A DNA stretch of 64,000 nucleotides from Lysinibacillus sp. B2A1 (lineage in GTDB: Bacteria; Bacillota; Bacilli; Bacillales_A; Planococcaceae), in the NCBI GenBank assembly GCA_002973635.1, contig CP027224.1:3234501-3298500 (forward strand), read 5' to 3'. The first letter of the stretch is position 1. Every line of letters starts with the position of its first letter. The notes under the pieces were generated by a model. It had not been told where the DNA came from. It saw only the letters and a program-made list of their open reading frames with translations, and did no database searches. Positions 1 through 64,000 of this stretch are shown piece after piece. Both the position numbers and the translations under genes were made by a program.

Positions 1-124
1 CAGAAAGTGCAAAGCTAACTTGCTTTACATTACTATTAATATGTTTAATAGCTTTTTTTATCTAGTGAATTGCCTGACAAATAGAATAAAATAAACATAG
101 TAGAGACCTCAAAAATGAAAATAA

Positions 125-158
125 AGCTGAGTACCTACATGAAAATAAGTACCCAGCT
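125..158 (-). terminator. Terminator after Ger(x)C gene
   Basis: A 10-bp stem (AGCTGAGTAC with GTACCCAGCT, one mismatch) lies just past the stop codon of the minus-strand Ger(x)C gene and is followed on that strand by a T-rich tract. It fits an intrinsic terminator. Confidence 0.65.
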
Positions 159-165
159 ATTTTAC

Positions 166-1320
166 CTATTCTTTAATTGTTTCATCAAACGTTTTTCGGC
201 CTGGATTTACTTTATTGACGAAAATAGTGAGCTTACTAATAGAATCCTCAGTTAAAGGTATTTTCCCATCGCTCTCATATTTTTTCCATGCTTTAACGTT
301 TTTACGATATAGTTTTTCAGATAAACGGAAAATGTCTATATCTTGCTTTAAACCCTCTCGATAGGTTGTTAAAATTTCTTTTTTAACTTGCTGTATAATT
401 TTCTCTCGGATTTCATTTCCAGAAACTTTTGTTTTAAAGCCATTTACAGTAGCATTAAATTTCACATCTACTTCAAAAGTTACTTGATTATTTTTAACAA
501 TTGGTTTTACATTAAGGTCTATTTTGTCTAAATCTACTGTTAGGTAGTCTCCTTCATCATCGTCTAATTGAACGGTTACATCTCCTCGATTTTTTTTATC
601 CTGCATCCATTGAATCCCTCTTGCAGCATTTCCGTTAAGAAAACCTTTAAATCCATCTTTTGAAAGTACCCCAACACCGGTAAAGGCAGTTTCCATAGAT
701 GGTCCATCAGTCGTACTCCAATTTCTATTGATTGAAACAAAGGGAATACTTATTTCATGGCTAGGTTCATTTAAATTGATCACTAGTGTCCGTAAATCAA
801 CAGGCTCTATCATTGTTTCTAGTTCATTTGTATACAATGGATTACTTAGTTTGGAAGCTGTAAGAGATTTGTTAAATATTGGTGTGATTAGAAGAACTTC
901 CTCAATGGACTCTTTGGTAACGTAGGTCAATATTTGATATCTTGTCTCCCTATGCCGTAAAAAGCTGTCAATAATGGAGATGGCATTCTCATTTTTCATG
1001 GCATCCTCAGAGAAAAGAATATAAGACATATGTCCCCAGAATACTTTTTGGTCAATGGAACGATATAAGTTAAAAAAGGCTTCTTCCATCGTTTTCCCTT
1101 TAGCACGACCAATTTCTGCTTGTACACCCTGAGGAGCAGGATTCTCTGACTTGGCAACATTGGCAAAGTTAATTAATTGCATATAGATTTCATATTGATC
1201 ATCTTTAAAGTCAATACCAATGCCGAGAACATAGTACATTCTTTGAGGCTCGGAAACATCCCAACAGCCAGAAAGTAGTAATGTAGCAACTAAACTTGAG
1301 AGTAAAATAATTTTTTTCAT
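166..1320 (-). CDS. Ger(x)C family spore germination lipoprotein (orphan copy 1)
   Basis: 384 aa. The N-terminus is a lipoprotein signal with lipobox LLSGC (Cys19), followed by the family signature CWDVSEPQRMYY. Ger(x)C proteins are the C subunits of GerA-type nutrient germinant receptors, anchored in the inner spore membrane; the usual partners are a GerA/KA subunit and a GerB/KB permease-like subunit. Neither partner is next to this gene: 165 bp of non-coding sequence lies downstream and a DinB gene upstream. It closely resembles the genes at 52768 and 55032 and is more distant from that at 43621. Length is normal for the family, so it is probably intact. Whether it serves a receptor encoded elsewhere cannot be seen here. 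Confidence 0.92.
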   Translation of the reverse strand: MKKIILLSSLVATLLLSGCWDVSEPQRMYYVLGIGIDFKDDQYEIYMQLINFANVAKSENPAPQGVQAEIGRAKGKTMEEAFFNLYRSIDQKVFWGHMSYILFSEDAMKNENAISIIDSFLRHRETRYQILTYVTKESIEEVLLITPIFNKSLTASKLSNPLYTNELETMIEPVDLRTLVINLNEPSHEISIPFVSINRNWSTTDGPSMETAFTGVGVLSKDGFKGFLNGNAARGIQWMQDKKNRGDVTVQLDDDEGDYLTVDLDKIDLNVKPIVKNNQVTFEVDVKFNATVNGFKTKVSGNEIREKIIQQVKKEILTTYREGLKQDIDIFRLSEKLYRKNVKAWKKYESDGKIPLTEDSISKLTIFVNKVNPGRKTFDETIKE

Positions 1321-1601
1321 GTATTCATCCCATTTTTTGAGGTACTCATGCTTATGTGATACGTTTTTAGTTTAGACAAAAAATGTGTGGATTATAAGCG
1401 AAGAAAAGTATTGTAAGGATAGAGGGAAGAAATAAGGTTTTTTGAGTAATTGATTTCCCACATGTATTGTGAGGATTACAGAGCTAGATTTGTGGAGGGA
1501 AAGTCTTATAACAAAGAAACAAAAAAAGAATCTATTTTAAATAAAGTCAATCAAAATAGATTCAATAATTTTTGGGTTATTTGAGGATTTGTTTTGATAA
1601 A

Positions 1602-2105
1602 CTACATTTGTGGGGCTTCCATACCAAACATTGCCCACTCCTCTTTTGCTGGACCATAAATACCAGGAACAGTTAATCCTGCCTGTCGCATAAGGACAGT
1701 TAATTGCCCCCTATGGTGACTTTGATGTTGAAGTAAAAACAGCAATAGTGACCCATTTGGCATTTGTTGACCGATGAATTCAATACATTCTTCCATTGTA
1801 CGGTCAGTCCATTGTGATTTTAGTGCCTGCACAAGTGCATTGCTCGCTTGTTGATAGCTGTCTGCAATAAACTGAGCCGAGGTAGGAACAGGATAATCTT
1901 TAGCTGGTGCTTCAAACATTAAATTTGTATTGGAAGTAATGACACGGATAGCTGTAACAATATGCCAAGCAATTCGACCTAACGTCCAATTTTGTGAAGT
2001 AATTTCCTGTTGAAGTGATTCATCCGTTAGGTTATTTAGTAATTTTTGTGTGGCATTGGCTTCAAACTCCCAAGATTGCAAAAAATGGTCTACTGTTTGG
2101 AACAT
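1602..2105 (-). CDS. DinB family protein
   Basis: 167 aa, the usual length of a four-helix DinB/YfiT-like protein. His48 in the WHIV segment and the HQSHHRGQ segment near residues 127-134 match the three-histidine metal site of this superfamily. Members include thiol S-transferases (bacillithiol- or mycothiol-dependent) and many uncharacterised proteins; the exact reaction is unknown. It is a single gene with its own leader, between a Ger(x)C gene and an EamA transporter, with no evident functional link to either. The start is the only Met upstream of the conserved region, after a GGAGG-like site. Confidence 0.85.
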   Translation of the reverse strand: MFQTVDHFLQSWEFEANATQKLLNNLTDESLQQEITSQNWTLGRIAWHIVTAIRVITSNTNLMFEAPAKDYPVPTSAQFIADSYQQASNALVQALKSQWTDRTMEECIEFIGQQMPNGSLLLFLLQHQSHHRGQLTVLMRQAGLTVPGIYGPAKEEWAMFGMEAPQM

Positions 2106-2241
2106 AAAAATCCTCCCTCTAGTTGAGCTTTATCTTTAATTATACTCTCCCTTGAATGGAATAGAATTGTATTTTTTGCAAATTTTTTTATGAAAGAAAT
2201 AAAAGAATGAAGAGATTCAACCAATATGAGTCGTAAATTTG

Positions 2242-2270
2242 AAAAGGCAGACGAGTATTATCTGCCTTTT
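2242..2270 (-). terminator. Terminator after EamA gene
   Basis: A perfect 10-bp stem, AAAAGGCAGA with TCTGCCTTTT, lies downstream of the minus-strand transporter. The A/T ends let it work in both directions. Confidence 0.75.
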
Positions 2271-2297
2271 CAATATCCTATATAAGTCAATTAATAA

Positions 2298-3170
2298 TTA
2301 TTCCTCTTTAATCACTAGAAAAACACCACTAAAAATCAACATGGTACCGAGCCAAAATGAAAGTCCAATTGTTTCATCTAACAGTAGCCAGCCTAAAAAG
2401 GTTCCGACGATTGGTTGGAAGAAAAAGAATAATCCTCCACTGGAAGCATTCATTAATTGAAGTCCCTTATTCCACAATAAAAAACCGCCAGCTGTGGAAA
2501 CAATACCTAAATAAATTAATCCACCTGAAATTGTTGGCTGCAAAATACTAGATATATCTAAATATTTTAATCTAGGAACAACAACAGGCGTTAGTAAACA
2601 CACAGCCACCAAAGATGAATAAGTAGTAATAACAATCTGAGAATATTGCTGTGGGATTTTCTTCACTAATACAGACATTAGTGCCCAAGTCAATGCGGCA
2701 ACTAATAAGTAAAAGCCGCCTAATTGTTGGCTAACATCAATTTGTCCATTTCCAACAATAATGCCAACGCCAATCGTTGCTAGTACAATGGAAAAACATT
2801 TTTTGAATGTTATTTTTTCTTTCAAAATAAAGCGTGCAAACAGAACCATAAAAGCAGGCGTAGTTGAAGTAATAATAGCACCCATTTGAGCAGTAGAAAG
2901 CATTGTCCCCATTTCCTGTGTGACAATCGAGATTGCATTACCAATCAGACCAACAAGGAAAATCATTAACCAATCTCTTTTAGCTATAGACCATGATTGC
3001 TTCATACAGATACCAATAGTAGCAAGTGCAATGACAGCAATCACATAACGAATCCACACAAGTTCTAAGGGTGGAACAACCTCTACTACTACTTTTACGA
3101 CAACATACATCGCCCCCCAAATACTTGCTGCAAGCGATAAAAAAATGGCACCTATTATTTTACTATTCAT
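2298..3170 (-). CDS. EamA family (DMT) transporter
   Basis: 290 aa, almost wholly hydrophobic, with about ten predicted membrane helices in two homologous halves, as in drug/metabolite transporters of the EamA (RhaT-like) family. Substrate unknown; relatives export amino acids or metabolites. A Met seven codons upstream is in frame, but GGAGG lies between the two Met codons, 6-7 nt before ATG-AAT-AGT. That fixes the start at 3170, giving an MNSKIIGA N-terminus. The gene stands alone, with a terminator downstream and a hairpin in its leader. Confidence 0.88.
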   Translation of the reverse strand: MNSKIIGAIFLSLAASIWGAMYVVVKVVVEVVPPLELVWIRYVIAVIALATIGICMKQSWSIAKRDWLMIFLVGLIGNAISIVTQEMGTMLSTAQMGAIITSTTPAFMVLFARFILKEKITFKKCFSIVLATIGVGIIVGNGQIDVSQQLGGFYLLVAALTWALMSVLVKKIPQQYSQIVITTYSSLVAVCLLTPVVVPRLKYLDISSILQPTISGGLIYLGIVSTAGGFLLWNKGLQLMNASSGGLFFFFQPIVGTFLGWLLLDETIGLSFWLGTMLIFSGVFLVIKEE

Positions 3171-3203
3171 GTTTTTTCCTCCGTTTTTCATAGAAATCTA
3201 TGT

Positions 3204-3236
3204 CCTTAACGGAGAAAAACTCTTCTACCGTTAAGG
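3204..3236 (-). promoter_or_regulatory. Leader hairpin upstream of EamA gene
   Basis: Perfect 9-bp inverted repeat, CCTTAACGG with CCGTTAAGG, 15-nt loop, about 35 nt before the EamA start. It is either an operator or an mRNA leader hairpin. No T tract follows, so a simple terminator is less likely. Confidence 0.4.
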
Positions 3237-3454
3237 AAGAAGTATTGTTGGTACATCCTGTTCAAATAATGGAGAAAACATCATGTAAATCAACTCCGAT
3301 CTATGTACATTTTGATTTATTATAAATTAAATGAACGAGTTTGAACAGAATTTGCAAATGACAATCTATAAAAGATACTCGTTCAAGTACTTGGATTTTT
3401 TGCGTATTTTCTTCAATATTTTAAGCATCCTATGAAATAGATAGGAGTGAAAAA

Positions 3455-4141
3455 ATGAAAGATGTAAGCTACCTACAAATAGCTATTGAAACCATTATAA
3501 CCTTTTTTGTTCTTCTAGCTTTGACTCGTTTTTTAGGCAAAAAACAATTAAGTCAGCTGACTTTTTTTAATTATGTTACAGGGATAACGATAGGCTCCAT
3601 TGCTGCGAACATGATTGTTCTAAGTACAAAAGATTATATGAAAGATTTACTCAGTCTTGTCATTTGGTGTTTACTCACTATACTTATTGGTTTTATCAGT
3701 CTTAAGTCAGGAAAAATTAGAGTAATCCTAGATGGTCAGCCTACAATTGTCATAAAACATGGAAGGATAGACAGAAAAGCATTAAAAAGAACAGGCATTA
3801 ATATTGATGACTTAACGATGATGACTAGACAATATCAAATTTTTTCAATCGCCGAAATAGATTATGCCATTTTAGAACCTAATGGGACACTTAGTATTCT
3901 CAAAAAACCAGCGTTTCAAGGGGTACAAAAAAGAGATTTTAAAATTTATCCTACAACTCCAGCATTTATACCTATAGAAATCATTACAGATGGAAAATTA
4001 TTATTGAGAAATTTATTAGAGGTTGGCAAAAGTATAGATTGGTTAAATAATGAATTAAAAAAGGCTAATATAAAAGAAATTGAAGAGGTATTTTTTGCTG
4101 AAATACAATCAGATGGAAGTTTATTTATACAGAAATTTTAG
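3455..4141 (+). CDS. DUF421 (YetF-type) membrane protein
   Basis: 228 aa. About three membrane helices fill the first 80 residues (including LTRFLGKKQLSQLT, characteristic of this family), followed by a soluble alpha/beta domain with the conserved segments GKIRVILDG and LRxxGI. This is the architecture of YetF/YcaP/YdfR DUF421 proteins, several of which are made in the forespore of Bacillus; the molecular function is unknown. The start follows ATAGGAGTGA at 8-nt spacing. A small hydrophilic protein is encoded 160 nt downstream, possibly in a separate unit. Confidence 0.9.
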   Translation: MKDVSYLQIAIETIITFFVLLALTRFLGKKQLSQLTFFNYVTGITIGSIAANMIVLSTKDYMKDLLSLVIWCLLTILIGFISLKSGKIRVILDGQPTIVIKHGRIDRKALKRTGINIDDLTMMTRQYQIFSIAEIDYAILEPNGTLSILKKPAFQGVQKRDFKIYPTTPAFIPIEIITDGKLLLRNLLEVGKSIDWLNNELKKANIKEIEEVFFAEIQSDGSLFIQKF

Positions 4142-4303
4142 AATAGGATTCATTAATTAATTAAATTCTGGTCATTTTAATATTGATAATGTTTTGTAGG
4201 TTACAAACTACATAAATTTATTATGTTAATCCCAAAATTATTACATGTGTAACAAGTATAAAACACTCCAAAAAGGAAAAATTATAGATTGGAGGTGATT
4301 ATT

Positions 4304-4459
4304 TTGACAGGCAAAAAGCAAGAAAAAAGAGCATTAAATCAAGAGGAATTTACAGAGGATTTGAGTCCTGATGATTTAGATGTACGTGAGGAGAATAATC
4401 TTACAAAAGAACAAAGTAAGAATTCTAATCAAGAACAATATTCCAAACAAAAAGAGTAG
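4304..4459 (+). CDS. Small hydrophilic protein, 51 aa
   Basis: A TTG start sits 4 nt after GGAGGTGAT, an almost perfect match to the anti-Shine-Dalgarno sequence. The product is highly charged, rich in Glu, Gln, Asn, Lys and Asp, has no Cys and no hydrophobic segment, and is probably disordered. Short hydrophilic proteins of this kind are common spore constituents in Bacillales, but I recognise no specific family. A terminator follows at 4520. The strong ribosome site is the best evidence that it is real. Confidence 0.6.
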   Translation: MTGKKQEKRALNQEEFTEDLSPDDLDVREENNLTKEQSKNSNQEQYSKQKE

Positions 4460-4519
4460 AATAATGATTGCATCACCTAGGCTACAACTTGTCAAAGCAT
4501 TTTTAAAAGTAGTCCATAT

Positions 4520-4553
4520 GATGAAGTGACCATCAAGTTGCTTCGTCATTTTT
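4520..4553 (+). terminator. Terminator after small hydrophilic gene
   Basis: Stem GATGAAG with CTTCGTC (one G-U pair), followed by ATTTTTG. Confidence 0.6.
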
Positions 4554-4694
4554 GTATTTTAAGCTACATTAAAAGAATTGAAAATTACTAATTTTTCAAA
4601 AAATGTGTTGACTAAAGGAAAAATTACAAGTAGGATAAAGAAAAAATATGTATTCTTATAAATTTAATAAGAATTAAAAAAGGAGAGATGTAAA

Positions 4695-5147
4695 ATGGCA
4701 GTAACAACATTTAAGGCAAGTACATATTTAAAAGATAAAGTTTTGGTAGAGGCCAATGTAAGAGGGCATAAAATTATAATAGACGAACCAAAAGAATTAG
4801 GCGGAGACGACCAAGGTGCAAATCCTGTAGAGCTTGTTCTTTCTGCATTAGGTGCGTGTCAATCAATTGTCGCAAGAATTTACGCAAATAAATTGAAAAT
4901 AGACCTAAAAAACTTTTGGGTTGAATTAGAGGGAGACCTTGATATAGATGGTTTTTTAGGGAAATCTGATGTAAGACCTGGATTTTTAACGATTCGATAC
5001 ACTTTTCATATAGAAACGAGTGCATCAGAAGAGAAGGTGGAAGAATTTAAAAAAATTATTGAAGCACATTGCCCAGTAGGTGATACCATTGCAAATACTG
5101 TCAATCTTGTTTCTGCAGGCATTGTCATTGAGAATACAATCGCTTAA
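4695..5147 (+). CDS. OsmC family peroxiredoxin-like protein
   Basis: 150 aa. OsmC/Ohr fold with the two redox Cys residues, Cys55 in LGACQSIV and Cys126 in AHCPVGDT, at the usual spacing. OsmC-family enzymes reduce organic peroxides in the cytoplasm through these cysteines; some members have other roles, so the substrate is not certain. The start follows AAAAAGGAGAGATG-type spacing (GGAGAG, 8 nt). It is a single gene closed by a terminator at 5204. Confidence 0.92.
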   Translation: MAVTTFKASTYLKDKVLVEANVRGHKIIIDEPKELGGDDQGANPVELVLSALGACQSIVARIYANKLKIDLKNFWVELEGDLDIDGFLGKSDVRPGFLTIRYTFHIETSASEEKVEEFKKIIEAHCPVGDTIANTVNLVSAGIVIENTIA

Positions 5148-5203
5148 CCTTTGTGCTGAAAGATGTTGACTTCTTTGATAGATAGACCTAGACCATTTTT
5201 TAT

Positions 5204-5239
5204 AGCTCTCGTCTCTCATTTAGGAACGAGGGCTTTTTT
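5204..5239 (+). terminator. Terminator after OsmC gene
   Basis: Stem AGCTCTCGT with ACGAGGGCT (one G-U pair), loop of about 13 nt, then TTTTT. Confidence 0.8.
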
Positions 5240-5328
5240 ATTTCAAATTGAAACAACGAAAGAGCATACATATATACCGACTTTATTCCAAAAGGAAGTC
5301 GATATCAAGGAATTAAGGAATCTTAAAT

Positions 5329-5364
5329 AGAAAATCACTCATTCAAAAATAATGAGTGATTTTT
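5329..5364. repeat. 36-nt hairpin direct repeat, left copy
   Basis: The block contains AATCACTCATT and AATGAGTGATT around an AAAAAT loop, so it is itself a hairpin. An identical 36-nt copy lies at 6091-6126. The two copies bracket a gene-free region with a second repeat family inside it. Either could be a terminator. Confidence 0.8.
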
Positions 5365-5440
5365 CATGTTGTTGAAATACTATTATGTCAATGAAATCAA
5401 GGTGACAAATTAAAAAGTATAGCCCTTTTTCAAAACGAGA

Positions 5441-5573
5441 GGTTGATTTCCGTTCCGACTGAGTGCTTTCCTGGGGGCGTCCGATGAGCCGCTTCACTCA
5501 CGTTGCTCGCTCCAGGGTCTCATCTGTGACGCTGAATCCCCGAGGAGTCACTCAGTCTACACTCCAATCAACC
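5441..5573 (+). repeat. GC-rich interspersed repeat, forward copy
   Basis: About 133 bp beginning GGTTGATTTCCGTTCC and ending CACTCCAATCAACC. It is much more GC-rich than its surroundings and has no open frame. Its ends reappear in reverse complement at 5865-6027. Repeats with these ends are, from memory, scattered in Bacillus-related genomes; function unknown. Confidence 0.75.
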
Positions 5574-5864
5574 ATTGCTCATAATGTTTTCATTGGCTTT
5601 CACATAAATGTATAGTGATAAATTGAAGTCTTAACCATCACTATTTTGCGCAAAAAAAACGGAACTTTGATAACATTTTTCTATGCGAAAGCAGAGCGAC
5701 AGCAATAAGTAGCTTTTTGAATAGTGACAATGTGGTTTTAACCATAAAATGCAGGACAACAACTATAGAATTGTGCCACTATTCTATCCATTTAATGATG
5801 GTGAGTAACATGCTTTTACTTTACTTTTGAGGGAAGAAAATATTTAAAGTTCTACACTATTGCA
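5574..5864. other. Unassigned spacer between inverted repeats
   Basis: About 290 bp between the two inverted GC-rich copies. No open frame with a ribosome site and no recognisable gene remnant. Only scattered short hairpins are visible. Confidence 0.5.
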
Positions 5865-6027
5865 GATTGGAGTGCAAGGCTACTCGACTCCCGTGGGATA
5901 GCGAGACAGACGAGACCCTGCACGGAGCGTCAGCGTAGGAAGCGGCTCGTCGCTCGCCCACAGGAAGCCTTGCTCTGTGCGAAAGCGAAGCGTCAGCGAC
6001 AAAGCGAGTAGCCTGGAACGGAAATCA
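5865..6027 (-). repeat. GC-rich interspersed repeat, inverted copy
   Basis: Begins GATTGGAGTG and ends GGAACGGAAATCA, the reverse complement of the ends of 5441-5573. The middle differs in length and sequence from the forward copy. The 63-aa open frame across it is a by-product of GC-rich repeat sequence, not a gene. Confidence 0.75.
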
Positions 6028-6090
6028 CCTTCATTTGACTTAGTAGTATTCACAAAGATTCCCTTGACCATTTAGTTTTTCAACACTATG

Positions 6091-6126
6091 AGAAAATCAC
6101 TCATTCAAAAATAATGAGTGATTTTT
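6091..6126. repeat. 36-nt hairpin direct repeat, right copy
   Basis: Identical to 5329-5364 in sequence and orientation, 762 bp away. See that entry. Confidence 0.8.
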
Positions 6127-6412
6127 TATTGTAATCGAGTAAAAAATATTCTGAATACCATTTGTCCCCCACATAAGCGCATAACAAAATTCATATAAAT
6201 AAAAATAAAATCTATTAAAGCAAAGATAGTAGTTATAGCTAGCCTATTCTCTTGCAGAGTAAATCATGCTAAAAATTAAGAAATTCTTCAGATTCTACTA
6301 AGGAAAAATTTAAGATTACTTTTTTATACTTATAATATAAGGAAATTAACGAAACCATTTGAAGATTTAAAACGTATTGGTAGTAGTAAAGAATATTGAA
6401 GTAGGTGAGGAA

Positions 6413-6961
6413 ATGTCATACACCATTTACATAGTACTAACAAAAACAGGTACATTATTATCGAAGGCTATCGGGATGTATACTGGAAAAGAAATGAATC
6501 ATGCATCCATAGCGTTTGATGAGGAGCTTTTTGAAATGTACAGCTTTGGGCGGAGACAGCTAAATAATCCATTAAGTGGTGGTTTTTTGCGAGAAAATGC
6601 AGAAAGAGGACTATTTGAGACAGCAGATTGTGTCATCTATCGCTGCAGAGTTTCGCATTATCAATACTTAGAAATGATGAAAATCGTCCGTTATATGTAT
6701 TGGAATCGTGATCGCTATAAATATAATTTTATTGGACTTTTTGGGGTGATGATGCAAAAAGAGGTACGGAGAGAGCGTGCTTATTTTTGCTCACAGTTTG
6801 TAGCAATGCTATTAAAGGTGGGAGGTTTAAAGATTTATCAAAACCCTGCTTTAATGACGCCGCATTGTATTGCTCAATTACCATATTTAGAAAAAGTATA
6901 TGCTGGAAAGCTTGCAGACTACTTACATAATGTGCGAACACCAGCTATGTTGTATGGGTAA
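6413..6961 (+). CDS. YiiX-like permuted papain-fold (NlpC/P60 superfamily) protein
   Basis: 182 aa. His30 in NHASIAF, Cys126 in YFCSQFVA and a later TPHCIAQLP segment match the circularly permuted NlpC/P60 papain-like fold (YiiX/YebB type), in which the catalytic His precedes the Cys. Such proteins are thought to be amidases or peptidases; substrate unknown. No signal peptide, so it is probably cytoplasmic. The frame is open from a TTG at 6377, but GGTGAGG sits just before ATG 6413, which decides the start. A repeat fragment and terminator follow. Confidence 0.75.
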   Translation: MSYTIYIVLTKTGTLLSKAIGMYTGKEMNHASIAFDEELFEMYSFGRRQLNNPLSGGFLRENAERGLFETADCVIYRCRVSHYQYLEMMKIVRYMYWNRDRYKYNFIGLFGVMMQKEVRRERAYFCSQFVAMLLKVGGLKIYQNPALMTPHCIAQLPYLEKVYAGKLADYLHNVRTPAMLYG

Positions 6962-6998
6962 AGTTCAATAATTACGAATGCGTAGTCTTGTCATTTCT

Positions 6999-7064
6999 CC
7001 TGATTCAGCGAATGTCACGGATTTTAAGGAGCGCTTTTCGAGTGAGCATGAAAAAATCCGTAAT
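6999..7064 (+). repeat. Partial copy of the 300-bp dispersed repeat
   Basis: Contains CTGATTCAGCGA followed by ATGTCACGGATTTT and AAAAAATCCG, which are the left end and the right half of the longer copy at 7127-7411. The middle is missing, so it is an internally deleted copy. Confidence 0.6.
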
Positions 7065-7083
7065 CATTAAAATAAATTATTCT

Positions 7084-7123
7084 CTCAGGCAATCATTAAC
7101 TTGATGATTTGCCTGAGTTTTTT
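7084..7123 (+). terminator. Strong terminator
   Basis: CTCAGGCAA with TTGCCTGAG (extended by TCA/TGA), then TTTTTT. It probably ends the transcript of the gene at 6413. Confidence 0.8.
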
Positions 7124-7126
7124 ATC

Positions 7127-7411
7127 CTGATTCAGCAGAATACCCCCACTTCTATAAGTGGCGAGATGACTGCGGTTTTTTCCTATTCGGTGAGCGTACC
7201 AACGGCCACTGAAATAGAGGAACTCAGGCTAAAATCTTCACATCCTGTGAAAACGCCTGAGTGACCAACATCGTGTTGCTGCCACTCCGTTAGCACTACG
7301 CTTTCGCACAAAAAACATCTGTTGGTCTCCTGGCGGATGTCACGGATTTTGAAGAGGAGCTTTTTGAGCGAGCTCGCAAAAAATCCAGACGCAATACGCT
7401 GGGGCGTAATG
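7127..7411 (+). repeat. 300-bp dispersed repeat, copy B
   Basis: Shares with the copy at 46083-46378 (reverse complement) the left end TTCAGCAGAA and long near-identical stretches including GAGGAACTCAGGCTAA, CATCCTGTGAAAACGCC, TGAGTGACCAACATCGTG and GGATGTCACGGA, and the right end GACGCAAT. The right end forms a hairpin (CAATACGC with GCGTAATG), as in the other copy but with different bases. No coding frame. Confidence 0.8.
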
Positions 7412-7561
7412 GATTAGTAATATTTACCTCGTTCAGAATGAAAATAAACCTAGATGCTGGAAAGCTGAAAATGAGTCCTATTCCTGTTAAAGAGCTACCA
7501 TAAAATTGGTATCATAGAATACTAGAATAGTATGTAAACAAACACCGAGGAGGATGCGTAG

Positions 7562-8623
7562 ATGGGTGAAGAAGTAACAGCAGTTGGTTGGGATGCGATT
7601 GATCAAGCACTATTACAGGTGTACGGTGAGCAGGAGCCAATGCATTATGGAACAATGATTCCTTATTCACTAGGTGGAGAAGATCCTTTAGATGGGATAA
7701 GTGCCTATAAAAGTGAAACACCGATTCCACATTGGCATTTTGTTACATATGGTTTCACGGAATTATATGAAAAAGAATTTGAAAATGAGGAATACAGCGG
7801 ATATGGATTTGAATTGACATTTCGATTGGTGCGCAACGAGAATGAGGAGGAGCCACCTGCTTGGGCTTTAAATTTACTGCAAAATATGGGTAGATATGTT
7901 TTTAATAGTGGCAATGTTTTTAGAACAGGAGATTATTTGGATGCAAATGGTCCCATTTGTCTTGATGCAGATACACAATTAACTGCGCTGGCCTTCACAC
8001 AAGATCCAGAGCTTGCTGAAATCGATACACCAAATGGCAAGATGGAGTTTATCCAAATGGTTGGCATTACAGAGGATGAGCTAGAAGCGATGCAGACGTG
8101 GAATACACTGGGTATGCTACAGGCGGGCATCCAACAAATACCAAGCTATATCACTGATTTAACGCGAGCTTCATTGTTAGAAAATCCTCAAATTGCAGAG
8201 ACCGCTGAACAGGGAATGATGAAAGAGGGCTCCAATACTGGCTTTCTTTTTGTAGGTCAGCTGGCATGGCAAGTGGAGAAAAAGGATTGGTTTAACAAAC
8301 AATCTCATGTCATCCAGCTAGGGGCCAAGCAAGCAGATGTCATTAGTAAATTACTTCGTGGACGAATTTTAAAAGACAGAAGTCTTAGCTTAGTTGGCCA
8401 GAATATAACGATTATGTTTAAAGCGGCTGATCAAGTAGGCTATCATGAAGATGAACAGAAAATTACGATTACATTGAACAGGGCAGCAGTAGACGAGCTA
8501 AGTCAAAAGCTAGTGCCACAAGAAAGTCAATTTGAATTAACTTCTTTAGCTGGTGTCAGCTTTCAAATTTTGAAAACGCATATTAAAAATCAAGAAGGAG
8601 CGGTTGTGAAAACAATCGGATAA
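7562..8623 (+). CDS. Suppressor of fused (SUFU) domain protein
   Basis: 353 aa. Residues about 10-185 match the SUFU domain, with PIPHWHFVTYGFTELY, GYGFELTFRL and PPAWALNLLQNMGRYVF as the recognisable blocks. In bacteria, SUFU-superfamily proteins are known chiefly as immunity proteins of polymorphic toxin systems (Zhang/Aravind analyses). The C-terminal 170 residues are less conserved. The start follows GAGGATGCGTAG. A terminator separates it from the DUF6138 gene. No toxin gene is adjacent, so an immunity role is inference. Confidence 0.85.
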   Translation: MGEEVTAVGWDAIDQALLQVYGEQEPMHYGTMIPYSLGGEDPLDGISAYKSETPIPHWHFVTYGFTELYEKEFENEEYSGYGFELTFRLVRNENEEEPPAWALNLLQNMGRYVFNSGNVFRTGDYLDANGPICLDADTQLTALAFTQDPELAEIDTPNGKMEFIQMVGITEDELEAMQTWNTLGMLQAGIQQIPSYITDLTRASLLENPQIAETAEQGMMKEGSNTGFLFVGQLAWQVEKKDWFNKQSHVIQLGAKQADVISKLLRGRILKDRSLSLVGQNITIMFKAADQVGYHEDEQKITITLNRAAVDELSQKLVPQESQFELTSLAGVSFQILKTHIKNQEGAVVKTIG

Positions 8624-8627
8624 GATT

Positions 8628-8669
8628 AATCTCTCGCTAAAATTGTATGATTTTTAGCGAGAGATTTTT
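8628..8669 (+). terminator. Terminator after SUFU gene
   Basis: Perfect stem of 15 bp, AATCTCTCGCTAAAA with its complement, then TTTTTC. It lies 30 nt before the TTG start of the next gene. Confidence 0.85.
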
Positions 8670-8698
8670 CTCTCAGCTTTGGAAGGGGACTGTGTGAT

Positions 8699-10357
8699 TT
8701 GAAGCAGCATATAGAGGATTTTATAGGGGATGTATGGGAAAAACTAACTGCCGTTTATCAGCAAGAAAGTAAAAGAATATGCTCTCTTAAAGATTGGAGT
8801 CGACTCCAGGCAGGCGTCTTTAACTATCTAAAAGTTTCATGGAAAAATGAAAAAAGCCATTACGGTATCATATCTATTGATGTGTATGAGCCATTTAGTT
8901 GGAGTGATAATGCCTATAAGGTGGAAGTAGGTCCATACATACAGGAATTTACAGAAATTAATCATATCGAGGAGCTTTTTTCCGCTTTATGTACAAAAAT
9001 AGAGACGATTTTTCAATCAGAGCAATATGGTTCTCGATTTTTTGATTATTCTTTTCAGGTGGTGCTTGAATTTGAGCGTGATAAAACCATGATATGTTAT
9101 CAAAAGGAGTTGCTTAATGACTGCAAGTTACAGTTAATGAAACAAGAGCTAGCAATATTCATTCAAACAAAGGTTATGGCTGAGTTACCTGTACGCCCAA
9201 GTGACAATGATGAGTTTTTCTTTGCGCAGCATTTGGTGAATCCTTATTTTTTTCACCAAACAGCAGATGATATCGATCCACTTATTTGTCGACTACAAGA
9301 AAAGCATCATACCCATAAAAAGCGTTTAAACCAATGGATTTATTATTATAGTAGAGCGTTTAAACATTGGGCTGAGGAACATTTTTTAAAGCAATATTTT
9401 GAACAAACAGGAGATTACATAAAAAAATGGGGACTGAAAAGTGAGGACACTTCCAAGCAGCTTAAGCAGGAAAAACTAGATTTTTTTCTGTATGTTGCAT
9501 TGAAAATCGGTCAAAAAGAACCTGCTACTCGTTTGCAATACCTTGAACTTGCTAAACAGCTCGGCTCTCAGCAGGCGGCGGATTATTTACAGCGGGGAAG
9601 TGGTCGTTATGAAAGTATGCGAAAGAGTGATATTTTCCAAGGACAAGCAAATGATATTTTGCAAAAAATTGATATACGAATAATGTCAGAGGAGGAAGCG
9701 GCATATCGCGAAGCACTCCATTATATAATAGACCTTTTACAGGAAGGCTTTCCAAAGGGCTATAAACTGACCTTAAAGACGAAAGTGAAAAATTTTCTTC
9801 CTATAAAAAAGCTAGCTAAATCAAAGCTTCATCAGTTTTTTGCGAATTGTCTTGTGTACCCCAGTCTTTTCCCATTGCTGGCTGACTATGCACAGGTAGC
9901 TATAGAGGGGTTTGCATGGTATCAGGATGTAGAGCCTAGTGAAAAATCAGCTATGCCTGGAACCTATGCGGTCTTTGGTTTAGGGCTATACAGTAATGCC
10001 TATTTCCCTCTTGTCCAAAGCTATATGACAATTGTTGATACAGAGCATCAGTCTGTGCAGAATTATTATGCAGAGGCCTTTGTAGAAGCACATGACCTAT
10101 CAGTTGAGCTGATGCCTGTGTTTGTAGCTATTCTACTCGGTGCGAATGACTCCGCTAAGCCGCTTAAGAGTATTGAAATAAAGGGACAGACCCTACTTTT
10201 AGCACTTATACAAGAGTTGGAGAATAAGGAAGATTATCAGCGGGAATTTGTTTTATACCAACTATTTGGCAATTCTAAGAAGTTGGTACAGCGTATGAAG
10301 CAAGAGTCAGCACCAATTAAATATGAGCTAGAGAAATTACTACAATGGATGAATTAA
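8699..10357 (+). CDS. DUF6138 family protein
   Basis: 552 aa, soluble, no signal peptide, with many aromatic and acidic residues. I assign it to DUF6138 from general resemblance; the function is unknown. It begins with TTG after GGAAGGGGAC at about 8-nt spacing; no ATG upstream is in frame. It lies between a SUFU protein and DUF4259-type genes and follows them in orientation, so it may belong to the same accessory cluster. A broken small gene follows its stop at 15 nt. Confidence 0.6.
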   Translation: MKQHIEDFIGDVWEKLTAVYQQESKRICSLKDWSRLQAGVFNYLKVSWKNEKSHYGIISIDVYEPFSWSDNAYKVEVGPYIQEFTEINHIEELFSALCTKIETIFQSEQYGSRFFDYSFQVVLEFERDKTMICYQKELLNDCKLQLMKQELAIFIQTKVMAELPVRPSDNDEFFFAQHLVNPYFFHQTADDIDPLICRLQEKHHTHKKRLNQWIYYYSRAFKHWAEEHFLKQYFEQTGDYIKKWGLKSEDTSKQLKQEKLDFFLYVALKIGQKEPATRLQYLELAKQLGSQQAADYLQRGSGRYESMRKSDIFQGQANDILQKIDIRIMSEEEAAYREALHYIIDLLQEGFPKGYKLTLKTKVKNFLPIKKLAKSKLHQFFANCLVYPSLFPLLADYAQVAIEGFAWYQDVEPSEKSAMPGTYAVFGLGLYSNAYFPLVQSYMTIVDTEHQSVQNYYAEAFVEAHDLSVELMPVFVAILLGANDSAKPLKSIEIKGQTLLLALIQELENKEDYQREFVLYQLFGNSKKLVQRMKQESAPIKYELEKLLQWMN

Positions 10358-10375
10358 TCAAAGGGAGCAAGCTGA

Positions 10376-10616
10376 ATGGATAGCGATCAGCAAAGCCAAA
10401 GATTTTGAGAGTGTATGGGAGGCCATAGATCAGCTTAATGTAATGGAGCGAGATGCACAAAATCTGGAGTTATGCAGGTTTACTAGTATCTCTAAGGATG
10501 ATTATCGCAAGGAGCATGGACAGGAAACAGATTTTATGTCAATGGCTACTTGGAGAGGACAATATAGCTATTCACAAGAAATGATGGAGTACTATTCGGC
10601 TCCAGTTTGTAAATAA
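10376..10616 (+). pseudogene. Small gene broken by a frameshift at its start
   Basis: ATG 10376 has a good ribosome site (AAGGGAG at 8 nt), but its frame stops after ten codons. The frame one base later (from 10377) is open for 79 codons to TAA 10614, with protein-like composition and segments such as SVWEAIDQLNVMERDAQN and ATWRGQYSYS, and no start codon of its own. The simplest reading is a one-base frameshift just after the start. I do not recognise the family. Confidence 0.5.
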
Positions 10617-10688
10617 GAGCTATATTCTGATGGACTGAAGCTGTATATACGGTTTCATTAAATAACATAATAAGGGAGGAGCAATAAT

Positions 10689-11174
10689 ATGGGAGCATGG
10701 GGCTACAAAGCATTGGAAAGTGATGAGGGATTAGATGTGGTAGGCTTTTTACAGGACTATATCGAAAATCAAACAAATTTAAATCTAGTATCGTTAACTG
10801 ACATTGTCAAGGCGATGAAAAATGATGGCTTTTTTGGAGACACCTTTAAGGACATAGATTTTTTTTACGATGTTAGCGCCTTGGCATTAGCAGAAATCTA
10901 TATTACATACCTCGATACAGGTAATTTTCTTAGTGACGAAAGTAAATCTAGAAAAATTCAAACTTTGACAGCTGATGAGAATGCTTTGAAGTTTATAGTA
11001 AAATATTTAACAGATATAAGAGATGAGGTGCCAGATGAGCATGGTAGTAGAGAGATTGTAGAGCTATGGCGCGAGTCTAAAAACTGGCATGCATGGCAAT
11101 CAAACCTAAATAATCTTATTCATAGAATTGAACAAGAAATCAGCAATTTAATTCATAAAAGTTACATGGAGTGA
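10689..11174 (+). CDS. DUF4259 domain protein (probable)
   Basis: 161 aa. The N-terminus MGAWGYKALESDEGLDVV matches the DUF4259 signature (MGAWG, then an acidic segment and D-x-x-D). The family is small, cytoplasmic and uncharacterised; members often sit in immunity-gene neighbourhoods. The start follows AAGGGAGGAGC at 10 nt. Seven bases separate it from the next gene, whose ribosome site overlaps its stop codon, so the two are co-translated. Confidence 0.65.
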   Translation: MGAWGYKALESDEGLDVVGFLQDYIENQTNLNLVSLTDIVKAMKNDGFFGDTFKDIDFFYDVSALALAEIYITYLDTGNFLSDESKSRKIQTLTADENALKFIVKYLTDIRDEVPDEHGSREIVELWRESKNWHAWQSNLNNLIHRIEQEISNLIHKSYME

Positions 11175-11180
11175 TGATAA

Positions 11181-11654
11181 TTGACATATGAATTTTGGAT
11201 AATGGCTTCAATTACGGAATTGGTTGAATATCCAGATGAGACATGTGATGAATGTATACCACATCCGAATTTTCAGGCTATTATGGATGTGCTTGACATC
11301 AAAGTACCCATAAAGGATATACATGAACGTTTTCTTGATCAATCTATCCATACAGGAGATGTTTTGGTATTTGCCAATCAGCATCAGCAAGAAAGGTGTA
11401 TTGTTCTTGATACTTATCGTGATCCATATGACCAATTAGATATGATTCAGTTTGGATGGAAAATGGGTACAAAGGAAGCTATTTCAATAGTAAAGCAGTT
11501 ATCACGTAGACTTTATGATAATTGTGAGTTTGCTGTATGCTACAAGGAAGGTCAATCTGTCCTTTATAAGGTACTACAGGAAGAAAGCTATCCTCGTAAA
11601 TATAGCTATAAGAATACGATCTATGAGCAACAAATAAAGAAATATGTGTTGTGA
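11181..11654 (+). CDS. Hypothetical protein, coupled to DUF4259 gene
   Basis: 157 aa. TTG start preceded by GGAGTGATGA, which overlaps the stop of the upstream gene and so decides this start. No signal peptide or membrane segment. Acidic N-terminal half with CDECIPHPNFQAI; a tail rich in Tyr, Lys and Ser. I do not recognise the family. Its position behind SUFU, DUF6138 and DUF4259 genes suggests the same accessory function, but this is inference. Confidence 0.65.
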   Translation: MTYEFWIMASITELVEYPDETCDECIPHPNFQAIMDVLDIKVPIKDIHERFLDQSIHTGDVLVFANQHQQERCIVLDTYRDPYDQLDMIQFGWKMGTKEAISIVKQLSRRLYDNCEFAVCYKEGQSVLYKVLQEESYPRKYSYKNTIYEQQIKKYVL

Positions 11655-11721
11655 AAACCAAAAATAGGTGGATTCGTGACATGATTTACTTTGAAAGTGC
11701 CACGAATCCATACGATAGAGA

Positions 11722-12756
11722 TCATACAAAGAAAAAGCTAAGTAAGGAAAATAAGATGGAGATGCCGAGGATAGGTCCAACAATTTTCATATGTCTTTTT
11801 CGTCCCATTACAACAATGGCAACATATTCACGAATCATTGCGTTCGGCCAATAATAAAAGGCCGTTTTTGAGCCAATGCCCTGACTGTTTAAGCCTGCAA
11901 GTCTTGCATAGATGCCTGCACGGAACAGATGGAAATTATTTGTCGTAAAGATACTGTTATAGGTCTCACCTTGTTTAATATCATCCATTATCTGTTTTGA
12001 AAATAACATATTTTGATATGTATTTACAGATTGGTTCTCTTGCAATGTATGCTCGATGGGAATACCTTTGTCAATTGCGTATTTTTGCATTGCCTCGGCT
12101 TCGGGAAGGTTCTCGTCAGGACCTTGTCCACCAGAAAAGATAATTGTTGGCGGCGAGGTAACTGCTACCTGTTTATGATAGAAATCAATTGCCTTCTGAA
12201 TTCTACTAGCTAGAAGTGGTGGAACCTTGTCATTAATTAAGCCACTACCCAGTACAATGATATAATCCTGATTTAACCTTGGGCGATTGAATTGGTACAG
12301 AAAATAGGCTGATAAGAAATTAGACAAGTGAATAAAAAAATAAAATGTTATAAGAGATATCCCACCAAAAATCGGTTGGAGGTGGCTTGAGAACAAGCTT
12401 GCTGGATATATAATCGGTAATAATATAAATAATAAAATGCCCAGCGCCACAAGTAATGTTAAAGAATTAGCCAAACGCCTTCCCTCTCGTTTCATTAACA
12501 CTCTTGCATTTAAAAATAAACCAAACATTAAAGCTATAATTGCAAAGGGAATAAGGATAATTAAAGCGATAAGCGGAATAATTACAATTATCCTTAATAA
12601 ATACTGATCAGATGCTAAGGATGCGAGAACGCAGAATAACAGAAAAGAACAGACAAAAAGATTAAATAACAAGCCGTTAATGATCTTTCTGGGGTCTTTC
12701 AAATAAGAAATGAGAAAAATAATGAAAAGCATAAGAGGAATAATTCCAAAATACAT
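11722..12756 (-). CDS. YdcF family (DUF218) membrane protein
   Basis: 344 aa. About four to five membrane helices occupy residues 1-150, followed by a DUF218 domain with VLGSGL, FSGGQGPDENLPEAEAM and NTYQNMLFSK, the conserved blocks of SanA/YdcF proteins. These are proposed to act in envelope metabolism; the reaction is unknown. The frame extends to a GTG at 12768, but GAGGTG overlaps that codon and lies 9 nt before ATG 12756, so the latter is chosen. It is convergent with the DUF4259-linked genes. Confidence 0.88.
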   Translation of the reverse strand: MYFGIIPLMLFIIFLISYLKDPRKIINGLLFNLFVCSFLLFCVLASLASDQYLLRIIVIIPLIALIILIPFAIIALMFGLFLNARVLMKREGRRLANSLTLLVALGILLFILLPIIYPASLFSSHLQPIFGGISLITFYFFIHLSNFLSAYFLYQFNRPRLNQDYIIVLGSGLINDKVPPLLASRIQKAIDFYHKQVAVTSPPTIIFSGGQGPDENLPEAEAMQKYAIDKGIPIEHTLQENQSVNTYQNMLFSKQIMDDIKQGETYNSIFTTNNFHLFRAGIYARLAGLNSQGIGSKTAFYYWPNAMIREYVAIVVMGRKRHMKIVGPILGISILFSLLSFFFV

Positions 12757-12843
12757 AATAACATGCACCTCAATGATGTAATGGGTTAATTGTATCTTTA
12801 TATTATAAGTAATTATTGGATGAAATCAACTACTGACAAAATG

Positions 12844-12872
12844 AAAAGGAGTATCATGGATATACTCCTTTT
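12844..12872 (-). terminator. Terminator after Imm26-like gene
   Basis: Perfect 11-bp stem AAAAGGAGTAT with ATACTCCTTTT, 7-nt loop, just past the stop of the minus-strand gene at 12885. Confidence 0.75.
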
Positions 12873-12884
12873 GGTTGCCGGCTC

Positions 12885-14051
12885 CTATTTTTTGTGAGAG
12901 CTGCTATAAGTTTTATAAACATAATTGATATACTCACTGCGAGTAAGTCCACCAGTTTGACAATTAAATTCATCATAGGTGATGTTTGCTGGAAGTCCAA
13001 ATTCAGCTAATACTTGTTGACGTTCTTTTTGATATTGCGGGAGATCCAGTGATCTTGATTCATCATCCTCTTCTGGCTTTAGCCAATCATTAAAAACACC
13101 TGCACAAACACCATGATTAGTAAAACGACCACCAGTCTTAAGTGAGGTCATAGGCTCTGGCTTACTAATGGTTCCTGTGCCCCATGATAGGCGGTATCGA
13201 GACTCCTTGCCATAATCAAGGGTTAAGCCATACCCAATGGGGAATTCAATATCAGATTCAGTTAATGCTTTGTGCCCAACCTTTTCATAGCATCCACGCA
13301 TAAAATGATCGTCCATCACAATTCGCGTTTGTGCGGCTAATGGAGCGGATATGATTTCATCGAGATGAGGGGACCGCTCTGTCGTTGTAAGCAAATAAGG
13401 ACGGATAAACAATGGCATTGTCATGACATCATGCCAAATACTATCCTCTGCAAATAGATTATCCTTTTGCATTTGACGCAAATCTCCAATAACAAGGACA
13501 TAGCCATCTACGAACAAATCGATCTCTACACGAAAAATATCTCCTGGAACAGCTTTATAACGTAAACTTTTCATACTTGTAAGTTTTTTAACCTTGTCTG
13601 AATAATCTGCAGGAAGCTGCGAAGGAAATCGCTGTAGCCATTCCATGATATCAGCCTTAGTTGTTAGATGCTCAAAGCCAGTTAGTGGGAGCTGGTAATA
13701 GGTTTTCGCATTTCGAGCCATGATATAAGAAGATGAATGGTGTTGATTGCCTAGCCCAGCAGAAAAGATAACGCCTGTTGCTTTCACAGCAGAAATATTG
13801 GTGTAATTTAATTTTTTTTCTTTTCCACGAGCTGTTTGAGGAACTATGACCTCACGATTACGTGTTAAAATATTTACATCTGCTTCTTGAAAGTTATACT
13901 CATTGATGAATATTCTTTTTTTTATGAGATCACCTTCAAGGCAAATAAAATAATCCTCTCGAATTTGAAGCGTGTCCCAATGATCTTCAATGATATGTAG
14001 TCCAAAATAAGGGCGCAATGAATTCGTTAACCAACTTGTAAATGCTGACAA
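12885..14051 (-). CDS. Imm26-like domain protein
   Basis: 388 aa, soluble. The segment near residues 163-185 (VPGDIFRVEIDLFVDGYVLV) resembles the start of the Imm26 family, which begins with PGD[IV]F and a beta strand, and is annotated as immunity 26/phosphotriesterase HocA family. The N-terminal 155 residues and C-terminal 150 residues are unfamiliar. Length is about twice that of a lone Imm26 domain, so this is a longer multidomain form. It stands alone on the minus strand, with a SUFU/DUF6138/DUF4259 set on the other side of YdcF. The immunity role is inferred from the family only. Confidence 0.6.
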   Translation of the reverse strand: MSAFTSWLTNSLRPYFGLHIIEDHWDTLQIREDYFICLEGDLIKKRIFINEYNFQEADVNILTRNREVIVPQTARGKEKKLNYTNISAVKATGVIFSAGLGNQHHSSSYIMARNAKTYYQLPLTGFEHLTTKADIMEWLQRFPSQLPADYSDKVKKLTSMKSLRYKAVPGDIFRVEIDLFVDGYVLVIGDLRQMQKDNLFAEDSIWHDVMTMPLFIRPYLLTTTERSPHLDEIISAPLAAQTRIVMDDHFMRGCYEKVGHKALTESDIEFPIGYGLTLDYGKESRYRLSWGTGTISKPEPMTSLKTGGRFTNHGVCAGVFNDWLKPEEDDESRSLDLPQYQKERQQVLAEFGLPANITYDEFNCQTGGLTRSEYINYVYKTYSSSHKK

Positions 14052-14273
14052 TTGGATTTCCTCCTACTTTGAGTGATGATGTCAAGTATACTGAAATCCC
14101 ATTGTTACGAAAATAGCAGAATTGAAAAATGGCTAAAATAGTCCTATTAGTACAGGAAGGCTAATTGCTTTAGAAGCAGATAAAATCCAAGGATTGATTC
14201 TCTGGCACCTGACGTAGGAAACACTATCGCATGTTAATTTTGTTATAATTTAACGATAGAGGTGAGATGAAAA

Positions 14274-14708
14274 ATGCAAATTATGACGATTGAAGGTGTA
14301 CCTTATGAGTGGATCAACCAATTACAGGAAATACATGCGCATGTCTTTGATGGTGCTAATTTGCCAGTAGAAAAGTTAGAGAGAAAAGAGGGCCTACTTT
14401 GTCTATTGGCGATTGAGGCTAAACGTATTATTGGCTTTAAACTGGGCTATATCCATCCAGATGGTGTTTTTTATAGCTGGCTAGGCGGTGTTCATGCAGC
14501 AAAGCGTGGTCAGGGAATTGCTAGTTTGCTTATGCGTCAGCAGCATACATGTATATTGGCAATGGGCTTTAAAAAAGTTCGTACATATGGTAGAAATGAG
14601 AGAAAGGCAATGCTTATCACAAATCTTAAACACGGATTTGATATTGTTTCAACATTTGTTGATGACAAAGGTCGACATAAAATAGTATTTGAAAAATTAT
14701 TGGAATAG
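14274..14708 (+). CDS. GNAT family N-acetyltransferase
   Basis: 144 aa. Acetyl-CoA binding motif A appears as HAAKRGQGIASLLMRQQH at residues 74-91 (R/Q-x-x-G-x-G/A pattern). Substrate unknown. The start follows GAGGTGAGATG at 7 nt. The next gene begins 10 nt after its stop with a ribosome site overlapping the end of this one, so the two genes and the YbjQ gene after them form one operon, closed by a terminator at 15537. Confidence 0.88.
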   Translation: MQIMTIEGVPYEWINQLQEIHAHVFDGANLPVEKLERKEGLLCLLAIEAKRIIGFKLGYIHPDGVFYSWLGGVHAAKRGQGIASLLMRQQHTCILAMGFKKVRTYGRNERKAMLITNLKHGFDIVSTFVDDKGRHKIVFEKLLE

Positions 14709-14718
14709 GAGTTTTAAC

Positions 14719-15198
14719 ATGAAGGCATACTTAGCAAATGGATTATTTTCATTAGGAGATCGATTAGTAAATGAGCAGCTGGCTGCGGCTATAAGAGAGG
14801 CAATACCAGGTATTGAATTGTATGTGCCACAGGAGAATGATGCCATTAATGATAAAACAGCCTATGCGGATAGTCTAGCCATTGCGCAAGCAGATTTAGA
14901 GATGCTGCAAAAAAGTGATGTGCTAGTAGCTGTTTTAGATGGTGTGGAGATTGATTCTGGTGTGGCGGCTGAAATTGGTGCATTTGCCATGCTAAATCGG
15001 CCAATTATCGGTGTCTTTACAGATGTTCGTCAGCAGGGCAGAGATAATATGCAAAAAATTGAGGCACTTGTAAGGGACGGCATTGAAAATCAGTTTATAT
15101 ATCGAAATTTATTTGTAATCGGCTTGATAAAACGCAAAGGAATTATCACATCTTCCATTGAAGAAGCTGTCAAAGCCGTTCAAAAATTTAACAAATAG
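14719..15198 (+). CDS. Nucleoside 2-deoxyribosyltransferase family protein
   Basis: 159 aa. YLANGLFSLGD at the start, SDVLVAVLDG in the middle and DSGVAAEIGAFAM with the catalytic-type Glu match the NDT/RCL family, which exchanges or hydrolyses the base of deoxynucleosides or deoxynucleotides. TAGGAG just before ATG 14719 fixes the start; ten extra upstream codons are open but overlap the GNAT gene. It is second in a three-gene operon. Whether it is a transferase or a nucleotide hydrolase cannot be decided from sequence. Confidence 0.85.
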   Translation: MKAYLANGLFSLGDRLVNEQLAAAIREAIPGIELYVPQENDAINDKTAYADSLAIAQADLEMLQKSDVLVAVLDGVEIDSGVAAEIGAFAMLNRPIIGVFTDVRQQGRDNMQKIEALVRDGIENQFIYRNLFVIGLIKRKGIITSSIEEAVKAVQKFNK

Positions 15199-15210
15199 GA
15201 GGCAAATTGT

Positions 15211-15528
15211 ATGCTACTCTCAACTACAGATGTTGTGGCAGGGAAGGAAGTTGTAGAAACAATTGGCTTAGTAAAAGGTAATTCTGTGCAATCAAGAAAT
15301 ATCGGTCGCGATATGATGGCAGGGCTTCGTAATATTGTTGGTGGAGAAATGAAGGAGTATGCAGAAATGCTCGTCCGTTCTCGAGAAATTGCCACTAATG
15401 CAATGGAGGAAGAAGCCAAAAAACTAGGCGCAGATGCTATTGTAGGTGTAAGATTTTCTACCTCATCTGTAATGGATGGTACCTCTGAGGTATTAGCATA
15501 TGGAACAGCCGTAAAATTAAAAAAATAA
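15211..15528 (+). CDS. YbjQ/UPF0145 heavy-metal-binding domain protein
   Basis: 105 aa, the normal length. IGLVKGNSVQSRNIGRDM, AREIATNAMEEEAKKLGADA and VGVRFSTSSVMDG-type blocks match the YbjQ family, a small pentameric beta-rich protein of unknown function. Twelve bases after the deoxyribosyltransferase gene, with AGGAGG before ATG. Last gene of the operon. Confidence 0.92.
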   Translation: MLLSTTDVVAGKEVVETIGLVKGNSVQSRNIGRDMMAGLRNIVGGEMKEYAEMLVRSREIATNAMEEEAKKLGADAIVGVRFSTSSVMDGTSEVLAYGTAVKLKK

Positions 15529-15536
15529 AAAATGAA

Positions 15537-15568
15537 GGGCTTCAATCAACAAGATTGAAGTCCTTTTT
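15537..15568 (+). terminator. Terminator of GNAT-NDT-YbjQ operon
   Basis: GGGCTTCAATC with GATTGAAGTCC, loop AACAA, then TTTTTA. Confidence 0.85.
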
Positions 15569-15753
15569 ATTGTAAAAATATCCTTAATTATGACAAAAAT
15601 ATAGTTTGTTTAGTCTGTTGTATGACGATTTTTTGTTAAATTAGTATAGTACCAATTATAGCAATAATATAGAAATTTTATAGTGAAAAGGACTAATAGT
15701 GTCCAACTCATTTTGTATAATAGAAAGGTAATGATGAAGAAAGAGTGGGATAT

Positions 15754-16731
15754 ATGGTAGATTCACAACAAAATAAAGGCTATCGCGTCATTTCTATGTT
15801 TGATAGATTGATGGATGGTCAAGGAATAAATAAAAAACAAGAGGCATTTACACATCAAGTTGGTGAAAAAACCATACAACGCGATCTGGATCAAATTCGA
15901 GCGTATATTGATAAGGCTAAATTAAACTGTCATTTAGAATATGTGCGAGCAGAAAAGGTCTATAAGCTAACAAATATCGGAGAACATATTTTAACAAAAG
16001 AGCAAGTGTTAGCGATAGTCAAAATTCTTATTGAATCAAGAGCGTTTTTAAAATCTGAAATGAGTGAGATTATTGATAAGCTTATCTCGATTGTTGCAGC
16101 TGATAAACAAGAGTTTATTCATAATATTATTTTAAACGAAAAGCATTTATATGTAGATTTAAATCATCGCAAGTCTTTACTACAGGTAATTTGGAATCTC
16201 TCAGAGACCATTCAAAAAAAGAAAATAATTCAAATTGATTACTTGCGTGAGGGAGAAACAATCCCAACGGCAAAAATAGTAAAGCCTCTCGCTGTTATTT
16301 TCTCTGAGTACTATTTTTATTTAATTGCCTATGATAGTAAGCATGAGAAGGATTTGCCCATTGTCTACCGAGTTGACCGTATACAGCATTTGTTGGAGCT
16401 TGATAAAAAATTTAAAATACCCTATGCTGAACGTTTTCAGGAAGGTGAATTTCGCAAGCGTATCCAATTTATGCATGCTGGTGAGCTGATGCATATTAAA
16501 TTTATCTTTAATGGCTCATCTCCTCAGGCTGTACTAGATCGGCTACCAACAGCTAAAATTCTATCTAATAATGATGGATACTATTTATTTGAGGCAGAGG
16601 TTTTTGGACGTGGGATTAAAATGTGGCTGCTTAGTCAAGGAGCTAATATTGAAGTTATAGAGCCTCTTGAGCTCAGAGAGGAAATGATTGAAACCATCCA
16701 TTCAATGCAGCAAAATTATCGCTATATATAA
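15754..16731 (+). CDS. WYL domain transcriptional regulator
   Basis: 325 aa. N-terminal DeoR-type winged helix (residues 10-60, with QVGEKTIQRDLDQIRAYI as recognition region), then a WYL domain around residues 150-225 (KKIIQIDYLREGE and YYFYLIAYDSKHEKD). WYL regulators sense nucleic-acid or other ligands and repress or activate nearby genes. Target unknown; the nearest genes are a small membrane-anchored protein and the YbjQ operon. The frame opens at GTG 15745; I prefer ATG 15754 because GAGTGGGA precedes it at 6 nt, but the choice is weak. Confidence 0.88.
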   Translation: MVDSQQNKGYRVISMFDRLMDGQGINKKQEAFTHQVGEKTIQRDLDQIRAYIDKAKLNCHLEYVRAEKVYKLTNIGEHILTKEQVLAIVKILIESRAFLKSEMSEIIDKLISIVAADKQEFIHNIILNEKHLYVDLNHRKSLLQVIWNLSETIQKKKIIQIDYLREGETIPTAKIVKPLAVIFSEYYFYLIAYDSKHEKDLPIVYRVDRIQHLLELDKKFKIPYAERFQEGEFRKRIQFMHAGELMHIKFIFNGSSPQAVLDRLPTAKILSNNDGYYLFEAEVFGRGIKMWLLSQGANIEVIEPLELREEMIETIHSMQQNYRYI

Positions 16732-16751
16732 TACAACACTCCATCAAAAGG

Positions 16752-16791
16752 AAAAATCCGCTTAATCTTCCAAAAGACGAAGCGGATTTTT
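16752..16791 (+). terminator. Bidirectional terminator
   Basis: AAAAATCCGCTT with AAGCGGATTTTT, 12-bp stem. It separates the convergent WYL gene and the minus-strand gene at 16805 and has A/T tracts on both sides. Confidence 0.85.
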
Positions 16792-16804
16792 ATGTTTACA
16801 ACAA

Positions 16805-17236
16805 TTATTGAAATAGTTCTTCAATAAAGTTTAACTGTAAATTCCCTAAAAGTTTGTAATCTTTCATATAGTTTTCTTCATATAAATAAACGAATAAATG
16901 CTTTGAATTATCTAAGCGTAAACCTATTTCACGCTCATCATTTATGTGTAACGTTAACCAATATACTTCGTCACCATCAGATTTATCGAAGCGTACTTTA
17001 CGAAGCGGTTGGCCGTTAAATTGCTGCATAATTTGATCGATATGAGAGGCATCTGTTACAGTGATGGTTTTTTCATCTGAGCCACGAATAATTTCGATTT
17101 CATTCACTTGCTCAATATCAAGCCGTTCTGTTACCTCCTTATCGAAAGTTGAATCTCGCGTTATCAATAATGTTGAAACGAAAAGGATGATAAGAGGTAA
17201 AAGGATACCAATTAGCAGTTTGTATTTTTTTTTCAT
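16805..17236 (-). CDS. Membrane-anchored hypothetical protein
   Basis: 143 aa. Positively charged N-terminus followed by one membrane segment (about residues 5-25), then an extracellular domain of about 115 residues with alternating beta strands. No lipobox. Family not recognised. AAGGAG lies 8 nt before ATG 17236, so the seven extra upstream codons are not used. Divergent from the MORN-AAA gene, sharing a 90-bp promoter region. Confidence 0.75.
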   Translation of the reverse strand: MKKKYKLLIGILLPLIILFVSTLLITRDSTFDKEVTERLDIEQVNEIEIIRGSDEKTITVTDASHIDQIMQQFNGQPLRKVRFDKSDGDEVYWLTLHINDEREIGLRLDNSKHLFVYLYEENYMKDYKLLGNLQLNFIEELFQ

Positions 17237-17330
17237 GTAAAAACTCCTTAAATTCAAAAAATTCGCACATATGTATGCTGTTCCACGCTATAATTGAGCA
17301 TATACTGAATTGATAAAGGATGGCAATAAA

Positions 17331-19019
17331 ATGACACAAAATCATGAAGAAAAAGAGCTATTTTATCCTGACGGTACAGTCATGTATCGTGGTGGTGTGA
17401 AGAAAAACGATTTTGGACATGACATTTATGATGGCAAGGGTACATTATTCGATCAAGATGGAGAGCTATTATTTGAGGGTGAATTTGCCAATCACATGAA
17501 GCAGGGAAATGGCATTATGTATTTAAAAGGTCAAATGATCTACCAAGGCGAATTTATTCAAAATAAAAAACAAGGAAACGGCATTTTATATAAAAATGGA
17601 CATATTTATTACGAGGGTCATTTTCGTAATGATTTAATGGATGGCTACGGAGTATTACATTATGAGGAAGATTTAACTGGTCCATTTCTGAAGCTACGTA
17701 AACAGTATCCCCATTTAGATCAGCCACAATATGAGGGAGATTTTGTCCATGGCATGAAGAAGGGGAAAGGAAAACAATATTATCCAAACGGTTTTTTACA
17801 ATATGAAGGTGATTTTATATGGAATCATATGCAGGGGGCAGGTAGGCTTTACTATACACTTGAGACACCAAGTGCAGATGAGCTTGAGAGCGGAGTATCC
17901 ACACTTCAATACGAAGGGTATTTTTTCGAGGATGCAAAACACGGCAAGGGAAAGATCTACTCGAGACTAGGAGTGCTTGAGGCGGAGGGCCAATTTAAAG
18001 AAGATGCAATGACAGGACATGGTACTCTTTATTATGCTAGTGGACAGGCGTGCTATATTGGCGAGCTTGTAAATGGAGAAAAGCATGGTCGAGGAGATTA
18101 TTTTAATGAGGATGGCAAGATTATTTATAGCGGTGAATTTATAAATGGAGAACGGTTACGAATAACACCGGAAATTGAGCGAGAAATTGAGAAATTACAA
18201 CAGCAATTAGATAGTCTTGTAGGACTTCCAAATGCTAAGAAGGAATTACATAACCTCATCAACTTTATTAAAATTCAAAGCTTACGTGTCGATCATGGAT
18301 TAACAAGCTTCCCAATAACCTATCATCTTGTCTTCTCTGGTAATCCAGGCACAGGCAAAACAACAGTTGCTCGGATTATTGGTCAAATTTATAAGCATCT
18401 CGGGGTTCTTTCAAGCGGACATTTTGTGGAAACAGATCGTGCAGGCTTAGTTGCAGGTTATGTTGGTCAGACGGCTCTAAAGGTACAGGAAGTGGTCAAT
18501 AAGGCAAAAGGCGGCGTGCTTTTTATCGATGAGGCCTATTCACTGGTTAATGATAAACAAGATGCATTTGGGAAGGAAGCAATTGATAGCCTATTAAAGG
18601 CAATGGAGGATCTACGTGATGATTTGGTTGTTATTGTAGCAGGATATACAGAGCTAATGGAGGAATTTTTATTAGCTAATCCAGGCTTTAAATCACGTTT
18701 TAATCATTTTGTACAATTTGATAATTTCAGCACAGAGGAACTATTTGATATTTTTGCAATGCTATGTAAAAACAATGATTATCAATATGAAGAAGCATTT
18801 GCAAACCATATAAGAGATCAACTACACAAAATTCCGATTGAGTCGATTCCTAATTTTTCAAACGGGCGATATATTCGTAATTTATTTGAAAAGCTAGTAA
18901 CCATTCAATCAAATCGTCTTATTCAGCAAAATAATATTACCAAGCAAGAACTTATGACATTTGCAGAGGATGATATTTTACTCGGTATTACAGAAGATCT
19001 ATTTGATAATACATTTTGA
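17331..19019 (+). CDS. MORN-repeat / AAA+ ATPase fusion protein
   Basis: 562 aa. Residues 1-275 contain about nine to ten MORN-type repeats (patterns such as YEGDF, GKGKQYYPNG, HGRGDYFNEDG). Residues about 290-555 are a CbxX/CfqX (SpoVK-like) AAA+ module with Walker A GNPGTGKTT near residue 337, Walker B GGVLFIDEAY near 394 and the later arginine-rich region. Such AAA+ proteins remodel other proteins; MORN repeats bind lipid or protein. No signal or membrane segment. AAAGGATGG precedes ATG 17331, so the seven earlier codons are excluded. Single gene with a terminator at 19027. Confidence 0.88.
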   Translation: MTQNHEEKELFYPDGTVMYRGGVKKNDFGHDIYDGKGTLFDQDGELLFEGEFANHMKQGNGIMYLKGQMIYQGEFIQNKKQGNGILYKNGHIYYEGHFRNDLMDGYGVLHYEEDLTGPFLKLRKQYPHLDQPQYEGDFVHGMKKGKGKQYYPNGFLQYEGDFIWNHMQGAGRLYYTLETPSADELESGVSTLQYEGYFFEDAKHGKGKIYSRLGVLEAEGQFKEDAMTGHGTLYYASGQACYIGELVNGEKHGRGDYFNEDGKIIYSGEFINGERLRITPEIEREIEKLQQQLDSLVGLPNAKKELHNLINFIKIQSLRVDHGLTSFPITYHLVFSGNPGTGKTTVARIIGQIYKHLGVLSSGHFVETDRAGLVAGYVGQTALKVQEVVNKAKGGVLFIDEAYSLVNDKQDAFGKEAIDSLLKAMEDLRDDLVVIVAGYTELMEEFLLANPGFKSRFNHFVQFDNFSTEELFDIFAMLCKNNDYQYEEAFANHIRDQLHKIPIESIPNFSNGRYIRNLFEKLVTIQSNRLIQQNNITKQELMTFAEDDILLGITEDLFDNTF

Positions 19020-19026
19020 TAATGGT

Positions 19027-19066
19027 AATGACCAAAGTAGCTTATGGCAAGGAACTTTGGTCATTT
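19027..19066 (+). terminator. Terminator after MORN-AAA gene
   Basis: AATGACCAAAGT with ACTTTGGTCATT, 12-bp stem, then TAAAATAAT. T tract weak. Confidence 0.65.
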
Positions 19067-19088
19067 AAAATAATAAAGGGGATGACAA

Positions 19089-19205
19089 ATGAAAAAGCTT
19101 GTGACAATCATTTTAGTAGGTGCTTGTATTTTACCAAGAGTATTGACAATCAATATTACTGTCAGTAACAACATTAAAATACTTAAAAATAAACCAATTG
19201 AATAA
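19089..19205 (+). CDS. Possible 38-aa peptide
   Basis: ATG after AAAGGGGATGA. The product starts MKKLVTIILVGACIL, like a short signal or membrane segment, and ends with a charged tail. The opposite strand across the same bases encodes a more hydrophobic 61-aa frame without a clear ribosome site. At most one is real; I favour this one slightly. Confidence 0.3.
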   Translation: MKKLVTIILVGACILPRVLTINITVSNNIKILKNKPIE

Positions 19206-19261
19206 TTGACAAATAATGAGAAGAGTAGTATTATAACACAAAACATACGCTATCGTATTTT
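19206..19261 (+). promoter_or_regulatory. Promoter and operator of TetR gene
   Basis: TTGACA (19206-19211), 17-nt spacer, TATTAT (19229-19234). Just downstream, AACATAC (19242-19248), six bases, then GTATTTT (19255-19261) forms an inverted repeat one base short of perfect. A perfect copy with the same arms and spacing lies at 19841-19860 before the DUF3995 gene. This fits autoregulation by the TetR protein. Confidence 0.75.
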
Positions 19262-19275
19262 ATGGAGAAATGATT

Positions 19276-19791
19276 ATGCAATTGACGAGGGAAGATTGGA
19301 TTAAGGCTGGAATACAACAACTAGCTGATGTAGGAATACATAAAGTTCGAATAGAAGCACTTGCCCGCCTACTTAAGATTAGTAAAGGGAGTTTTTACCA
19401 TTATTTCCGTGATCATCAGGAGCTGTTAGATGCAATGCTCGAGTATTGGGAAATACATGCAACAAAGCACATTGTTCAAAGTATGGAACAGGAACAAGCT
19501 ACGTTGGATCAACTACTACGCATTAGCTTTAGCAGAGATAAAAAAATAGAGATTGGCATTTATGCATGGGCTAAATATGATTCTGCTGTTGCAGCAAGAT
19601 TGGTCGATATTGAAGAACAGAGAATTGCCTGTGTAGCAAAATTATACCGAAAAATGGGCATGAATGATGTTGAATCAGTAGATCGTGCAAGACTTGCCTA
19701 TTTGACGTATGTGGGGTGGATGACCAGGTTTGAAGCAAATCCCCATTTTGAGATTGAAAAAATGCTGAAGCTTTTAATGCACATTCACTAA
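19276..19791 (+). CDS. TetR/AcrR family transcriptional regulator
   Basis: 171 aa. Residues 4-50 form the TetR helix-turn-helix (VRIEALARLLKISKGSFYHYF). The remaining domain binds an unknown ligand. GGAG lies 8 nt before ATG 19276; an earlier ATG two codons upstream is only 2 nt from it. The AACATAC-N6-GTATGTT type operators before this gene and before the next gene suggest it represses both. A terminator hairpin at 19793 separates the two. Confidence 0.92.
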   Translation: MQLTREDWIKAGIQQLADVGIHKVRIEALARLLKISKGSFYHYFRDHQELLDAMLEYWEIHATKHIVQSMEQEQATLDQLLRISFSRDKKIEIGIYAWAKYDSAVAARLVDIEEQRIACVAKLYRKMGMNDVESVDRARLAYLTYVGWMTRFEANPHFEIEKMLKLLMHIH

Positions 19792-19792
19792 G

Positions 19793-19826
19793 GTCCCTAA
19801 TATGGTGTAGAACCCTTATTAGGGAC
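19793..19826 (+). terminator. Hairpin after TetR gene
   Basis: GTCCCTAAT with ATTAGGGAC, a perfect 9-bp stem, followed by a short T-rich stretch (TACTTTC). Confidence 0.6.
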
Positions 19827-19840
19827 TACTTTCACACTAT

Positions 19841-19860
19841 AACATACGGTGGTGTATGTT
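19841..19860 (+). promoter_or_regulatory. TetR operator before DUF3995 gene
   Basis: Perfect 7-bp inverted repeat, AACATAC-GGTGGT-GTATGTT, overlapping a -10-like TATAAC at 19838. It matches the element at 19242-19261. Binding here would block transcription of the gene at 19895. Confidence 0.75.
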
Positions 19861-19894
19861 TTATTAAGGTATGATGGAGGAGAGGAAGGTAGCC

Positions 19895-20317
19895 ATGACA
19901 ACAGTAATAACATTTATAGCAATTGGTCTTCTGTGGTTTATCAGTGTGCTTCATATTTATTGGGCTTTTGGAGGTCGTTGGGGAACAGCTGCAGTCATCC
20001 CAGTAAAAAAGGGAGAGCAACAGCCTATTTTTAAGCCAAGAAAGCTTGGAACCCTACTTGTTTCTGTTCTTATTTTGCTGGCTAGTTTTATGCTAATTTT
20101 TCAAGCTGGTTACCTAGAGAGCTACCAGGCAAATACTATTACAAAGATTGGAAGTATAATTTGTGCTACCGTTTTTATGATTCGAGCTATTGGTGATTTT
20201 AATTATCTGGGGTTTTTTAAAAAAATAAAGCATTCTAAGTTTGCTCGATATGATACTTTGATTTACAGTCCATTATGCTTGTTCTTGGGTTTTACCTATA
20301 TTATTCTGTTATTTTAA
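19895..20317 (+). CDS. DUF3995 membrane protein
   Basis: 140 aa with four predicted membrane helices. The segment SVLHIYWAFGGRWG near residues 16-29 is diagnostic of DUF3995, a family of small integral membrane proteins of unknown function. Eight upstream codons are open, but GGAGGAGAGGAAGG precedes ATG 19895, so this is preferred. It is the likely target of the adjacent TetR regulator, which implies it responds to a small molecule or stress. Confidence 0.85.
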   Translation: MTTVITFIAIGLLWFISVLHIYWAFGGRWGTAAVIPVKKGEQQPIFKPRKLGTLLVSVLILLASFMLIFQAGYLESYQANTITKIGSIICATVFMIRAIGDFNYLGFFKKIKHSKFARYDTLIYSPLCLFLGFTYIILLF

Positions 20318-20358
20318 GAGTAGCTAATTATAAGTAGAGTACATAGGAGGAAATCAGA

Positions 20359-20970
20359 ATGAGTCAGACAATTTACCTATTTCGCCATGGTGAAACAGAA
20401 TTTAATACACAGGGTCGTTACCAAGGGGAGCTTGATTCACCTTTAACTGAAGCTGGCATTCAGCAAGTACAGCAAAATGCATGTATGCTAAAAAGTATCA
20501 TTGGCAATCCTCAAGATTGGAAAATTATATCGAGCCCATTAGGAAGAGCCATGCAAAGTGCTGCAATTATCTGTGAAACAATTGGATATAATGTTCAAAA
20601 CGTTCAGCAGGACAAACGATTAACTGAGGTTGCTGTTGGTCAATGGGCAGGACTAACGACATCCGAAATCGAAAGTGCTTGGCCAAACCTCTTTCACAAG
20701 AAAGACATCTATAACTGGTATTTTCATGCACCAAATGGAGAAACCTACGAAGCTGTTACAAGTAGGATAAGTAATTGGCTAGAGGAGATACAGCATGAAC
20801 CAAAAGTGATCGTGATTTCACATGGCTTAACTGGACGCATTTTACGTGGACTATATGCTGGCTTAGAAAAGGAAGATGCCTTAAAACTAGAGGTATCACA
20901 GGATATGTTCTTTAAATTATCAAATAAGACCATCACCACGATTTATTCAGATTTCGATGATTTTTATTAG
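20359..20970 (+). CDS. Histidine phosphatase family protein
   Basis: 203 aa. The RHGETEFN signature at residues 9-16 holds the catalytic His; a second His lies in VISHGLTGR near residue 153. Branch-2/phosphoglycerate-mutase-like phosphatase of the cytoplasm. The substrate (sugar phosphate, nucleotide or other) cannot be told from sequence. Start follows AGGAGG at 11 nt. It may be cotranscribed with the DUF3995 gene, 41 nt upstream. Confidence 0.9.
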   Translation: MSQTIYLFRHGETEFNTQGRYQGELDSPLTEAGIQQVQQNACMLKSIIGNPQDWKIISSPLGRAMQSAAIICETIGYNVQNVQQDKRLTEVAVGQWAGLTTSEIESAWPNLFHKKDIYNWYFHAPNGETYEAVTSRISNWLEEIQHEPKVIVISHGLTGRILRGLYAGLEKEDALKLEVSQDMFFKLSNKTITTIYSDFDDFY

Positions 20971-21055
20971 GTCGTATCTTAAGAAATTCTTCATAAATTA
21001 CCTACAGGAATATTCAGAATTGCCTCCTATTATAATGTGTGGGGGGCGTTTTTTT

Positions 21056-21892
21056 ATGAAGAAATTTGTCTTATTTTGTTGTATCTGTGTGGCAGCTTTC
21101 CTTTTTTATTATATTGACAACAGAACCGAAAATGCACAAATAGAGCTACCTACATTACATAGTAAAAATGCTTTGCTGCTGAACGAAAAAGGGGATGTCT
21201 TATATGAAAAAAATGCAGATGCCATTGTATATCCAGCCTCATTAACGAAAATTATGACAGCAATTGTGGCTATTGAGGGCAGTGTCAATCTTCAAAAGCA
21301 AACAATTGTTGAACCACAAACAATTACAAAATTCACTGCTCAAAATGCTTCTATGGCTGGTTTTAAGGCAGGGGATTTTGTAACGATGGAGGATTTATTA
21401 TATGGTACACTGCTAGCCTCTGGTGCAGATGCTACAGGAACATTGGCAGATGCCATTGCAGGTAGTGAGGAAGCTTTTGTGACGCTTATGAATAATAAGG
21501 CGCATGAATTGGAGATGGATAGTACTCACTTTGTCAATGCCAGTGGACTACATGATGAAGCGCATGTTTCAAGTGTTCGTGATCTTAGTAAGTTATTTCG
21601 TTATGCTATTGAAAATCCAACTTTTTATCAAATTTTAACCTCAAAAAGCTATATAACACATGTCCCAAATGAACTGACAATATCAAGTTCGCTTTTTATG
21701 AAAATAGCTGGAGCAGAAGGATCAATCATTGGGGGGAAAACAGGCTACACACCTGAAGCGGGTCTTTGCTTAGCATCTATTATTGAAAAAAATGGCAAGC
21801 GTTATCTCTTCATTACAACGAATGCAGCAGGGCAAGCCTGGACACCGCCACTACATATTGAAGATGCACTAACAGCCTATGAAGCACTATAG
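21056..21892 (+). CDS. D-alanyl-D-alanine carboxypeptidase (S11 family)
   Basis: 278 aa, with an N-terminal membrane anchor (residues 1-20). Penicillin-binding motifs: SLTK (SxxK), SGAD at the SxN position, and KTGYT (KTG). The enzyme trims the last D-Ala of peptidoglycan stem peptides outside the membrane. Ala replaces the usual Asn of SxN, which also occurs in some subgroups. GGGGGG lies 8 nt before ATG 21056, so 33 open upstream codons are discarded. It lacks the C-terminal amphipathic extension of large DacA-type enzymes. The lipoprotein gene follows 12 nt later. Confidence 0.88.
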   Translation: MKKFVLFCCICVAAFLFYYIDNRTENAQIELPTLHSKNALLLNEKGDVLYEKNADAIVYPASLTKIMTAIVAIEGSVNLQKQTIVEPQTITKFTAQNASMAGFKAGDFVTMEDLLYGTLLASGADATGTLADAIAGSEEAFVTLMNNKAHELEMDSTHFVNASGLHDEAHVSSVRDLSKLFRYAIENPTFYQILTSKSYITHVPNELTISSSLFMKIAGAEGSIIGGKTGYTPEAGLCLASIIEKNGKRYLFITTNAAGQAWTPPLHIEDALTAYEAL

Positions 21893-21904
21893 GAGGAAAA
21901 AAAC

Positions 21905-22459
21905 ATGAAAAAATTAGCAACTTTTTTAGTCCTTTCAATCGTCTTATTAGTAGGATGCACTACTACACAGGCACCCGAAAAAGAGAAGGCTGCTTGGGAG
22001 CCTTTCATCGGCACATATGTTGGGGATCATATGAAGGTCGGTAAAATAGCAAATACCGTATTCATGCATGGGGATACAATCGACTATTTCGATTTAAGAG
22101 GGGAGGTATTACGTGTCATTTATCGAAATGACAATGAGGCCTTAAATAATTGGTTTTCTTCTTCCACATCAAAAGAGAAAGCATTGGTTTATAATGCGAT
22201 GATGGGGGCGATTTTAGTTCCAAATGCACAGGGCTATGGCTTTGAAATCGATGGAGAATTATATGAGATTCCAAGAGATGTATTGATAACTGAAATGGCA
22301 TCTCTTTTGCCAACGTTACCACAGGGAAATGATTTTTTTGAAGAAAAAATCGTTGAAGATTTTCTAACAAAGCATGAACAAACTATTCAACAATATGCAG
22401 TTGATCCTAGCTACCAAAGCACGTTGATGAAGAAATTTTCAATCACAAAAACTAGTTGA
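21905..22459 (+). CDS. Hypothetical lipoprotein
   Basis: 184 aa. Lipobox LLVGC with Cys18, so the mature protein is anchored outside the membrane. No family recognised. Only 12 nt after the carboxypeptidase gene, with GGAGG just before ATG, so it is in the same operon and may assist in cell-wall processing (inference). Confidence 0.75.
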   Translation: MKKLATFLVLSIVLLVGCTTTQAPEKEKAAWEPFIGTYVGDHMKVGKIANTVFMHGDTIDYFDLRGEVLRVIYRNDNEALNNWFSSSTSKEKALVYNAMMGAILVPNAQGYGFEIDGELYEIPRDVLITEMASLLPTLPQGNDFFEEKIVEDFLTKHEQTIQQYAVDPSYQSTLMKKFSITKTS

Positions 22460-22575
22460 TTTTTACTATTTTTTGGTATAATCTATTATTCTATAATGTA
22501 AGTAAAATCCTCTATTTTTCAGTACAAACACACATGTAAAATGACATCTGTGATAATAAAGGACGGTGGAGAACA

Positions 22576-23835
22576 ATGAAAAAGCTTTTACCCTATGCTA
22601 TGTTTTTGACATTTTTAATTAGCTTTCTATTTATAGCTGATGCAAATGCGGAAGGAGCATCACCTATTCAGCAAATAGCCAAAGACACAGCAATATATGT
22701 AGAACCTTCTGTAGATAGTGCCGTAATCGGTCAAATAGCAAAGGGGAGTTATGTAAAAGTTGTATCTGTAAGTGGGGAATGGACATCTATTAAAGGGCAG
22801 CAGCTAGAGGGGTATGTAGAAACGGCAGCATTAACAAGCCCAACATCTGAAAAGTATATAGTAGCTAATAAGGGTGGAACAACTCTATTTACATATCCTA
22901 GTCCAAGTTCACAAAAAACAGGACATCTTTATGAAAATAGCCTAATATATGTATATGGATCAGCACCTGGAGGTTGGTCCTTTGTCCAATCTGGTCAGGA
23001 AATGGGCTATGTAGCAACGAATTCTTTAAAGAAGCCAATTGTCATAAAAAAGCAAGTAAATGCTAAAAATGGGGCTGCCTTTCGTTTAACGGCTAGCCCT
23101 AGTGGTGAAGTGCTTGGTACAATTGCAAATAAAACAGAAGTGCAGCAATATACAATACTTGCTGGCTGGGCCTATGTAGAAACAGATACACAGAAAGGTT
23201 ATGTAAAGGCTTCGGAGCTAGTGGACCTTAAAAAGCTAGATAATAAAGTCTATAATAAAGGTGTTGCAGTAGCCAAAGGGGAAAAGAAACGAGTAGCATT
23301 AACATTCGATGATGGACCAGATGCAAAAGTTACGCCACAAGTTTTGGCCATACTAAAAAAATACGATGCTCATGCTACCTTTTTTATGGTTGGCAAAAAT
23401 GTCACTAAAAATGCTGCATTAGTGGAAACAATTTATGAGGCAGGACATGAAATAGGTAATCACACATGGAGTCATTCAAAATTAACAAATTTATCAGCAG
23501 CAAGTGTCAAGCAAGAGGTCGATCGAACTAGTAATGCTATTTATGCAGCAATAGGTCAGTATCCAACGGTTTTCCGTCCACCCTATGGTGCCACGAATGA
23601 ACAAGTTCGCTCTGTCATATCAATGCCGTCCATTCTATGGTCAATCGATACACTTGATTGGAAGCATCGCAATGCTGATAAGATTTTAGCGTATGTTAAA
23701 GCATCAGCGAAAGATGGTAGTATTATTTTAATGCATGATATTCATAAATCAACCGCAAATGGTCTCGAAAACGTTATCCTTTACTTGCAAAAGCAAGGTT
23801 ACGAATTTGTTACTGTTAGTGAAATATTACAATAA
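22576..23835 (+). CDS. SH3-domain polysaccharide deacetylase
   Basis: 419 aa. Signal peptide (cleavage near ADANAEG, residue 25), then three bacterial SH3-type repeats (about 30-90, 93-155, 157-217), then a NodB deacetylase domain: TFDDGPD (metal Asp), NHTWSH (metal His pair), RPPYGATN and the C-terminal LMHDIH. It removes acetyl groups from peptidoglycan N-acetylglucosamine or another cell-wall glycan, with SH3 repeats holding it to the wall. All NodB metal-binding and catalytic motifs are present. Own promoter; strong terminator downstream at 23852. Confidence 0.93.
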   Translation: MKKLLPYAMFLTFLISFLFIADANAEGASPIQQIAKDTAIYVEPSVDSAVIGQIAKGSYVKVVSVSGEWTSIKGQQLEGYVETAALTSPTSEKYIVANKGGTTLFTYPSPSSQKTGHLYENSLIYVYGSAPGGWSFVQSGQEMGYVATNSLKKPIVIKKQVNAKNGAAFRLTASPSGEVLGTIANKTEVQQYTILAGWAYVETDTQKGYVKASELVDLKKLDNKVYNKGVAVAKGEKKRVALTFDDGPDAKVTPQVLAILKKYDAHATFFMVGKNVTKNAALVETIYEAGHEIGNHTWSHSKLTNLSAASVKQEVDRTSNAIYAAIGQYPTVFRPPYGATNEQVRSVISMPSILWSIDTLDWKHRNADKILAYVKASAKDGSIILMHDIHKSTANGLENVILYLQKQGYEFVTVSEILQ

Positions 23836-23851
23836 TAAAAGCTCAATAAAA

Positions 23852-23891
23852 GAGCCGTGCAATCTATCAAATATAGACTGCACGGCTTTTT
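23852..23891 (+). terminator. Bidirectional terminator
   Basis: GAGCCGTGCAATCTAT with ATAGACTGCACGGCT, then TTTTT. It serves the deacetylase gene and the convergent gltS gene. Confidence 0.85.
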
Positions 23892-23893
23892 CA

Positions 23894-25078
23894 TTATTTA
23901 AATAAATTAATCGTTGTAATAATAATTGGTATACCAAAGACGTCGATTAAAAATGCCCCTACTATTGGTACAACAAGAAATGCTTTTTTAGAAGGACCGA
24001 AGCGTTGGGCAACAGCTGACATATTGGCCATTGCATTTGGTGTTGCTCCTAAACCATGACCTGCAAAGCCTGCAACCATAACCGCCGCATCATAATTTTT
24101 TCCAAGTAATTTAAATAATACAAAGATACTAAATACAACGATAAAGAAGACTTGTGCGAACACAATAATGAATAGTGGAAGTGCTAAATCTGCAATTTCC
24201 CATAATTTAATGCTCATAAGTGCCATTGAAAGGAAAATACCTAATGTCACATCACCGATTAAAGAAATGCTTTTCATATTAATCGCTGCTGGTTTTATCT
24301 TATCCATAATATTACGTACAATCACAGCAACAAACATAGCACCTACATAGCCCGGTAATACAAAGCCTGTCGCCTCTGAGAACAATGTTCCAACATACGT
24401 ACCAACAGCCATACAGAACGTAATGATTATTACCTGTGTAAAGAATGAATCCGATGTAATTTGCTCTTGTTTATTTTCGTAGTCTATTTCCTCAGTTTCT
24501 TGTTCATCAGGTGTTAAATTATACTTACCAACTAAGTACTTCACAATAGGACCACCAATTAAGCCACCAGCGACTAATCCACATGTAGCTGCTGCTGCAC
24601 CAATTGTCATGGCAGAAGAAATACCTAAGTCTTCTAATGTTTGTCCAAATGCTGCTGCTGCTCCATGCCCACCTTCCATGGAAACAGCTCCAGCCATCAT
24701 ACCGATTAATGGATGAATGCCCATCAGTGATGCAAGTGAAACACCAATCACATTTTGCATAAGTGCAAGGAAGCCACACGCTAGCCAGTAGATAATGAGT
24801 AATTTACCGCCTAGCTTCACTAGTTTAAAGCTTGCTCCTAAGCCAATTGTTGTGAAGAAGGTAATCATAAATAGACTTTGTAAAGATGTATCAAGAGAAA
24901 TTTCTAAGGTACCTGTTGTCTTTAAAATAGTTGCTAATGCTGCAAATAATAAGCCGCCAACAACTGGTGCTGGAATACAAAAACGTTTTAAAAAGCTTAT
25001 TCTACTTATTAGCCAGCTGCCTAATCCTAATAGGGCAGCTGCTAAAAAGATTGTTGTAATTTGATTAAATTCGATCAT
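23894..25078 (-). CDS. gltS: Sodium/glutamate symporter GltS
   Basis: 394 aa, about ten to twelve membrane helices with two repeated halves. Segments FCIPAPVVGGLLFA and MEGGHGAAAAFG near the middle, and GFAGHGLGATPNAMANM near the C-terminus, are the reentrant-loop motifs of the ESS/GltS family, which takes up glutamate with Na+. It overlaps the last codon of hutG by 4 nt (ATGA), so the two are translationally coupled. The pair lies divergent from a LysR gene, its likely regulator. Confidence 0.93.
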   Translation of the reverse strand: MIEFNQITTIFLAAALLGLGSWLISRISFLKRFCIPAPVVGGLLFAALATILKTTGTLEISLDTSLQSLFMITFFTTIGLGASFKLVKLGGKLLIIYWLACGFLALMQNVIGVSLASLMGIHPLIGMMAGAVSMEGGHGAAAAFGQTLEDLGISSAMTIGAAAATCGLVAGGLIGGPIVKYLVGKYNLTPDEQETEEIDYENKQEQITSDSFFTQVIIITFCMAVGTYVGTLFSEATGFVLPGYVGAMFVAVIVRNIMDKIKPAAINMKSISLIGDVTLGIFLSMALMSIKLWEIADLALPLFIIVFAQVFFIVVFSIFVLFKLLGKNYDAAVMVAGFAGHGLGATPNAMANMSAVAQRFGPSKKAFLVVPIVGAFLIDVFGIPIIITTINLFK

Positions 25079-26031
25079 GAACCTTGCCCCTTCAGTAAGT
25101 TATTTAGTGCTTCATAGACAAAATAAGCACCTAATTTAACTGTGCGTCCATTCTCATCAAGAGAAGGATTTACTTCACAAATATCAAAAGAATGTGTCTT
25201 TGGATGTGATGTTACCTTTTGTAGTATGTTACGTACCGTTATTGTGTCCAGCCCAAACGGAGAAGGTGCACTTACACCTGGTGCAAATGCAGCATTTAGC
25301 ACATCCATACATAGCGTTAACAGCACATAATCATGATTATCCATGTAGTGCTGAAGATCATTGAGAATTTGCACGTTATTTTCAGCTATCATATTTTCTT
25401 CTAATATATACTTCACATGTAATTCATCTGCTTTTTCAAATAGCTCATTTGTATTGCCATAGCGCTGAATTCCAAGGACAAAATAATCAGTATATGGATC
25501 CTGCTCTAGAATTTGACGGAACATGGTACCAGACGATGGCTGTTCATCATAAGACCGTAAGTCAAAATGAGCATCGATATTGATGATGCCGATTTTTGCA
25601 TCCCTTGGCAGTGCTGCACGAACACCTAAATAGTGGCCATATAATGTTTCATGCCCACCACCAAGCACTACACATTGACATTTTTTTGTGAGTATTGTTT
25701 GAACAATTCCGCCAAGCTCATTTTGTGCATCTTCTAGTGCATGGTTTAGGCATAGAATATTGCCTACATCAATTACTCGCTGTTCCTCGGTGAAAGTCCA
25801 AGGAAGGCTAGCTAATGCTGCACGTAAAGCGTTTGGTCCACTTGCTGCACCTACACGGCCTTGGTTGCGACGTACACCCTCATCACAAATAAAGCCAACA
25901 ATAGCAGCATGCTGATAATCTGAAGCGCTTACATCATTAATTGGAATTCTTTTTACCATTTGATGCAAACGAAAACTACTCGTATTAGTAGTGGAATCTA
26001 TACGACCTTCCCATTGTTTTTGATCTGTCAT
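25075..26031 (-). CDS. hutG: Formimidoylglutamase HutG
   Basis: 318 aa, ureohydrolase fold. Metal-ligand motifs GGGHE and DAHFD are present. The third site reads MDVLN, where arginase has SxDxD; formimidoylglutamases deviate there, which supports HutG over agmatinase or arginase. It hydrolyses N-formimidoyl-glutamate to glutamate and formamide in histidine breakdown. The other hut genes are not in this window. ATG 26031 is preferred over ATG 26040 because AGAGGG lies only 2 nt before the latter. Coupled to gltS, so glutamate release and transport may be co-regulated (inference). Confidence 0.9.
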   Translation of the reverse strand: MTDQKQWEGRIDSTTNTSSFRLHQMVKRIPINDVSASDYQHAAIVGFICDEGVRRNQGRVGAASGPNALRAALASLPWTFTEEQRVIDVGNILCLNHALEDAQNELGGIVQTILTKKCQCVVLGGGHETLYGHYLGVRAALPRDAKIGIINIDAHFDLRSYDEQPSSGTMFRQILEQDPYTDYFVLGIQRYGNTNELFEKADELHVKYILEENMIAENNVQILNDLQHYMDNHDYVLLTLCMDVLNAAFAPGVSAPSPFGLDTITVRNILQKVTSHPKTHSFDICEVNPSLDENGRTVKLGAYFVYEALNNLLKGQGS

Positions 26032-26108
26032 TGCATACATAACCCTCTTAACCCCATTTCCAATATTATTGTAGTGTAAATAATGTTGTAAATTTATTAT
26101 ATATTCAC

Positions 26109-26136
26109 ATAATTATAATTACTAATATATAATTAT
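26109..26136. promoter_or_regulatory. LysR-type operator candidate
   Basis: Perfect 9-bp inverted repeat, ATAATTATA-N10-TATAATTAT, in the 145-bp gap between hutG and the LysR gene. It is AT-only, so a chance origin is possible, but location and size suit a LysR-type site. Confidence 0.4.
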
Positions 26137-26176
26137 TATTAATCTATAGCTTTTAACTATAAATAGGAGTGATTTT

Positions 26177-27064
26177 ATGTTGGATTTAAAACAATTACAA
26201 TATTTTATTTCTGTAACAGAACAAATGAATTTTTCAAAGGCAGCAGAAAAATTGCATATTTCGCAGCCTTCCTTAAGCAATGCCATCAAGAAATTAGAGC
26301 ACGAGATTGGCTCACCATTATTGAATAGAAATACAAGAAACCTTCAACTAACAGAAGCTGGTGAGCTTTTATATGAACGAGCAAAAGTGATATTAAAAAA
26401 TATGGAAGTTTTAAAAATAGAAATGGATGAAGTGATTGTACATGGTACAAGTGAAGTGACGATAGGCGTGATGGAATCCATCAAGCATTGGCTTCCAAAA
26501 GTTATTGCACAATATAAAAGTAACTATCCACAAATGACGATTCATTTAGTAGATATTTTAGGCAGTAAGCGGGTTAAAAAATCACTAAAAGGCTATAAAA
26601 CACATGTAATTATTACTAATCAGCGGATGGATGATGAAGAGCTAGAAGTTCAAAGCTTATATGAAGAGCGTCTTGTTGCTGTTTTGCCGTTAAATCATCC
26701 ATTAGCAGAAAAGGATCGACTGACGATTGCTGATCTATGTAATGAACCATTTATCATTAGTACAGAAGGATTTCAAACGAGGCTTGATATTTTAAGTGCA
26801 TTTGAGCAGGTGGGCTTAAAAATGAATATTCAATATGAAATTGAACGCTTTGAAACGGCTGTATCGCTTGTTCGAGAAAATTTAGGGATTACAATCTTAC
26901 CAGAAAATTATTTACAAGGCCCTACTGCAAAAACTATTGTACAAAAAGAAATTGATGGTCCGAATTTACGGCGCAATGTCTATTTAGTATCTTTAAAAAA
27001 TCGTCATTTACCGCTTGCTATTCGTCACTTATTAGCAAATATTGTGCAATTTTTTGAACCCTAA
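26177..27064 (+). CDS. LysR family transcriptional regulator
   Basis: 295 aa. LysR helix-turn-helix at residues 18-37 (FSKAAEKLHISQPSLSNAIK), then a substrate-binding domain with the usual two lobes. AGGAGTGATTTT precedes ATG. Divergent from hutG-gltS, so it probably controls that pair in response to histidine, glutamate or an intermediate. Confidence 0.93.
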   Translation: MLDLKQLQYFISVTEQMNFSKAAEKLHISQPSLSNAIKKLEHEIGSPLLNRNTRNLQLTEAGELLYERAKVILKNMEVLKIEMDEVIVHGTSEVTIGVMESIKHWLPKVIAQYKSNYPQMTIHLVDILGSKRVKKSLKGYKTHVIITNQRMDDEELEVQSLYEERLVAVLPLNHPLAEKDRLTIADLCNEPFIISTEGFQTRLDILSAFEQVGLKMNIQYEIERFETAVSLVRENLGITILPENYLQGPTAKTIVQKEIDGPNLRRNVYLVSLKNRHLPLAIRHLLANIVQFFEP

Positions 27065-27209
27065 TCACTGAAAATAATGTTTTTGAATTGAAAATTTCCT
27101 ACGTTTCTAAAATGCTGTTTAATGACCAAATTTTCTCTATCATTCAAGTTTTTCTAAAATAGATGATTGATTTACAGGAAATATAGCGGTAACATTTAAT
27201 GTAAGAAAT

Positions 27210-27227
27210 AAAATGAACATTCATTCA
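27210..27227 (+). promoter_or_regulatory. FadR-like operator before acyl-CoA dehydrogenase
   Basis: AAAATGAACATTCATTCA, 18 nt, has a perfect right half TCATTCA and five of seven matching bases in the left half of the Bacillus FadR consensus TGAATGA-N4-TCATTCA. It lies 30 nt before the start codon of the acyl-CoA dehydrogenase. FadR (TetR family) represses fatty-acid breakdown genes until acyl-CoA is present. Confidence 0.6.
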
Positions 27228-27256
27228 TTTTTTGCTCAAACAAAGGGGGATTTTCT

Positions 27257-28492
27257 ATGAATTTTTCTTATAGCGAGAAGGTAGTAGAGTTACAGGGGAA
27301 GCTGACTAATTTTATGGAGCAATACATTTATCCAAATGAGGCAGTATATGCAGCACAGGTAGATGCAATGGAGGATCGTTGGGAGGCAATTCCACCAATA
27401 ATGGAGGAGCTAAAGCAAAAGGCAAAGGATGCGGGCTTATGGAATTTATTCTTGCCGGATAGTGAATATGGGGCAGGTTTAACAAATTTAGAGTATGCGC
27501 CTTTATGTGAAATTATGGGACGCTCTTTACTTGCACCAGAGGTTTTTAACTGTAATGCACCTGATACAGGAAATATGGAGGTGCTTGTGCGCTATGGCTC
27601 AGAGCAGCAGAAAAAAGAGTGGCTAGAACCATTATTACGTGGAGAAATACGTTCCTGCTTTGCAATGACAGAACCAGCCGTAGCGTCAAGCGATGCGACC
27701 AATATTGAAGCTAGCATTGAACGTGATGGGGATTTTTATATCTTAAATGGGCATAAGTGGTGGACAACAGGGGCTGGAGATCCTCGTTGTAAAGTCGCTA
27801 TATTTATGGGAAAACATAAAGACACTACAGCACCAATCCATGAGCAACAGTCAATGATTCTCGTCCCTATGGACACACCTGGAGTAAAAATAGAGCGCAT
27901 GTTAACGGCTTTTGGTTATGACCATGCACCGGAGGGACACGGTGAGGTAACGTTCACGAATGTTCGCGTACCTGTGAACAATATATTGTGGGGGGAGGGT
28001 AAGGGGTTTGCCATTGCACAAGGAAGATTAGGTCCTGGTCGAATCCATCATTGTATGAGACTTATTGGGGCTACTGATCGAGCATTAGAGGAAATGTGTA
28101 TACGTGTGCAAGAGCGACGAGCCTTTCATCGACCACTTGCAGATCAAGGTGTGATGCGTGAGCGGATAGCGGAGTCTCGCATTGATATCGAGCAGGCAAG
28201 ATTGTTAACGCTAAAAGCAGCATATATGATGGATACAGTAGGTAATAAAGAAGCGAAAGCAGAAATTGCCATGATTAAAGTGGTTGCTCCTAACATGGCT
28301 TTAAGAGTTATTGACCGAGCGATTCAGGCATTTGGTGCTGCTGGGGTTGGACCTGATACGACGCTCGCTGCACAGTGGGCCAATTCTCGCACATTGCGTT
28401 TAGCAGATGGACCGGATGAGGTGCATCGCAATACAATTGCTAAATTGGAGCTGAAAAAACATGCTAAAAAACTAGAGGAGCTGGTGAAATGA
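27257..28492 (+). CDS. Acyl-CoA dehydrogenase
   Basis: 411 aa. [17 protein letters not shown] and [12 protein letters not shown] match the FAD-binding mid-domain, and [13 protein letters not shown] / [11 protein letters not shown] the C-terminal domain, of the long ACAD10/11-like subgroup. It oxidises acyl-CoA with FAD. AAAGGGGG precedes ATG. The next gene overlaps it by 4 nt; with the SDR and phosphotransferase genes it forms an operon of a type associated with degradation of hydroxylated or branched acyl-CoA (inference). The FadR-like box lies upstream. Confidence 0.93.
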
Positions 28493-29264
28493 CGGTACTT
28501 GACTTATTTAGTTTGAAGGGAAAGACAGCCATCGTAACAGGCGGAGGACGAGGACTGGGAGCCCAGATAGCACAAGGCTTTGCAGAGGCTGGTGCCAATG
28601 TAGTGCTGTGCTCACGAAAAGTAGAGGCATGTGAAGAGATAGCAGCAGAACTAGCGAAATTAGGTGTACAAACATTAGCTCTTGCCTGCGATGTAACAAA
28701 ATCAGATGATGTAGCGAATGTGGTATCAAAAACTATCGAAACATTCGGCAGTATTGATATTTTAGTAAATAATAGTGGAGCATCTTGGGGTACTCCTGCT
28801 GTTGAAATGCCATATGAGGCTTGGCAAAAAGTATTTGATGTTAATGTAAACGGTACATTTTTAATGAGTCAAGCAGTTGGCAAAAAAATGCTGGAACAAA
28901 AAAGTGGCAAAATTATTAATATCGCCTCAATTGCAGGGCTAGGTGGTACATTACCAGATTTTATGGATACAATCGGTTATAACGCAAGTAAAGGAGCGGT
29001 TATTACCTTTACAAAGGATTTGGCCGTAAAATGGGGCCATATGGTGTTAATGTCAATGCGATTGCACCAGGATTCTTCCCAACAAAAATGTCTAACGTTT
29101 TAATTAAACGTGGACAAGAGTATTTAATGGGGGCCACACCATTAAAGCGTTTAGGCTCTGAGAATGATTTAAAGGGAGTCGCGTTATTTTTAGCGGCGGC
29201 TGCCTCAGATTATGTAACAGGTGATGTTATTGTTGTAGATGGTGGCATGAGCTCAATTATTTAA
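28489..29264 (+). pseudogene. SDR family oxidoreductase with a frameshift
   Basis: Reads as a 258-aa short-chain dehydrogenase broken by one base. The first frame carries TGGGRGLGAQIA (cofactor) and NNSGAS, with the catalytic Tyr-Lys region YNASKG, and runs through AVKWG to a false tail. The second frame resumes at GPYGVNVNAIAPG and ends with VDGGMSSII. The shift falls in the GGGGCC run at 29033-29037, which has lost one base. Everything else is intact, so this could be a real recent mutation or a sequencing error. It oxidises or reduces a hydroxyacyl-type substrate with NAD(P). It overlaps the acyl-CoA dehydrogenase by 4 nt. Confidence 0.85.
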
Positions 29265-29277
29265 GGGGAGGGTTTTG

Positions 29278-30321
29278 ATGGATACGATACAGGTAAGGGC
29301 AAATGAACGTCTTGATGAAGTGAAATTACAGTTATTTTTAAAAAGTCAATTTCCAGATTTACCAGAAGGAATTCTCGAAATTTCACAATTTAGTGCAGGA
29401 CATTCAAATTTGACCTATTGTCTAAAAGTAGGTGATTTTGAAGCCGTTCTTCGTCGACCTCCACATGGACCAGTCGCCAAAAAAGCGCATGACATGAAAC
29501 GTGAATTTACGATTTTATCTGCCTTGCATCCATTTTTAGCTGCTGTACCGAAACCATTTGTTTACATTGAAGACCGAGATATTATCGGCAGTGATTTCTT
29601 CATAATGGAACGAAAGAAGGGCATTGTGCTTGATACAGATTTTCCTAAAGGTATTGAGCATAGCGAGCAACTAGCACGCCAGATATCTGAAAAAATGGTT
29701 GATTCCCTTGTAGCTCTTCATGCTATTCCATATCAGGATACGATGCTTAAGGATATGGTCAAGCCAGAAGGATTTATGGAGCGGCAGGTACTGGGCTGGA
29801 TTGAACGCTATGACAAAGCGAAAACAGCACAGCATGCTGAGGTTGAAGCGCTGACAACATGGTTAAAGGACCATATTCCTACTAATAGTGAGGCTACGAT
29901 TATTCATTATGATTATAAGCTGAATAATGCTATGTTTTCCAGTGATTTTACGGAAATGATTGGACTTTTTGATTGGGAAATGACGACAGTAGGGGACCCA
30001 TTAGCTGATTTAGGTGTGGCAATGAGCTACTGGATGCATGCGGATGATCCAAAAATGCTATTATACGCACTTGGAGAGCCACCAGTAACAATTTTGCCAG
30101 GCTTTTATACACGACAGGAATTTATACAGCGCTATGCAGAGAAAAGTGGACGTGATGTCTCAGCTATTGATTATTACATTACATTTGCTTACTTTAAACT
30201 AGCTGTTATTTGTCAGCAAATTTACTACCGCTATGTAAAAGGTCAAACAAAGGATGACCGATTTGCACAGATGGATAAAATGGTAGCCGCACTAATTCAA
30301 CAAGCTTCTAAGGCAATATAG
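29278..30321 (+). CDS. Phosphotransferase (APH) family protein
   Basis: 347 aa. Kinase-like APH fold with FSAGHSNLTYCL near residue 43, IIHYDYKLNNAMF (catalytic loop) and GLFDWEMTTVGDPLADLG (metal site). Members next to acyl-CoA dehydrogenases resemble the kinase half of human ACAD10/11, which phosphorylates 4-hydroxyacyl-CoA; that role here is inferred from the neighbours. ATG 29278 is used because GGGGAGGG lies 5 nt before it. Last gene of the operon, 13 nt after the SDR. Confidence 0.88.
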   Translation: MDTIQVRANERLDEVKLQLFLKSQFPDLPEGILEISQFSAGHSNLTYCLKVGDFEAVLRRPPHGPVAKKAHDMKREFTILSALHPFLAAVPKPFVYIEDRDIIGSDFFIMERKKGIVLDTDFPKGIEHSEQLARQISEKMVDSLVALHAIPYQDTMLKDMVKPEGFMERQVLGWIERYDKAKTAQHAEVEALTTWLKDHIPTNSEATIIHYDYKLNNAMFSSDFTEMIGLFDWEMTTVGDPLADLGVAMSYWMHADDPKMLLYALGEPPVTILPGFYTRQEFIQRYAEKSGRDVSAIDYYITFAYFKLAVICQQIYYRYVKGQTKDDRFAQMDKMVAALIQQASKAI

Positions 30322-30708
30322 AATTAATTGTAACTTTAATCAGAAAAAAGTGAATTTTATTACACCGACGGTTGCTTTAATTAGCAGCCGTATTTTTTAT
30401 CAATGTTACAGATTATCCGACACTATAATTATTAAATTCTATGTTTACACTCGCACCATACAAATTAAATACAAAAAATCATTCACGTAAAAATACTTAA
30501 AAGAGGGGGAATGCACGTTCTTATTTTATCATGCGAATTTATGGATTAAAGGAAAGGGGAAATACAATATTTATTTATTGTTTTTCGATAAAAAAATATT
30601 GACTTAGAATGTAAGTGCAGTTACTATAACAATAGCAAGTGTTAAAAACAGATTTCAATTTTGGTTTACTATTTGATAAAGAAGCAAAAGCTCAACGGAG
30701 GATAAAGG
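30322..30708. other. Intergenic region with terminator and promoter
   Basis: No gene. Contains the terminator at 30368 and, about 80 nt before the next gene, a promoter-like TTGACT-17-TACTAT (30599-30627). Otherwise AT-rich unassigned sequence. Confidence 0.6.
30368..30398 (+). terminator. Terminator of acyl-CoA dehydrogenase operon
   Basis: ACGGTTGCT with AGCAGCCGT (one G-U pair), 6-nt loop, then ATTTTTTAT. Confidence 0.8.
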
Positions 30709-30921
30709 ATGAAAAAATATTTATTTACTACATTGCCAATTTGTTTAGGGATTTTATGTTTAGTTACAAAGGGACTGATTGGAGATGAATTAATGGCAGA
30801 TGGAACAATTGTGGAAAGAAATTTCTTTTTAATACCATTAAGTTATTTGTTTTTCCTGAGTGGTATAATTTCATTTTTATTTGTAGCTATTTTATCAAGA
30901 AAGACAAATATTGCGAACTAA
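30709..30921 (+). CDS. DUF3955 membrane protein
   Basis: 70 aa with two membrane helices (6-24 and about 45-63) separated by the loop DELMADGTIVERNFFLIP, which is typical of DUF3955. Function unknown. AACGGAGGATAA precedes ATG by 8 nt. Monocistronic with a terminator at 30926. Confidence 0.85.
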   Translation: MKKYLFTTLPICLGILCLVTKGLIGDELMADGTIVERNFFLIPLSYLFFLSGIISFLFVAILSRKTNIAN

Positions 30922-30925
30922 TTAG

Positions 30926-30964
30926 AAAAAGATCAGGTTTACATATTGGGACCTGATCTTTTAT
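30926..30964. terminator. Terminator of DUF3955 gene
   Basis: AAAAGATCAGGT with ACCTGATCTTTT, 12-bp stem, shared with the convergent TPR gene, whose stop codon falls in the loop. Confidence 0.8.
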
Positions 30965-31460
30965 GTATTATTGATTCCTCCCAGATTTGATCAAGTTTAT
31001 CACTATAAAACTTAATGGCTTTGCTGTATGCATTTACACCTTCATGACTCGAAGTGGTTAAGAGAGTATTTAATAGTATTTCCATTGATTTTGAATGATC
31101 CTTCAAGTTATAGAGCGTCATAGCATAGAAAATCTTTAAATGCTCCACATCTGGAAAATCATTTATAGCTTGTTCTAAAATTTGCCTTGATTGTTCATAT
31201 TGACCTAATGTGCGATAGGTACTTCATAGTCCTAAATAAGCACCCTCTAAATCTTCATGGCCCAGCCCTAATTGTATGGCTGTTTCATAATGAGGGACAG
31301 CTTCTTTTTCCTTTCCTAATGAATCATAAGTCCATGCACAATGATAATGATACAACCCATTTTCAAATTTTTCTTTAATGAGAGCTATTATGAGTCGATT
31401 AGCTTCTTCTAAATGCCCATTTTCTCTCAGAGATATTATGTGTTTTAATTGTTTATCCAT
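30939..31460 (-). pseudogene. TPR protein broken by one nonsense codon
   Basis: A single frame of 174 codons is interrupted only by TGA at 31224-31226. The N-terminal part has YHYHCAWTYDSLGKEKEAVPHYETAI; the continuation has STYRTLGQYEQSRQILEQAI. Both are TPR units. The interrupted residue would be Gly in a YLGLGSTYRTLG pattern, and GGA to TGA is one base. TPR proteins bind partner proteins. The rest is intact, so either a recent mutation or a sequencing error. It starts at ATG 31460 and has a ribosome site (GAGG). Confidence 0.75.
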
Positions 31461-31674
31461 TTTCTAGCCTCTTCCTTTTATTGTAAAAATCTTAAATTCT
31501 ATTATAGCTTGTCATAATCAAATGTGTATAATAGTTATAAAATAAGCTTGAGGTGAACATGAATGCTTGAACGTTCAATGGAAAAGACACGGGAATGTAA
31601 AATGGAAAGGGAGTGATAGAAGGAAGAGTTTCATGATAGCTCTTCTAAAAAAATTAGAAAAGAGGACTATTAGT

Positions 31675-32514
31675 ATGAATAACATCAATTGTGAAGGCTT
31701 TGATTTAACATATTGTGTAAAGGGACAAGGGAAACAAATAGTGGTAATTGGCAGTAGTGTATATTACCCTCGCTTATTCTCTGAAAATCTCTATAAACAT
31801 TTTCAATTCTACTTTTTAGATCACCGAGGATTTGTGAAATCACCTGGAGAACTAAAACAAGAGGATTATACATTAGATAAAATTGTAGAAGATATTGAGG
31901 CTACAAGACAATTTCTCAAGCTAGAGAATTTCATTATTTTAGGACATTCTGGACATGCATTTATGGCCTTAGCCTATGCTAAAAAATATCCTCATTATAT
32001 AGACAAGGTTATACTCTTGAATTCTGCACCGACAAATAGTCAAGAAAGGCAACAGCAAAGCTTTTCTTATTTTAACGAGACAGCAGATACTGAGCGAAAA
32101 AGACAATTTGAGCATGATATTGCATTTTTAGAAGATGATATTCGTAATGACCCTGAAAGACGCTTTGTACATATGTGTCTTCGCATGGGGGCACATAGTT
32201 TCTATGATTACACATTTGATGCTACAGATATGTGGGAAGGTGTCTATACAAATATGCAAATCATTGATTATCTTTGGGGAGTAGCCTTTGCTGAACGCAA
32301 TTTGATTCACTTATTGGCTGATGTAGAAAAACCTGTTCTTGTAGGATTAGGTAGATACGATTACTTAGTTGCTCCTGTTTCACTTTGGGATTCAATAGAT
32401 GGGCTATACAAAAATGTCAAAAAGGTTATTTTTGAAAAGAGTGGTCACAATCCAATGTATGAAGAACCAGAAACTTTTGATAGAGTGTTAATCAGCTGGA
32501 TTAATAATAAATAA
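31675..32514 (+). CDS. Alpha/beta hydrolase
   Basis: 279 aa from ATG 31675. Nucleophile elbow GHSGH (Ser), acid residue in GRYDYLV and catalytic His in SGHNPM complete the triad. Substrate unknown; a proline iminopeptidase-like fold is plausible. The frame opens at 31567, but GAGG before ATG 31675 and family alignment from FDLTYCVKG favour the later start. ATG 31633 (behind GGAAGAG) is an alternative. Confidence 0.88.
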   Translation: MNNINCEGFDLTYCVKGQGKQIVVIGSSVYYPRLFSENLYKHFQFYFLDHRGFVKSPGELKQEDYTLDKIVEDIEATRQFLKLENFIILGHSGHAFMALAYAKKYPHYIDKVILLNSAPTNSQERQQQSFSYFNETADTERKRQFEHDIAFLEDDIRNDPERRFVHMCLRMGAHSFYDYTFDATDMWEGVYTNMQIIDYLWGVAFAERNLIHLLADVEKPVLVGLGRYDYLVAPVSLWDSIDGLYKNVKKVIFEKSGHNPMYEEPETFDRVLISWINNK

Positions 32515-32527
32515 TTAATTAACTTAA

Positions 32528-32572
32528 AACCAGTTATTCTCTATAGACTGAGAATAACTGGTTCATTTTTTT
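32528..32572 (+). terminator. Terminator after alpha/beta hydrolase
   Basis: ACCAGTTATTCTC with GAGAATAACTGGT, 13-bp stem, then CATTTTTTTA. Confidence 0.85.
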
Positions 32573-32574
32573 AT

Positions 32575-32836
32575 CTAGATTCAGCAAAATGTTACTATGC
32601 GAAAGTGCAGCGTCAAATACAGAATACTCCGATCTATATAGATAGTTTTTTCCTGTTCGAGATCTTTACATCCTGTGAAAACATCTGAGTGACCAACATC
32701 GTGCTACTGACGCTATGTTAGCACTACGCTTTCGCGCAAAAAACATCTGTTGACCTAAAGCCTCTGATGGATGTCTCAGATTTTGAATAGGGGTTTTTAC
32801 AAGCACAAGCTAGCTCGAAAAAATCCGAGCTCAATT
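32575..32836 (+). repeat. 300-bp dispersed repeat, copy C
   Basis: Shares TTCAGCAAAA at the left, CATCCTGTGAAAACATC, TGAGTGACCAACATCGTG, AGCACTACGCTTTCGC and AAAAAATCC at the right with the copy at 7127-7411. Diverged more than copies A and B. It ends within three bases of the stop codon of the minus-strand XRE gene, so it may have supplied that stop. Confidence 0.75.
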
Positions 32837-32838
32837 GG

Positions 32839-33402
32839 TTAAATACCGTATTTTAGAACAATATGCAAAACGGCTATGCTGTCTGAGTTATTGATATAGG
32901 TATGAATACCATCTGCTTTAAAGTTGATAGAATCGTATTGATTTAATATATACAAATTCTCGTTAACTTGCATCGTAATAGTTCCAGTCATGACCGAAAC
33001 GATTTCAGTTGTATCAGAATGATGTTTTTCTGGCTGGTAGATACTATGGGGCTGTAAATATGCACGATACATTTCGACGCCATTAATAGTTGTTTGAAAT
33101 ATAGGCTCAATCACCCAATTTTTTTGCTCTCCAACAATACGCAGGCCTTTTCCTGCCTGTGATAACGTGACATTACTTGCAGTTGAAAATAAGGACATCA
33201 GGGGAAGTGATAGTCCTGTTGAAATTTTCCAAAGCACACCAAGTGTAGGATTGGTTTCTCCACGTTCAATATTTCCAAGAGTAAGTTTACTAACACCTGT
33301 TAATTCTGCTAATTCCTGAAGGTTTAACTGTCTATCCTTGCGTAGTTTTTTTAGTGTTAGACCAATTTGTGTAACAATTTGATTTGGAGTATTTGGTTCC
33401 AT
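32839..33402 (-). CDS. XRE-cupin transcriptional regulator
   Basis: 187 aa. N-terminal XRE helix-turn-helix (residues 17-45, LNLQELAELTGVSKLTLGNIERG) and C-terminal cupin domain (about 110-187). This fusion usually senses a small metabolite and represses a nearby operon, often amino-acid or polyamine related; target not visible. GGTCTATT leader with AGGTC before ATG. The stop lies next to repeat copy C. Confidence 0.9.
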   Translation of the reverse strand: MEPNTPNQIVTQIGLTLKKLRKDRQLNLQELAELTGVSKLTLGNIERGETNPTLGVLWKISTGLSLPLMSLFSTASNVTLSQAGKGLRIVGEQKNWVIEPIFQTTINGVEMYRAYLQPHSIYQPEKHHSDTTEIVSVMTGTITMQVNENLYILNQYDSINFKADGIHTYINNSDSIAVLHIVLKYGI

Positions 33403-33888
33403 TTAATAGACCTCCATTCGTAGAATTGCAAGCAGGTACATAGATGATCTTTTTGATTTCACACTTTACTGTCTACAATCAAAAAGTGGCAATATCTAAT
33501 TTAAATATATTTACTGTTATCATAAGGCACCATACACTAAAAAGGCTACTCCCAATTTTGAAACAGCCCAGTGCTTTTTTATTCAAAAACTTACCTTAAA
33601 TTTTGTTAATAGCCTCAATTCTTTCACAATCTATAATAATAGGCATAGCGGCTGCCCTTATTTGAAGGAAATACGCACAACTACTTGGATAATCAAAATA
33701 CAAGAAGTAAACATTAAAAAAATTACCACCTTTAGCAAGAAAAATATCTACTAATACTCCAGGATCAAGTCGTTATAAAAGATGACAAGCATAGCCCTTG
33801 CTGTTGGCACCAGTTCTTAAAAGCACAGTGGAACTGATACACTGTTCATTTGAGATTTTAACTAAAAAGTTGAATATAGCTTTATTAA
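33403..33888. other. Gene-free region
   Basis: About 490 bp between the XRE gene start and the GNAT gene terminator. No frame with a ribosome site. A weak hairpin near 33540-33580. Nothing assignable. Confidence 0.5.
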
Positions 33889-33923
33889 TAAAAAAAGACT
33901 AGAACCACATAGTGCTCTAGTCT
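33889..33923 (-). terminator. Terminator of GNAT gene
   Basis: AGACTAGA with TCTAGTCT, followed on the minus strand by TTTTTT. Confidence 0.8.
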
Positions 33924-33931
33924 GTCAGAGA

Positions 33932-34507
33932 TTATTTGCAGGCATTATATTCCTCTTTAAGATAGCCGTATATTTCTAAATCCACAATACCTTTGCCAGA
34001 CCATAGTGAAGCCTGTCTTAATAGCCCTTCTTTGAGGAAGCCATTTTTTAGTAGTACCTTTTTCGACGGTTCATTAAGTGGCATCACTTCAGCCTGTATT
34101 CGATTTATTGCAGCCTCCTCAAATAAAAATTTTACAAGTATGTTTACAGCTTCAGTGGCAATGCCTGTACCCCAATACGCCTCAGCTAAATAGTAGCCGA
34201 TTGTTACCATATCTACTTTCTGATTAAAATCCATTGCTTCAATAATGCCTACCAATGTATCATTCTGGGATTTTTGGAAAATACCCCATTTTACTCTGCT
34301 TTTCTTCTGATAGTCTCTATCAAAATGACCAATCATTTTACCGACAGTTTGAAGATTGTGCTTTGGAATAATTCCGCAAAACTCAAATACTTTATCGTTA
34401 TCATAAAGGTCAAATAGCTCCTGTAAATGGCGATCCTCAATTTTTTTTAGCTCTAGCCTTGTTGAGCTTAATATTGGAAATTCCTCAAATACCTTTGTTA
34501 TATTCAT
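33932..34507 (-). CDS. GNAT family N-acetyltransferase (RimJ/RimL type)
   Basis: 191 aa. Acetyl-CoA-binding segment WGTGIATEAVNILVKFLF at residues 113-130, then the family block NRIQAEVMPLNEPSKKVLLKNGF. This is the RimJ/RimL subgroup, which acetylates protein N-termini or small substrates such as Ala-type amino groups. Substrate unknown. The upstream AraC gene ends 16 nt before it, so they form one operon. Confidence 0.9.
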   Translation of the reverse strand: MNITKVFEEFPILSSTRLELKKIEDRHLQELFDLYDNDKVFEFCGIIPKHNLQTVGKMIGHFDRDYQKKSRVKWGIFQKSQNDTLVGIIEAMDFNQKVDMVTIGYYLAEAYWGTGIATEAVNILVKFLFEEAAINRIQAEVMPLNEPSKKVLLKNGFLKEGLLRQASLWSGKGIVDLEIYGYLKEEYNACK

Positions 34508-34523
34508 GATGTTCTCTCCTTAG

Positions 34524-35390
34524 TTACGCTTTAATTGGAATGTAAATTTTCATTTTCATATCGTTTGGATAAGCTGAATTGACTACATCTGTTATTTCAA
34601 AATCAGGACCTTCATTTCTTTCATAATTAGAATTTGGTAGCCAAACTCCGTAAATATAACGTCTTGTATTTTGAATTGACTCTGCAGTTCCATTCATAGT
34701 GAATACCGCATATTTTCCCTCAGGAATTTCAAATTGGACAAAGCCATTGTCCAATGACTCGGTGCTACTCGTTACTTCTTCGCCAATAATAAAGGAAAAT
34801 TGTCCATTATCATGAAAGTTGGTGGATATCCCATAAGCAAAATTTGGTGCAAGTTTATGTGGAATTCGCTCATAATATAGATTTTTTCCAAAATTAATAT
34901 AAAATCCAGGAATATCGGTAAAATATTTTTCATCTTGCAAGCTTGTATTGTATTCATATCCAATAATAAGCTTTTTCTGTAAATAAATCATTTCAGGCTT
35001 ATTCATGATGAAATCTCCCTTTATTTTATAATCCTTAAAGTTTAGTTTACTTTGAAGGGGGACGACACTTTTTTCTTTACGATATTTTGCAGGTGTCACA
35101 CCAATGTAATTGACAAAAGCTCGCGTAAAAGCCTCCTGTGAGCTATATTGAAAGACAATTGCAATGTCTAATATACTGTTTGAGGTAGTTTCTAATAGTA
35201 TGGCTGCCTCAGATAACCTCCTATTTCGACTATACTGCTGAACTGAAAAACCAGTAATGGCTTGAAAAATTCTTTGAAAATGGAATGCAGAGAAATAAGC
35301 CTTTGCTGATATATCAGTAATAATTAATTCATCTTGTAGATGCTCCTCAATATATTCAATAGATTTTTGTATTCTTTCAAAATAATCCAT
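34524..35390 (-). CDS. AraC family regulator with GyrI-like domain
   Basis: 288 aa from ATG 35390. Two AraC helix-turn-helix motifs in residues 8-105 (DISAKAYFSAFHFQRIFQ and GVTPAKYRK), then a GyrI/SbmC-like effector domain (about 130-288) that binds small cationic or drug-like molecules. GGAG at 8 nt fixes this start; the twelve codons upstream are discarded. Operon with the GNAT gene, which suggests a drug- or stress-response role (inference). Confidence 0.9.
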   Translation of the reverse strand: MDYFERIQKSIEYIEEHLQDELIITDISAKAYFSAFHFQRIFQAITGFSVQQYSRNRRLSEAAILLETTSNSILDIAIVFQYSSQEAFTRAFVNYIGVTPAKYRKEKSVVPLQSKLNFKDYKIKGDFIMNKPEMIYLQKKLIIGYEYNTSLQDEKYFTDIPGFYINFGKNLYYERIPHKLAPNFAYGISTNFHDNGQFSFIIGEEVTSSTESLDNGFVQFEIPEGKYAVFTMNGTAESIQNTRRYIYGVWLPNSNYERNEGPDFEITDVVNSAYPNDMKMKIYIPIKA

Positions 35391-35703
35391 ATCATAGCTC
35401 CTTTCTGTGTATAATATTAACGACAATTAAACCTTATTTTTTGATAATTTGTGCTAATATTGTAAATGAAAATGGAAGCGAATAGTTGATAGAAGTTTAA
35501 TAAAAGTAAAATCAAGAGCATAAACTAAATATTCTAAAATATGTTATTGATTAATAACGAATTAAAATGTATAATTTTGTTATATTTTACTGAAAGCGAG
35601 GGATTTAAGATGACAGTCAGCTCTTTTTTACCATCAAACAAATTTGAGGTGTGGAAGAACTAAAATTTACTAGATTCTTCTGCATAATATCGGAGGAATT
35701 GAA
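35391..35703. other. Gene-free region with an 17-codon frame
   Basis: AT-rich spacer between divergent genes. It contains ATG 35610 to TAA 35663, 17 codons (MTVSSFLPSNKFEVWKN) behind GAGGG, 40 nt before the methyltransferase. It could be a leader peptide or the remnant of a gene start. Nothing else is seen. Confidence 0.4.
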
Positions 35704-36462
35704 ATGTATAGTTATTATGGTCCAATAAGCACGGAGCTTTATGATTTAACAAAACCTGTAGGGCATTCTATAAATGGGGATATTGAATATTATCTTCATC
35801 GATTAACAGGAACGAATGGTAAGATTCTAGAAGCAGGAGTAGGTTCTGGTCGTTTCCTTGTTCCTTTATTAGAGAAGGGCTTTGATGTAGATGGTATTGA
35901 TTATTCACCTGAGATGCTAGCCTCTTGTCGAAAACGATGTGAAGAAAGAGGATTAAAGGCAAGGCTTTATGAAGGTAATTTGAGCAATTTTTTATTGAAT
36001 ACCAAGTACGAAGCTGTGGTTATGCCAACAGGATCATTTTGTTTAATTGAGCATTCGAAGGAAGCAATGGATGCATTAACATGTATTTATCATCATCTGG
36101 TTCCAGGTGGGCGACTTATATTGGACTTGCTGCTGCCATTACATTGGCGTACAGGAGAAATCACTACCTCCTATTATCAGCTATCAGACATCGAGGGGAT
36201 AGCGTTAGAAAGTAAATCCATTGAGATGGATTGGAGCAATCAAACCACTCTTACCGTTTTAAAATATGAAAAATGGAAAAATGGTAAATTAATGGATACA
36301 GAACTACAGAGATTCCCATTGCGATGGTATGGAATTGAAGAATTTCAACAAATATTAAAAAATATAGGTTTTTCTAATATAACGTGTTCAGCGGATTATA
36401 CCCATAACAAGAAACCTTCTATTGAAAGTGGATTGGTTACTTTTGAAGCAATTCGTAAGTGA
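35704..36462 (+). CDS. SAM-dependent methyltransferase
   Basis: 252 aa. Rossmann motif I ILEAGVGSGRFLVPLLEKG at residues 41-59, motif post-I GIDYSPEMLASC, and a later LVPGGRLILDLL block. Small-molecule methyltransferase, substrate unknown. GGAGG lies 8 nt before ATG. The 3' end and the terminator downstream are duplicated in degraded form at 40262-40415. Confidence 0.9.
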   Translation: MYSYYGPISTELYDLTKPVGHSINGDIEYYLHRLTGTNGKILEAGVGSGRFLVPLLEKGFDVDGIDYSPEMLASCRKRCEERGLKARLYEGNLSNFLLNTKYEAVVMPTGSFCLIEHSKEAMDALTCIYHHLVPGGRLILDLLLPLHWRTGEITTSYYQLSDIEGIALESKSIEMDWSNQTTLTVLKYEKWKNGKLMDTELQRFPLRWYGIEEFQQILKNIGFSNITCSADYTHNKKPSIESGLVTFEAIRK

Positions 36463-36600
36463 TAATTAAAACATTTCAGAAAACTGCTCGATTTTAGTGG
36501 GAATTACCGCTAAAATCTTGCAGTTTTCTTTATATAAGCCGCTTTTTTTCTTGCAATTATTTTGTTGTTGAAAGAGAGAATAAGGTTTTGGTTTTAAGCC
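36444..36600 (+). repeat. Duplicated segment, original
   Basis: Covers the last codons of the methyltransferase and its terminator: TTTTGAAGCAATTCGTAAGT, GATAATTAA, CTGCTCGATTTTAGTGG, a GCAGTTTT block, TTTTGTTGTTGAAAGAG and AATAAGG. The same order of blocks recurs at 40262-40415. The degree of divergence suggests an old duplication. Confidence 0.65.
36480..36530 (+). terminator. Terminator after methyltransferase
   Basis: AAACTGC...ATTTTAG with CTAAAAT...GCAGTTT, then TCTTTAT. Confidence 0.7.
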
Positions 36601-36636
36601 CCCAAAACGTTTAATTACAATTGAGATTGAGGACCT

Positions 36637-36804
36637 TTAAAATAAGAAGCGACCAAAAAGCGACCAAACTATAATACTTTTATTAAATAAATCAATAGCA
36701 TCTTGTTTATCCTCTTTAGTTAAATGACTGTAGGTGTTTATAGTCAACCCAATGTCACTATGTCCTAATTGTTCTTGAATAATTTTAAAGTTAGTTGTTG
36801 TTAC
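36637..36804 (-). pseudogene. Tyrosine recombinase (integrase) C-terminal remnant
   Basis: The minus strand encodes a 55-residue tail with EQLGHSDIGLTINTYSHL, which holds the HxxR-type Leu-Gly-His box and the catalytic Tyr of phage integrases, then KEDKQDAIDLF. The frame is closed by a stop just upstream (TAA) and by TAA at 36637. No other phage gene is nearby. It marks an old element insertion. Confidence 0.75.
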
Positions 36805-36815
36805 TTAATAAATAG

Positions 36816-36950
36816 GATGTCCTTATAATCGCTAACAAGGAAAACATTACTGATATTATTGAAGAAACGGAAAAGTTGCATATACTGCGATTGAAATTGC
36901 TAGATATATCAAAAGAGGAGTATTTGTGGGGGCTATTGAGTAAAACATAG
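36816..36950 (+). pseudogene. Unidentified C-terminal gene fragment
   Basis: Open frame of 44 codons ending TAG at 36948, with DIIEETEKLHILRLKLLD and YLWGLLSKT. Protein-like composition but no start codon or ribosome site. Family not recognised. Confidence 0.35.
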
Positions 36951-37093
36951 AAAAGTGATTGGAATGGTAGTTCAAAGCAATGAAATAAAATTTTAATGAA
37001 ACTATTATAAACCTATTACGTAAGAAGATAATGGGTATATAAACCGATAAATACTATTATTTAAATAATTTTAAAATAGTGGAGGGTAGAAAA

Positions 37094-37639
37094 ATGATAG
37101 TTAGCTTTTGGAAAGGACAAGAACTTACACTAAGAGCGATACAACCAGAGGACATTGTTATTTTTGATTTTTTAGATGATGAAATTTTACGAAATATGGA
37201 TTCAATATATTTTCCTCGATCTGTTGATAAGATGAAGGAGTGGGTAGCAGAACAATTTTCTGAAGAAGATGATGAGTTCCGTTTTATTGCTGTAGATAGA
37301 GACAATAATATTGTTGGAATAATCGAAACATTTGACTGTGATTTAAAAAATGGTAATTTTGATTATTATTTAGCGGTATTTGAGCCATACAGAGGTAAGG
37401 GATATGCGAAAGAAATGATTCTTATGGTACTTCGCTTTTACTTTTCAGAGCGTACATATCAAAAAGTTAATGCAACTGTTTACTCTTTCAATAAGCCATC
37501 CATACGCCTACATGAAAAGTTAGGTTTCATGAAAGAGGGGCAACTAAGAAAAAACATTTTCACTAAAGGTGCATATTATGATGGTATTTGCTACGGAATG
37601 ACAAGAGAAGAATTTGAACAAAATCATAGAACTTTTTAA
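37094..37639 (+). CDS. GNAT family N-acetyltransferase (RimJ/RimL type)
   Basis: 181 aa. Acetyl-CoA segment PYRGKGYAKEMILMVLRF, then RTYQKVNATVYSFNKPSIRLHEKLGF, the usual C-terminal block. ATG 37094 chosen because GGAGGG precedes it by 7 nt; a GTG at 37079 is in the ribosome site. It resembles the GNAT gene at 33932. Target substrate unknown. No operon partner. Confidence 0.88.
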   Translation: MIVSFWKGQELTLRAIQPEDIVIFDFLDDEILRNMDSIYFPRSVDKMKEWVAEQFSEEDDEFRFIAVDRDNNIVGIIETFDCDLKNGNFDYYLAVFEPYRGKGYAKEMILMVLRFYFSERTYQKVNATVYSFNKPSIRLHEKLGFMKEGQLRKNIFTKGAYYDGICYGMTREEFEQNHRTF

Positions 37640-37792
37640 AAAATAGGTTTTTTCATTAACTAAGCAAGAAAACAGTGCAGAGTAGTGAAGTAGGAATAAG
37701 GTAAAATGATATTTATAGTAGAAAATATGACTTCATAAGGAAAATACAAATCTTAATGATAAATAATAATAATGAAAGGAGGACAATGCAGA

Positions 37793-38125
37793 ATGGAATT
37801 CGGATTTGGAGATGTTACTATCGTTCTACCTCCTTTACATATTACGATTATCGCAATCATTATTATTCTCTGTTTAGTAAGGTGGAGCAAGCAATTAGAA
37901 ACAAGACGTTTTAGGATTTTCTTTTACTTTCTAATTAGCACTTATATTACTCCAATTTTTTCTTTCGGTACAAAAGAAGGGGTCTTTCAGCTATGGATAC
38001 CCTTAGGATTTATAGTAGTCTTTTTGTACTTGTTTCGTAGTAAAAGAAATCATCCATCTAAAATGAAAGCGAGTATTTTAGGACTTTCCATAGCTTTATA
38101 TCATTTAATTCTCCAATATTTATAG
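37793..38125 (+). CDS. Small membrane protein, 110 aa
   Basis: Three predicted membrane helices (about 14-33, 45-63, 66-85) with a basic C-terminal tail. AAAGGAGG precedes ATG 37793 by 10 nt; an ATG seven codons earlier is in the ribosome site. No family recognised. Terminator at 38172. Confidence 0.7.
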   Translation: MEFGFGDVTIVLPPLHITIIAIIIILCLVRWSKQLETRRFRIFFYFLISTYITPIFSFGTKEGVFQLWIPLGFIVVFLYLFRSKRNHPSKMKASILGLSIALYHLILQYL

Positions 38126-38171
38126 TAATTTGGCGTTTGGATAATGAGGGCTTTAATTTAATTAAACCATA

Positions 38172-38206
38172 AAAGATCACTTCGGAAGGGGTGGTCTTAA
38201 TTTTTT
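38172..38206 (+). terminator. Terminator after small membrane gene
   Basis: AAGATCAC with GTGGTCTT (one mismatch), then AATTTTTTC. Confidence 0.65.
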
Positions 38207-38436
38207 CTATTTTTAAGTTAGGAGTAGTCAGAATAAGAAGCAGGAGCAGGTAAGTGTAATTAAAGATTTTTAAATAATTGGATAATATTAGTTAAAAATG
38301 TATATTATCCAATTCTATGTGATTAAATTTCTTTTTAAACCATTTGTTGGATACTGACTCAATACTTGAATTGATATAATAATTCAGGTGCAACTTTTCC
38401 CTTCTGCACAAAGGGTTAAGATGCACCATTCCTCAA

Positions 38437-38634
38437 CTATACACCAAAGCCCAGGTACTCAATAAGCTTGACGGTTTCTTCACAACACCCATCTTTAGTT
38501 AAAGGAAGCTTATTGGCAAATGGGTTTATCACTTTTTCTAGTAACGCTGGAATGACATCTCGTTTGATAAAATCTAAAAGATTGAGGCATTGATCTAATT
38601 TATATTTCGTTTTAGAGAATCTGGGATGAAAAGT
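38437..38634 (-). pseudogene. Unidentified C-terminal gene fragment
   Basis: 66-codon frame on the minus strand, ending TAG at 38437, without a start codon. It reads RFSKTKYKLDQCLNLLDFI, then VIPALLEKVI and CCEETVKLIEYLGFG. Helix-rich and protein-like. Family not recognised; possibly a transposase or accessory-protein tail. Confidence 0.35.
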
Positions 38635-38640
38635 ACATAG

Positions 38641-38675
38641 AAAAAAACAGACAACCCAATTTAGTTATCTGTTTT
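38641..38675 (-). terminator. Terminator of glycosyltransferase gene
   Basis: AACAGACAAC with GTTATCTGTT (one G-U pair); on the minus strand a run of seven T follows. Confidence 0.75.
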
Positions 38676-38712
38676 ATTGTCTTTAATATAAGCAATTGAG
38701 TTTACTTTACTA

Positions 38713-39474
38713 TCATCTTGCTTGATCGTCATAATAGGCTTCATTAGCAGCCTTATCATTATTGCCCCTTAGATAAGCTAAAATCATACCAGGTCGTTTA
38801 AGTAAAATCCAGTCCCCATAATGGTCAAATCGCCTGCAAGAAGTGATCATTCCATTCTTAATTGTCCCGTATTTTTTCCCATTTAACTTACCCCATTGTT
38901 TTAATCGCTTTGCAAAGTCAGCATCTTCTGCCATAAGCATCTTTTCGTTAAAACCTTTAATTTCCTGAAAGTCTTTTTTATAGCACCAAAAAATCCCTAC
39001 AGAAATAAATCCATATTTAAACAATAAAGGTACAATCAATAGCATAGTTGAAACAATTATTCCCAGGGAAATTCTTTCGAAATTTCCGTTCACGCCTCCA
39101 CCAATGTATTGATTAGATGCTAAGTGCTTTTCAACTTCCGATAACAAGTGTTCTGTCATTCGAGTATCAGCATCAATTGTAATCAGTATTTCACCTTTTG
39201 CTAGTGCAGCTCCTGCATTTCTAATTTTGGATAAATTTTTATCGTTATTTTCCAATGTCACACAATTGTATGACTTAGCAATTTCCTCTGTTCTATCGGT
39301 ACAACGATTTAGTACAACGATCACTTCAACTTGATCTTTATAATGTTGTGCAGCCTTTGCAATTGATTCTAGGCATTCTCCTATATACTTTTCTTCGTTG
39401 TGGGCGGGGATTATTACGGAAAATTTTACATCCTTTTCTGAAACATCCTTAATAAATAGCTTGTTTTTGGACAT
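38713..39474 (-). CDS. Family 2 glycosyltransferase
   Basis: 253 aa. GT-A fold: FSVIIPAHNEEKYIGECLES (nucleotide-sugar site), NAGAALAKGEILITIDADTRM (DxD-type acidic motif), then two hydrophobic segments near residues 150-175. Transfers a sugar to an unknown acceptor, probably in the envelope. The start is near a GAGGGATTTT site. Single gene. Confidence 0.88.
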   Translation of the reverse strand: MSKNKLFIKDVSEKDVKFSVIIPAHNEEKYIGECLESIAKAAQHYKDQVEVIVVLNRCTDRTEEIAKSYNCVTLENNDKNLSKIRNAGAALAKGEILITIDADTRMTEHLLSEVEKHLASNQYIGGGVNGNFERISLGIIVSTMLLIVPLLFKYGFISVGIFWCYKKDFQEIKGFNEKMLMAEDADFAKRLKQWGKLNGKKYGTIKNGMITSCRRFDHYGDWILLKRPGMILAYLRGNNDKAANEAYYDDQAR

Positions 39475-40442
39475 ATAAAATCCCTCTTTCTTTTTACAAT
39501 TGATACTTACAAAATTAGTATATCATGTAAATATAGAGTTTTTTATGTCTATTTTATCAAGATTTATTTAAAGTGTAGCTGACTTCATCACAGTTGAAAA
39601 CATGTTGTACATACAGTCACATGAATATGATATTCACGCAGAAATATATATAAGACCCAGCTTAAAAATTTGGTTGGAAAAGAAGATTTTATCCAAAATG
39701 AATTTTAAATAGAATATTATTAAAGAATAATATGTAAATCTACTGGTGAATAACACAAAAGGAAGGGGGAGGTTCAAAATCAATTTTAGTTATGGGTAAT
39801 ATTATATCTAGTGGTTTTGTTGCATTATTTATTTCTTAGTTTTTTGTAGAAGAAAATTGGGAAATTATTCATATTCCAAAGCTATATTGATCAACTCACT
39901 GCTTTGGTTAACTTTCCCTGTAGGTTTAAAGTTTGCGTTTTTCAATTGATATAGGAGTATAGGGAGAAAGATAAAGATTAAAGTTGTTTTCTTTGAACTA
40001 TCAGGTGCGTTAGTTAAATAACAAGAAAATGTAAAATAAGAGGAATCCAGATGGTAATTGATTCATGGTCAAACGAAAAAGCTTCTTTAACGTAAGATAT
40101 TGAATGAAGTTAATAAAATACCTGTTAAATAAAAAATTTTTGAACGAAGATGTTAAGAATATTGTAATTTATTAGGTAGGTCATTATTACAATAAAAACG
40201 ATGGGATTAATACTGATGAAAAAAATAAGGTTAATATTGATGAAGAACTAAGTAGATACCTTTGAAGCTATTCATAAATGATAATTAACAGTTAAAACTT
40301 TTTTAAAATCTGCTCGATTTTTAGTGGAAGTATCCACTAAGGACTTGTAGATTTTTTATTTTATCCAGTTATTTCTTACAATATTTTTGCTGTTGGAAGG
40401 GAAAATAAGGATATACAATTCAATGAAGAAAGTAGGTTTAAT
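39475..40442. other. Long gene-free region with decayed sequence
   Basis: About 970 bp. A frame at 39572-39712 (47 codons, no start codon) and stretches near 39780-40020 look like decayed coding sequence, with many stops. A short imperfect tandem of AATACTGATGAA / AATATTGATGAA occurs near 40217-40245. The segment 40262-40415 is a degraded copy of 36444-36600. No intact gene. Confidence 0.5.
40262..40415 (+). repeat. Duplicated segment, degraded copy
   Basis: TTTGAAGCTATTCATAAATG, then GATAATTAA, CTGCTCGATTTTTAGTGG, TTTTTGCTGTTGGAAGGG and AATAAGG, in the same order as 36444-36600. It is the tail and terminator of a lost methyltransferase paralogue, now fused to unrelated sequence. Confidence 0.65.
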
Positions 40443-41288
40443 ATGCAAAAGGATATGAATTATGGTGGGGATTATAAATATATACCAGCAACTTCTATAT
40501 GGAGTGGAGATGGTATTGAAGTTCTATCTGATCTTTATCAACAAACGATTCAAATTGTTAATATTACACTTTATGGAGATCCTTATAAGCAGGAATTTGT
40601 TTTAATTGATGCTGGTATGCCAAAAAGTGCTCATGAAATCATTGCTATTGCCGAGAAGAGATTTGGTGCAAATTGTCAACCGAAAGCATTAATTTTAACC
40701 CATGGTCATTTTGATCATGTTGGTGCGATTATTGATTTAATTGATCATTGGGGTATGCCAGTCTATGCGCATGCTCTTGAACTACCTTTTCTAACTGGGA
40801 AAGATAATTATCCAGAAGCAGATCCTACCGTGGATGGCGGCTTAATTGCAAAGATATCATCTATTTTTCCAAATGAAGCCATCAATTTAGGAGATCATAT
40901 TCAGCAGCTTCCATTGGATGGTAGTGTACCATTTATGTATGGTTTTCGCTGGATTCACACGCCAGGACATACACCAGGGCATATTTCCTTGTTTCGTGAG
41001 GCCGATCGAGTATTGATTGCTGGGGATGCATTTGTTACGGTAAAGCAGGAATCACTCTATAAGGTTTTATTACAGAAAAAAGAAATAAGTGGACCTCCAC
41101 GCTATTTTACGACAGATTGGCCAGCTGCTTGGGAATCCATCAAAAAATTAGAGGCATTAAAGCCTTTAGTTGCAGTGACAGGACATGGGTTACCCATGAA
41201 GGGCGAAGAGCTTACAAAAAATTTGCATAAGCTGGCTACTGAATTCGAACAAATCGCTTTACCGAACCATAGCAGGTTTCTAAATTAA
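40443..41288 (+). CDS. MBL-fold metallo-hydrolase
   Basis: 281 aa. THGHFDHVGA carries the HxHxDH zinc motif, followed by HTPGHTPGHIS and a later GHGLPMKG; AGDAF supplies the bridging Asp. Glyoxalase-II/lactonase-like hydrolase, cytoplasmic, substrate unknown. Start ATG 40443 follows AAAGTAGG; the ribosome site is weak. Monocistronic with a weak hairpin downstream. Confidence 0.88.
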   Translation: MQKDMNYGGDYKYIPATSIWSGDGIEVLSDLYQQTIQIVNITLYGDPYKQEFVLIDAGMPKSAHEIIAIAEKRFGANCQPKALILTHGHFDHVGAIIDLIDHWGMPVYAHALELPFLTGKDNYPEADPTVDGGLIAKISSIFPNEAINLGDHIQQLPLDGSVPFMYGFRWIHTPGHTPGHISLFREADRVLIAGDAFVTVKQESLYKVLLQKKEISGPPRYFTTDWPAAWESIKKLEALKPLVAVTGHGLPMKGEELTKNLHKLATEFEQIALPNHSRFLN

Positions 41289-41315
41289 TGGCGAGGTTTA
41301 GATCTTTACGAAAGA

Positions 41316-41348
41316 AAGACTGTAGCAAGAAATTATTGCTATAGTCTT
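41316..41348 (+). terminator. Hairpin after MBL gene
   Basis: AAGACTGTAGCAA with TTGCTATAGTCTT, 13-bp imperfect stem, followed by CATTGG only. Weak T tract. Confidence 0.5.
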
Positions 41349-41409
41349 CATTGGATATGTCCTACATTAGGGGCGAGCTTTTTCAGCGACATCTTTTAAT
41401 AAAAGCCTA

Positions 41410-41459
41410 TTGACATAAAAATGAAAAATCGTTATATTCAACTTATTCAACGTTGAATA
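41410..41459 (+). promoter_or_regulatory. Promoter and operator of PadR gene
   Basis: TTGACA (41410-41415), 17-nt spacer, TATATT (41433-41438). Directly downstream, TATTCAACGTTGAATA (41444-41459) is a perfect 16-bp palindrome; a further TATTCAA half lies at 41435. The same palindrome recurs at 42046-42061. Repressor binding would block transcription. Confidence 0.8.
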
Positions 41460-41475
41460 TAAAAAGGTGATTATT

Positions 41476-42024
41476 ATGACAAAATTATTAGTACTTGCAA
41501 TGTTAGGACTAAAACCTATGACTGGCTATGATATTAAAACCATGCTTGAATTGAGTGATGCGGAGCGTTGGGGTGGAGTGCTAATTGGCTCTATCTATAA
41601 TGCTTTAAAAAAGCTTGAAAAAGATGGTTATATAGAGGTAGCTAGTATTGAATCGACAGGTCATAGGCAAAAGGCAATCTACCAAATTACTGACAAAGGA
41701 AAAGAATATGAGCAAGAATTAATTATTGAGGCTCTTGAAAAATCTTCTGTAGTGTATCCAACAACTCTATATTCAGGTATATCGTTTGCATTTAAGCTTC
41801 CTAAAACAAGAGCGGTAGAGGCTTTAGAAAAGCAGAAAAAGATTTTAGAAAAGGAAGAAAAGGCAATTCAAGCTGGGTATGAGGCAAAACAGCTTGCTAT
41901 GCAAGGGGATCTACCAGCATTAACTCAACTGGCGTTTGATCATATGCTAGAAGTTGTAAATGTTCAATTAAAATTTGTCATACAGGCTATTGATATTATG
42001 GAAAAAGAAAACTCTCTCGAATGA
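41476..42024 (+). CDS. PadR family transcriptional regulator
   Basis: 182 aa. Winged helix in residues 1-80 (LLVLAMLGLKPMTGYDIKTM and ALKKLEKDGYIEV), then a coiled-coil dimerisation helix. PadR proteins usually repress drug efflux or phenolic-acid genes. ATG 41476 lies 7 nt after AAGGTGA. It is first in a three-gene operon with an ABC exporter; identical TATTCAA-N2-TTGAATA operators before this gene and before the ABC gene imply dual control. Confidence 0.92.
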   Translation: MTKLLVLAMLGLKPMTGYDIKTMLELSDAERWGGVLIGSIYNALKKLEKDGYIEVASIESTGHRQKAIYQITDKGKEYEQELIIEALEKSSVVYPTTLYSGISFAFKLPKTRAVEALEKQKKILEKEEKAIQAGYEAKQLAMQGDLPALTQLAFDHMLEVVNVQLKFVIQAIDIMEKENSLE

Positions 42025-42043
42025 GGGAGTTAAAAATTACCCA

Positions 42044-42063
42044 TATATTCAACTTTGAATATA
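42044..42063 (+). promoter_or_regulatory. PadR operator before ABC genes
   Basis: TATATTCAACTTTGAATATA, 20 bp, a palindrome apart from the central CT. It matches TATTCAACGTTGAATA at 41444. It lies between the PadR stop and the ribosome site of the ATPase gene. Confidence 0.8.
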
Positions 42064-42087
42064 CAATGTTAATTAAGGAGAGAATTT

Positions 42088-42783
42088 ATGACAAAGTTAA
42101 TATCTGCAAATCAATTAACAAAATGCTATAAAACAAATTGTGTTGTCAATCATATAAATTTTGATATTGAAGAAGGTGAAATAGTTGCACTTATAGGCTC
42201 AAATGGTGCCGGAAAAACAACTACAATCAGCATGCTTCTTGGTATTGTGCCGCAAGATAGTGGGACAATAGAGTATTGGAAATCTGATTTTAAAAAGGAG
42301 ATAGGGACCCAGCTCCAATCAACCCCATTCTTTGAGGGTTACTCAGTGGAGGATAATATCAAATTATTTGCCGCATTCTACGGAGTTTCACTTTCCGGTA
42401 ATGCAATGGATGAAAAACTGGCTACCTTTGATTTATTGCAAGTAAAAAAAACGTCGGCTATTAAACTATCATTAGGTCAACAAAAAAGACTAGCGATTAT
42501 CGTGACAACCCTGCATAATCCAAAACTAGTCATTTTAGATGAGCCCTCTGCAGGATTAGATCCAAAAGGGCAAAAGGAAATTCAACAAATTATTAAAGGA
42601 CTAAAAGAGCAAGGTGTTACTGTGTTATTTTCGTCTCATGATATGTTGGAGGTCATGAATGTAGCTGACAGGATTTTAATGATGCATCAGGGGAACATCA
42701 TTGCAAATGGTTCTATCAGTAATTTAATGGAAAAATATCAAACACATCATTTAGAAGATTTATTTTTTGAATTAACGAAGTGA
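42088..42783 (+). CDS. ABC transporter ATP-binding protein
   Basis: 231 aa. Walker A GSNGAGKTT near residue 39, signature LSLGQQKR, Walker B LVILDEPSAGLDP and the switch His in SSHDM. Drug- or lipid-exporter type ATPase paired with the permease gene 4 bases downstream (overlap). Controlled by PadR. Confidence 0.93.
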   Translation: MTKLISANQLTKCYKTNCVVNHINFDIEEGEIVALIGSNGAGKTTTISMLLGIVPQDSGTIEYWKSDFKKEIGTQLQSTPFFEGYSVEDNIKLFAAFYGVSLSGNAMDEKLATFDLLQVKKTSAIKLSLGQQKRLAIIVTTLHNPKLVILDEPSAGLDPKGQKEIQQIIKGLKEQGVTVLFSSHDMLEVMNVADRILMMHQGNIIANGSISNLMEKYQTHHLEDLFFELTK

Positions 42784-42794
42784 GGAGCGAGAGA

Positions 42795-43502
42795 ATGAAA
42801 ACGATTTTCTTTTTGAATCTTAAATCCAGCATAAAAGATATGTATTTACTGTTTTGGTCTATATTTATGCCATGTACTGCTATCCTTGCTTTAAAAATTT
42901 TCTTACCAAGCATAGCAGAGAATTATACAGAGGGAATGGTTGCTATAAGTGTATTTTTTTACTCATTTATGACGACTGCATTTATTACATTATCACAAAG
43001 AAGGAGAGGAGTTTATCATTTATTACATGCGACACCACTTCCTCTATGGAAATATATTGTCAGTGTCTCAAGCTCATGGGCATTAATTGCCATTATCCTA
43101 TCCTACATCGTTTTTTTATTTTCTTTAGTAATTCATCAACTAACTTTTACCTTCAGTTCACTTTTTTATATGACACCCGTTATATTAATTGCTTCATTAG
43201 CTTTTGTATTTTTAAGCTTTTTTGTATCTAGTCTTGTAAAAAATGAAGGACATTTAAGTATGACAGCAAATGTCATGATGTTGCCAATGTTATTATGCAG
43301 TAATGCATTTTTTACAATGGAAAAGGCACCGAGTATTGTACAGTTTATTAGTAGGGTAAATCCATTTGAATGGTTTTTGAGAGGAATTCAAGGCGCATTT
43401 CAAAATAATTATGGCGTTTGGGGAGAGTCCTTACTGCTTTTATTACTATGTCTTGTTTTCACATTATTAATTTCAATAAAAACGTTTAGATATAGTGATT
43501 AA
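42795..43502 (+). CDS. ABC-2 type permease
   Basis: 235 aa with six predicted membrane helices and a large extracellular loop between the first pair, as in ABC-2/DrrB-type exporters. Export of an antimicrobial or lipid is likely; substrate unknown. The frame extends upstream to a GTG at 42780, but ATG 42795 after GGAGCGAGAG is preferred. The ATPase gene overlaps the upstream end. Terminator at 43556 closes the operon. Confidence 0.88.
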   Translation: MKTIFFLNLKSSIKDMYLLFWSIFMPCTAILALKIFLPSIAENYTEGMVAISVFFYSFMTTAFITLSQRRRGVYHLLHATPLPLWKYIVSVSSSWALIAIILSYIVFLFSLVIHQLTFTFSSLFYMTPVILIASLAFVFLSFFVSSLVKNEGHLSMTANVMMLPMLLCSNAFFTMEKAPSIVQFISRVNPFEWFLRGIQGAFQNNYGVWGESLLLLLLCLVFTLLISIKTFRYSD

Positions 43503-43555
43503 TAATTTTCAATCTGTAAAGGAGGTACTAAATTTCACATTTTAGTTCCTTGTTG

Positions 43556-43594
43556 CCGCTTCGCAATATCTATGCATAGCGAAGCGGATTTTTT
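43556..43594 (+). terminator. Terminator of PadR-ABC operon
   Basis: CCGCTTCGC with GCGAAGCGG, perfect 9-bp stem, then ATTTTTT. Confidence 0.85.
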
Positions 43595-43620
43595 ACACCA
43601 GTAACTTTTAAAAAATACCT

Positions 43621-44820
43621 TTAACTAGATTTTTGTAAGTCTTTATTTAAACTAGTACCAATCCCTTGTGTTTTTACAGTGACTTGTACTTTGACATCTA
43701 TATTAGGAAATAAGGATACCCAATTATCTTTGATTTTGTTCCATCCCTTGTAATCCTGACGATAGAGGATCTCACCAAATTGTAAAGCATCTACTTTGTA
43801 CGTTTTTTGCAGTGTATCGAGTGTTTGCTCTAATCCGTTCTTAATTGATTCACTTGTAATTTTATTCAAGGCGGTAATGTTTTGTGGTTTTGTTAAATCA
43901 ATCATACAATTTACATCTGCAACATTTTGCTCAACGACCAGCTTTATATTAATTTTAGGATGACCATGCTGTACTTTTCCTGTTATTTTAGCTTTTGAAT
44001 TTGTTACTTCAGTAGTGAGCTTTCCTTTTTCAGGGCAAGCTAATATTTCAAACGTACTCTTAATATGATTATTCATATAGTTATAACTTTTGCTTTCCCC
44101 CATTGTTAAAAAGCCTATTAGTTTATAGTCCTTAAATAAAGCTAAATCACCAAATTTTAGAATTGCAGGATTTTGTATTCGCTCTACATTTGTTTGCGTA
44201 TTCCCGATTGCACTGTCTCCATGCAATTCAATCGTTGATAAAACGGCACTATTTCCTTTACCGCTTAATGAATTGATTAAATCGTCTAAAATAACAGAGT
44301 CTGTTGACCCTAATGCTTTTTCTGAACTTTTCAGTGCATTTAGTATATTCTTAGCAGGGATATCTTCTAAGGGCGTTAAAATACTTATTACCTCTTTGGC
44401 CGTCGTATCGCGGGCGATTAAAATATTGAATTCACTTCTACCCTCAGGGTCTCTTTGAAATAAATCCAATATATTATTCATGCCCTCCTCAGCCAATTCT
44501 TCTCCAATAATGATAATTTGAGCATGTGCATAGTATGGCTTTCTTGGTGTTAAAGTGGTCAGCTTTCTTATAGCCTCGAATAAAGATTTTCCTGTAGCAT
44601 GATAAGTGATGACGGGGGATTGACTAGTAGCTTTTTTTGATGCTACTTGTCCAGGATTAACAATCTGTACGGAGATTTCATATTGCTCATTCACTCGATC
44701 AACACCTACTGCAGCTACAATTGCTAATTCATTTAACTCTCGTTTACTCCAACAACCACCTAACAAAAGAATGAGTAGCACTAATAGAAGTAAGGACAGT
44801 GAGTACTTTATGTTAGGCAC
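43621..44820 (-). CDS. Ger(x)C family germination lipoprotein (divergent copy)
   Basis: 399 aa. Leader rich in Leu ending LLLGGC (Cys23), then CWSKRELNELAIVAAVGVD, the signature of the GerBC/YfkR branch. It differs from the three other copies in this window. The only usable start in frame is GTG at 44820, which overlaps GGAGGTG, so it has no spacing; ATA at 44811 lies 6 nt after GGAGGTG and would give a classic lipoprotein leader (MKYSLSLLLL). Either it uses a rare AUA codon or the ATG was lost by one base. No GerA/GerB gene is adjacent. Confidence 0.85.
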   Translation of the reverse strand: MPNIKYSLSLLLLVLLILLLGGCWSKRELNELAIVAAVGVDRVNEQYEISVQIVNPGQVASKKATSQSPVITYHATGKSLFEAIRKLTTLTPRKPYYAHAQIIIIGEELAEEGMNNILDLFQRDPEGRSEFNILIARDTTAKEVISILTPLEDIPAKNILNALKSSEKALGSTDSVILDDLINSLSGKGNSAVLSTIELHGDSAIGNTQTNVERIQNPAILKFGDLALFKDYKLIGFLTMGESKSYNYMNNHIKSTFEILACPEKGKLTTEVTNSKAKITGKVQHGHPKINIKLVVEQNVADVNCMIDLTKPQNITALNKITSESIKNGLEQTLDTLQKTYKVDALQFGEILYRQDYKGWNKIKDNWVSLFPNIDVKVQVTVKTQGIGTSLNKDLQKSS

Positions 44821-45291
44821 CTCCAGTTAAACTGCAATGTAGAATTCATATCTCTATAAGGATAAGCAAATTTAAGTAGAAATAATCAAAAATCTATTGT
44901 AGAAAATGGCTTGTTTTTGGAAGCACGATTATTTCTGTAAGCGAGGATAGGTAGTTAAAGGTGATTAAAATCGAGGGTAGCTATAAAATTGAGAAATATA
45001 GTGACAGTAAAATCATTGCGAGAGTAAAGGAGAATCTATACTTTCGTGGAAATTCATTAAAGTGGGTCACTTATTTTTATAAGTGACCCATAGTAACAAA
45101 GCTCGGAGGTGTAAGACTAAACCAGCTTACATTACTAGTAATATGAGAATAACGTTATTTTTGTATAGTTAATTGCCTGAGAAATAAAATAAAAATTTCT
45201 AGAAATTACTTTAAATTTATTAGAAAACGCAAAAATAACTTCTCTCTCAAATATAATTACCATTTCAAAATCAACATGCTATCCTATAGTG
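44821..45291. other. Gene-free region with a perfect hairpin
   Basis: TGGGTCACTTAT with ATAAGTGACCCA and a TTTT loop (45063-45090) is a perfect 12-bp hairpin without a T tract. The next 90 bp (about 45110-45195) resembles 10-95 at the left end of the window. No gene. Confidence 0.6.
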
Positions 45292-46506
45292 TTACTTTTT
45301 TACTGCATGAATATAGTGTATCGATTCAACGGCTGTTAGATAATCCCCACGTTTATTGAAATAAAGATTTTGTACAGCTTTAGGGGATAAATGCTCATAA
45401 ATTAGTTGATTTGATTTTTCTAAGAGCATCTCCATTTCATGAAAAGTAAAGCATGACTTCATAGGTTCACCACTTGCGGCTGCCATTTTTACCATATTGC
45501 TTACTCGATTAGAAATCCCTTCTTCATGAAATAAGTTTTCATCTGCATAATCCATTACGATTGAGCTGCCTGAAGGTATATATGCAAACAAATGATTGAA
45601 CAAGTTTGAGATTTCCCCTTTTGTTAAATAATACAAAACTCCTAAGAGGCTAAAGAAAGTTTTCTTGTTGTTAAAGCCACTATCTATTAGACGCTGATAA
45701 GAAAATTCCTTTGTAAAATCCATTGCTACAAAATGAAGATTATTAGGTAGCTTGAAATTAGTAGCATCTAATCTATTCTTTTTAAATTTCTGAGTTGCAG
45801 GATGATCTATTTCAAAGATTTCCAAGGTGCTTTCTAAATCTGGATGTCTTAAACAAAAAGTATCTAAACCTACTCCAAGAATAACATATTGCTGTACGCC
45901 CAATCTAATTTCATTTAATAGAACTTTTTCGCAATACGAAGCACGGGCTAATGGAGTAGGGGAGAGTTGTACTTGGACAATCCATTTTAGGAGCTCTTCG
46001 GCATCTCCCTTTAAACTTTCTGCTATATCTTTGTTAAAGAGTTGTATGCCTTGTACCATATTCTCTTGGATATTTATCAATTATGCCTTGGCATAATTGC
46101 GTCCAGAATCGGCTTTGTGCTTAGGCCTGCGTGATGCAGGTCAGTTAGCCGTTATCGCATGGATGCGATGATTTTTGGCTAACATCCTTTATTAACTCCT
46201 TTCCGATTCCGTGACATCCGCTGGAGGCTTTGGGCCAACACGATGTTGGTCACTCAGGCGTTTTCACAGGATGGGAAGATCTTAGCCTGAGTTCCTCTAT
46301 TTCAGCGGGTGTTTGGACACCCGCTGAAAAGTAGCTTCACCATCTATAGAGGTGGGAGACTTCTGCTGAAAGAAGTTAAATTCAAGCTGCGTAATTAAAT
46401 CTTTTGCAAGATAGTCATCAAAAATTTGGGGGATATCAAATTGACTTTGATAGGCTTTGCTAAATGCTGCGATTAATGAAGTTAAACTGGATTCACTTTT
46501 CTTCAA
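45292..46506 (-). pseudogene. SAM-dependent methyltransferase split by a mobile repeat
   Basis: The N-terminal part (from TTG 46506, after AAGGAG) reads KKSESSLTSLIAAFSKAYQS, then DDYLAKDLITQLE, and stops in the insert. The C-terminal part (46080-45292) begins INIQENMVQGIQLFNKD and carries YVILGVGLDTF, the SAM motif of the TIGR00027/PPM1-like class. Removing the 300 nt between 46081 and 46380 joins the two in frame as a normal-length, roughly 305-aa enzyme. The insert is 46083-46378 plus one copy of AATT. The 262-aa downstream frame has no ribosome site and is probably not translated. Confidence 0.85.
46083..46378 (-). mobile_element. 300-bp dispersed repeat, copy A, inserted in a methyltransferase gene
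   Basis: 296 bp with AATT on both sides (46079-46082 and 46379-46382). It has no coding frame. The minus-strand left end has hairpin ACTTCT-TTCAGC-AGAAGT; the right end has the perfect arms CAATTATGCC and GGCATAATTG. Internal nested hairpin GTTAGCC...GGCTAAC. Shares core blocks with 7127-7411 and 32575-32836. This looks like a non-autonomous element. Confidence 0.8.
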
Positions 46507-46705
46507 GTAAATACACTCCTTCAAAAGCGTTTTGGGTGGGGAGTTTCTTTTGTTAGAATTTTATGATAAAATTTCCATGCTTGAAAGAATCTGAATCGAG
46601 GGGGAGATATTATGGTAATCAAAAATAATAGTAACGTGTATAAAAAGGGGAAGACGTTTAACTGATAACTAAAGCGTTTTCCTCAATTTGAAAGGGGAAA
46701 ATCGT

Positions 46706-47263
46706 TTGAAACAAGTATTATTAATTATTGATGTCCAACAATCCTTATTAGATGGGAATCATGAAGAAAAGGCTGTATATCAAAAAAATCAGCTAATCCA
46801 TAATATTAACCTTGTGATTGACAAAGCATTGGAAGCAAATATTCCAATAGTATTTATTAGGGATCTTGACGTTGCGGGAGGTATTGGCGAAGGGTTCGAA
46901 ATTCATAGTGGCATAAATGTACCTAGCCATGTAAAACTCTTCGATAAAATGGCTACCAATTGCTTCTATGGTACAAAACTTCTAGAATACCTGCAATCTC
47001 TAAAAACGGAACATATTGTTGTGATGGGCTGCTCCACACAGCATTGTATTGATAGTGCAGTAAGAACAGCAACAATTAAGGGAATGGACGTTACATTAGT
47101 CGGGGATGGACATTCAACAACTGACAGTGATGTTTTAAGGGCAGAGCAAATTATTAAACATCACAATAATATGCTCCACGGTCACTACAATGTGGAGAAT
47201 TTTTCAGTTGTTAGAAAAGCAGAAGAAGATTTATTTCATCCTACACATGACTCTTATAGGTAA
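46706..47263 (+). CDS. Isochorismatase-like cysteine hydrolase
   Basis: 185 aa. LLIIDVQQSLLDG holds the catalytic Asp; the Cys is in VVMGCSTQHCIDSAVRTA, and a Lys is in the mid region. This is the isochorismatase/nicotinamidase superfamily; a typical small amidase. TTG 46706 lies 7 nt after AAAGGGGA, which decides the start; the TTG six codons upstream precedes that site. A decayed copy of its 3' region occurs at 49192. Confidence 0.88.
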   Translation: MKQVLLIIDVQQSLLDGNHEEKAVYQKNQLIHNINLVIDKALEANIPIVFIRDLDVAGGIGEGFEIHSGINVPSHVKLFDKMATNCFYGTKLLEYLQSLKTEHIVVMGCSTQHCIDSAVRTATIKGMDVTLVGDGHSTTDSDVLRAEQIIKHHNNMLHGHYNVENFSVVRKAEEDLFHPTHDSYR

Positions 47264-47588
47264 GTGAATCAATAGCATCTGCATTTTATTTGGTCAGTTA
47301 GTTGAGAGTTTAAAAAAATTCACGAATGCTTGGGAATTTTGCCTTCCACAAAAAATGTGGAGGGCTTTTACTACATTGAAGGAATATAACAATCTATTTA
47401 ATATCTCTGTGTAGTTTTAAAACTTTATGATGAATTTTTAATAATCCATTTAAATTTATGATCTATATGCAATAAATTCTACATTTTGAATAGTATTTAT
47501 TTGTATAAATTATTTATTTAATGGAATAATAATGTATATTGGAATATCAAGCTAATACATATTTAATTAGAATATGGAGGTATAAATA
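47264..47588. other. Gene-free region
   Basis: Contains the terminator at 47341 and AT-rich sequence with no frame and no clear promoter. Nothing else seen. Confidence 0.5.
47341..47370 (+). terminator. Terminator after isochorismatase gene
   Basis: GCCTTCCACA with TGTGGAGGGC (one G-U pair), then TTTTAC. Confidence 0.8.
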
Positions 47589-48035
47589 TTGGGGAAATTT
47601 AGAGATAGAGTAGAAGTATCTTTTATTTCTAACTCATCACAATTTGATTATCTTAACGAAGAAATTCATGAATTAGCTGAGAAATTTAACTTCAATCATC
47701 AACAACTTTCTAAAATATTAGATTTATCTATAAATGAGTTGGAAGATTTATTGAATCATAAAGGTAATATTACGCATGAACAACAAGAAAAAATTGAGAA
47801 TAAAATGACTATGTTAAATTCCGGATTTGAAAGCTTTGATGCAAAAGAAAGAGTAACCTTAATATTAAATGATCTGTTATCGAATTATAGGCTAACTACC
47901 GAAAGTTTATCAAAGATTATTAGTGTGGAAGAAAAGGAACTTATAGATTTCAGAAAAGCACAATTAATTGATAGAAATGTAGAATTGAAGATATGTGTGA
48001 ATGTTATCATGCTTCACTTTGTATTACATAATTAG
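47589..48035 (+). CDS. HTH-domain protein with two similar halves
   Basis: 148 aa. TTG start after GGAGG at 8 nt. Two internal segments resemble each other: EIHELAEKFNFNHQQLSKIL and LLSNYRLTTESLSKII, each with the helix-turn-helix pattern followed by an Asp/Glu-rich linker. It is probably a small DNA- or protein-binding regulator with tandem XRE-like motifs. Family not recognised. Confidence 0.65.
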   Translation: MGKFRDRVEVSFISNSSQFDYLNEEIHELAEKFNFNHQQLSKILDLSINELEDLLNHKGNITHEQQEKIENKMTMLNSGFESFDAKERVTLILNDLLSNYRLTTESLSKIISVEEKELIDFRKAQLIDRNVELKICVNVIMLHFVLHN

Positions 48036-48230
48036 TAATTAATTTTAAGGCTAGGTATCATTTGATATTAGTCTAGTATTCGTATAAAGAGTTTTGGAAT
48101 TATTGGTGATTCATTTCGAGCATCATCGTTAATGTTTTGTTCATTATGATTTAGCAAAGATACTATAATTTTATATGTTATAAGTAATAAGTAATTGAAA
48201 ATTTAGCGCTATTAGGAAAGGTGATTTTTG

Positions 48231-48407
48231 ATGAGTGTGCACAATAGAGCCTTATTAATGGGAGTAACTGTGGGTCTCTTCATCTATATGATTGAAGATT
48301 TCAATTTGAATTTTATCTGGAAATTCTCCTTATTATTAGTAGTTGTTACTATAATTAATACAGTAGTAGATCGATTATATAGGCATAAGAAAGAAGACAT
48401 GAAATAA
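48231..48407 (+). CDS. Small membrane protein, 58 aa
   Basis: ATG after AGGAAAGGTGAT. Two hydrophobic segments (residues 8-20 and about 29-46) with a basic tail ending HKKEDMK. Function and family unknown. A good ribosome site supports it. Confidence 0.7.
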   Translation: MSVHNRALLMGVTVGLFIYMIEDFNLNFIWKFSLLLVVVTIINTVVDRLYRHKKEDMK

Positions 48408-48622
48408 TAGGAAAAAATTATTAGAGTAATGTACAGTCAACATTATCGAACTCCGTAATGTTGAGAATATTTTTTGAATAAAATTACAACTTTGTAGAAT
48501 GGAAAAATAATATCCAATTTAATAGGTTATGGTTTTTAAAATAACAAAGCAGGAGGGATTTTAAATCTCTTTATAGAATAGGATTTATTGGTACCTAATT
48601 AAGACGAGAGAGGTGAAATAAA

Positions 48623-49012
48623 ATGGGGCAAATTAAAATCTATGGTGTTAAGGACAGCTTAAATCCTATTAAGAAAACATTATCGAATATTATTCATTCT
48701 TGTATGATGGATGCACTTGAATATCCTTCCGATAAGAAATTCCACCGCTTTTTTCCTATGGATAAAGAGGATTTTTATTTTGCAAGTGAAAGAACTGAAT
48801 CATATATCATAATTGAAGTTAGTATGTTCGAGGGTCGAACGATTGAGGCTAAAAAACAATTACTAAAGCTATTATTTGAACGGATAAATAACCAATTAAA
48901 TATACATCCTCAAGATGTTGAAATTACAATTTTTGAAACCCCAAGACATAATTGGGGAATAAGAGGCTTACCGGGAGATGAGTTAGCACTGAATTATAAA
49001 GTCAATGTTTGA
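48623..49012 (+). CDS. Tautomerase family protein (Tautomerase_2)
   Basis: 129 aa. Begins MGQIKIYGVKDSLNPIK, with KFHRFFPMDKEDF and ISMFEGRTIEAKKQLLKLL-type blocks and TPRHNWGIRGLPGDEL. This matches the Tautomerase_2 group of 4-oxalocrotonate tautomerase-like proteins; the N-terminal Pro is absent, as in that group. Substrate unknown. GAGAGGTG precedes ATG. Confidence 0.85.
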   Translation: MGQIKIYGVKDSLNPIKKTLSNIIHSCMMDALEYPSDKKFHRFFPMDKEDFYFASERTESYIIIEVSMFEGRTIEAKKQLLKLLFERINNQLNIHPQDVEITIFETPRHNWGIRGLPGDELALNYKVNV

Positions 49013-49191
49013 GCTAATAGGAAATCAATTAGTCATTACTTTTTTAGCTTAAAGAACTAAAGGGTCATTTAAGTGATCCATCGACTTTATAAAGTGTAAA
49101 ACGCTGTATAACCAATATTTTTAAAGTATCTTGTTCTTTTAAAAAGTACAAGTAATTCAATCATGGAATGGATGAACCCTTAATTTGAGAT

Positions 49192-49270
49192 CGATATTCA
49201 ACAAAAGACAGTGATGTTTTAGGACAAAATTGATTTTTAAACATCACAATAATATACTCACAGTAAATAT
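49192..49270 (+). pseudogene. Remnant of an isochorismatase gene
   Basis: Matches 47113-47190 of the intact gene: ATTCAACAAAAGACAGTGAT, GATGTTTTAGGACAAA and AAACATCACAATAATAT, with deletions and stops. It is a duplicated gene that has decayed. Confidence 0.6.
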
Positions 49271-49349
49271 AATTTATTTGTTCAGAATTTGTTTAGGAAG
49301 ATGTGTTATGCTATCTTTGTCAAGGTAAACAAACGAACACGCATAAAAA

Positions 49350-49387
49350 GGCCAGGTGATCACAGATTGTTGTGCACCTGGTCTTTT
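49350..49387 (+). terminator. Terminator-like hairpin
   Basis: GGCCAGGTG with CACCTGGTC, then TTTTAC. It may belong to the lost isochorismatase copy. Confidence 0.7.
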
Positions 49388-49512
49388 ACTATTCTTCACA
49401 AAAAATCTCGGGGATATCACTATTGCATTTCTTTAAATTATAAGATAATTAAAAGTAGCTAAATCAACAATGAATAAATCTGTTTTTATTTAGAGTATGG
49501 AGGAGATATCCT

Positions 49513-50244
49513 GTGCTGAAAAATAGAAAAATAATCGTAACGGGCGCCGCTTCTGGGATTGGAAGAGAAATTGTTAAACATTGTTTACAGGAAGGGGCTT
49601 CAGTCATTGCGTGTGATATTAATGAACAAGCCTTATATGAATTAAAAACTTCTATTAACAGTTTTGCTTTATATACATATCCATTAGATGTAAGTAAATA
49701 CGAAGAAGTAGCTAATTTTTTTGCAATTGTTGAAGAAGAACATTCTGACCTAGATAGTTTAGTGAATAATGCAGGCATCTATTTGGCTAAAACTATACTT
49801 GATTACAAGCCTGATGAGATTGATCAGGTGCTTAATATCAATATTAAAGGCAGCATTTATTTTTCACAAATGTTTGGACGGTTTAAACTGCAAAATAAAC
49901 AGAAAGGCGTTATTGTAAATATATCTTCAGTGTCTGGCCTAGAAGGTAGTTCGGATGCTATCTATGGGCTTTCAAAGGCTGCAATACTCGGTTTAACTAA
50001 AAGCAATGCAACAAACTTTGCGCCTTTCATCAGGGTTAATGCTGTCGCTCCTACAATGGTTCAAACTTCGATGATGGATATAATTCCTGAATGGAGAAAA
50101 GAGAAGTATTTACAACAGCAGCTTATTCATACACCAGTAACACCTGACGATGTTGCTGAAACAGTAATATTTTTAATATCAAATAAATCTAAGCATTATA
50201 CAGGTGCAACCTTTGATATTAACAATGGAGGTTACTTAAGATAA
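49513..50244 (+). CDS. SDR family oxidoreductase
   Basis: 243 aa, GTG start after GGAGGAGAT. TGAASGIG cofactor motif, NNAGIY, catalytic Ser in NISSVSG, and the YGLSK Tyr-Lys pair. A classical short-chain dehydrogenase with NAD(P); substrate unknown. It appears monocistronic, with a DUF1697 gene 53 nt downstream. Confidence 0.92.
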   Translation: MLKNRKIIVTGAASGIGREIVKHCLQEGASVIACDINEQALYELKTSINSFALYTYPLDVSKYEEVANFFAIVEEEHSDLDSLVNNAGIYLAKTILDYKPDEIDQVLNINIKGSIYFSQMFGRFKLQNKQKGVIVNISSVSGLEGSSDAIYGLSKAAILGLTKSNATNFAPFIRVNAVAPTMVQTSMMDIIPEWRKEKYLQQQLIHTPVTPDDVAETVIFLISNKSKHYTGATFDINNGGYLR

Positions 50245-50297
50245 TTTAATTTTGAACAACTTATCTTCATAAGTTTCTAAGTGAAAGGGAAAATGAA

Positions 50298-50855
50298 ATG
50301 ACGATATATATTGCATTACTTAGAGGTATTAACGTAGGAGCCCATAATAAAATTATAATGGCACAACTAAAAAGCTCTCTTGAACAACTTGCATTACAAA
50401 ATATAAGAACATATATTCAAAGTGGAAATATCATTTTTGAATCAAATGAATCTGAGGAAGATTTGCAAACGAAAATTCAAGAAAAAATTCATGAGGATTT
50501 TGATATATTCACTACAGTTGTCATTCGAAATGCTGAACAATTACTACAAATCGTGCGACAATGTCCTTTTTCAGAGCAGAAAATTACTGAGGCGAGCATT
50601 TCGTGCAAGGGGGAGTGCCTACATGTGGCATTACTGCCGACTTCACCTTCTAAGGCTAATAGGGAGAACTATTTAACTTATGTAAATACAAAGGAGCTTG
50701 CTGTAATACAGGGGAGAGATATCTATCTTTTATTCTATGACAGCATTCGAAATTCAAAAATTGGTAGCAAATTGGATGTCTTAGGTGTTCCAGCAACAGT
50801 TCGTAATTGGAAAACGCTCTCTAAGCTAATAGAGATGGTTGAAGAGTTCTATTAA
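50298..50855 (+). CDS. DUF1697 domain protein
   Basis: 185 aa. MTIYIALLRGINVGAHNKI is the diagnostic start of DUF1697; the central region has RTYIQSGNIIFES and the C-terminus has TVRNWKTLSKL. Cytoplasmic, function unknown. GTGAAAGGGAAAATG supplies the ribosome site. May be cotranscribed with the upstream SDR. Confidence 0.92.
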   Translation: MTIYIALLRGINVGAHNKIIMAQLKSSLEQLALQNIRTYIQSGNIIFESNESEEDLQTKIQEKIHEDFDIFTTVVIRNAEQLLQIVRQCPFSEQKITEASISCKGECLHVALLPTSPSKANRENYLTYVNTKELAVIQGRDIYLLFYDSIRNSKIGSKLDVLGVPATVRNWKTLSKLIEMVEEFY

Positions 50856-51101
50856 ATAGTAGGTAAAGCTAAAGTGGGTGAAGGCTTCATTGAATTCATA
50901 AAACTTTTGAGAATGAATTATAGAATAGAATGAGAAAACATAAAACTTGAAGCTTATTTACAAACTATGGAGGTTTAGGTTGAGGATATTAAGCTATTCC
51001 TAAAGAATCATCATGGAAGACTGCTGCTGACATATCCTTTGCTTCAAGTATGTATGAATGATATAACTACGAGTTTTAATAAAACTTCCACATTAAATAG
51101 G
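50856..51101. other. Gene-free region
   Basis: About 245 bp, followed by the terminator at 51102. A stretch near 50980-51060 (AGGTTGAGGATATTAAGC and after) reads like decayed coding sequence with no start. Nothing assignable. Confidence 0.4.
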
Positions 51102-51142
51102 TGCATGTTTTGAGTAATCTTTATTTCAAAACATGCTCTTTT
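51102..51142 (+). terminator. Terminator
   Basis: GCATGTTTTGA with TCAAAACATGC, perfect 11-bp stem, then TCTTTTG and TTTTTTT. Confidence 0.8.
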
Positions 51143-51156
51143 GATTTTTTTTAAAC

Positions 51157-51204
51157 AGTTGACAAAGTCCACTAAATGAAATATAGTTGACCAAATCCAC
51201 TAAA
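51157..51204 (+). promoter_or_regulatory. Promoter with two direct-repeat operators
   Basis: AGTTGACAAAGTCCACTAAA (51157-51176) and AGTTGACCAAATCCACTAAA (51185-51204) differ at two of 20 bases and are spaced 28 nt, so they face the same DNA side within about one turn. The first holds -35 TTGACA; TATAGT, 17 nt later, is the -10. The MarR protein encoded next is the likely repressor. Confidence 0.75.
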
Positions 51205-51217
51205 AAGGAGCCAATCA

Positions 51218-51667
51218 ATGCACTTAGAAGATAATAATATCATCGCAGATATTCGGAAATTTAATCGCTTTTATACAAAGCTGTTAAACTTATTAGATAG
51301 TCATGTACTAAATACCGATTATTCATTTACTGAGGCAAGGATTATTTTAGAAATTGGATTTATGGAACAGTGTATTGCAAATAATTTAGTTGAGAAGCTT
51401 GATATTGATCGAAGTTATATGAGTAGAATTATTGCCAAGTTAGGTAGAGATGGTATCATTCGTAAAAAGGCTTCAACAGCGGATAGCAGAACAAGCCTTA
51501 TTAGTTTAACGTCTAAGGGGATTGATTTATTTGTGCAGCTAAATAAAAAATCTGATGAGCAAATTGTGGAATTGTTTGATGGTCTTTCACAGAAGGAAAT
51601 TAAAGAAATTCATGCTTCTATGATGTTGATCCAGCAAAAATTAGGGAAATTGGGGGATTATGAATGA
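51218..51667 (+). CDS. MarR family transcriptional regulator
   Basis: 149 aa. Winged helix around residues 40-105 with DIDRSYMSRIIAKLGRDG and the wing STADSRTSLISLT. GGAG precedes ATG. Its stop overlaps the start of the next gene by 4 nt, so the two genes are translationally coupled. Probably autoregulated through the direct repeats upstream. Confidence 0.92.
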   Translation: MHLEDNNIIADIRKFNRFYTKLLNLLDSHVLNTDYSFTEARIILEIGFMEQCIANNLVEKLDIDRSYMSRIIAKLGRDGIIRKKASTADSRTSLISLTSKGIDLFVQLNKKSDEQIVELFDGLSQKEIKEIHASMMLIQQKLGKLGDYE

Positions 51668-52710
51668 TACGTTTTGAAAATGATTACGCAGAAGGAGCCC
51701 ATGTACATATACTAAAAAGAATCTTGGAAACGAATGAAGAACAGTCCCCTGGATATGGAATGGATGACCATTGTGAAAAGGCAAGAGCCTATATAAAAAA
51801 AGAGTGTGGTATAGATAATGCAGATGTCCATTTTTTAGTTGGGGGAACACAGGCAAATACTACAGTCATTGCTTCTATTTTGCGTCCACATCAAGGTGTT
51901 GTTGCCGCGACAACCGGTCATATAGCTGTTCATGAATCAGGGGCAATTGAAGCAACGGGCCATAAAGTGCTGACCGTTCCGAGTGAAGATGGAAAAATTC
52001 AAGCAACACAGGTAAAAGAATTATTTGATGCTCATTGGACCGATGCTGCATATGAGCATATGGTGCAGCCATCCTTAGTTTATATTTCTCATCCTACAGA
52101 AAATGGAACGACATATAGTAAAAAGGACTTGGAAGAATTGAGTAAAGTTTGCCGTGAATGTGGTATACCGTTATTTATGGATGGTGCAAGATTAGGATAT
52201 GGATTGGTTTCCAAGGATAACGATTTATCCCTAGCAGATATTGCAAGTCTTTGTGATGTGTTTTATATTGGCGGTACCAAAATAGGCGCATTATTTGGAG
52301 AAGCGGTCATTATCATAAATGAGGAATTGAAAAGGGATTTTCGATACTTAATCAAACAAAAAGGTGGATTATTGGCTAAAGGGAGATTATTGGGAATTCA
52401 GTTTGAAACATTATTTGAAAATGGTTTATACTTTGAAATTTCTAGTCATGCTGTAGCACTAGCAATGAGGATTCGAGAAGCATTTGTTGAAAATGGTTTT
52501 TCCCTACGATATGATTCTAAAACAAATCAACAATTTCCAATTATAGCGAATGATTTACTTGCCAAATTAAGTGAAAAGTATGCCTTTTCAATGTGGGAAA
52601 AGGTCGATGCTAATAATAGTGTAGTGAGATTCTGTACGAGCTGGGCAACAAAAAAAGAAAATGTTGAGATGCTGATTGAGGATATAAAACAGCTGAAATT
52701 CAACGGTTAA
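51664..52710 (+). CDS. Threonine aldolase / beta-eliminating lyase family protein
   Basis: 348 aa. Fold-type I PLP enzyme: the PLP Lys is in FYIGGTKIGALFG, with GGTQANTT and HESGAIEATGHKV before and FMDGARLGYGL carrying the conserved Asp. Low-specificity L-threonine aldolases cleave threonine to glycine and acetaldehyde. Coupled to a MarR gene, which is unusual for this activity. A ribosome site, GGGGGATT, lies before the start. Confidence 0.9.
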   Translation: MIRFENDYAEGAHVHILKRILETNEEQSPGYGMDDHCEKARAYIKKECGIDNADVHFLVGGTQANTTVIASILRPHQGVVAATTGHIAVHESGAIEATGHKVLTVPSEDGKIQATQVKELFDAHWTDAAYEHMVQPSLVYISHPTENGTTYSKKDLEELSKVCRECGIPLFMDGARLGYGLVSKDNDLSLADIASLCDVFYIGGTKIGALFGEAVIIINEELKRDFRYLIKQKGGLLAKGRLLGIQFETLFENGLYFEISSHAVALAMRIREAFVENGFSLRYDSKTNQQFPIIANDLLAKLSEKYAFSMWEKVDANNSVVRFCTSWATKKENVEMLIEDIKQLKFNG

Positions 52711-52719
52711 AAAAAACGA

Positions 52720-52761
52720 TGCATCACCAAAGTTTCCTTAAAGGGGACTTTTGGTGATGCA
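52720..52761 (-). terminator. Bidirectional terminator
   Basis: GCATCACCAAAGT with ACTTTTGGTGATGC, long stem; the minus strand continues into a T tract. Confidence 0.8.
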
Positions 52762-52767
52762 ATTTAC

Positions 52768-53934
52768 TTACTCTTTTATAGTTTCAGCAAATGTTTTTCG
52801 GCCAGGATTAATTTTAATGACATGGACAGATAGTTTACTGATTGAATCTTTCGTCAATGGTATTTTCCCATCCTTTTCTAAATTTTTCCACACTTTAACG
52901 TTTTTACGATAAAGATATTCAGATAAACGATAAATATCAGTGTCTATTTTTAAACCTTCCTCATACGTCTCCATTACTTCTTTTTTTACTTGTTTAATGA
53001 TGTTCTCTCTAATTTGATGGGAGACCACTTTGCCTTTAAAACCATTTAGTGTGGCATTTAGATTAATTTCAATATCAAATGTCACTTGATCTTTACTTTT
53101 GATGATTGGCTTTACAGTAACATCTAATTTATCAATATCTACTGTTAAGAAATCGCTCTCTTCACTCTCTAATTTAAAGGTCACCTCGCCACGGTTAGTC
53201 TTATCGTGCATCCATTGATTGCCTCTAGCAGCAGTTTCTTTGATAAATCCTTTTAATCCATCCTTTGAGAGTACACCTATACCTGAAAATGTCGTTTCTT
53301 GTTCTGGTTTGATGGATGTTTCCCAATCTTTTTTGACGGTTACGTATGGTAGGCTAACCTCATGATTTGGCTCATTTAATGCAATCATTATTTCTCTTAA
53401 GTTTTGGGGTAAAATAAATGATTCTTGTTCAAAAGTGTTAGTAGGATTACTTAATTTAGAGGAAGTAAAAGTTCCCTTTAAAATCGGTGTTATCAGAAGA
53501 ATATCTTTGATAGGATCATTTGTACAATAGACCCAAATTTGATATCGAGTTTCTCTAAAACGGATAAAGGTATCCATAACAGGAATACTTCTTTCATTTT
53601 TTAATGCATTTTCTGAAAAAATAAGGTATCTCATATGTCCCCAAAATATTTGCTGATCAGAAGCACGATACAAATTATAAATAGCTTCTTCAATGGTTCT
53701 TCCTTTTGCAACTCCAACCTCAGCAGGTGCAACATCTGGATTCGGCTGTTCTGATTTTGCTAAAGCATCTAAATTAAGCATTTGCATATAGACTTCATAT
53801 TGATTATCTTTAAAATCGACGCCAATAGCGTTAATATAATACATTCTTTGTGGCTCAGTAACATCCCAGCAGCCAGATAACAGAAGTGTGGTCATAACCA
53901 ATAACGAAAGATTGGATAAAGAACGTTTATTCAT
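52768..53934 (-). CDS. Ger(x)C family germination lipoprotein (orphan copy 2)
   Basis: 388 aa. Lipobox LLSGC (Cys22), then CWDVTEPQRMYYINAIGVDF. Very similar to the copies at 166 and 55032. Spore-receptor C-subunit without adjacent A or B subunits. The start ATG 53934 follows GGGAAATC (weak). Terminator shared with the threonine-aldolase gene. Confidence 0.92.
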   Translation of the reverse strand: MNKRSLSNLSLLVMTTLLLSGCWDVTEPQRMYYINAIGVDFKDNQYEVYMQMLNLDALAKSEQPNPDVAPAEVGVAKGRTIEEAIYNLYRASDQQIFWGHMRYLIFSENALKNERSIPVMDTFIRFRETRYQIWVYCTNDPIKDILLITPILKGTFTSSKLSNPTNTFEQESFILPQNLREIMIALNEPNHEVSLPYVTVKKDWETSIKPEQETTFSGIGVLSKDGLKGFIKETAARGNQWMHDKTNRGEVTFKLESEESDFLTVDIDKLDVTVKPIIKSKDQVTFDIEINLNATLNGFKGKVVSHQIRENIIKQVKKEVMETYEEGLKIDTDIYRLSEYLYRKNVKVWKNLEKDGKIPLTKDSISKLSVHVIKINPGRKTFAETIKE

Positions 53935-54151
53935 TGATTTCCCTACTTTACGATAAAGAAGTTTTGTATTTAAGTTTTGACAAAATAATAACCAATTATA
54001 AGTAGCAATTTTACAATAAAATTATTGTTTATAGAGGGTAAATTATAAATGGTATAATTAGCTTAATATGGGTTAAAAGAAATTTGCTTCATAGAATCGA
54101 GGATAACGAATATAGAGTTTATTAATGATTCATCCGCAGGGAGGAAAAAGA

Positions 54152-54397
54152 ATGGAATTTATTATTGTAAGTGTGGTCATGATTCTCTTAGTAGGGTTTT
54201 TAATCAACTTAAAGAAGGCAAAACGCAATAATGTTAGTTCAAGAAGCCGCTCTAGTCATTCTGGCACTGGTACAACAGATTATATTTCAACAGGTTCTGT
54301 ATTTTCTTTACAAGACAATAACAATGACAATCACCATTGTTCCGACAGCAATTCTAATTACAGTGATTCATCAGATGGTGGTTCTTCATGTGATTAA
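54152..54397 (+). CDS. Small membrane protein with Ser/Asp/Asn-rich tail
   Basis: 81 aa from ATG 54152 (GGGAGGAAAAAGA before it). One membrane helix (residues 2-20), a basic KKAKR segment, then a low-complexity tail rich in Ser, Asn, Asp and His. Tail sequences of this kind are found in spore-coat-type or exported small proteins. Family not recognised. Nine upstream codons are excluded by the ribosome site. Confidence 0.7.
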   Translation: MEFIIVSVVMILLVGFLINLKKAKRNNVSSRSRSSHSGTGTTDYISTGSVFSLQDNNNDNHHCSDSNSNYSDSSDGGSSCD

Positions 54398-54560
54398 TAA
54401 TCATCTGACATTGGAAAATCTCCTTTTTACTGTTGGTATAAAATCAAAAAGTAGCAGTTAAATATTGTTAATTGATTTCTTGCTTAATTTGCTGCATGTT
54501 AATTGTTCAGATTTTGTATAGAGCTATATGATAATCTAATGATGTCATGAATCAATGAAA

Positions 54561-54604
54561 AAATGACTAGGCATTCAATTCATTTTGAGCCTGGTCATTT
54601 TTTT
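54561..54604 (+). terminator. Terminator
   Basis: AAATGACTAGGC with GCCTGGTCATTT (one mismatch), then TTTTTTT. It may end the gene at 54152. Confidence 0.8.
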
Positions 54605-54837
54605 GGGGCACTTAGGTATTAAAACAAAGTGCAAAAAAGTAGGGTTTCAACATTAACCGAAAGAAAATAATCGGTGTCCGAAAGGTTTATTTTCGGAAAT
54701 CCACAATTGAAATTTCGGTCTAACTATTGATAGGCTAGAAATAACCCAAAGGTAAGAAAATATGAATAGAGTTCATAGATTGAGCACTTGTTTTAAAGTA
54801 GAAATAGACTATAAATAAATATAAAGGAGTACATATT

Positions 54838-54882
54838 ATGAAAAGATCTAAAGTGCCTCAATTGAATCAATTCATGATGTAA
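54838..54882 (+). CDS. Possible 14-aa peptide with its own transcription unit
   Basis: MKRSKVPQLNQFMM. AAGGAG at 7 nt is a strong site. A promoter-like TTGTTT-16-TATAAA lies upstream, and a terminator follows at 54897. The unit would make a ~100-nt RNA. It could be a signalling or leader peptide, or a small RNA whose reading frame is accidental. Confidence 0.4.
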   Translation: MKRSKVPQLNQFMM

Positions 54883-54896
54883 AAACATTTATTAAA

Positions 54897-54933
54897 GACC
54901 AGTGTTCAATAAATATTGGACCTGGTCCTTTTT
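54897..54933 (+). terminator. Terminator of small unit
   Basis: GACCAG with CTGGTC and TTCAAT with ATTGGA (one G-U pair), then CTTTTTAT. Confidence 0.75.
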
Positions 54934-55031
54934 ATGTTTTTTGCTAACAAGTTAAGAAGGGTAAGTGATATTGGATTAAGTGGTGTAAACAAATAACCTG
55001 ACATTTACAAGAATGCCTAATTATTTTATAA

Positions 55032-56192
55032 TTATTCTTTTATTGTTTCAGCAAATGTTTTTCTACCTGGGTTCATTTTTTTGATATGAATATTGATTTT
55101 ACTAATTGAATCCTCTGTTAATGGGATTTTTCCGTTCACCTCTAATTTTTTCCATATTTTCACGTTATCTCTATAGAGTACTTCTGATAAACGATATAAA
55201 TCCGCGTCTAATTTCAGACCCTCTTTAAACGTTTCCCGTATTTCTTTTACCATTTCTTTTTTTATTTTTTTTCTTAATTCATCAGTCGTTACTTTTGATT
55301 TAAACCCATTGATTGTAGCGTTAATATTAATATGAAATTCGAATGAAACCTGTTGTTCATTTTTTAAGATGGGTTCCACTATTATTTTAAGCTTATCGAT
55401 ACTTACAGTTAAATATTCCTCTTCATTGTCTAATTTAATGGTAAGTTCTCCTCGTTTTGTCTCATCATGAGTCCACTGAAATCCTCTTGCTGAAACGTCT
55501 TCTATGCTTCCCTTAAAGCCATCTTTTGAAAGTATAGCAATACCTGAAAAGAATGTATTTTCTGTGGCTTCTTCTGTTGTTGACCAATCTTTTTTTATTG
55601 TTACATAAGGGAGATTAATCTCATGGCTTGGTTCATTTAATCCAATTACGATGTCTCTCAGGTCTCTCGGCAATATAAATGTTTCATTTCTAGTTGGATT
55701 TATAGGATTACTTAATTTTGATACAGCATGCGAACCTTCTAATAGCGGCGTTGTAAGCAATATTTCATTCAAAGGCTCTTTTGTACAATAGACCCAAATT
55801 TGATACCGTGTATCTCTATAACGAATAAATGTATCAATCGCTGGAATACTACGTTCATCCTCTAAAGCACTCTCAGAGAAGACCATATATCTCATATGTC
55901 CCCAAAAAATCTTTTGGTCACTTGAATTATATAATTTGTATATTGCCTCATCTACGGTTCTTCCTTTTGCATAACCTATCTCTGCTGCTACAATCTTAGG
56001 ATTTGGCTGTTCTGATTTTGCTACATCATCAAAATTAATAAATTGTACATACACTTCATACAAATTATCCTTAAAATCAACACCGATTGCATTAATATAA
56101 TACATCCTTTGAGGTTCATTGACATCCCAGCAACCTGATAACAAGAATGTATTAACTATGATTAAGAAAAGGATTAAAGGATGCTTAGTCAT
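55032..56192 (-). CDS. Ger(x)C family germination lipoprotein (orphan copy 3)
   Basis: 386 aa. Lipobox LLSGC, then CWDVNEPQRMYYINAIGVDF. Very similar to the copy at 52768 (adjacent, probably a tandem duplicate) and to that at 166. GGGAGGATACAT gives ATG 56192 the right spacing; nine extra upstream codons are discarded. No A or B subunit adjacent. An inverted repeat lies about 40-100 nt upstream. Confidence 0.92.
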   Translation of the reverse strand: MTKHPLILFLIIVNTFLLSGCWDVNEPQRMYYINAIGVDFKDNLYEVYVQFINFDDVAKSEQPNPKIVAAEIGYAKGRTVDEAIYKLYNSSDQKIFWGHMRYMVFSESALEDERSIPAIDTFIRYRDTRYQIWVYCTKEPLNEILLTTPLLEGSHAVSKLSNPINPTRNETFILPRDLRDIVIGLNEPSHEINLPYVTIKKDWSTTEEATENTFFSGIAILSKDGFKGSIEDVSARGFQWTHDETKRGELTIKLDNEEEYLTVSIDKLKIIVEPILKNEQQVSFEFHININATINGFKSKVTTDELRKKIKKEMVKEIRETFKEGLKLDADLYRLSEVLYRDNVKIWKKLEVNGKIPLTEDSISKINIHIKKMNPGRKTFAETIKE

Positions 56193-56787
56193 ATGTATCC
56201 TCCCAATAGTATGTGTCAATCTGATCAGGGTTCATTACTATGAACATAGTGGACGGTTTTCAATGGAGCTAATCATCGTTCATAGTAATGTAACCTAATA
56301 TCGTTTAGTATTGGCTTATTAATAGTAAGATAAACAAAAAAATTCACTTCTAATTCTAGAGGTGACTTCACTCTCAGAGAAGGCTATTTTGTGGGAGGAA
56401 GGGATTAACATAAAATCCCTATTAAGTATTTAAGAGTGATGGAATAAACGGTTTGTACATTACGATTCAGCAAAGACTAAGTAAATATGAATAGTTTTAT
56501 ATAAGAGAGAGATTTTTTTACTATTACTTACTGCTTGAAATCTAAAATTCATAGATACTAAAGCTAAAAATCCCCTAAAAAATGCTGAGATTTTTTTCGA
56601 TGTTTGAATATTTATCTTCAGAAAATGTACTAGTTCGATAGACGGTTAAACCTAACAAGATGTGACCTTTTGTATTAACAGAGGGTGTTTTTTTTAGTAG
56701 AATAGTGGGATAAATGTATAAATTTGAAAATAGTAATAGAACTTCCTTCATTATCTATGTATATTTATGTAGAAGGGGGACTAAACA
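56193..56787. other. Gene-free region with an inverted repeat
   Basis: Divergent promoter region. Besides the inverted repeat at 56233-56290 there is no gene; AT-rich. Confidence 0.5.
56233..56290. repeat. 13-bp inverted repeat upstream of Ger(x)C
   Basis: CATTACTATGAAC (56233-56245) with GTTCATAGTAATG (56278-56290), a perfect match around a 32-nt centre; the flanks GGTT and AACC extend it with a one-base bulge. Too long for a simple operator, so either a leader hairpin or the ends of a lost element. Confidence 0.65.
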
Positions 56788-57414
56788 ATGAAGAAAATAC
56801 TTATATTACCACTAACATTGTTATTAAGTATTTTACTAGTAGCATGTAGCCAAGATAAAGAAAGTGAAAGTGGTAAGAAAAGCGATAATGCTGATAAAGC
56901 AGCAGAAGAAACTAAAGATGAATCGGTTAAAGTCGATAAAGGGCTTTTAAATGTGGAAATTACAATTCCAGCTTCCTTATTTGAAGGACAAGATATCGAT
57001 TCTGCTATTAATGAAGTAAAAAAAGAAGGTGTTAAGGAAGTCATTAAAAATGATGACGGTTCTGTAACGTATAAAATGTCTAAATCCGTTCATAAAGAAA
57101 TGATGAAAGAGATGGAAAAAAGTATTTTAGATACGATAGAAGAAATTAAAACTAGCAAAGATTTTGCTTCCATCAAGGATGTCACATATAATAAATCCTT
57201 TACTGAGTTTACGATAACTGTAAATAAAGAACAGTTTGAAAATGGTTTTGATGCTATGGCATCAATGGGACTTGCATTAAAAGGCATGTATTATCAACTT
57301 TTTAGTGGTATCGATTCTGAGAAATTTAAGGTTACAGTCATTTTTAAAGATGATTCAAATGGAGAAGTAATAAATACAATTGTTTATCCAGATGATCTAA
57401 ATGAGGATAGTTAA
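56788..57414 (+). CDS. Hypothetical lipoprotein with acidic linker
   Basis: 208 aa. Lipobox LLVAC (Cys20), then a low-complexity Ser/Asp/Lys/Glu linker to residue 50, then a folded domain of about 155 residues. Anchored outside the membrane. No family recognised. GGGGGAC precedes ATG. Terminator at 57431. Confidence 0.75.
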   Translation: MKKILILPLTLLLSILLVACSQDKESESGKKSDNADKAAEETKDESVKVDKGLLNVEITIPASLFEGQDIDSAINEVKKEGVKEVIKNDDGSVTYKMSKSVHKEMMKEMEKSILDTIEEIKTSKDFASIKDVTYNKSFTEFTITVNKEQFENGFDAMASMGLALKGMYYQLFSGIDSEKFKVTVIFKDDSNGEVINTIVYPDDLNEDS

Positions 57415-57430
57415 TTTAAATAGTTAATTT

Positions 57431-57456
57431 AAAAAGCACTCTAACAGGTGCTTTTT
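57431..57456 (+). terminator. Terminator after lipoprotein gene
   Basis: AAAAAGCAC with GGTGCTTTTT, then CTGC. Just before it, TAGTTAATTTAAA occurs twice in tandem. Confidence 0.8.
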
Positions 57457-57538
57457 CTGCTGCAAATGTAGGGATAATGATTAACTAGATAGTCAATTAA
57501 TAGATACTATAACAACTACATTTTTTAGGGGGGATTTA

Positions 57539-57691
57539 ATGCAATTTGCGAATCAGGAATATCAATTGCAAGACAGTTATTTCGTTGTTATTGATGCACC
57601 AATTATTTATTTTACTATCGGTTTTTTCCTATTTATCACAATTGTTTTGTTTATTTTTTTGAATAAAAAAAGGAAGAAAAAAATTCATTGA
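57539..57691 (+). CDS. Small membrane protein, 50 aa
   Basis: ATG after GGGGGGATTTA. One hydrophobic segment (about residues 20-40) followed by a run of basic residues (NKKRKKKIH), so a single-pass protein with the tail inside. Family unknown. Confidence 0.65.
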   Translation: MQFANQEYQLQDSYFVVIDAPIIYFTIGFFLFITIVLFIFLNKKRKKKIH

Positions 57692-57834
57692 ACTTTTTGT
57701 GCGCCAATTATCACTGGTAGTCCATCCAATAATTATAATCATTAAGTTCAAATGAGCAATCCGCCTCTATCAACATAGGCTTCATAGACAGACTATATAT
57801 TAGAACTTAAGTGAAATTAAAAGGAGATTTCCAT

Positions 57835-58311
57835 ATGGCAATATTAAAAGATTACTCTAGTGATCCTAATTGTGAAGTTGAAATTAATTTCAAATTAGTG
57901 AATGATTTTAGTGTGAGATTCTATATTTATTCAGAGGAGGTCGAGATTTTCCCAGGGTACATAAGGAATTTGCTTGCTTAAAGGAAGATTTCTTTAAGTT
58001 ATTAGTTGATCTAATACATCTTGATAGTATTCATTTGAGTATTTTAGAGCCTAAAGATCCATTATCATATTCCTCATTACAGAAAATATTATTATCCTCA
58101 ATATGGTTTTCTTCAAATTCCTGAACATGAAAGAACTGAATCGGAGACTCGATATAAATTAATTTTTGTATTAGATGCAAATGAGAAGAATCATTTTGGG
58201 CCTAGAGAATGTGGTCCCGCGTTTTGTATAATTGTGAAAATGGAGCAGATAATTGAATTTGTAGATAAATTAAAATTGGAAGTAATCTGTTTTAATAAAA
58301 TAACTAGATAA
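57835..58311 (+). pseudogene. Gene broken by two frameshifts
   Basis: Begins ATG after AAGGAGATTTCC. Reading continues in three frames: MAILKDYSSDPNCEVEINF to EEVEIFPG; then KEFACLKEDFFKLLVDLIHL; then ERTESETRYKLIFVLD and IIEFVDKLKLEVICFN to TAA 58309. Each part is protein-like and they join without overlap, so this is one gene of about 158 codons with two indels. Family not recognised. Confidence 0.65.
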
Positions 58312-58346
58312 ACCCACATCATTAAACTATAGGTGAGGAATATCCT

Positions 58347-58644
58347 TTGAATCCTAAAATAAAGCATACATTTTCGTTTCCAAAAAAAGAATGGGATTTT
58401 TAATTTACCAACTCTATTTGCCACTGAAAATCAAACAGATATGAAGTTAAGTGATGTCAAAATTGATACTTTCAAAGAAAAAGATAATCATTTCGAAATC
58501 GAATATACATTGTTTGTGACAATTGGCGATTATAATGTTGAAAAAACAGGTGAAATGACTATTTTTAATGAAGAAGATAACAAGTTCATTATTATTTATG
58601 ATTGGGAAAATTTTGTTACGATAGATAATAAAAAACTCAAGTAA
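58347..58644 (+). pseudogene. Gene broken by one inserted base
   Basis: TTG 58347 after AGGTGAGGAA. The N-terminal frame ends at KKEWDF; the next frame continues NLPTLFATENQTDMKLSDVK to KKLK. One extra T in the TTTTT run near 58400 separates them; its removal gives about 99 aa. Family not recognised. It follows the broken gene at 57835 by 36 nt, so the two were one operon. Confidence 0.6.
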
Positions 58645-58676
58645 GCAAATGGGGCACGAGGAAGAAGTAAAAAAGG

Positions 58677-58708
58677 TACCAGGCACTTATCAAAGTACCT
58701 GGTTTTTA
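58677..58708 (+). terminator. Terminator of broken two-gene unit
   Basis: ACCAGGCACTT with AAGTACCTGGT (one mismatch), then TTTTTAT. Confidence 0.75.
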
Positions 58709-58734
58709 TAACTATGAACTAGATTTCAAATTAA

Positions 58735-59688
58735 TTATTCTAATTCACATTCGTATTGTTTGATTAGTTCCTGTAACTTATTTTTTATCTGTTCACGTAC
58801 TATCTGAGGATGTTTTACATTGGCCTCCATGCCTAAGCCCAAGAAAAAATGTACCAACCATGGTGTAAATGAAGAGTTCATTTTTGTACAAATCGTACCA
58901 TATCCATCATCATGTATCTCCATCCACTGGGATAACCATACTTCTGATTGACACCGTCTTACTCCTTCTGGTGTTAAATCTACCTCAAGGTCTAACATAT
59001 TATCCTCATTTGCTGGCATAATCCATGCCTTTATGTGTTCATTCTTCATATTCAATTTTAAACTTTGGTCTGCAACTAGGGAAAAATCCTTTACTCTATC
59101 TACACGAAATACTCGATAATCCTCTGCTAAGAAACAATAGGCCTGACAGTACCATAACCCATTCATCGTATAAATTCCAATAGGTTGAATGCTTCTAGTT
59201 TTACTAGTAGCTGCTTCATATATGATTGTGACGACACGCTGTTCGAGTGCAGCTTCAAGTAGTTCTTTTAAGAATGGCACTTCTAACCCATGTGGAGGCA
59301 CCCAAAATATAAGCCGTTGCTGCATACTTTCAATCTTTTGCTTTAGCTCACTTGATAAATAATGGAAAAATTTATCTAAGGCCGTATTCACTTCGTTTTT
59401 GAAGGGGAGAGCTTTGTAATTATGTAACGATTGGCAAGCAAAAAACAAAGCGATTGCCTCGTGTTCGGTAAAGCTGATTGGTGGTAGCACTTTCTCACGT
59501 AAAACACGATAACCTCCGCTAGGTCCAGCTTCAGAGTAAAGCGGCACTCCTAGTTCACTCAATTCCATTAAATCACGAATCATCGTTCGGCGTGAAACAC
59601 CGCATTCATCTGCCATCTCCTGAATAGTAAACTTCTTACGCTCATTGACCTTCATCATAAGCTGAATAAGTCTTTGCGCTTTGTGCAT
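58735..59688 (-). CDS. YafY/WYL family transcriptional regulator
   Basis: 317 aa. N-terminal HTH (KFTIQEMADECGVSRRTMIRDL at residues 17-38) with the typical GPSGGYRV following, then a WYL domain near residues 130-200 (GLWYCQAYCFLAEDYRVFRVDRV). GAGGAGG before ATG 59688 decides the start; the fourteen upstream codons are excluded. Divergent from a monooxygenase/AlkC/oxidoreductase set, its likely targets, with an operator at 59720. Confidence 0.92.
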   Translation of the reverse strand: MHKAQRLIQLMMKVNERKKFTIQEMADECGVSRRTMIRDLMELSELGVPLYSEAGPSGGYRVLREKVLPPISFTEHEAIALFFACQSLHNYKALPFKNEVNTALDKFFHYLSSELKQKIESMQQRLIFWVPPHGLEVPFLKELLEAALEQRVVTIIYEAATSKTRSIQPIGIYTMNGLWYCQAYCFLAEDYRVFRVDRVKDFSLVADQSLKLNMKNEHIKAWIMPANEDNMLDLEVDLTPEGVRRCQSEVWLSQWMEIHDDGYGTICTKMNSSFTPWLVHFFLGLGMEANVKHPQIVREQIKNKLQELIKQYECELE

Positions 59689-59719
59689 AAAAAAGTCCTC
59701 CTCTATCAAAAAACTATTT

Positions 59720-59744
59720 AATAGTGCCAATAGTTGTCACTATT
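59720..59744. promoter_or_regulatory. Operator of YafY/WYL regulator (candidate)
   Basis: AATAGTG (59720-59726) and CACTATT (59738-59744), 25 bp in total, with CA and TG inside; one mismatch. It lies in the divergent gap 30 nt before the regulator gene and 100 nt before the monooxygenase gene. Confidence 0.6.
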
Positions 59745-59843
59745 ATCCCTTATATTAAAACTCGAAGTCAATGTTTATAAAGCTTTGAAATCTAGACAGG
59801 AAGACATTGACTTCACGATTAATAGGCTGATAGGAGACAAAAA

Positions 59844-60167
59844 ATGGAACTAGAATACCAAAACTATGTAATGGAAGTTGTTTTATTTGAGCTAAAGGAG
59901 GGAATCGACAAGCATCGTTTTTGTCAAGCAGCAGCCGCACTAACCGATTTACTAAAAGATGAAATATCAGGATTTGAAGGGCGTACGTTACTACATACAT
60001 TCGATGAAAGTCAATGGACAGACATTATATATTGGTACGATAAGGATAGTGCATTGGGCGCCATGGAGAAACTCAAATCTAAATCAGAGTTTCAAATTTT
60101 TGTAACCATGATTGATTCAAGAGCGATTACACAAAGATATCTGATTCCGACTAATCTGAACTTGTGA
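59844..60167 (+). CDS. ABM-like dimeric ferredoxin-fold protein
   Basis: 107 aa, the size of an antibiotic-biosynthesis-monooxygenase or EthD-like dimeric alpha/beta barrel. VMEVVLFELKEGIDKHRF and ISGFEGRTLLHTFDESQW, then DIIYWYDKDSALGAM, fit that fold. Function unknown; often involved in stress or aromatic-compound handling. Divergent from the YafY gene. The AlkC gene is 65 nt downstream. Confidence 0.7.
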   Translation: MELEYQNYVMEVVLFELKEGIDKHRFCQAAAALTDLLKDEISGFEGRTLLHTFDESQWTDIIYWYDKDSALGAMEKLKSKSEFQIFVTMIDSRAITQRYLIPTNLNL

Positions 60168-60232
60168 TAGCTATAGGAAAAGCAGATGATGCCATAATCA
60201 GATTGAAATGATAACTAAAAGGGAGACGGGAC

Positions 60233-61366
60233 ATGGCTGACACATTTGAGGGGAAATATACAACTGATTTCTTTTATCAATTTACAACCATTTTAAAAAT
60301 GGAATACCCTGCTTTTGAATCTAATAAGTTTATGAATTTAATCTATGATGACCATTGGGAAGAGGAAAAATTCAAACAGCGTATTAGACATATCAGTAAT
60401 GCTTTACGTATGACTTTGCCAATGTCCTATCGTGATGCATTATCAATTTTGATAGAAATTGCGCCAAAATGCAAAGGGGTGGAATTCTTATTTTTTCCTG
60501 ACTTTGTGGAAGTAAATGGACTAGATGATTGGAATGATTCCATGACCGCATTGGAGGTATTTACTCAATTCTCCAGTTCAGAGTTTGCCGTTCGAGCCTT
60601 CATATTAAAAGATTATCAAAGGATGATGGATCAAATGTTGAAGTGGGCGAATCATTCCAATTATCATATCAGACGGTTAGCTAGCGAGGGGTGTCGACCT
60701 AGGTTGCCTTGGGCATCTACTTTGGAAACGTTCAAATTGAATCCTTCACCAATCTTACCAATATTGTACCAGCTCAAGCAGGATTCATCTGTTTATGTAC
60801 AAAAAAGTGTAGCTAATAATCTGAATGATATTTCCAAAGATCATCCAGAACTAGTGAAAAATCTCGCACGTGAATGGCATAGAAAGAATTCAATCACGGA
60901 TTGGATTCTTAAACATGGATGTCGTGGTTTACTGCGGAAAGGAGATTCTGAGGTGCTTTTCTTATTCGGTTTTGAAATCTCACCAGATGTATCTGTTAAA
61001 GATTTATCGCTAGAAAAGGATAATTTGGCGATTGAGCAGACTCTTAATTTTTCATTTTCAGTTCAGACAAATGCCTCAGCGCCCCAAAAGCTGCGAATCG
61101 AATATGCAATTGATTTTGTCAAAGCGAATGGATCAACTTCTCGAAAACTGTTCAAGGTTACAGAACGCATCTTTGAAAAAGAAAGTCGTCTATATAAACG
61201 GAGTCATTCGTTTAGAGATTTAACAATTCGTAAGCATTATCCAGGTAAACATAAGCTAGCAGTAATTATAAATGGGCAAGAGCTATCAGCAGCAGAATTT
61301 TATATCACCAATAAAAGTAAGAAGTATACAGAAAATAATATATTTGGAGGTACAATAGATGAATAA
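60233..61366 (+). CDS. DNA alkylation repair protein (AlkC type)
   Basis: 377 aa. Residues about 10-250 form HEAT-like repeats (AlkC/AlkD superfamily) with WANHSNYHIRRLASEGCRPRLPW, the signature of this branch. Residues about 260-365 form an Ig-like beta domain, as in AlkC proteins, which use it to hold DNA. AlkC enzymes remove 3-methylcytosine and 3-methyladenine. Overlaps the next gene by 8 nt, so the pair is coupled. GGGAGACGGG precedes ATG. Confidence 0.88.
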   Translation: MADTFEGKYTTDFFYQFTTILKMEYPAFESNKFMNLIYDDHWEEEKFKQRIRHISNALRMTLPMSYRDALSILIEIAPKCKGVEFLFFPDFVEVNGLDDWNDSMTALEVFTQFSSSEFAVRAFILKDYQRMMDQMLKWANHSNYHIRRLASEGCRPRLPWASTLETFKLNPSPILPILYQLKQDSSVYVQKSVANNLNDISKDHPELVKNLAREWHRKNSITDWILKHGCRGLLRKGDSEVLFLFGFEISPDVSVKDLSLEKDNLAIEQTLNFSFSVQTNASAPQKLRIEYAIDFVKANGSTSRKLFKVTERIFEKESRLYKRSHSFRDLTIRKHYPGKHKLAVIINGQELSAAEFYITNKSKKYTENNIFGGTIDE

Positions 61367-62222
61367 TGTAACAGTAATTGGCTTGGGATCAATGGGAGCA
61401 ACATTAGCACGGATCCTGCGTAAAAAGGGCTATCAAGTAACAATATGGAATCGTTCAATAGCAAAAGCAGAACCTTTAATAAAAGATGGAGCTATCCTTG
61501 CTGCTAGTGTAGCTGCTGCTATAAGTGCAAGTGAGGTGTCAATTATCTGTGTGTCAGATTATAATGCTTCATTTACTATTTTGGATACAAAAGAAGTCAA
61601 ACAAGCTCTCTCAGGCCGTGTACTTATCCAATTGAGTACAGGTAGTCCCCAGCAAGCTCGTGACAATGAATCATGGGCACAAGAGTATAATGTGGAATAT
61701 CTCGATGGAGCAATAGCGGCTTCACCACTCCAAATGGGTAATTCAGAGGCTACAATTTTCACATCAGGTTCCTTAAAAGCCTATCAACAGAGTGAGCATA
61801 TTTTAAAATGTTTAGCTGGAAATGTACCTTATCTTGGAGAGCAAGTTAGTGCTGCATCTTCTACAGATTTAGCCTTTCTTTCATATCTGTTTGGTTCCTA
61901 TTTAGGTTTTTTCCACGCAGCGTGTATCCTTGAATCAGATGGACTACGTATAGATGATTTCGGTTCTATGATTGCCCATGTTTCACCAGTGATTGGTGAG
62001 GTTATTAAGTTTGAAAGTGAAGTAATTCAAACAGAAACCTACGATAACCCACAGAGTTCTATAAATATGTGTATGACGACAGTTGATCTTTTTATGGAAC
62101 AAGCACAAGACGCAAAAATAAACAATGAATTTCCGATGTTTGCCCAAGGTCTTTTCAAGAGAGCTTTGGATGCGGGCTATGGAAATGAAGAGCTCGGTGC
62201 TTTGATAAAAGTATTGAGATAG
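61359..62222 (+). CDS. NAD(P)-dependent oxidoreductase (imine reductase/HIBADH type)
   Basis: 287 aa. GLGSMGATLARIL is the cofactor motif; NRSIAKAEPL selects NADP. The second domain carries a helix with TDLAFLSYLFGSYLGFFH where HIBADH proteins have the catalytic Lys; the Lys is absent, so an imine-reductase-type (Asp/Tyr) assignment fits better than 3-hydroxyisobutyrate dehydrogenase. Reduction of an imine or similar group is inferred. Coupled to AlkC (8-nt overlap). Confidence 0.85.
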   Translation: MNNVTVIGLGSMGATLARILRKKGYQVTIWNRSIAKAEPLIKDGAILAASVAAAISASEVSIICVSDYNASFTILDTKEVKQALSGRVLIQLSTGSPQQARDNESWAQEYNVEYLDGAIAASPLQMGNSEATIFTSGSLKAYQQSEHILKCLAGNVPYLGEQVSAASSTDLAFLSYLFGSYLGFFHAACILESDGLRIDDFGSMIAHVSPVIGEVIKFESEVIQTETYDNPQSSINMCMTTVDLFMEQAQDAKINNEFPMFAQGLFKRALDAGYGNEELGALIKVLR

Positions 62223-62277
62223 AGTAGATGGGCAAAAAGTGTGATGATTTTTATGAATTCATAGCCTAAAATATGTG

Positions 62278-62300
62278 AAGACCACTTCAGAAGTGGTCTT
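62278..62300 (+). terminator. Hairpin after oxidoreductase gene
   Basis: AAGACCACTT with AAGTGGTCTT, perfect 10-bp stem and 3-nt loop. No T tract follows, so termination is uncertain. Confidence 0.5.
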
Positions 62301-62419
62301 ACATACAAGGTCACTCTCTGTATGGGAAATGTGAGGGGACACATCCATCCAGACAAGAATTTACATGGTCTTGGTAATGTGTTTTTACACATAATATTTA
62401 AATGATGTGAGGTGCTATA

Positions 62420-62860
62420 ATGAAGAAAATAATCCTGATAGCACTAGCGGTAATCCATGTTTGTTTATCGTTAACAATTTATATTATCGGAAATAAATAT
62501 GAATTTACTGTAAAATATACAAACACTTGGTTAGCTAATTTATTCGTTAGTCTATTACTTCTAGTAACCTTTATATTTAACAAGGAAAATGTTATTAAAA
62601 AAATATCAAATCCATTATTAACAATTTATCCTATAGGGTTAGCTTTGATAAGCTTTATTATTTTTTATAATCTCCCTAATTACACTTATTTAGAAGCTAA
62701 AGACATAGTAATTAGGGAGACATCCGAAGAAATTGATATTTCTAAAGAAGATGATATAAAGGGGCAATTAGGAATGTATTATATATACACAAAAGATAAT
62801 GTATATATATTCAACTCTGAAGATGGCAAATATTCTAAGAGAAAAAATCTTAATGAATGA
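62420..62860 (+). CDS. Membrane protein with soluble C-terminal domain
   Basis: 146 aa. Three membrane helices (about 3-23, 37-55, 65-86), then an acidic domain of about 60 residues (EEIDISKEDDIKGQLGMYYIYTKD) with beta-strand pattern. Family not recognised. GAGGTGC precedes ATG at 8 nt. Confidence 0.7.
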   Translation: MKKIILIALAVIHVCLSLTIYIIGNKYEFTVKYTNTWLANLFVSLLLLVTFIFNKENVIKKISNPLLTIYPIGLALISFIIFYNLPNYTYLEAKDIVIRETSEEIDISKEDDIKGQLGMYYIYTKDNVYIFNSEDGKYSKRKNLNE

Positions 62861-63201
62861 ACAAATTGATTTAATATTAAGAAAGGGATTGCTGTTAGAT
62901 GAAGTTACGGCAATTAAGCTTATCTGGTTTGGAGAAATATAAGTTGCAAACTTAGTAGTTGTCAAGTAGGTCGTGTTACAGTATAGACTAGGAAATTTTC
63001 GTAAAATTTGATTTTCTAGGCTAGAAATGGTAAAGTAAAAACAACTTTAGGTAAAGGAGGAGAATTCTAATGAAAAAAAGATCAATTCGTTTTTTAAGTA
63101 TGGGTATAGGGTTCTCCACTGCTGTTTTTTTCTAAAATGCATATTCAAGGGAGAAGTCTGCAGTTTTTTAGAAAAATAGTAACCTAAAGGAGATTATATC
63201 A
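62861..63201. other. Gene-free region with a truncated frame
   Basis: About 340 bp. Contains the 21-codon frame at 63070 and a weak hairpin at 63124-63176. No normal gene. Confidence 0.5.
63070..63135 (+). CDS. Possible 21-aa peptide or truncated gene start
   Basis: MKKRSIRFLSMGIGFSTAVFF. AAAGGAGGAG precedes ATG at 7 nt, a near-perfect site. The sequence reads like the signal or membrane anchor of an exported protein that stops after 21 codons. It may be the broken front end of such a gene or a small membrane peptide. Confidence 0.45.
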   Translation: MKKRSIRFLSMGIGFSTAVFF

Positions 63202-63594
63202 ATGAAATCAAAATTAGTTCGAAAAAATCCAATACAGGTGCCAAACCCTGTTGGAAAATATAGTCATGTAACAATCATTCCAAAAGATGCAACAATGTAT
63301 GCATTTTCTGGACAAATTGGTGTAGGACACGATGATCAATTGCCGAAAACTATACGTGAGCAAATTACAAATACTCTAAAAAATATTGAAATTATTTTAG
63401 CGTCGGAGGAAATGGATGCCACACATGTTGTGAAGGCTAACATTTGGGCGACAGAGGCAATAGATTGGGATTATTTCGATTATATATGGGATACAATGTT
63501 TGGTGACTCTTATCCCTCAATGACCATTGCCTACGTGTCAGAACTAGGTTTACCAGATATTAAAATAGAAATTGATATATGGGCTGCAAAATAA
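63202..63594 (+). CDS. RidA family protein
   Basis: 130 aa, slightly longer than the usual 125. PVGKYSHVTIIP, then YAFSGQIGVG, and HVVKANIWATEAIDW and LGLPDIKIEIDIWA in the C-terminal half match the YjgF/YER057c/UK114 fold. RidA proteins hydrolyse reactive enamine/imine intermediates, forming trimers. The Arg that binds the substrate carboxylate in the archetype is not in its usual place near residue 105, so deaminase activity is uncertain. GGAG precedes ATG. Confidence 0.85.
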   Translation: MKSKLVRKNPIQVPNPVGKYSHVTIIPKDATMYAFSGQIGVGHDDQLPKTIREQITNTLKNIEIILASEEMDATHVVKANIWATEAIDWDYFDYIWDTMFGDSYPSMTIAYVSELGLPDIKIEIDIWAAK

Positions 63595-63672
63595 AGTGAA
63601 AAATCCATAATATCCTTCAAAAAGATTATAAAAAGTTTTATCTTAAATAACAATGTCACTCATTTAAAAAAA

Positions 63673-63735
63673 TGTAGAGAACCCCAAAAGTTAGACTTTA
63701 ACCAGAATGAATTTCTTTCATTCTGGTTTTCTTTT
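63673..63735. other. Possible IS3-family terminus
   Basis: TGTAGAGAACCCCAAAAG, then TTAGAC, has the TG start and the CCCCAAAAGTTAGAC pattern seen at the ends of IS150-type elements. It is followed by the hairpin CCAGAATGAA/TTCATTCTGG with a T tract at 63702-63735. The opposite end is not in the window. Confidence 0.5.
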
Positions 63736-63832
63736 AGGCTGCCAAACTTTCGCGATAGGTGACTGGACTACATTCAAGTTTACTCCTTATTCACTTGTCA
63801 TTGTAGTAGTCCATAATTCCTTTATACCACCT
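63734..63832 (-). pseudogene. IS3-family transposase C-terminal remnant
   Basis: Minus-strand frame ends SPVTYRESLAA at TAA 63734, the usual IS3 OrfB tail (SPVxYR). Upstream it reads DYYNDK, one in-frame TGA, then IRSKLEC, matching YYNxxR-IxxxLG-SP in this family; CGA to TGA would explain the stop. Only 33 codons are open. It is a degraded element at the window edge. Confidence 0.65.
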
Positions 63833-64000
63833 TTATATTTTTACTTTCACAAGTGCAATCCAATCATTAAACTCTTTTTTCTAATAATACTTCTTGAAAA
63901 TCACTAACAACGGTTCGGAAATTGAGCTTCATATGCAACTCAATGGTCTTCAAGTAAAGCCCCCGATGGTCTGATAAAGAAGATATAAGAATTAAATTTG
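63833..64000. other. Window end, no gene
   Basis: Probably continues the degraded IS3-type element. No open frame with a ribosome site. Confidence 0.4.

Follow-up and report, generated by a model that had tools for sequence, protein, structure and literature searches.

A non-coding repeat with an IS200/IS605-type left end interrupts a methyltransferase gene in Lysinibacillus and represents a large Planococcaceae family of probably TnpA-mobilized elements

In the 64,000-nucleotide window (the whole stretch of Lysinibacillus sp. B2A1 DNA that was analyzed, numbered from its first letter), we found a methyltransferase gene that lies on the minus strand in two parts, a 5′ part at 46376–46506 with a likely TTG start at 46504–46506 and a 3′ part at 45292–46075 with a PF04072 LCM match (E 2e-39). 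Read directly, the minus strand of this gene runs ...DDYLAKDLITQLE, then about 300 nt of non-coding sequence and then INIQENMVQGIQLF.... The closest orthologue, from the sister genome G014, has the uninterrupted junction GAGTTTAATAATATCC, where the source DNA has GAATTTAA-insert-AAATATCC; the insert is therefore the 300-bp stretch at 46076–46375 (minus strand; CTTCTTTCAGC...GGCATAATTGAT), placed directly after TTTAA, and the other orthologue loci were compared in the same way. This TTTAA is the host target pentanucleotide (46376–46380, minus strand), which sits immediately 5′ of the element on the element's top strand and is also present in the G014 orthologue. Borders identical to these are seen for the element family at 10 other sites compared between the source genome and G014 and at one site compared between genomes G030 and G018. 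The first-pass annotation, which had described a non-coding insert of this size splitting the gene, was right in this and in its length of 300 nt, but the deletion that it proposed (46081–46380) is displaced by 5 bp: joining the halves at those borders gives E-L-I-N-I-Q against E-F-N-N-I-Q in G014, whereas removal of 46076–46375 gives E-F-K-N-I-Q.

Methyltransferase matches at E <= 1e-40 are found in 19 of the 32 genomes of the genus (the source genome included), and the junction is uninterrupted, with the form E[F/Y]xxI, at 18 of the 19 orthologue loci from the 18 other genomes, which amount to 17 places when L103 and L104 are counted as one; L102 is the only one of the 19 loci with no match to this junction pattern. 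Since the outgroups are uninterrupted at this point, the direction of the change was insertion rather than loss, the methyltransferase site being the only one of the empty/filled sites for which outgroups decide between gain and loss. The gene is simply broken by the insertion. In G001, the methyltransferase is broken differently, by several stops and a frame change (L103/L104; G001:3028510–3029288), and the gene has thus been lost more than once in the genus. G014 has a copy of its own, which contains an RF01690 hairpin and lies a short way upstream of the intact methyltransferase there (L230; G014:2876898–2877118, with the 3′ part of the gene starting at 2877373); hence, this neighborhood has been hit twice independently.

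The insert has a compact and regular architecture, all of it on the minus strand. Its left end (46331–46380) includes a hairpin ACTTCT/AGAAGT (46359–46376, from sequence and fold); for this end the family consensus, from which the present copy departs at some bases, is homologous to tnpB- and tnpA-side left ends that IS200/IS605 elements have in other Bacilli. Next comes a palindrome, TTTCAGCGGGTGT..ACACCCGCTGAAA (46300–46329, from sequence and fold), the inner part of the left stem, followed by a first Bacillaceae-1 hairpin cassette (46235–46301) and a conserved linker AAGCCTCCAGCGGATGTCACGGA (46208–46230; family consensus AAGCCTCCGGCGGATGTCACGGA in alignment A1, see below). A long-range stem predicted by folding, H2 (GTCACGGAATCGG ... 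CCGATTCTGGAC; 46101–46215), encloses a second Bacillaceae-1 cassette in its loop (46126–46193). The right end (46076–46099; sequence, fold and copy comparison) consists of the hairpin CAATTATGCC-AA-GGCATAATTG (46078–46099) followed by AT, which yields the terminus TTGAT. The hairpin at each end had already been noticed in the first-pass annotation and is present in both cases. The two cassettes score 71.7 and 56.7 bits against the RF01690 model (1.2e-12 and 3.9e-9), both over its gathering cut-off of 35 bits. Together with a single-stranded DNA folding z of -6.6 (-8.8 for a compact copy) and 57 DNA matches to the insert in its own genome, these matches place the insert beyond chance.

The 72 clusters of DNA and RF01690 matches in the source genome, all of which were taken for end comparison, have like ends throughout (left TTTA[A/T]CTTC[A/T]TTCAGC; right GCC.AGGC..AATTGAT). 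Forty copies with paired ends, of 75–712 bp by end pattern, could be delimited (the left end of the longest, 758097, is doubtful, and two others, 440383 and 3241494, seem to belong to divergent subtypes); these begin with TTTAT in 22 cases and TTTAA in 11, and end with TTGAT in 35, the corresponding numbers among the 45 paired-end copies of G014 being 28, 10 and 43. Because the patterns used to pick the copies contain those ends, albeit with mismatches allowed, this constancy is partly by construction; the independent test comes from the empty sites. The comparison with G014 covered 1.6 Mb of 5.25 Mb, in much of which the two genomes are colinear, and included both flanks of 21 of the 40 copies (20 by script and 758972 by eye), of which 9 are filled, 11 empty and 1 unclear in G014. 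The pentanucleotide at the 11 empty junctions is TTTAT in seven, TTTAA in two (the methyltransferase and 1214710, where the flank has diverged), and TTTGT and TTAAT in one each. A twelfth empty/filled pair comes from an IS607-type tnpB whose tail contains a copy in G030 and is uninterrupted in G018 (GGAATTTAA-[133 bp]-CTGACAC versus GGAATTTAA-CTGACAC, with flanks 94–98% identical and a border ambiguous by 2 nt). Over these 12 sites, the element is inserted 3′ of TTTA[T/A], with a variant pentanucleotide at two, and a target duplication is present at none.

These data bear on the AATT that flanks this single copy on both sides, which the first-pass annotation had read as either a 4-bp target duplication or an AATT at the ends of the element. 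The right AATT is indeed part of the element's own end, AATTGAT, whereas the left one is host sequence (GAATTTAA), and the duplication falls away. A classical MITE, mobilized by a DDE transposase and leaving a target duplication of 4 bp (AATT) or 5 bp, would be favored by the paired AATT but is accordingly hardly credible: terminal inverted repeats are absent (the constant left TTTA[AT]CTTC.. and right ..AATTGAT ends are non-complementary), TTGAT recurs as the right pentanucleotide from site to site in the large majority of the pattern-picked copies counted above, and each of the 12 empty sites has one TTTA[T/A]-like block, which refutes such a MITE as far as these sites go. The proposal of a mobile element without a transposase holds up; the first-pass annotation had stated that relatives with no intact gene or copies with inconsistent ends would speak against it, and we found many copies elsewhere, with consistent ends, and a gene that is uninterrupted at that very point in relatives. 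Movement is on the whole not very recent, as no pair among 85 copies compared near full length exceeds 96.3% identity. At one empty site of G014 (L194, about 1146651; source copy L035, 1210619–1211180), the sequence TTTATCTTCATTCAACT resembles the element's left end, which may reflect chance, a remnant or a hint at a targeting rule. Several copies (e.g., L026, L031 and L040) have small palindromic modules with GCGAAAGCGAAGCGGCAG-like cores nested in their loops or ends, and these modules vary between species at the same site. A 45-bp copy from Lysinibacillus xylanilyticus (L280) has little beyond the left 17 and right 28 bases and is perhaps a terminal-only form.

We aligned 26 compact copies of 184–197 bp (78% mean identity; alignment A1), chosen from 40 candidates after exclusion of those that had additional cassettes or whose ends were poor, and drawn from the source genus and from Lysinibacillus, Sporosarcina, Metasolibacillus and Arthrobacter records, some without a listed title. 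Typical copies are also present on three contigs titled Arthrobacter beigongshangensis (L255, L291 and L293); the label of this assembly looks doubtful, as the element is otherwise found in Planococcaceae-type genera. The consensus fold (RNAalifold) comprises a left closing stem, a GCC/GGC mini-stem, a long second hairpin and the right-end hairpin, and, as in the single-copy folds, palindromes are present close to the element's termini. Under this fold, 95.7% of 978 cells are paired and 17 of 38 pairs have changed on both sides, a level of covariation reached in 0 of 500 shuffles and above that of all slid versions, for a structure derived from the same alignment as the one tested. G-T is rare among the standard pairs at the 21 variable pairs (9 of 501) by comparison with 28 G014 tRNAs (38 of 597); the former count omits the pair 128–186, which is mostly T-G and with which the whole structure has 29 of 936. 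By this rough control, we infer that selection acts on DNA hairpins, and the scarcity of G-T leans toward selection on DNA rather than RNA hairpins. It also bears on the view that the locus is a putative regulatory RNA, a Bacillaceae-1 sRNA maintained by selection and not a selfish element, which draws on the two RF01690 hairpins over the curated cut-off and on how strongly the family body is structured and covaries. We consider this very unlikely given the rare G-T pairs, the presence or absence of the element at the same sites between sister species, the interruption of a gene, and the variation of RF01690 hairpins between species within copies that share a site.

The last point is best seen in the distribution of the RF01690 hairpins themselves. 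The source genome has 94 matches, 93 of them over the cut-off, which by an approximate placement based on motifs fall into paired-end copies (46), copies with unpaired ends (6), two other repeat families (35; e.g., L010, L022, L048 and L084) and elsewhere (7); eight times, RF01690 hairpins form pairs 469–490 bp apart in the same orientation. Eight of the nine filled sites shared with G014 were aligned, the divergent subtype 440383 being left out, and the source copies at all eight contain an RF01690 match, whereas among the G014 copies only those at 474867, 1221113 and 4611982 have one over the cut-off and those at 526188, 595626, 643412, 1485717 and 4887414 do not. At three sites (581680, 717143 and 5125010), the source copy has a cassette ATAGAGGAACTCAG...TTGGCC where G014 has TGAAGAT; at 664408 a second cassette type and at 4847666 a nested cassette differ between the two genomes, and at 1602103 the G014 copy is expanded by other small repeats. 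Identical cassette breakpoints at unlinked sites indicate exchange between copies. The Bacillaceae-1 hairpin as an independent, cleanly inserting mobile unit finds no support at the sites at which TGAAGAT is replaced by the cassette instead of being extended by it. These observations suggest that an sRNA family of Rfam stands, in these genomes, for a hairpin cassette carried by mobile repeats, a reading that bears on automatic small-RNA annotation.

A covariance model of the compact form of the family (R1) gives at least 129 matches in the source genome and at least 121 in G014, with 150 candidates scored in each (the insert at 46076–46375 is not among the 150 listed for its genome). Across the order, it matches 112 of 200 genomes, all in one family and in 11 of 17 genera (at most 12 matches were scored per genome), and across the class, 21 of 299 genomes, 13 of them from the same family as the source. 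Five genomes in which the DNA search gave no match (G013, G016, G021, G027 and G029) are copy-poor by the model, with 7–10 matches each. The eight positive genomes beyond the family include one with clear copies (G332, family f27) and weak matches in f22, f23, f11 and others; there is no match to the element in collections of 72,556 plasmids and 50,697 phages. When fetched, the weak matches proved to be mostly left ends of IS200/IS605 elements, with TTTATCTCATTTTCGCAGAAGACTCCCACCTCTATAGG.GGTGAGATGAATGCG and similar sequences. Over its first ~60 nt, the family consensus matches both tnpB- and tnpA-side left ends in other Bacilli: against 16 left-end sequences of other families, which had come up as weak R1 matches, the consensus scores 42–88, with shuffles (20 each) reaching at most 31, and TTTA[T/A]C stands just upstream of the shared core in 16 of 16. 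Among six of the 16 checked for the ORF behind the left end, four have TnpB genes (L400, L403, L406 and L409; PF01385/PF07282, NF040570), one an OrfB N-terminus (L411) and one a Y1_Tnp N-terminus (L412; 24.4 bits, cut-off 23). Three of the 16 (L399, L401 and L402) have no tnpB-like ORF behind the left end, and others are fragments or contig ends. The right end is unlike those of tnpB elements (..GGGAGTCTTCAA) and has no IS200/IS605-type arrangement of a hairpin, a 5′ guide and a separate final tetranucleotide; instead, the last hairpin shares part of its 3′ arm with TTGAT. The insert has no ORF for the Y1 transposase TnpA (the PF01797 matches of its genome lie elsewhere), the paired-end copies of its genome are too short for a transposase, and the element is accordingly not a full member of IS200/IS605.

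The copies are strongly oriented. In G014, 42 of the 45 paired-end copies point with replication. The corresponding share is 74% among 1364 predicted genes (p 0.0018) and 49% among 5049 TTTA[T/A] sites in intergenic DNA (p 2.5e-10); the 150 best of 250 R1 matches, after merging, give 69 of 75. In the source genome, the best 150 of 250 merge to 57 of 69 with a midpoint terminus and 59 of 69 with the best-fitting one; the midpoint value is fairer than a count of 36 of 40, which used a 3.15 Mb terminus chosen after viewing the copies. The methyltransferase copy, with a local GC skew of +0.09, probably lies against this bias. By the established geometry of replication, the lagging-strand template is the one that holds the element's top strand, read from the TTTA[T/A] side. 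A preference for this template has been described for IS608 and ISDra2 (PMC6006769), and both TTTAT and TTTAA are recorded as IS200/IS605 target sites (PMC4227781 and PMC11043419).

The left end, the target rule and the orientation with replication make single-stranded transfer by TnpA in trans the likeliest route. We judge it probable that the insert is a non-autonomous IS200/IS605-type derivative belonging to a large chromosomal family of the Planococcaceae, most likely moved in single-stranded form by TnpA in trans. In this reading, a short derivative has kept the IS200/IS605 left end and the target rule (insertion 3′ of TTTAT/TTTAA, without duplication), and it combines these with a non-coding, three-hairpin body of its own and a right-end hairpin ending in TTGAT. 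Single-stranded DNA would be cut after TTTA[T/A] and after TTGAT, presumably by a TnpA (Y1, HUH) supplied in trans, and would be inserted preferentially into the lagging-strand template; the Bacillaceae-1 cassettes would be gained or lost after insertion, for which gene conversion, with copies recombining among themselves, is the simplest route. The chief difficulty for the TnpA route is that five of the six genomes with the most first-look element candidates (G001, G020, G022, G030 and G031) have no Y1_Tnp match at E <= 0.001, the sixth, G018, having two partial ones. Further points against it are the right end, which does not match those of IS605 elements, the three related left ends with no tnpB-like ORF, the two variant pentanucleotides and the absence of TnpB (PF07282) from G000, G014 and G001.

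The element-rich genomes with no Y1_Tnp match favor another mover for the same element, namely an enzyme that acts at TTTAT and is either encoded by the host or works in the manner of site-specific recombination. This has been suggested for the bcr1 repeats, whose TTTAT motifs and possible recombination-like mode are noted in PMC6542083. The absence of the element from the plasmids and phages, its wide spread inside one bacterial family and a right end that is not IS605-like point the same way. We nevertheless hold this to be unlikely, as the left end is IS200/IS605 by sequence, insertion follows the IS200/IS605 rule on target and lack of duplication, and TnpA may come and go on elements outside the assemblies. 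Among other candidate enzymes, IS110 was rejected as the mobilizer, as it does not track with copy number and IS110 transposases are absent from the element-rich G031, and reverse transcriptases (RVT_1), though found in all six richest genomes, also occur in several poor ones and do not track either, which speaks neither for nor against them. The three intact Y1 elements of the source genome were also discarded as mobilizers, their ends being different (by eye and pattern), and a role of the element's 3′ half as a TnpB guide RNA was dropped because TnpB (PF07282) is absent from G000, G014 and G001. In an 800-kb portion of G014, no paired ends were found to enclose a long transposase-bearing element; the one long pair inspected there as a possible autonomous element, 4.1 kb end to end, turned out to be two separate elements around unrelated genes, and the other long pairs in this portion are of 2.1 and 2.6 kb on the plus strand (weak ends) and four of 8–23 kb on the minus strand.

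In the literature searched, to which subscription papers mostly do not belong, we recognized no account of this element family. With more than 100 model matches in each of two genomes and hits in 112 of the 200 genomes searched in one order, it offers a large natural experiment on the movement and upkeep of transposase-less IS605 derivatives, one that comes with empty/filled pairs and with copy-rich genomes without a recognizable Y1 transposase. A close parallel is with the palindrome-associated transposable elements (PATEs) of the haloarchaeon Haloquadratum walsbyi (PMC3119063), which raise the same problem: their insertions differ between strains even though no intact TnpA gene is present. 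PATEs share with our element the absence of terminal inverted repeats and target duplications, palindromes near the ends, a length that leaves no room for a transposase gene, kinship with IS605-type ends (in our element on the left only), short copies that consist of the termini alone, nested smaller repeats and strain-specific insertions despite missing intact TnpA genes. The element thus works like an IS605-derived PATE, with four of five PATE features present; for the fifth, end palindromes related to IS605-type elements, the left end matches and the right end does not. It departs from PATEs in its bacterial host, an IS605-like left end only, a large covarying body, the Bacillaceae-1 cassettes and a spread across much of one bacterial family. 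More tentatively, and with the balance against it, one could view the elements as a family-wide bacterial counterpart of the haloarchaeal PATEs, which would spread without a recognizable TnpA (in G001 also without TnpB) through an unrecognized host enzyme, with Bacillaceae-1 as a DNA-hairpin cassette swapped at fixed breakpoints.

With IS200/IS605 elements (ISDra2, IS608 and the IS1341-type tnpB elements), the family shares the left-end sequence, the 5′-side TTTAT/TTTAA target without duplication, hairpin ends and the orientation bias with replication; it differs in having no tnpA or tnpB, a different right end and a TTGAT that lies partly in the right hairpin arm. The bcr1 repeats interrupt genes. 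Compared by description only, bcr1 of the Bacillus cereus group is likewise short, non-coding and structured, with many mostly chromosomal copies and a TTTAT motif, but it is reported to be restricted to that group (PMC6542083 and PMC2267715). Finally, the Bacillaceae-1 RNA is entered in Rfam as a 67-nt sRNA (RF01690; Table 1 of PMC2864571), whereas here two of its members lie inside a single insert, and the hairpin is one cassette of larger mobile repeats, besides occurring in two other repeat families of the source genome.
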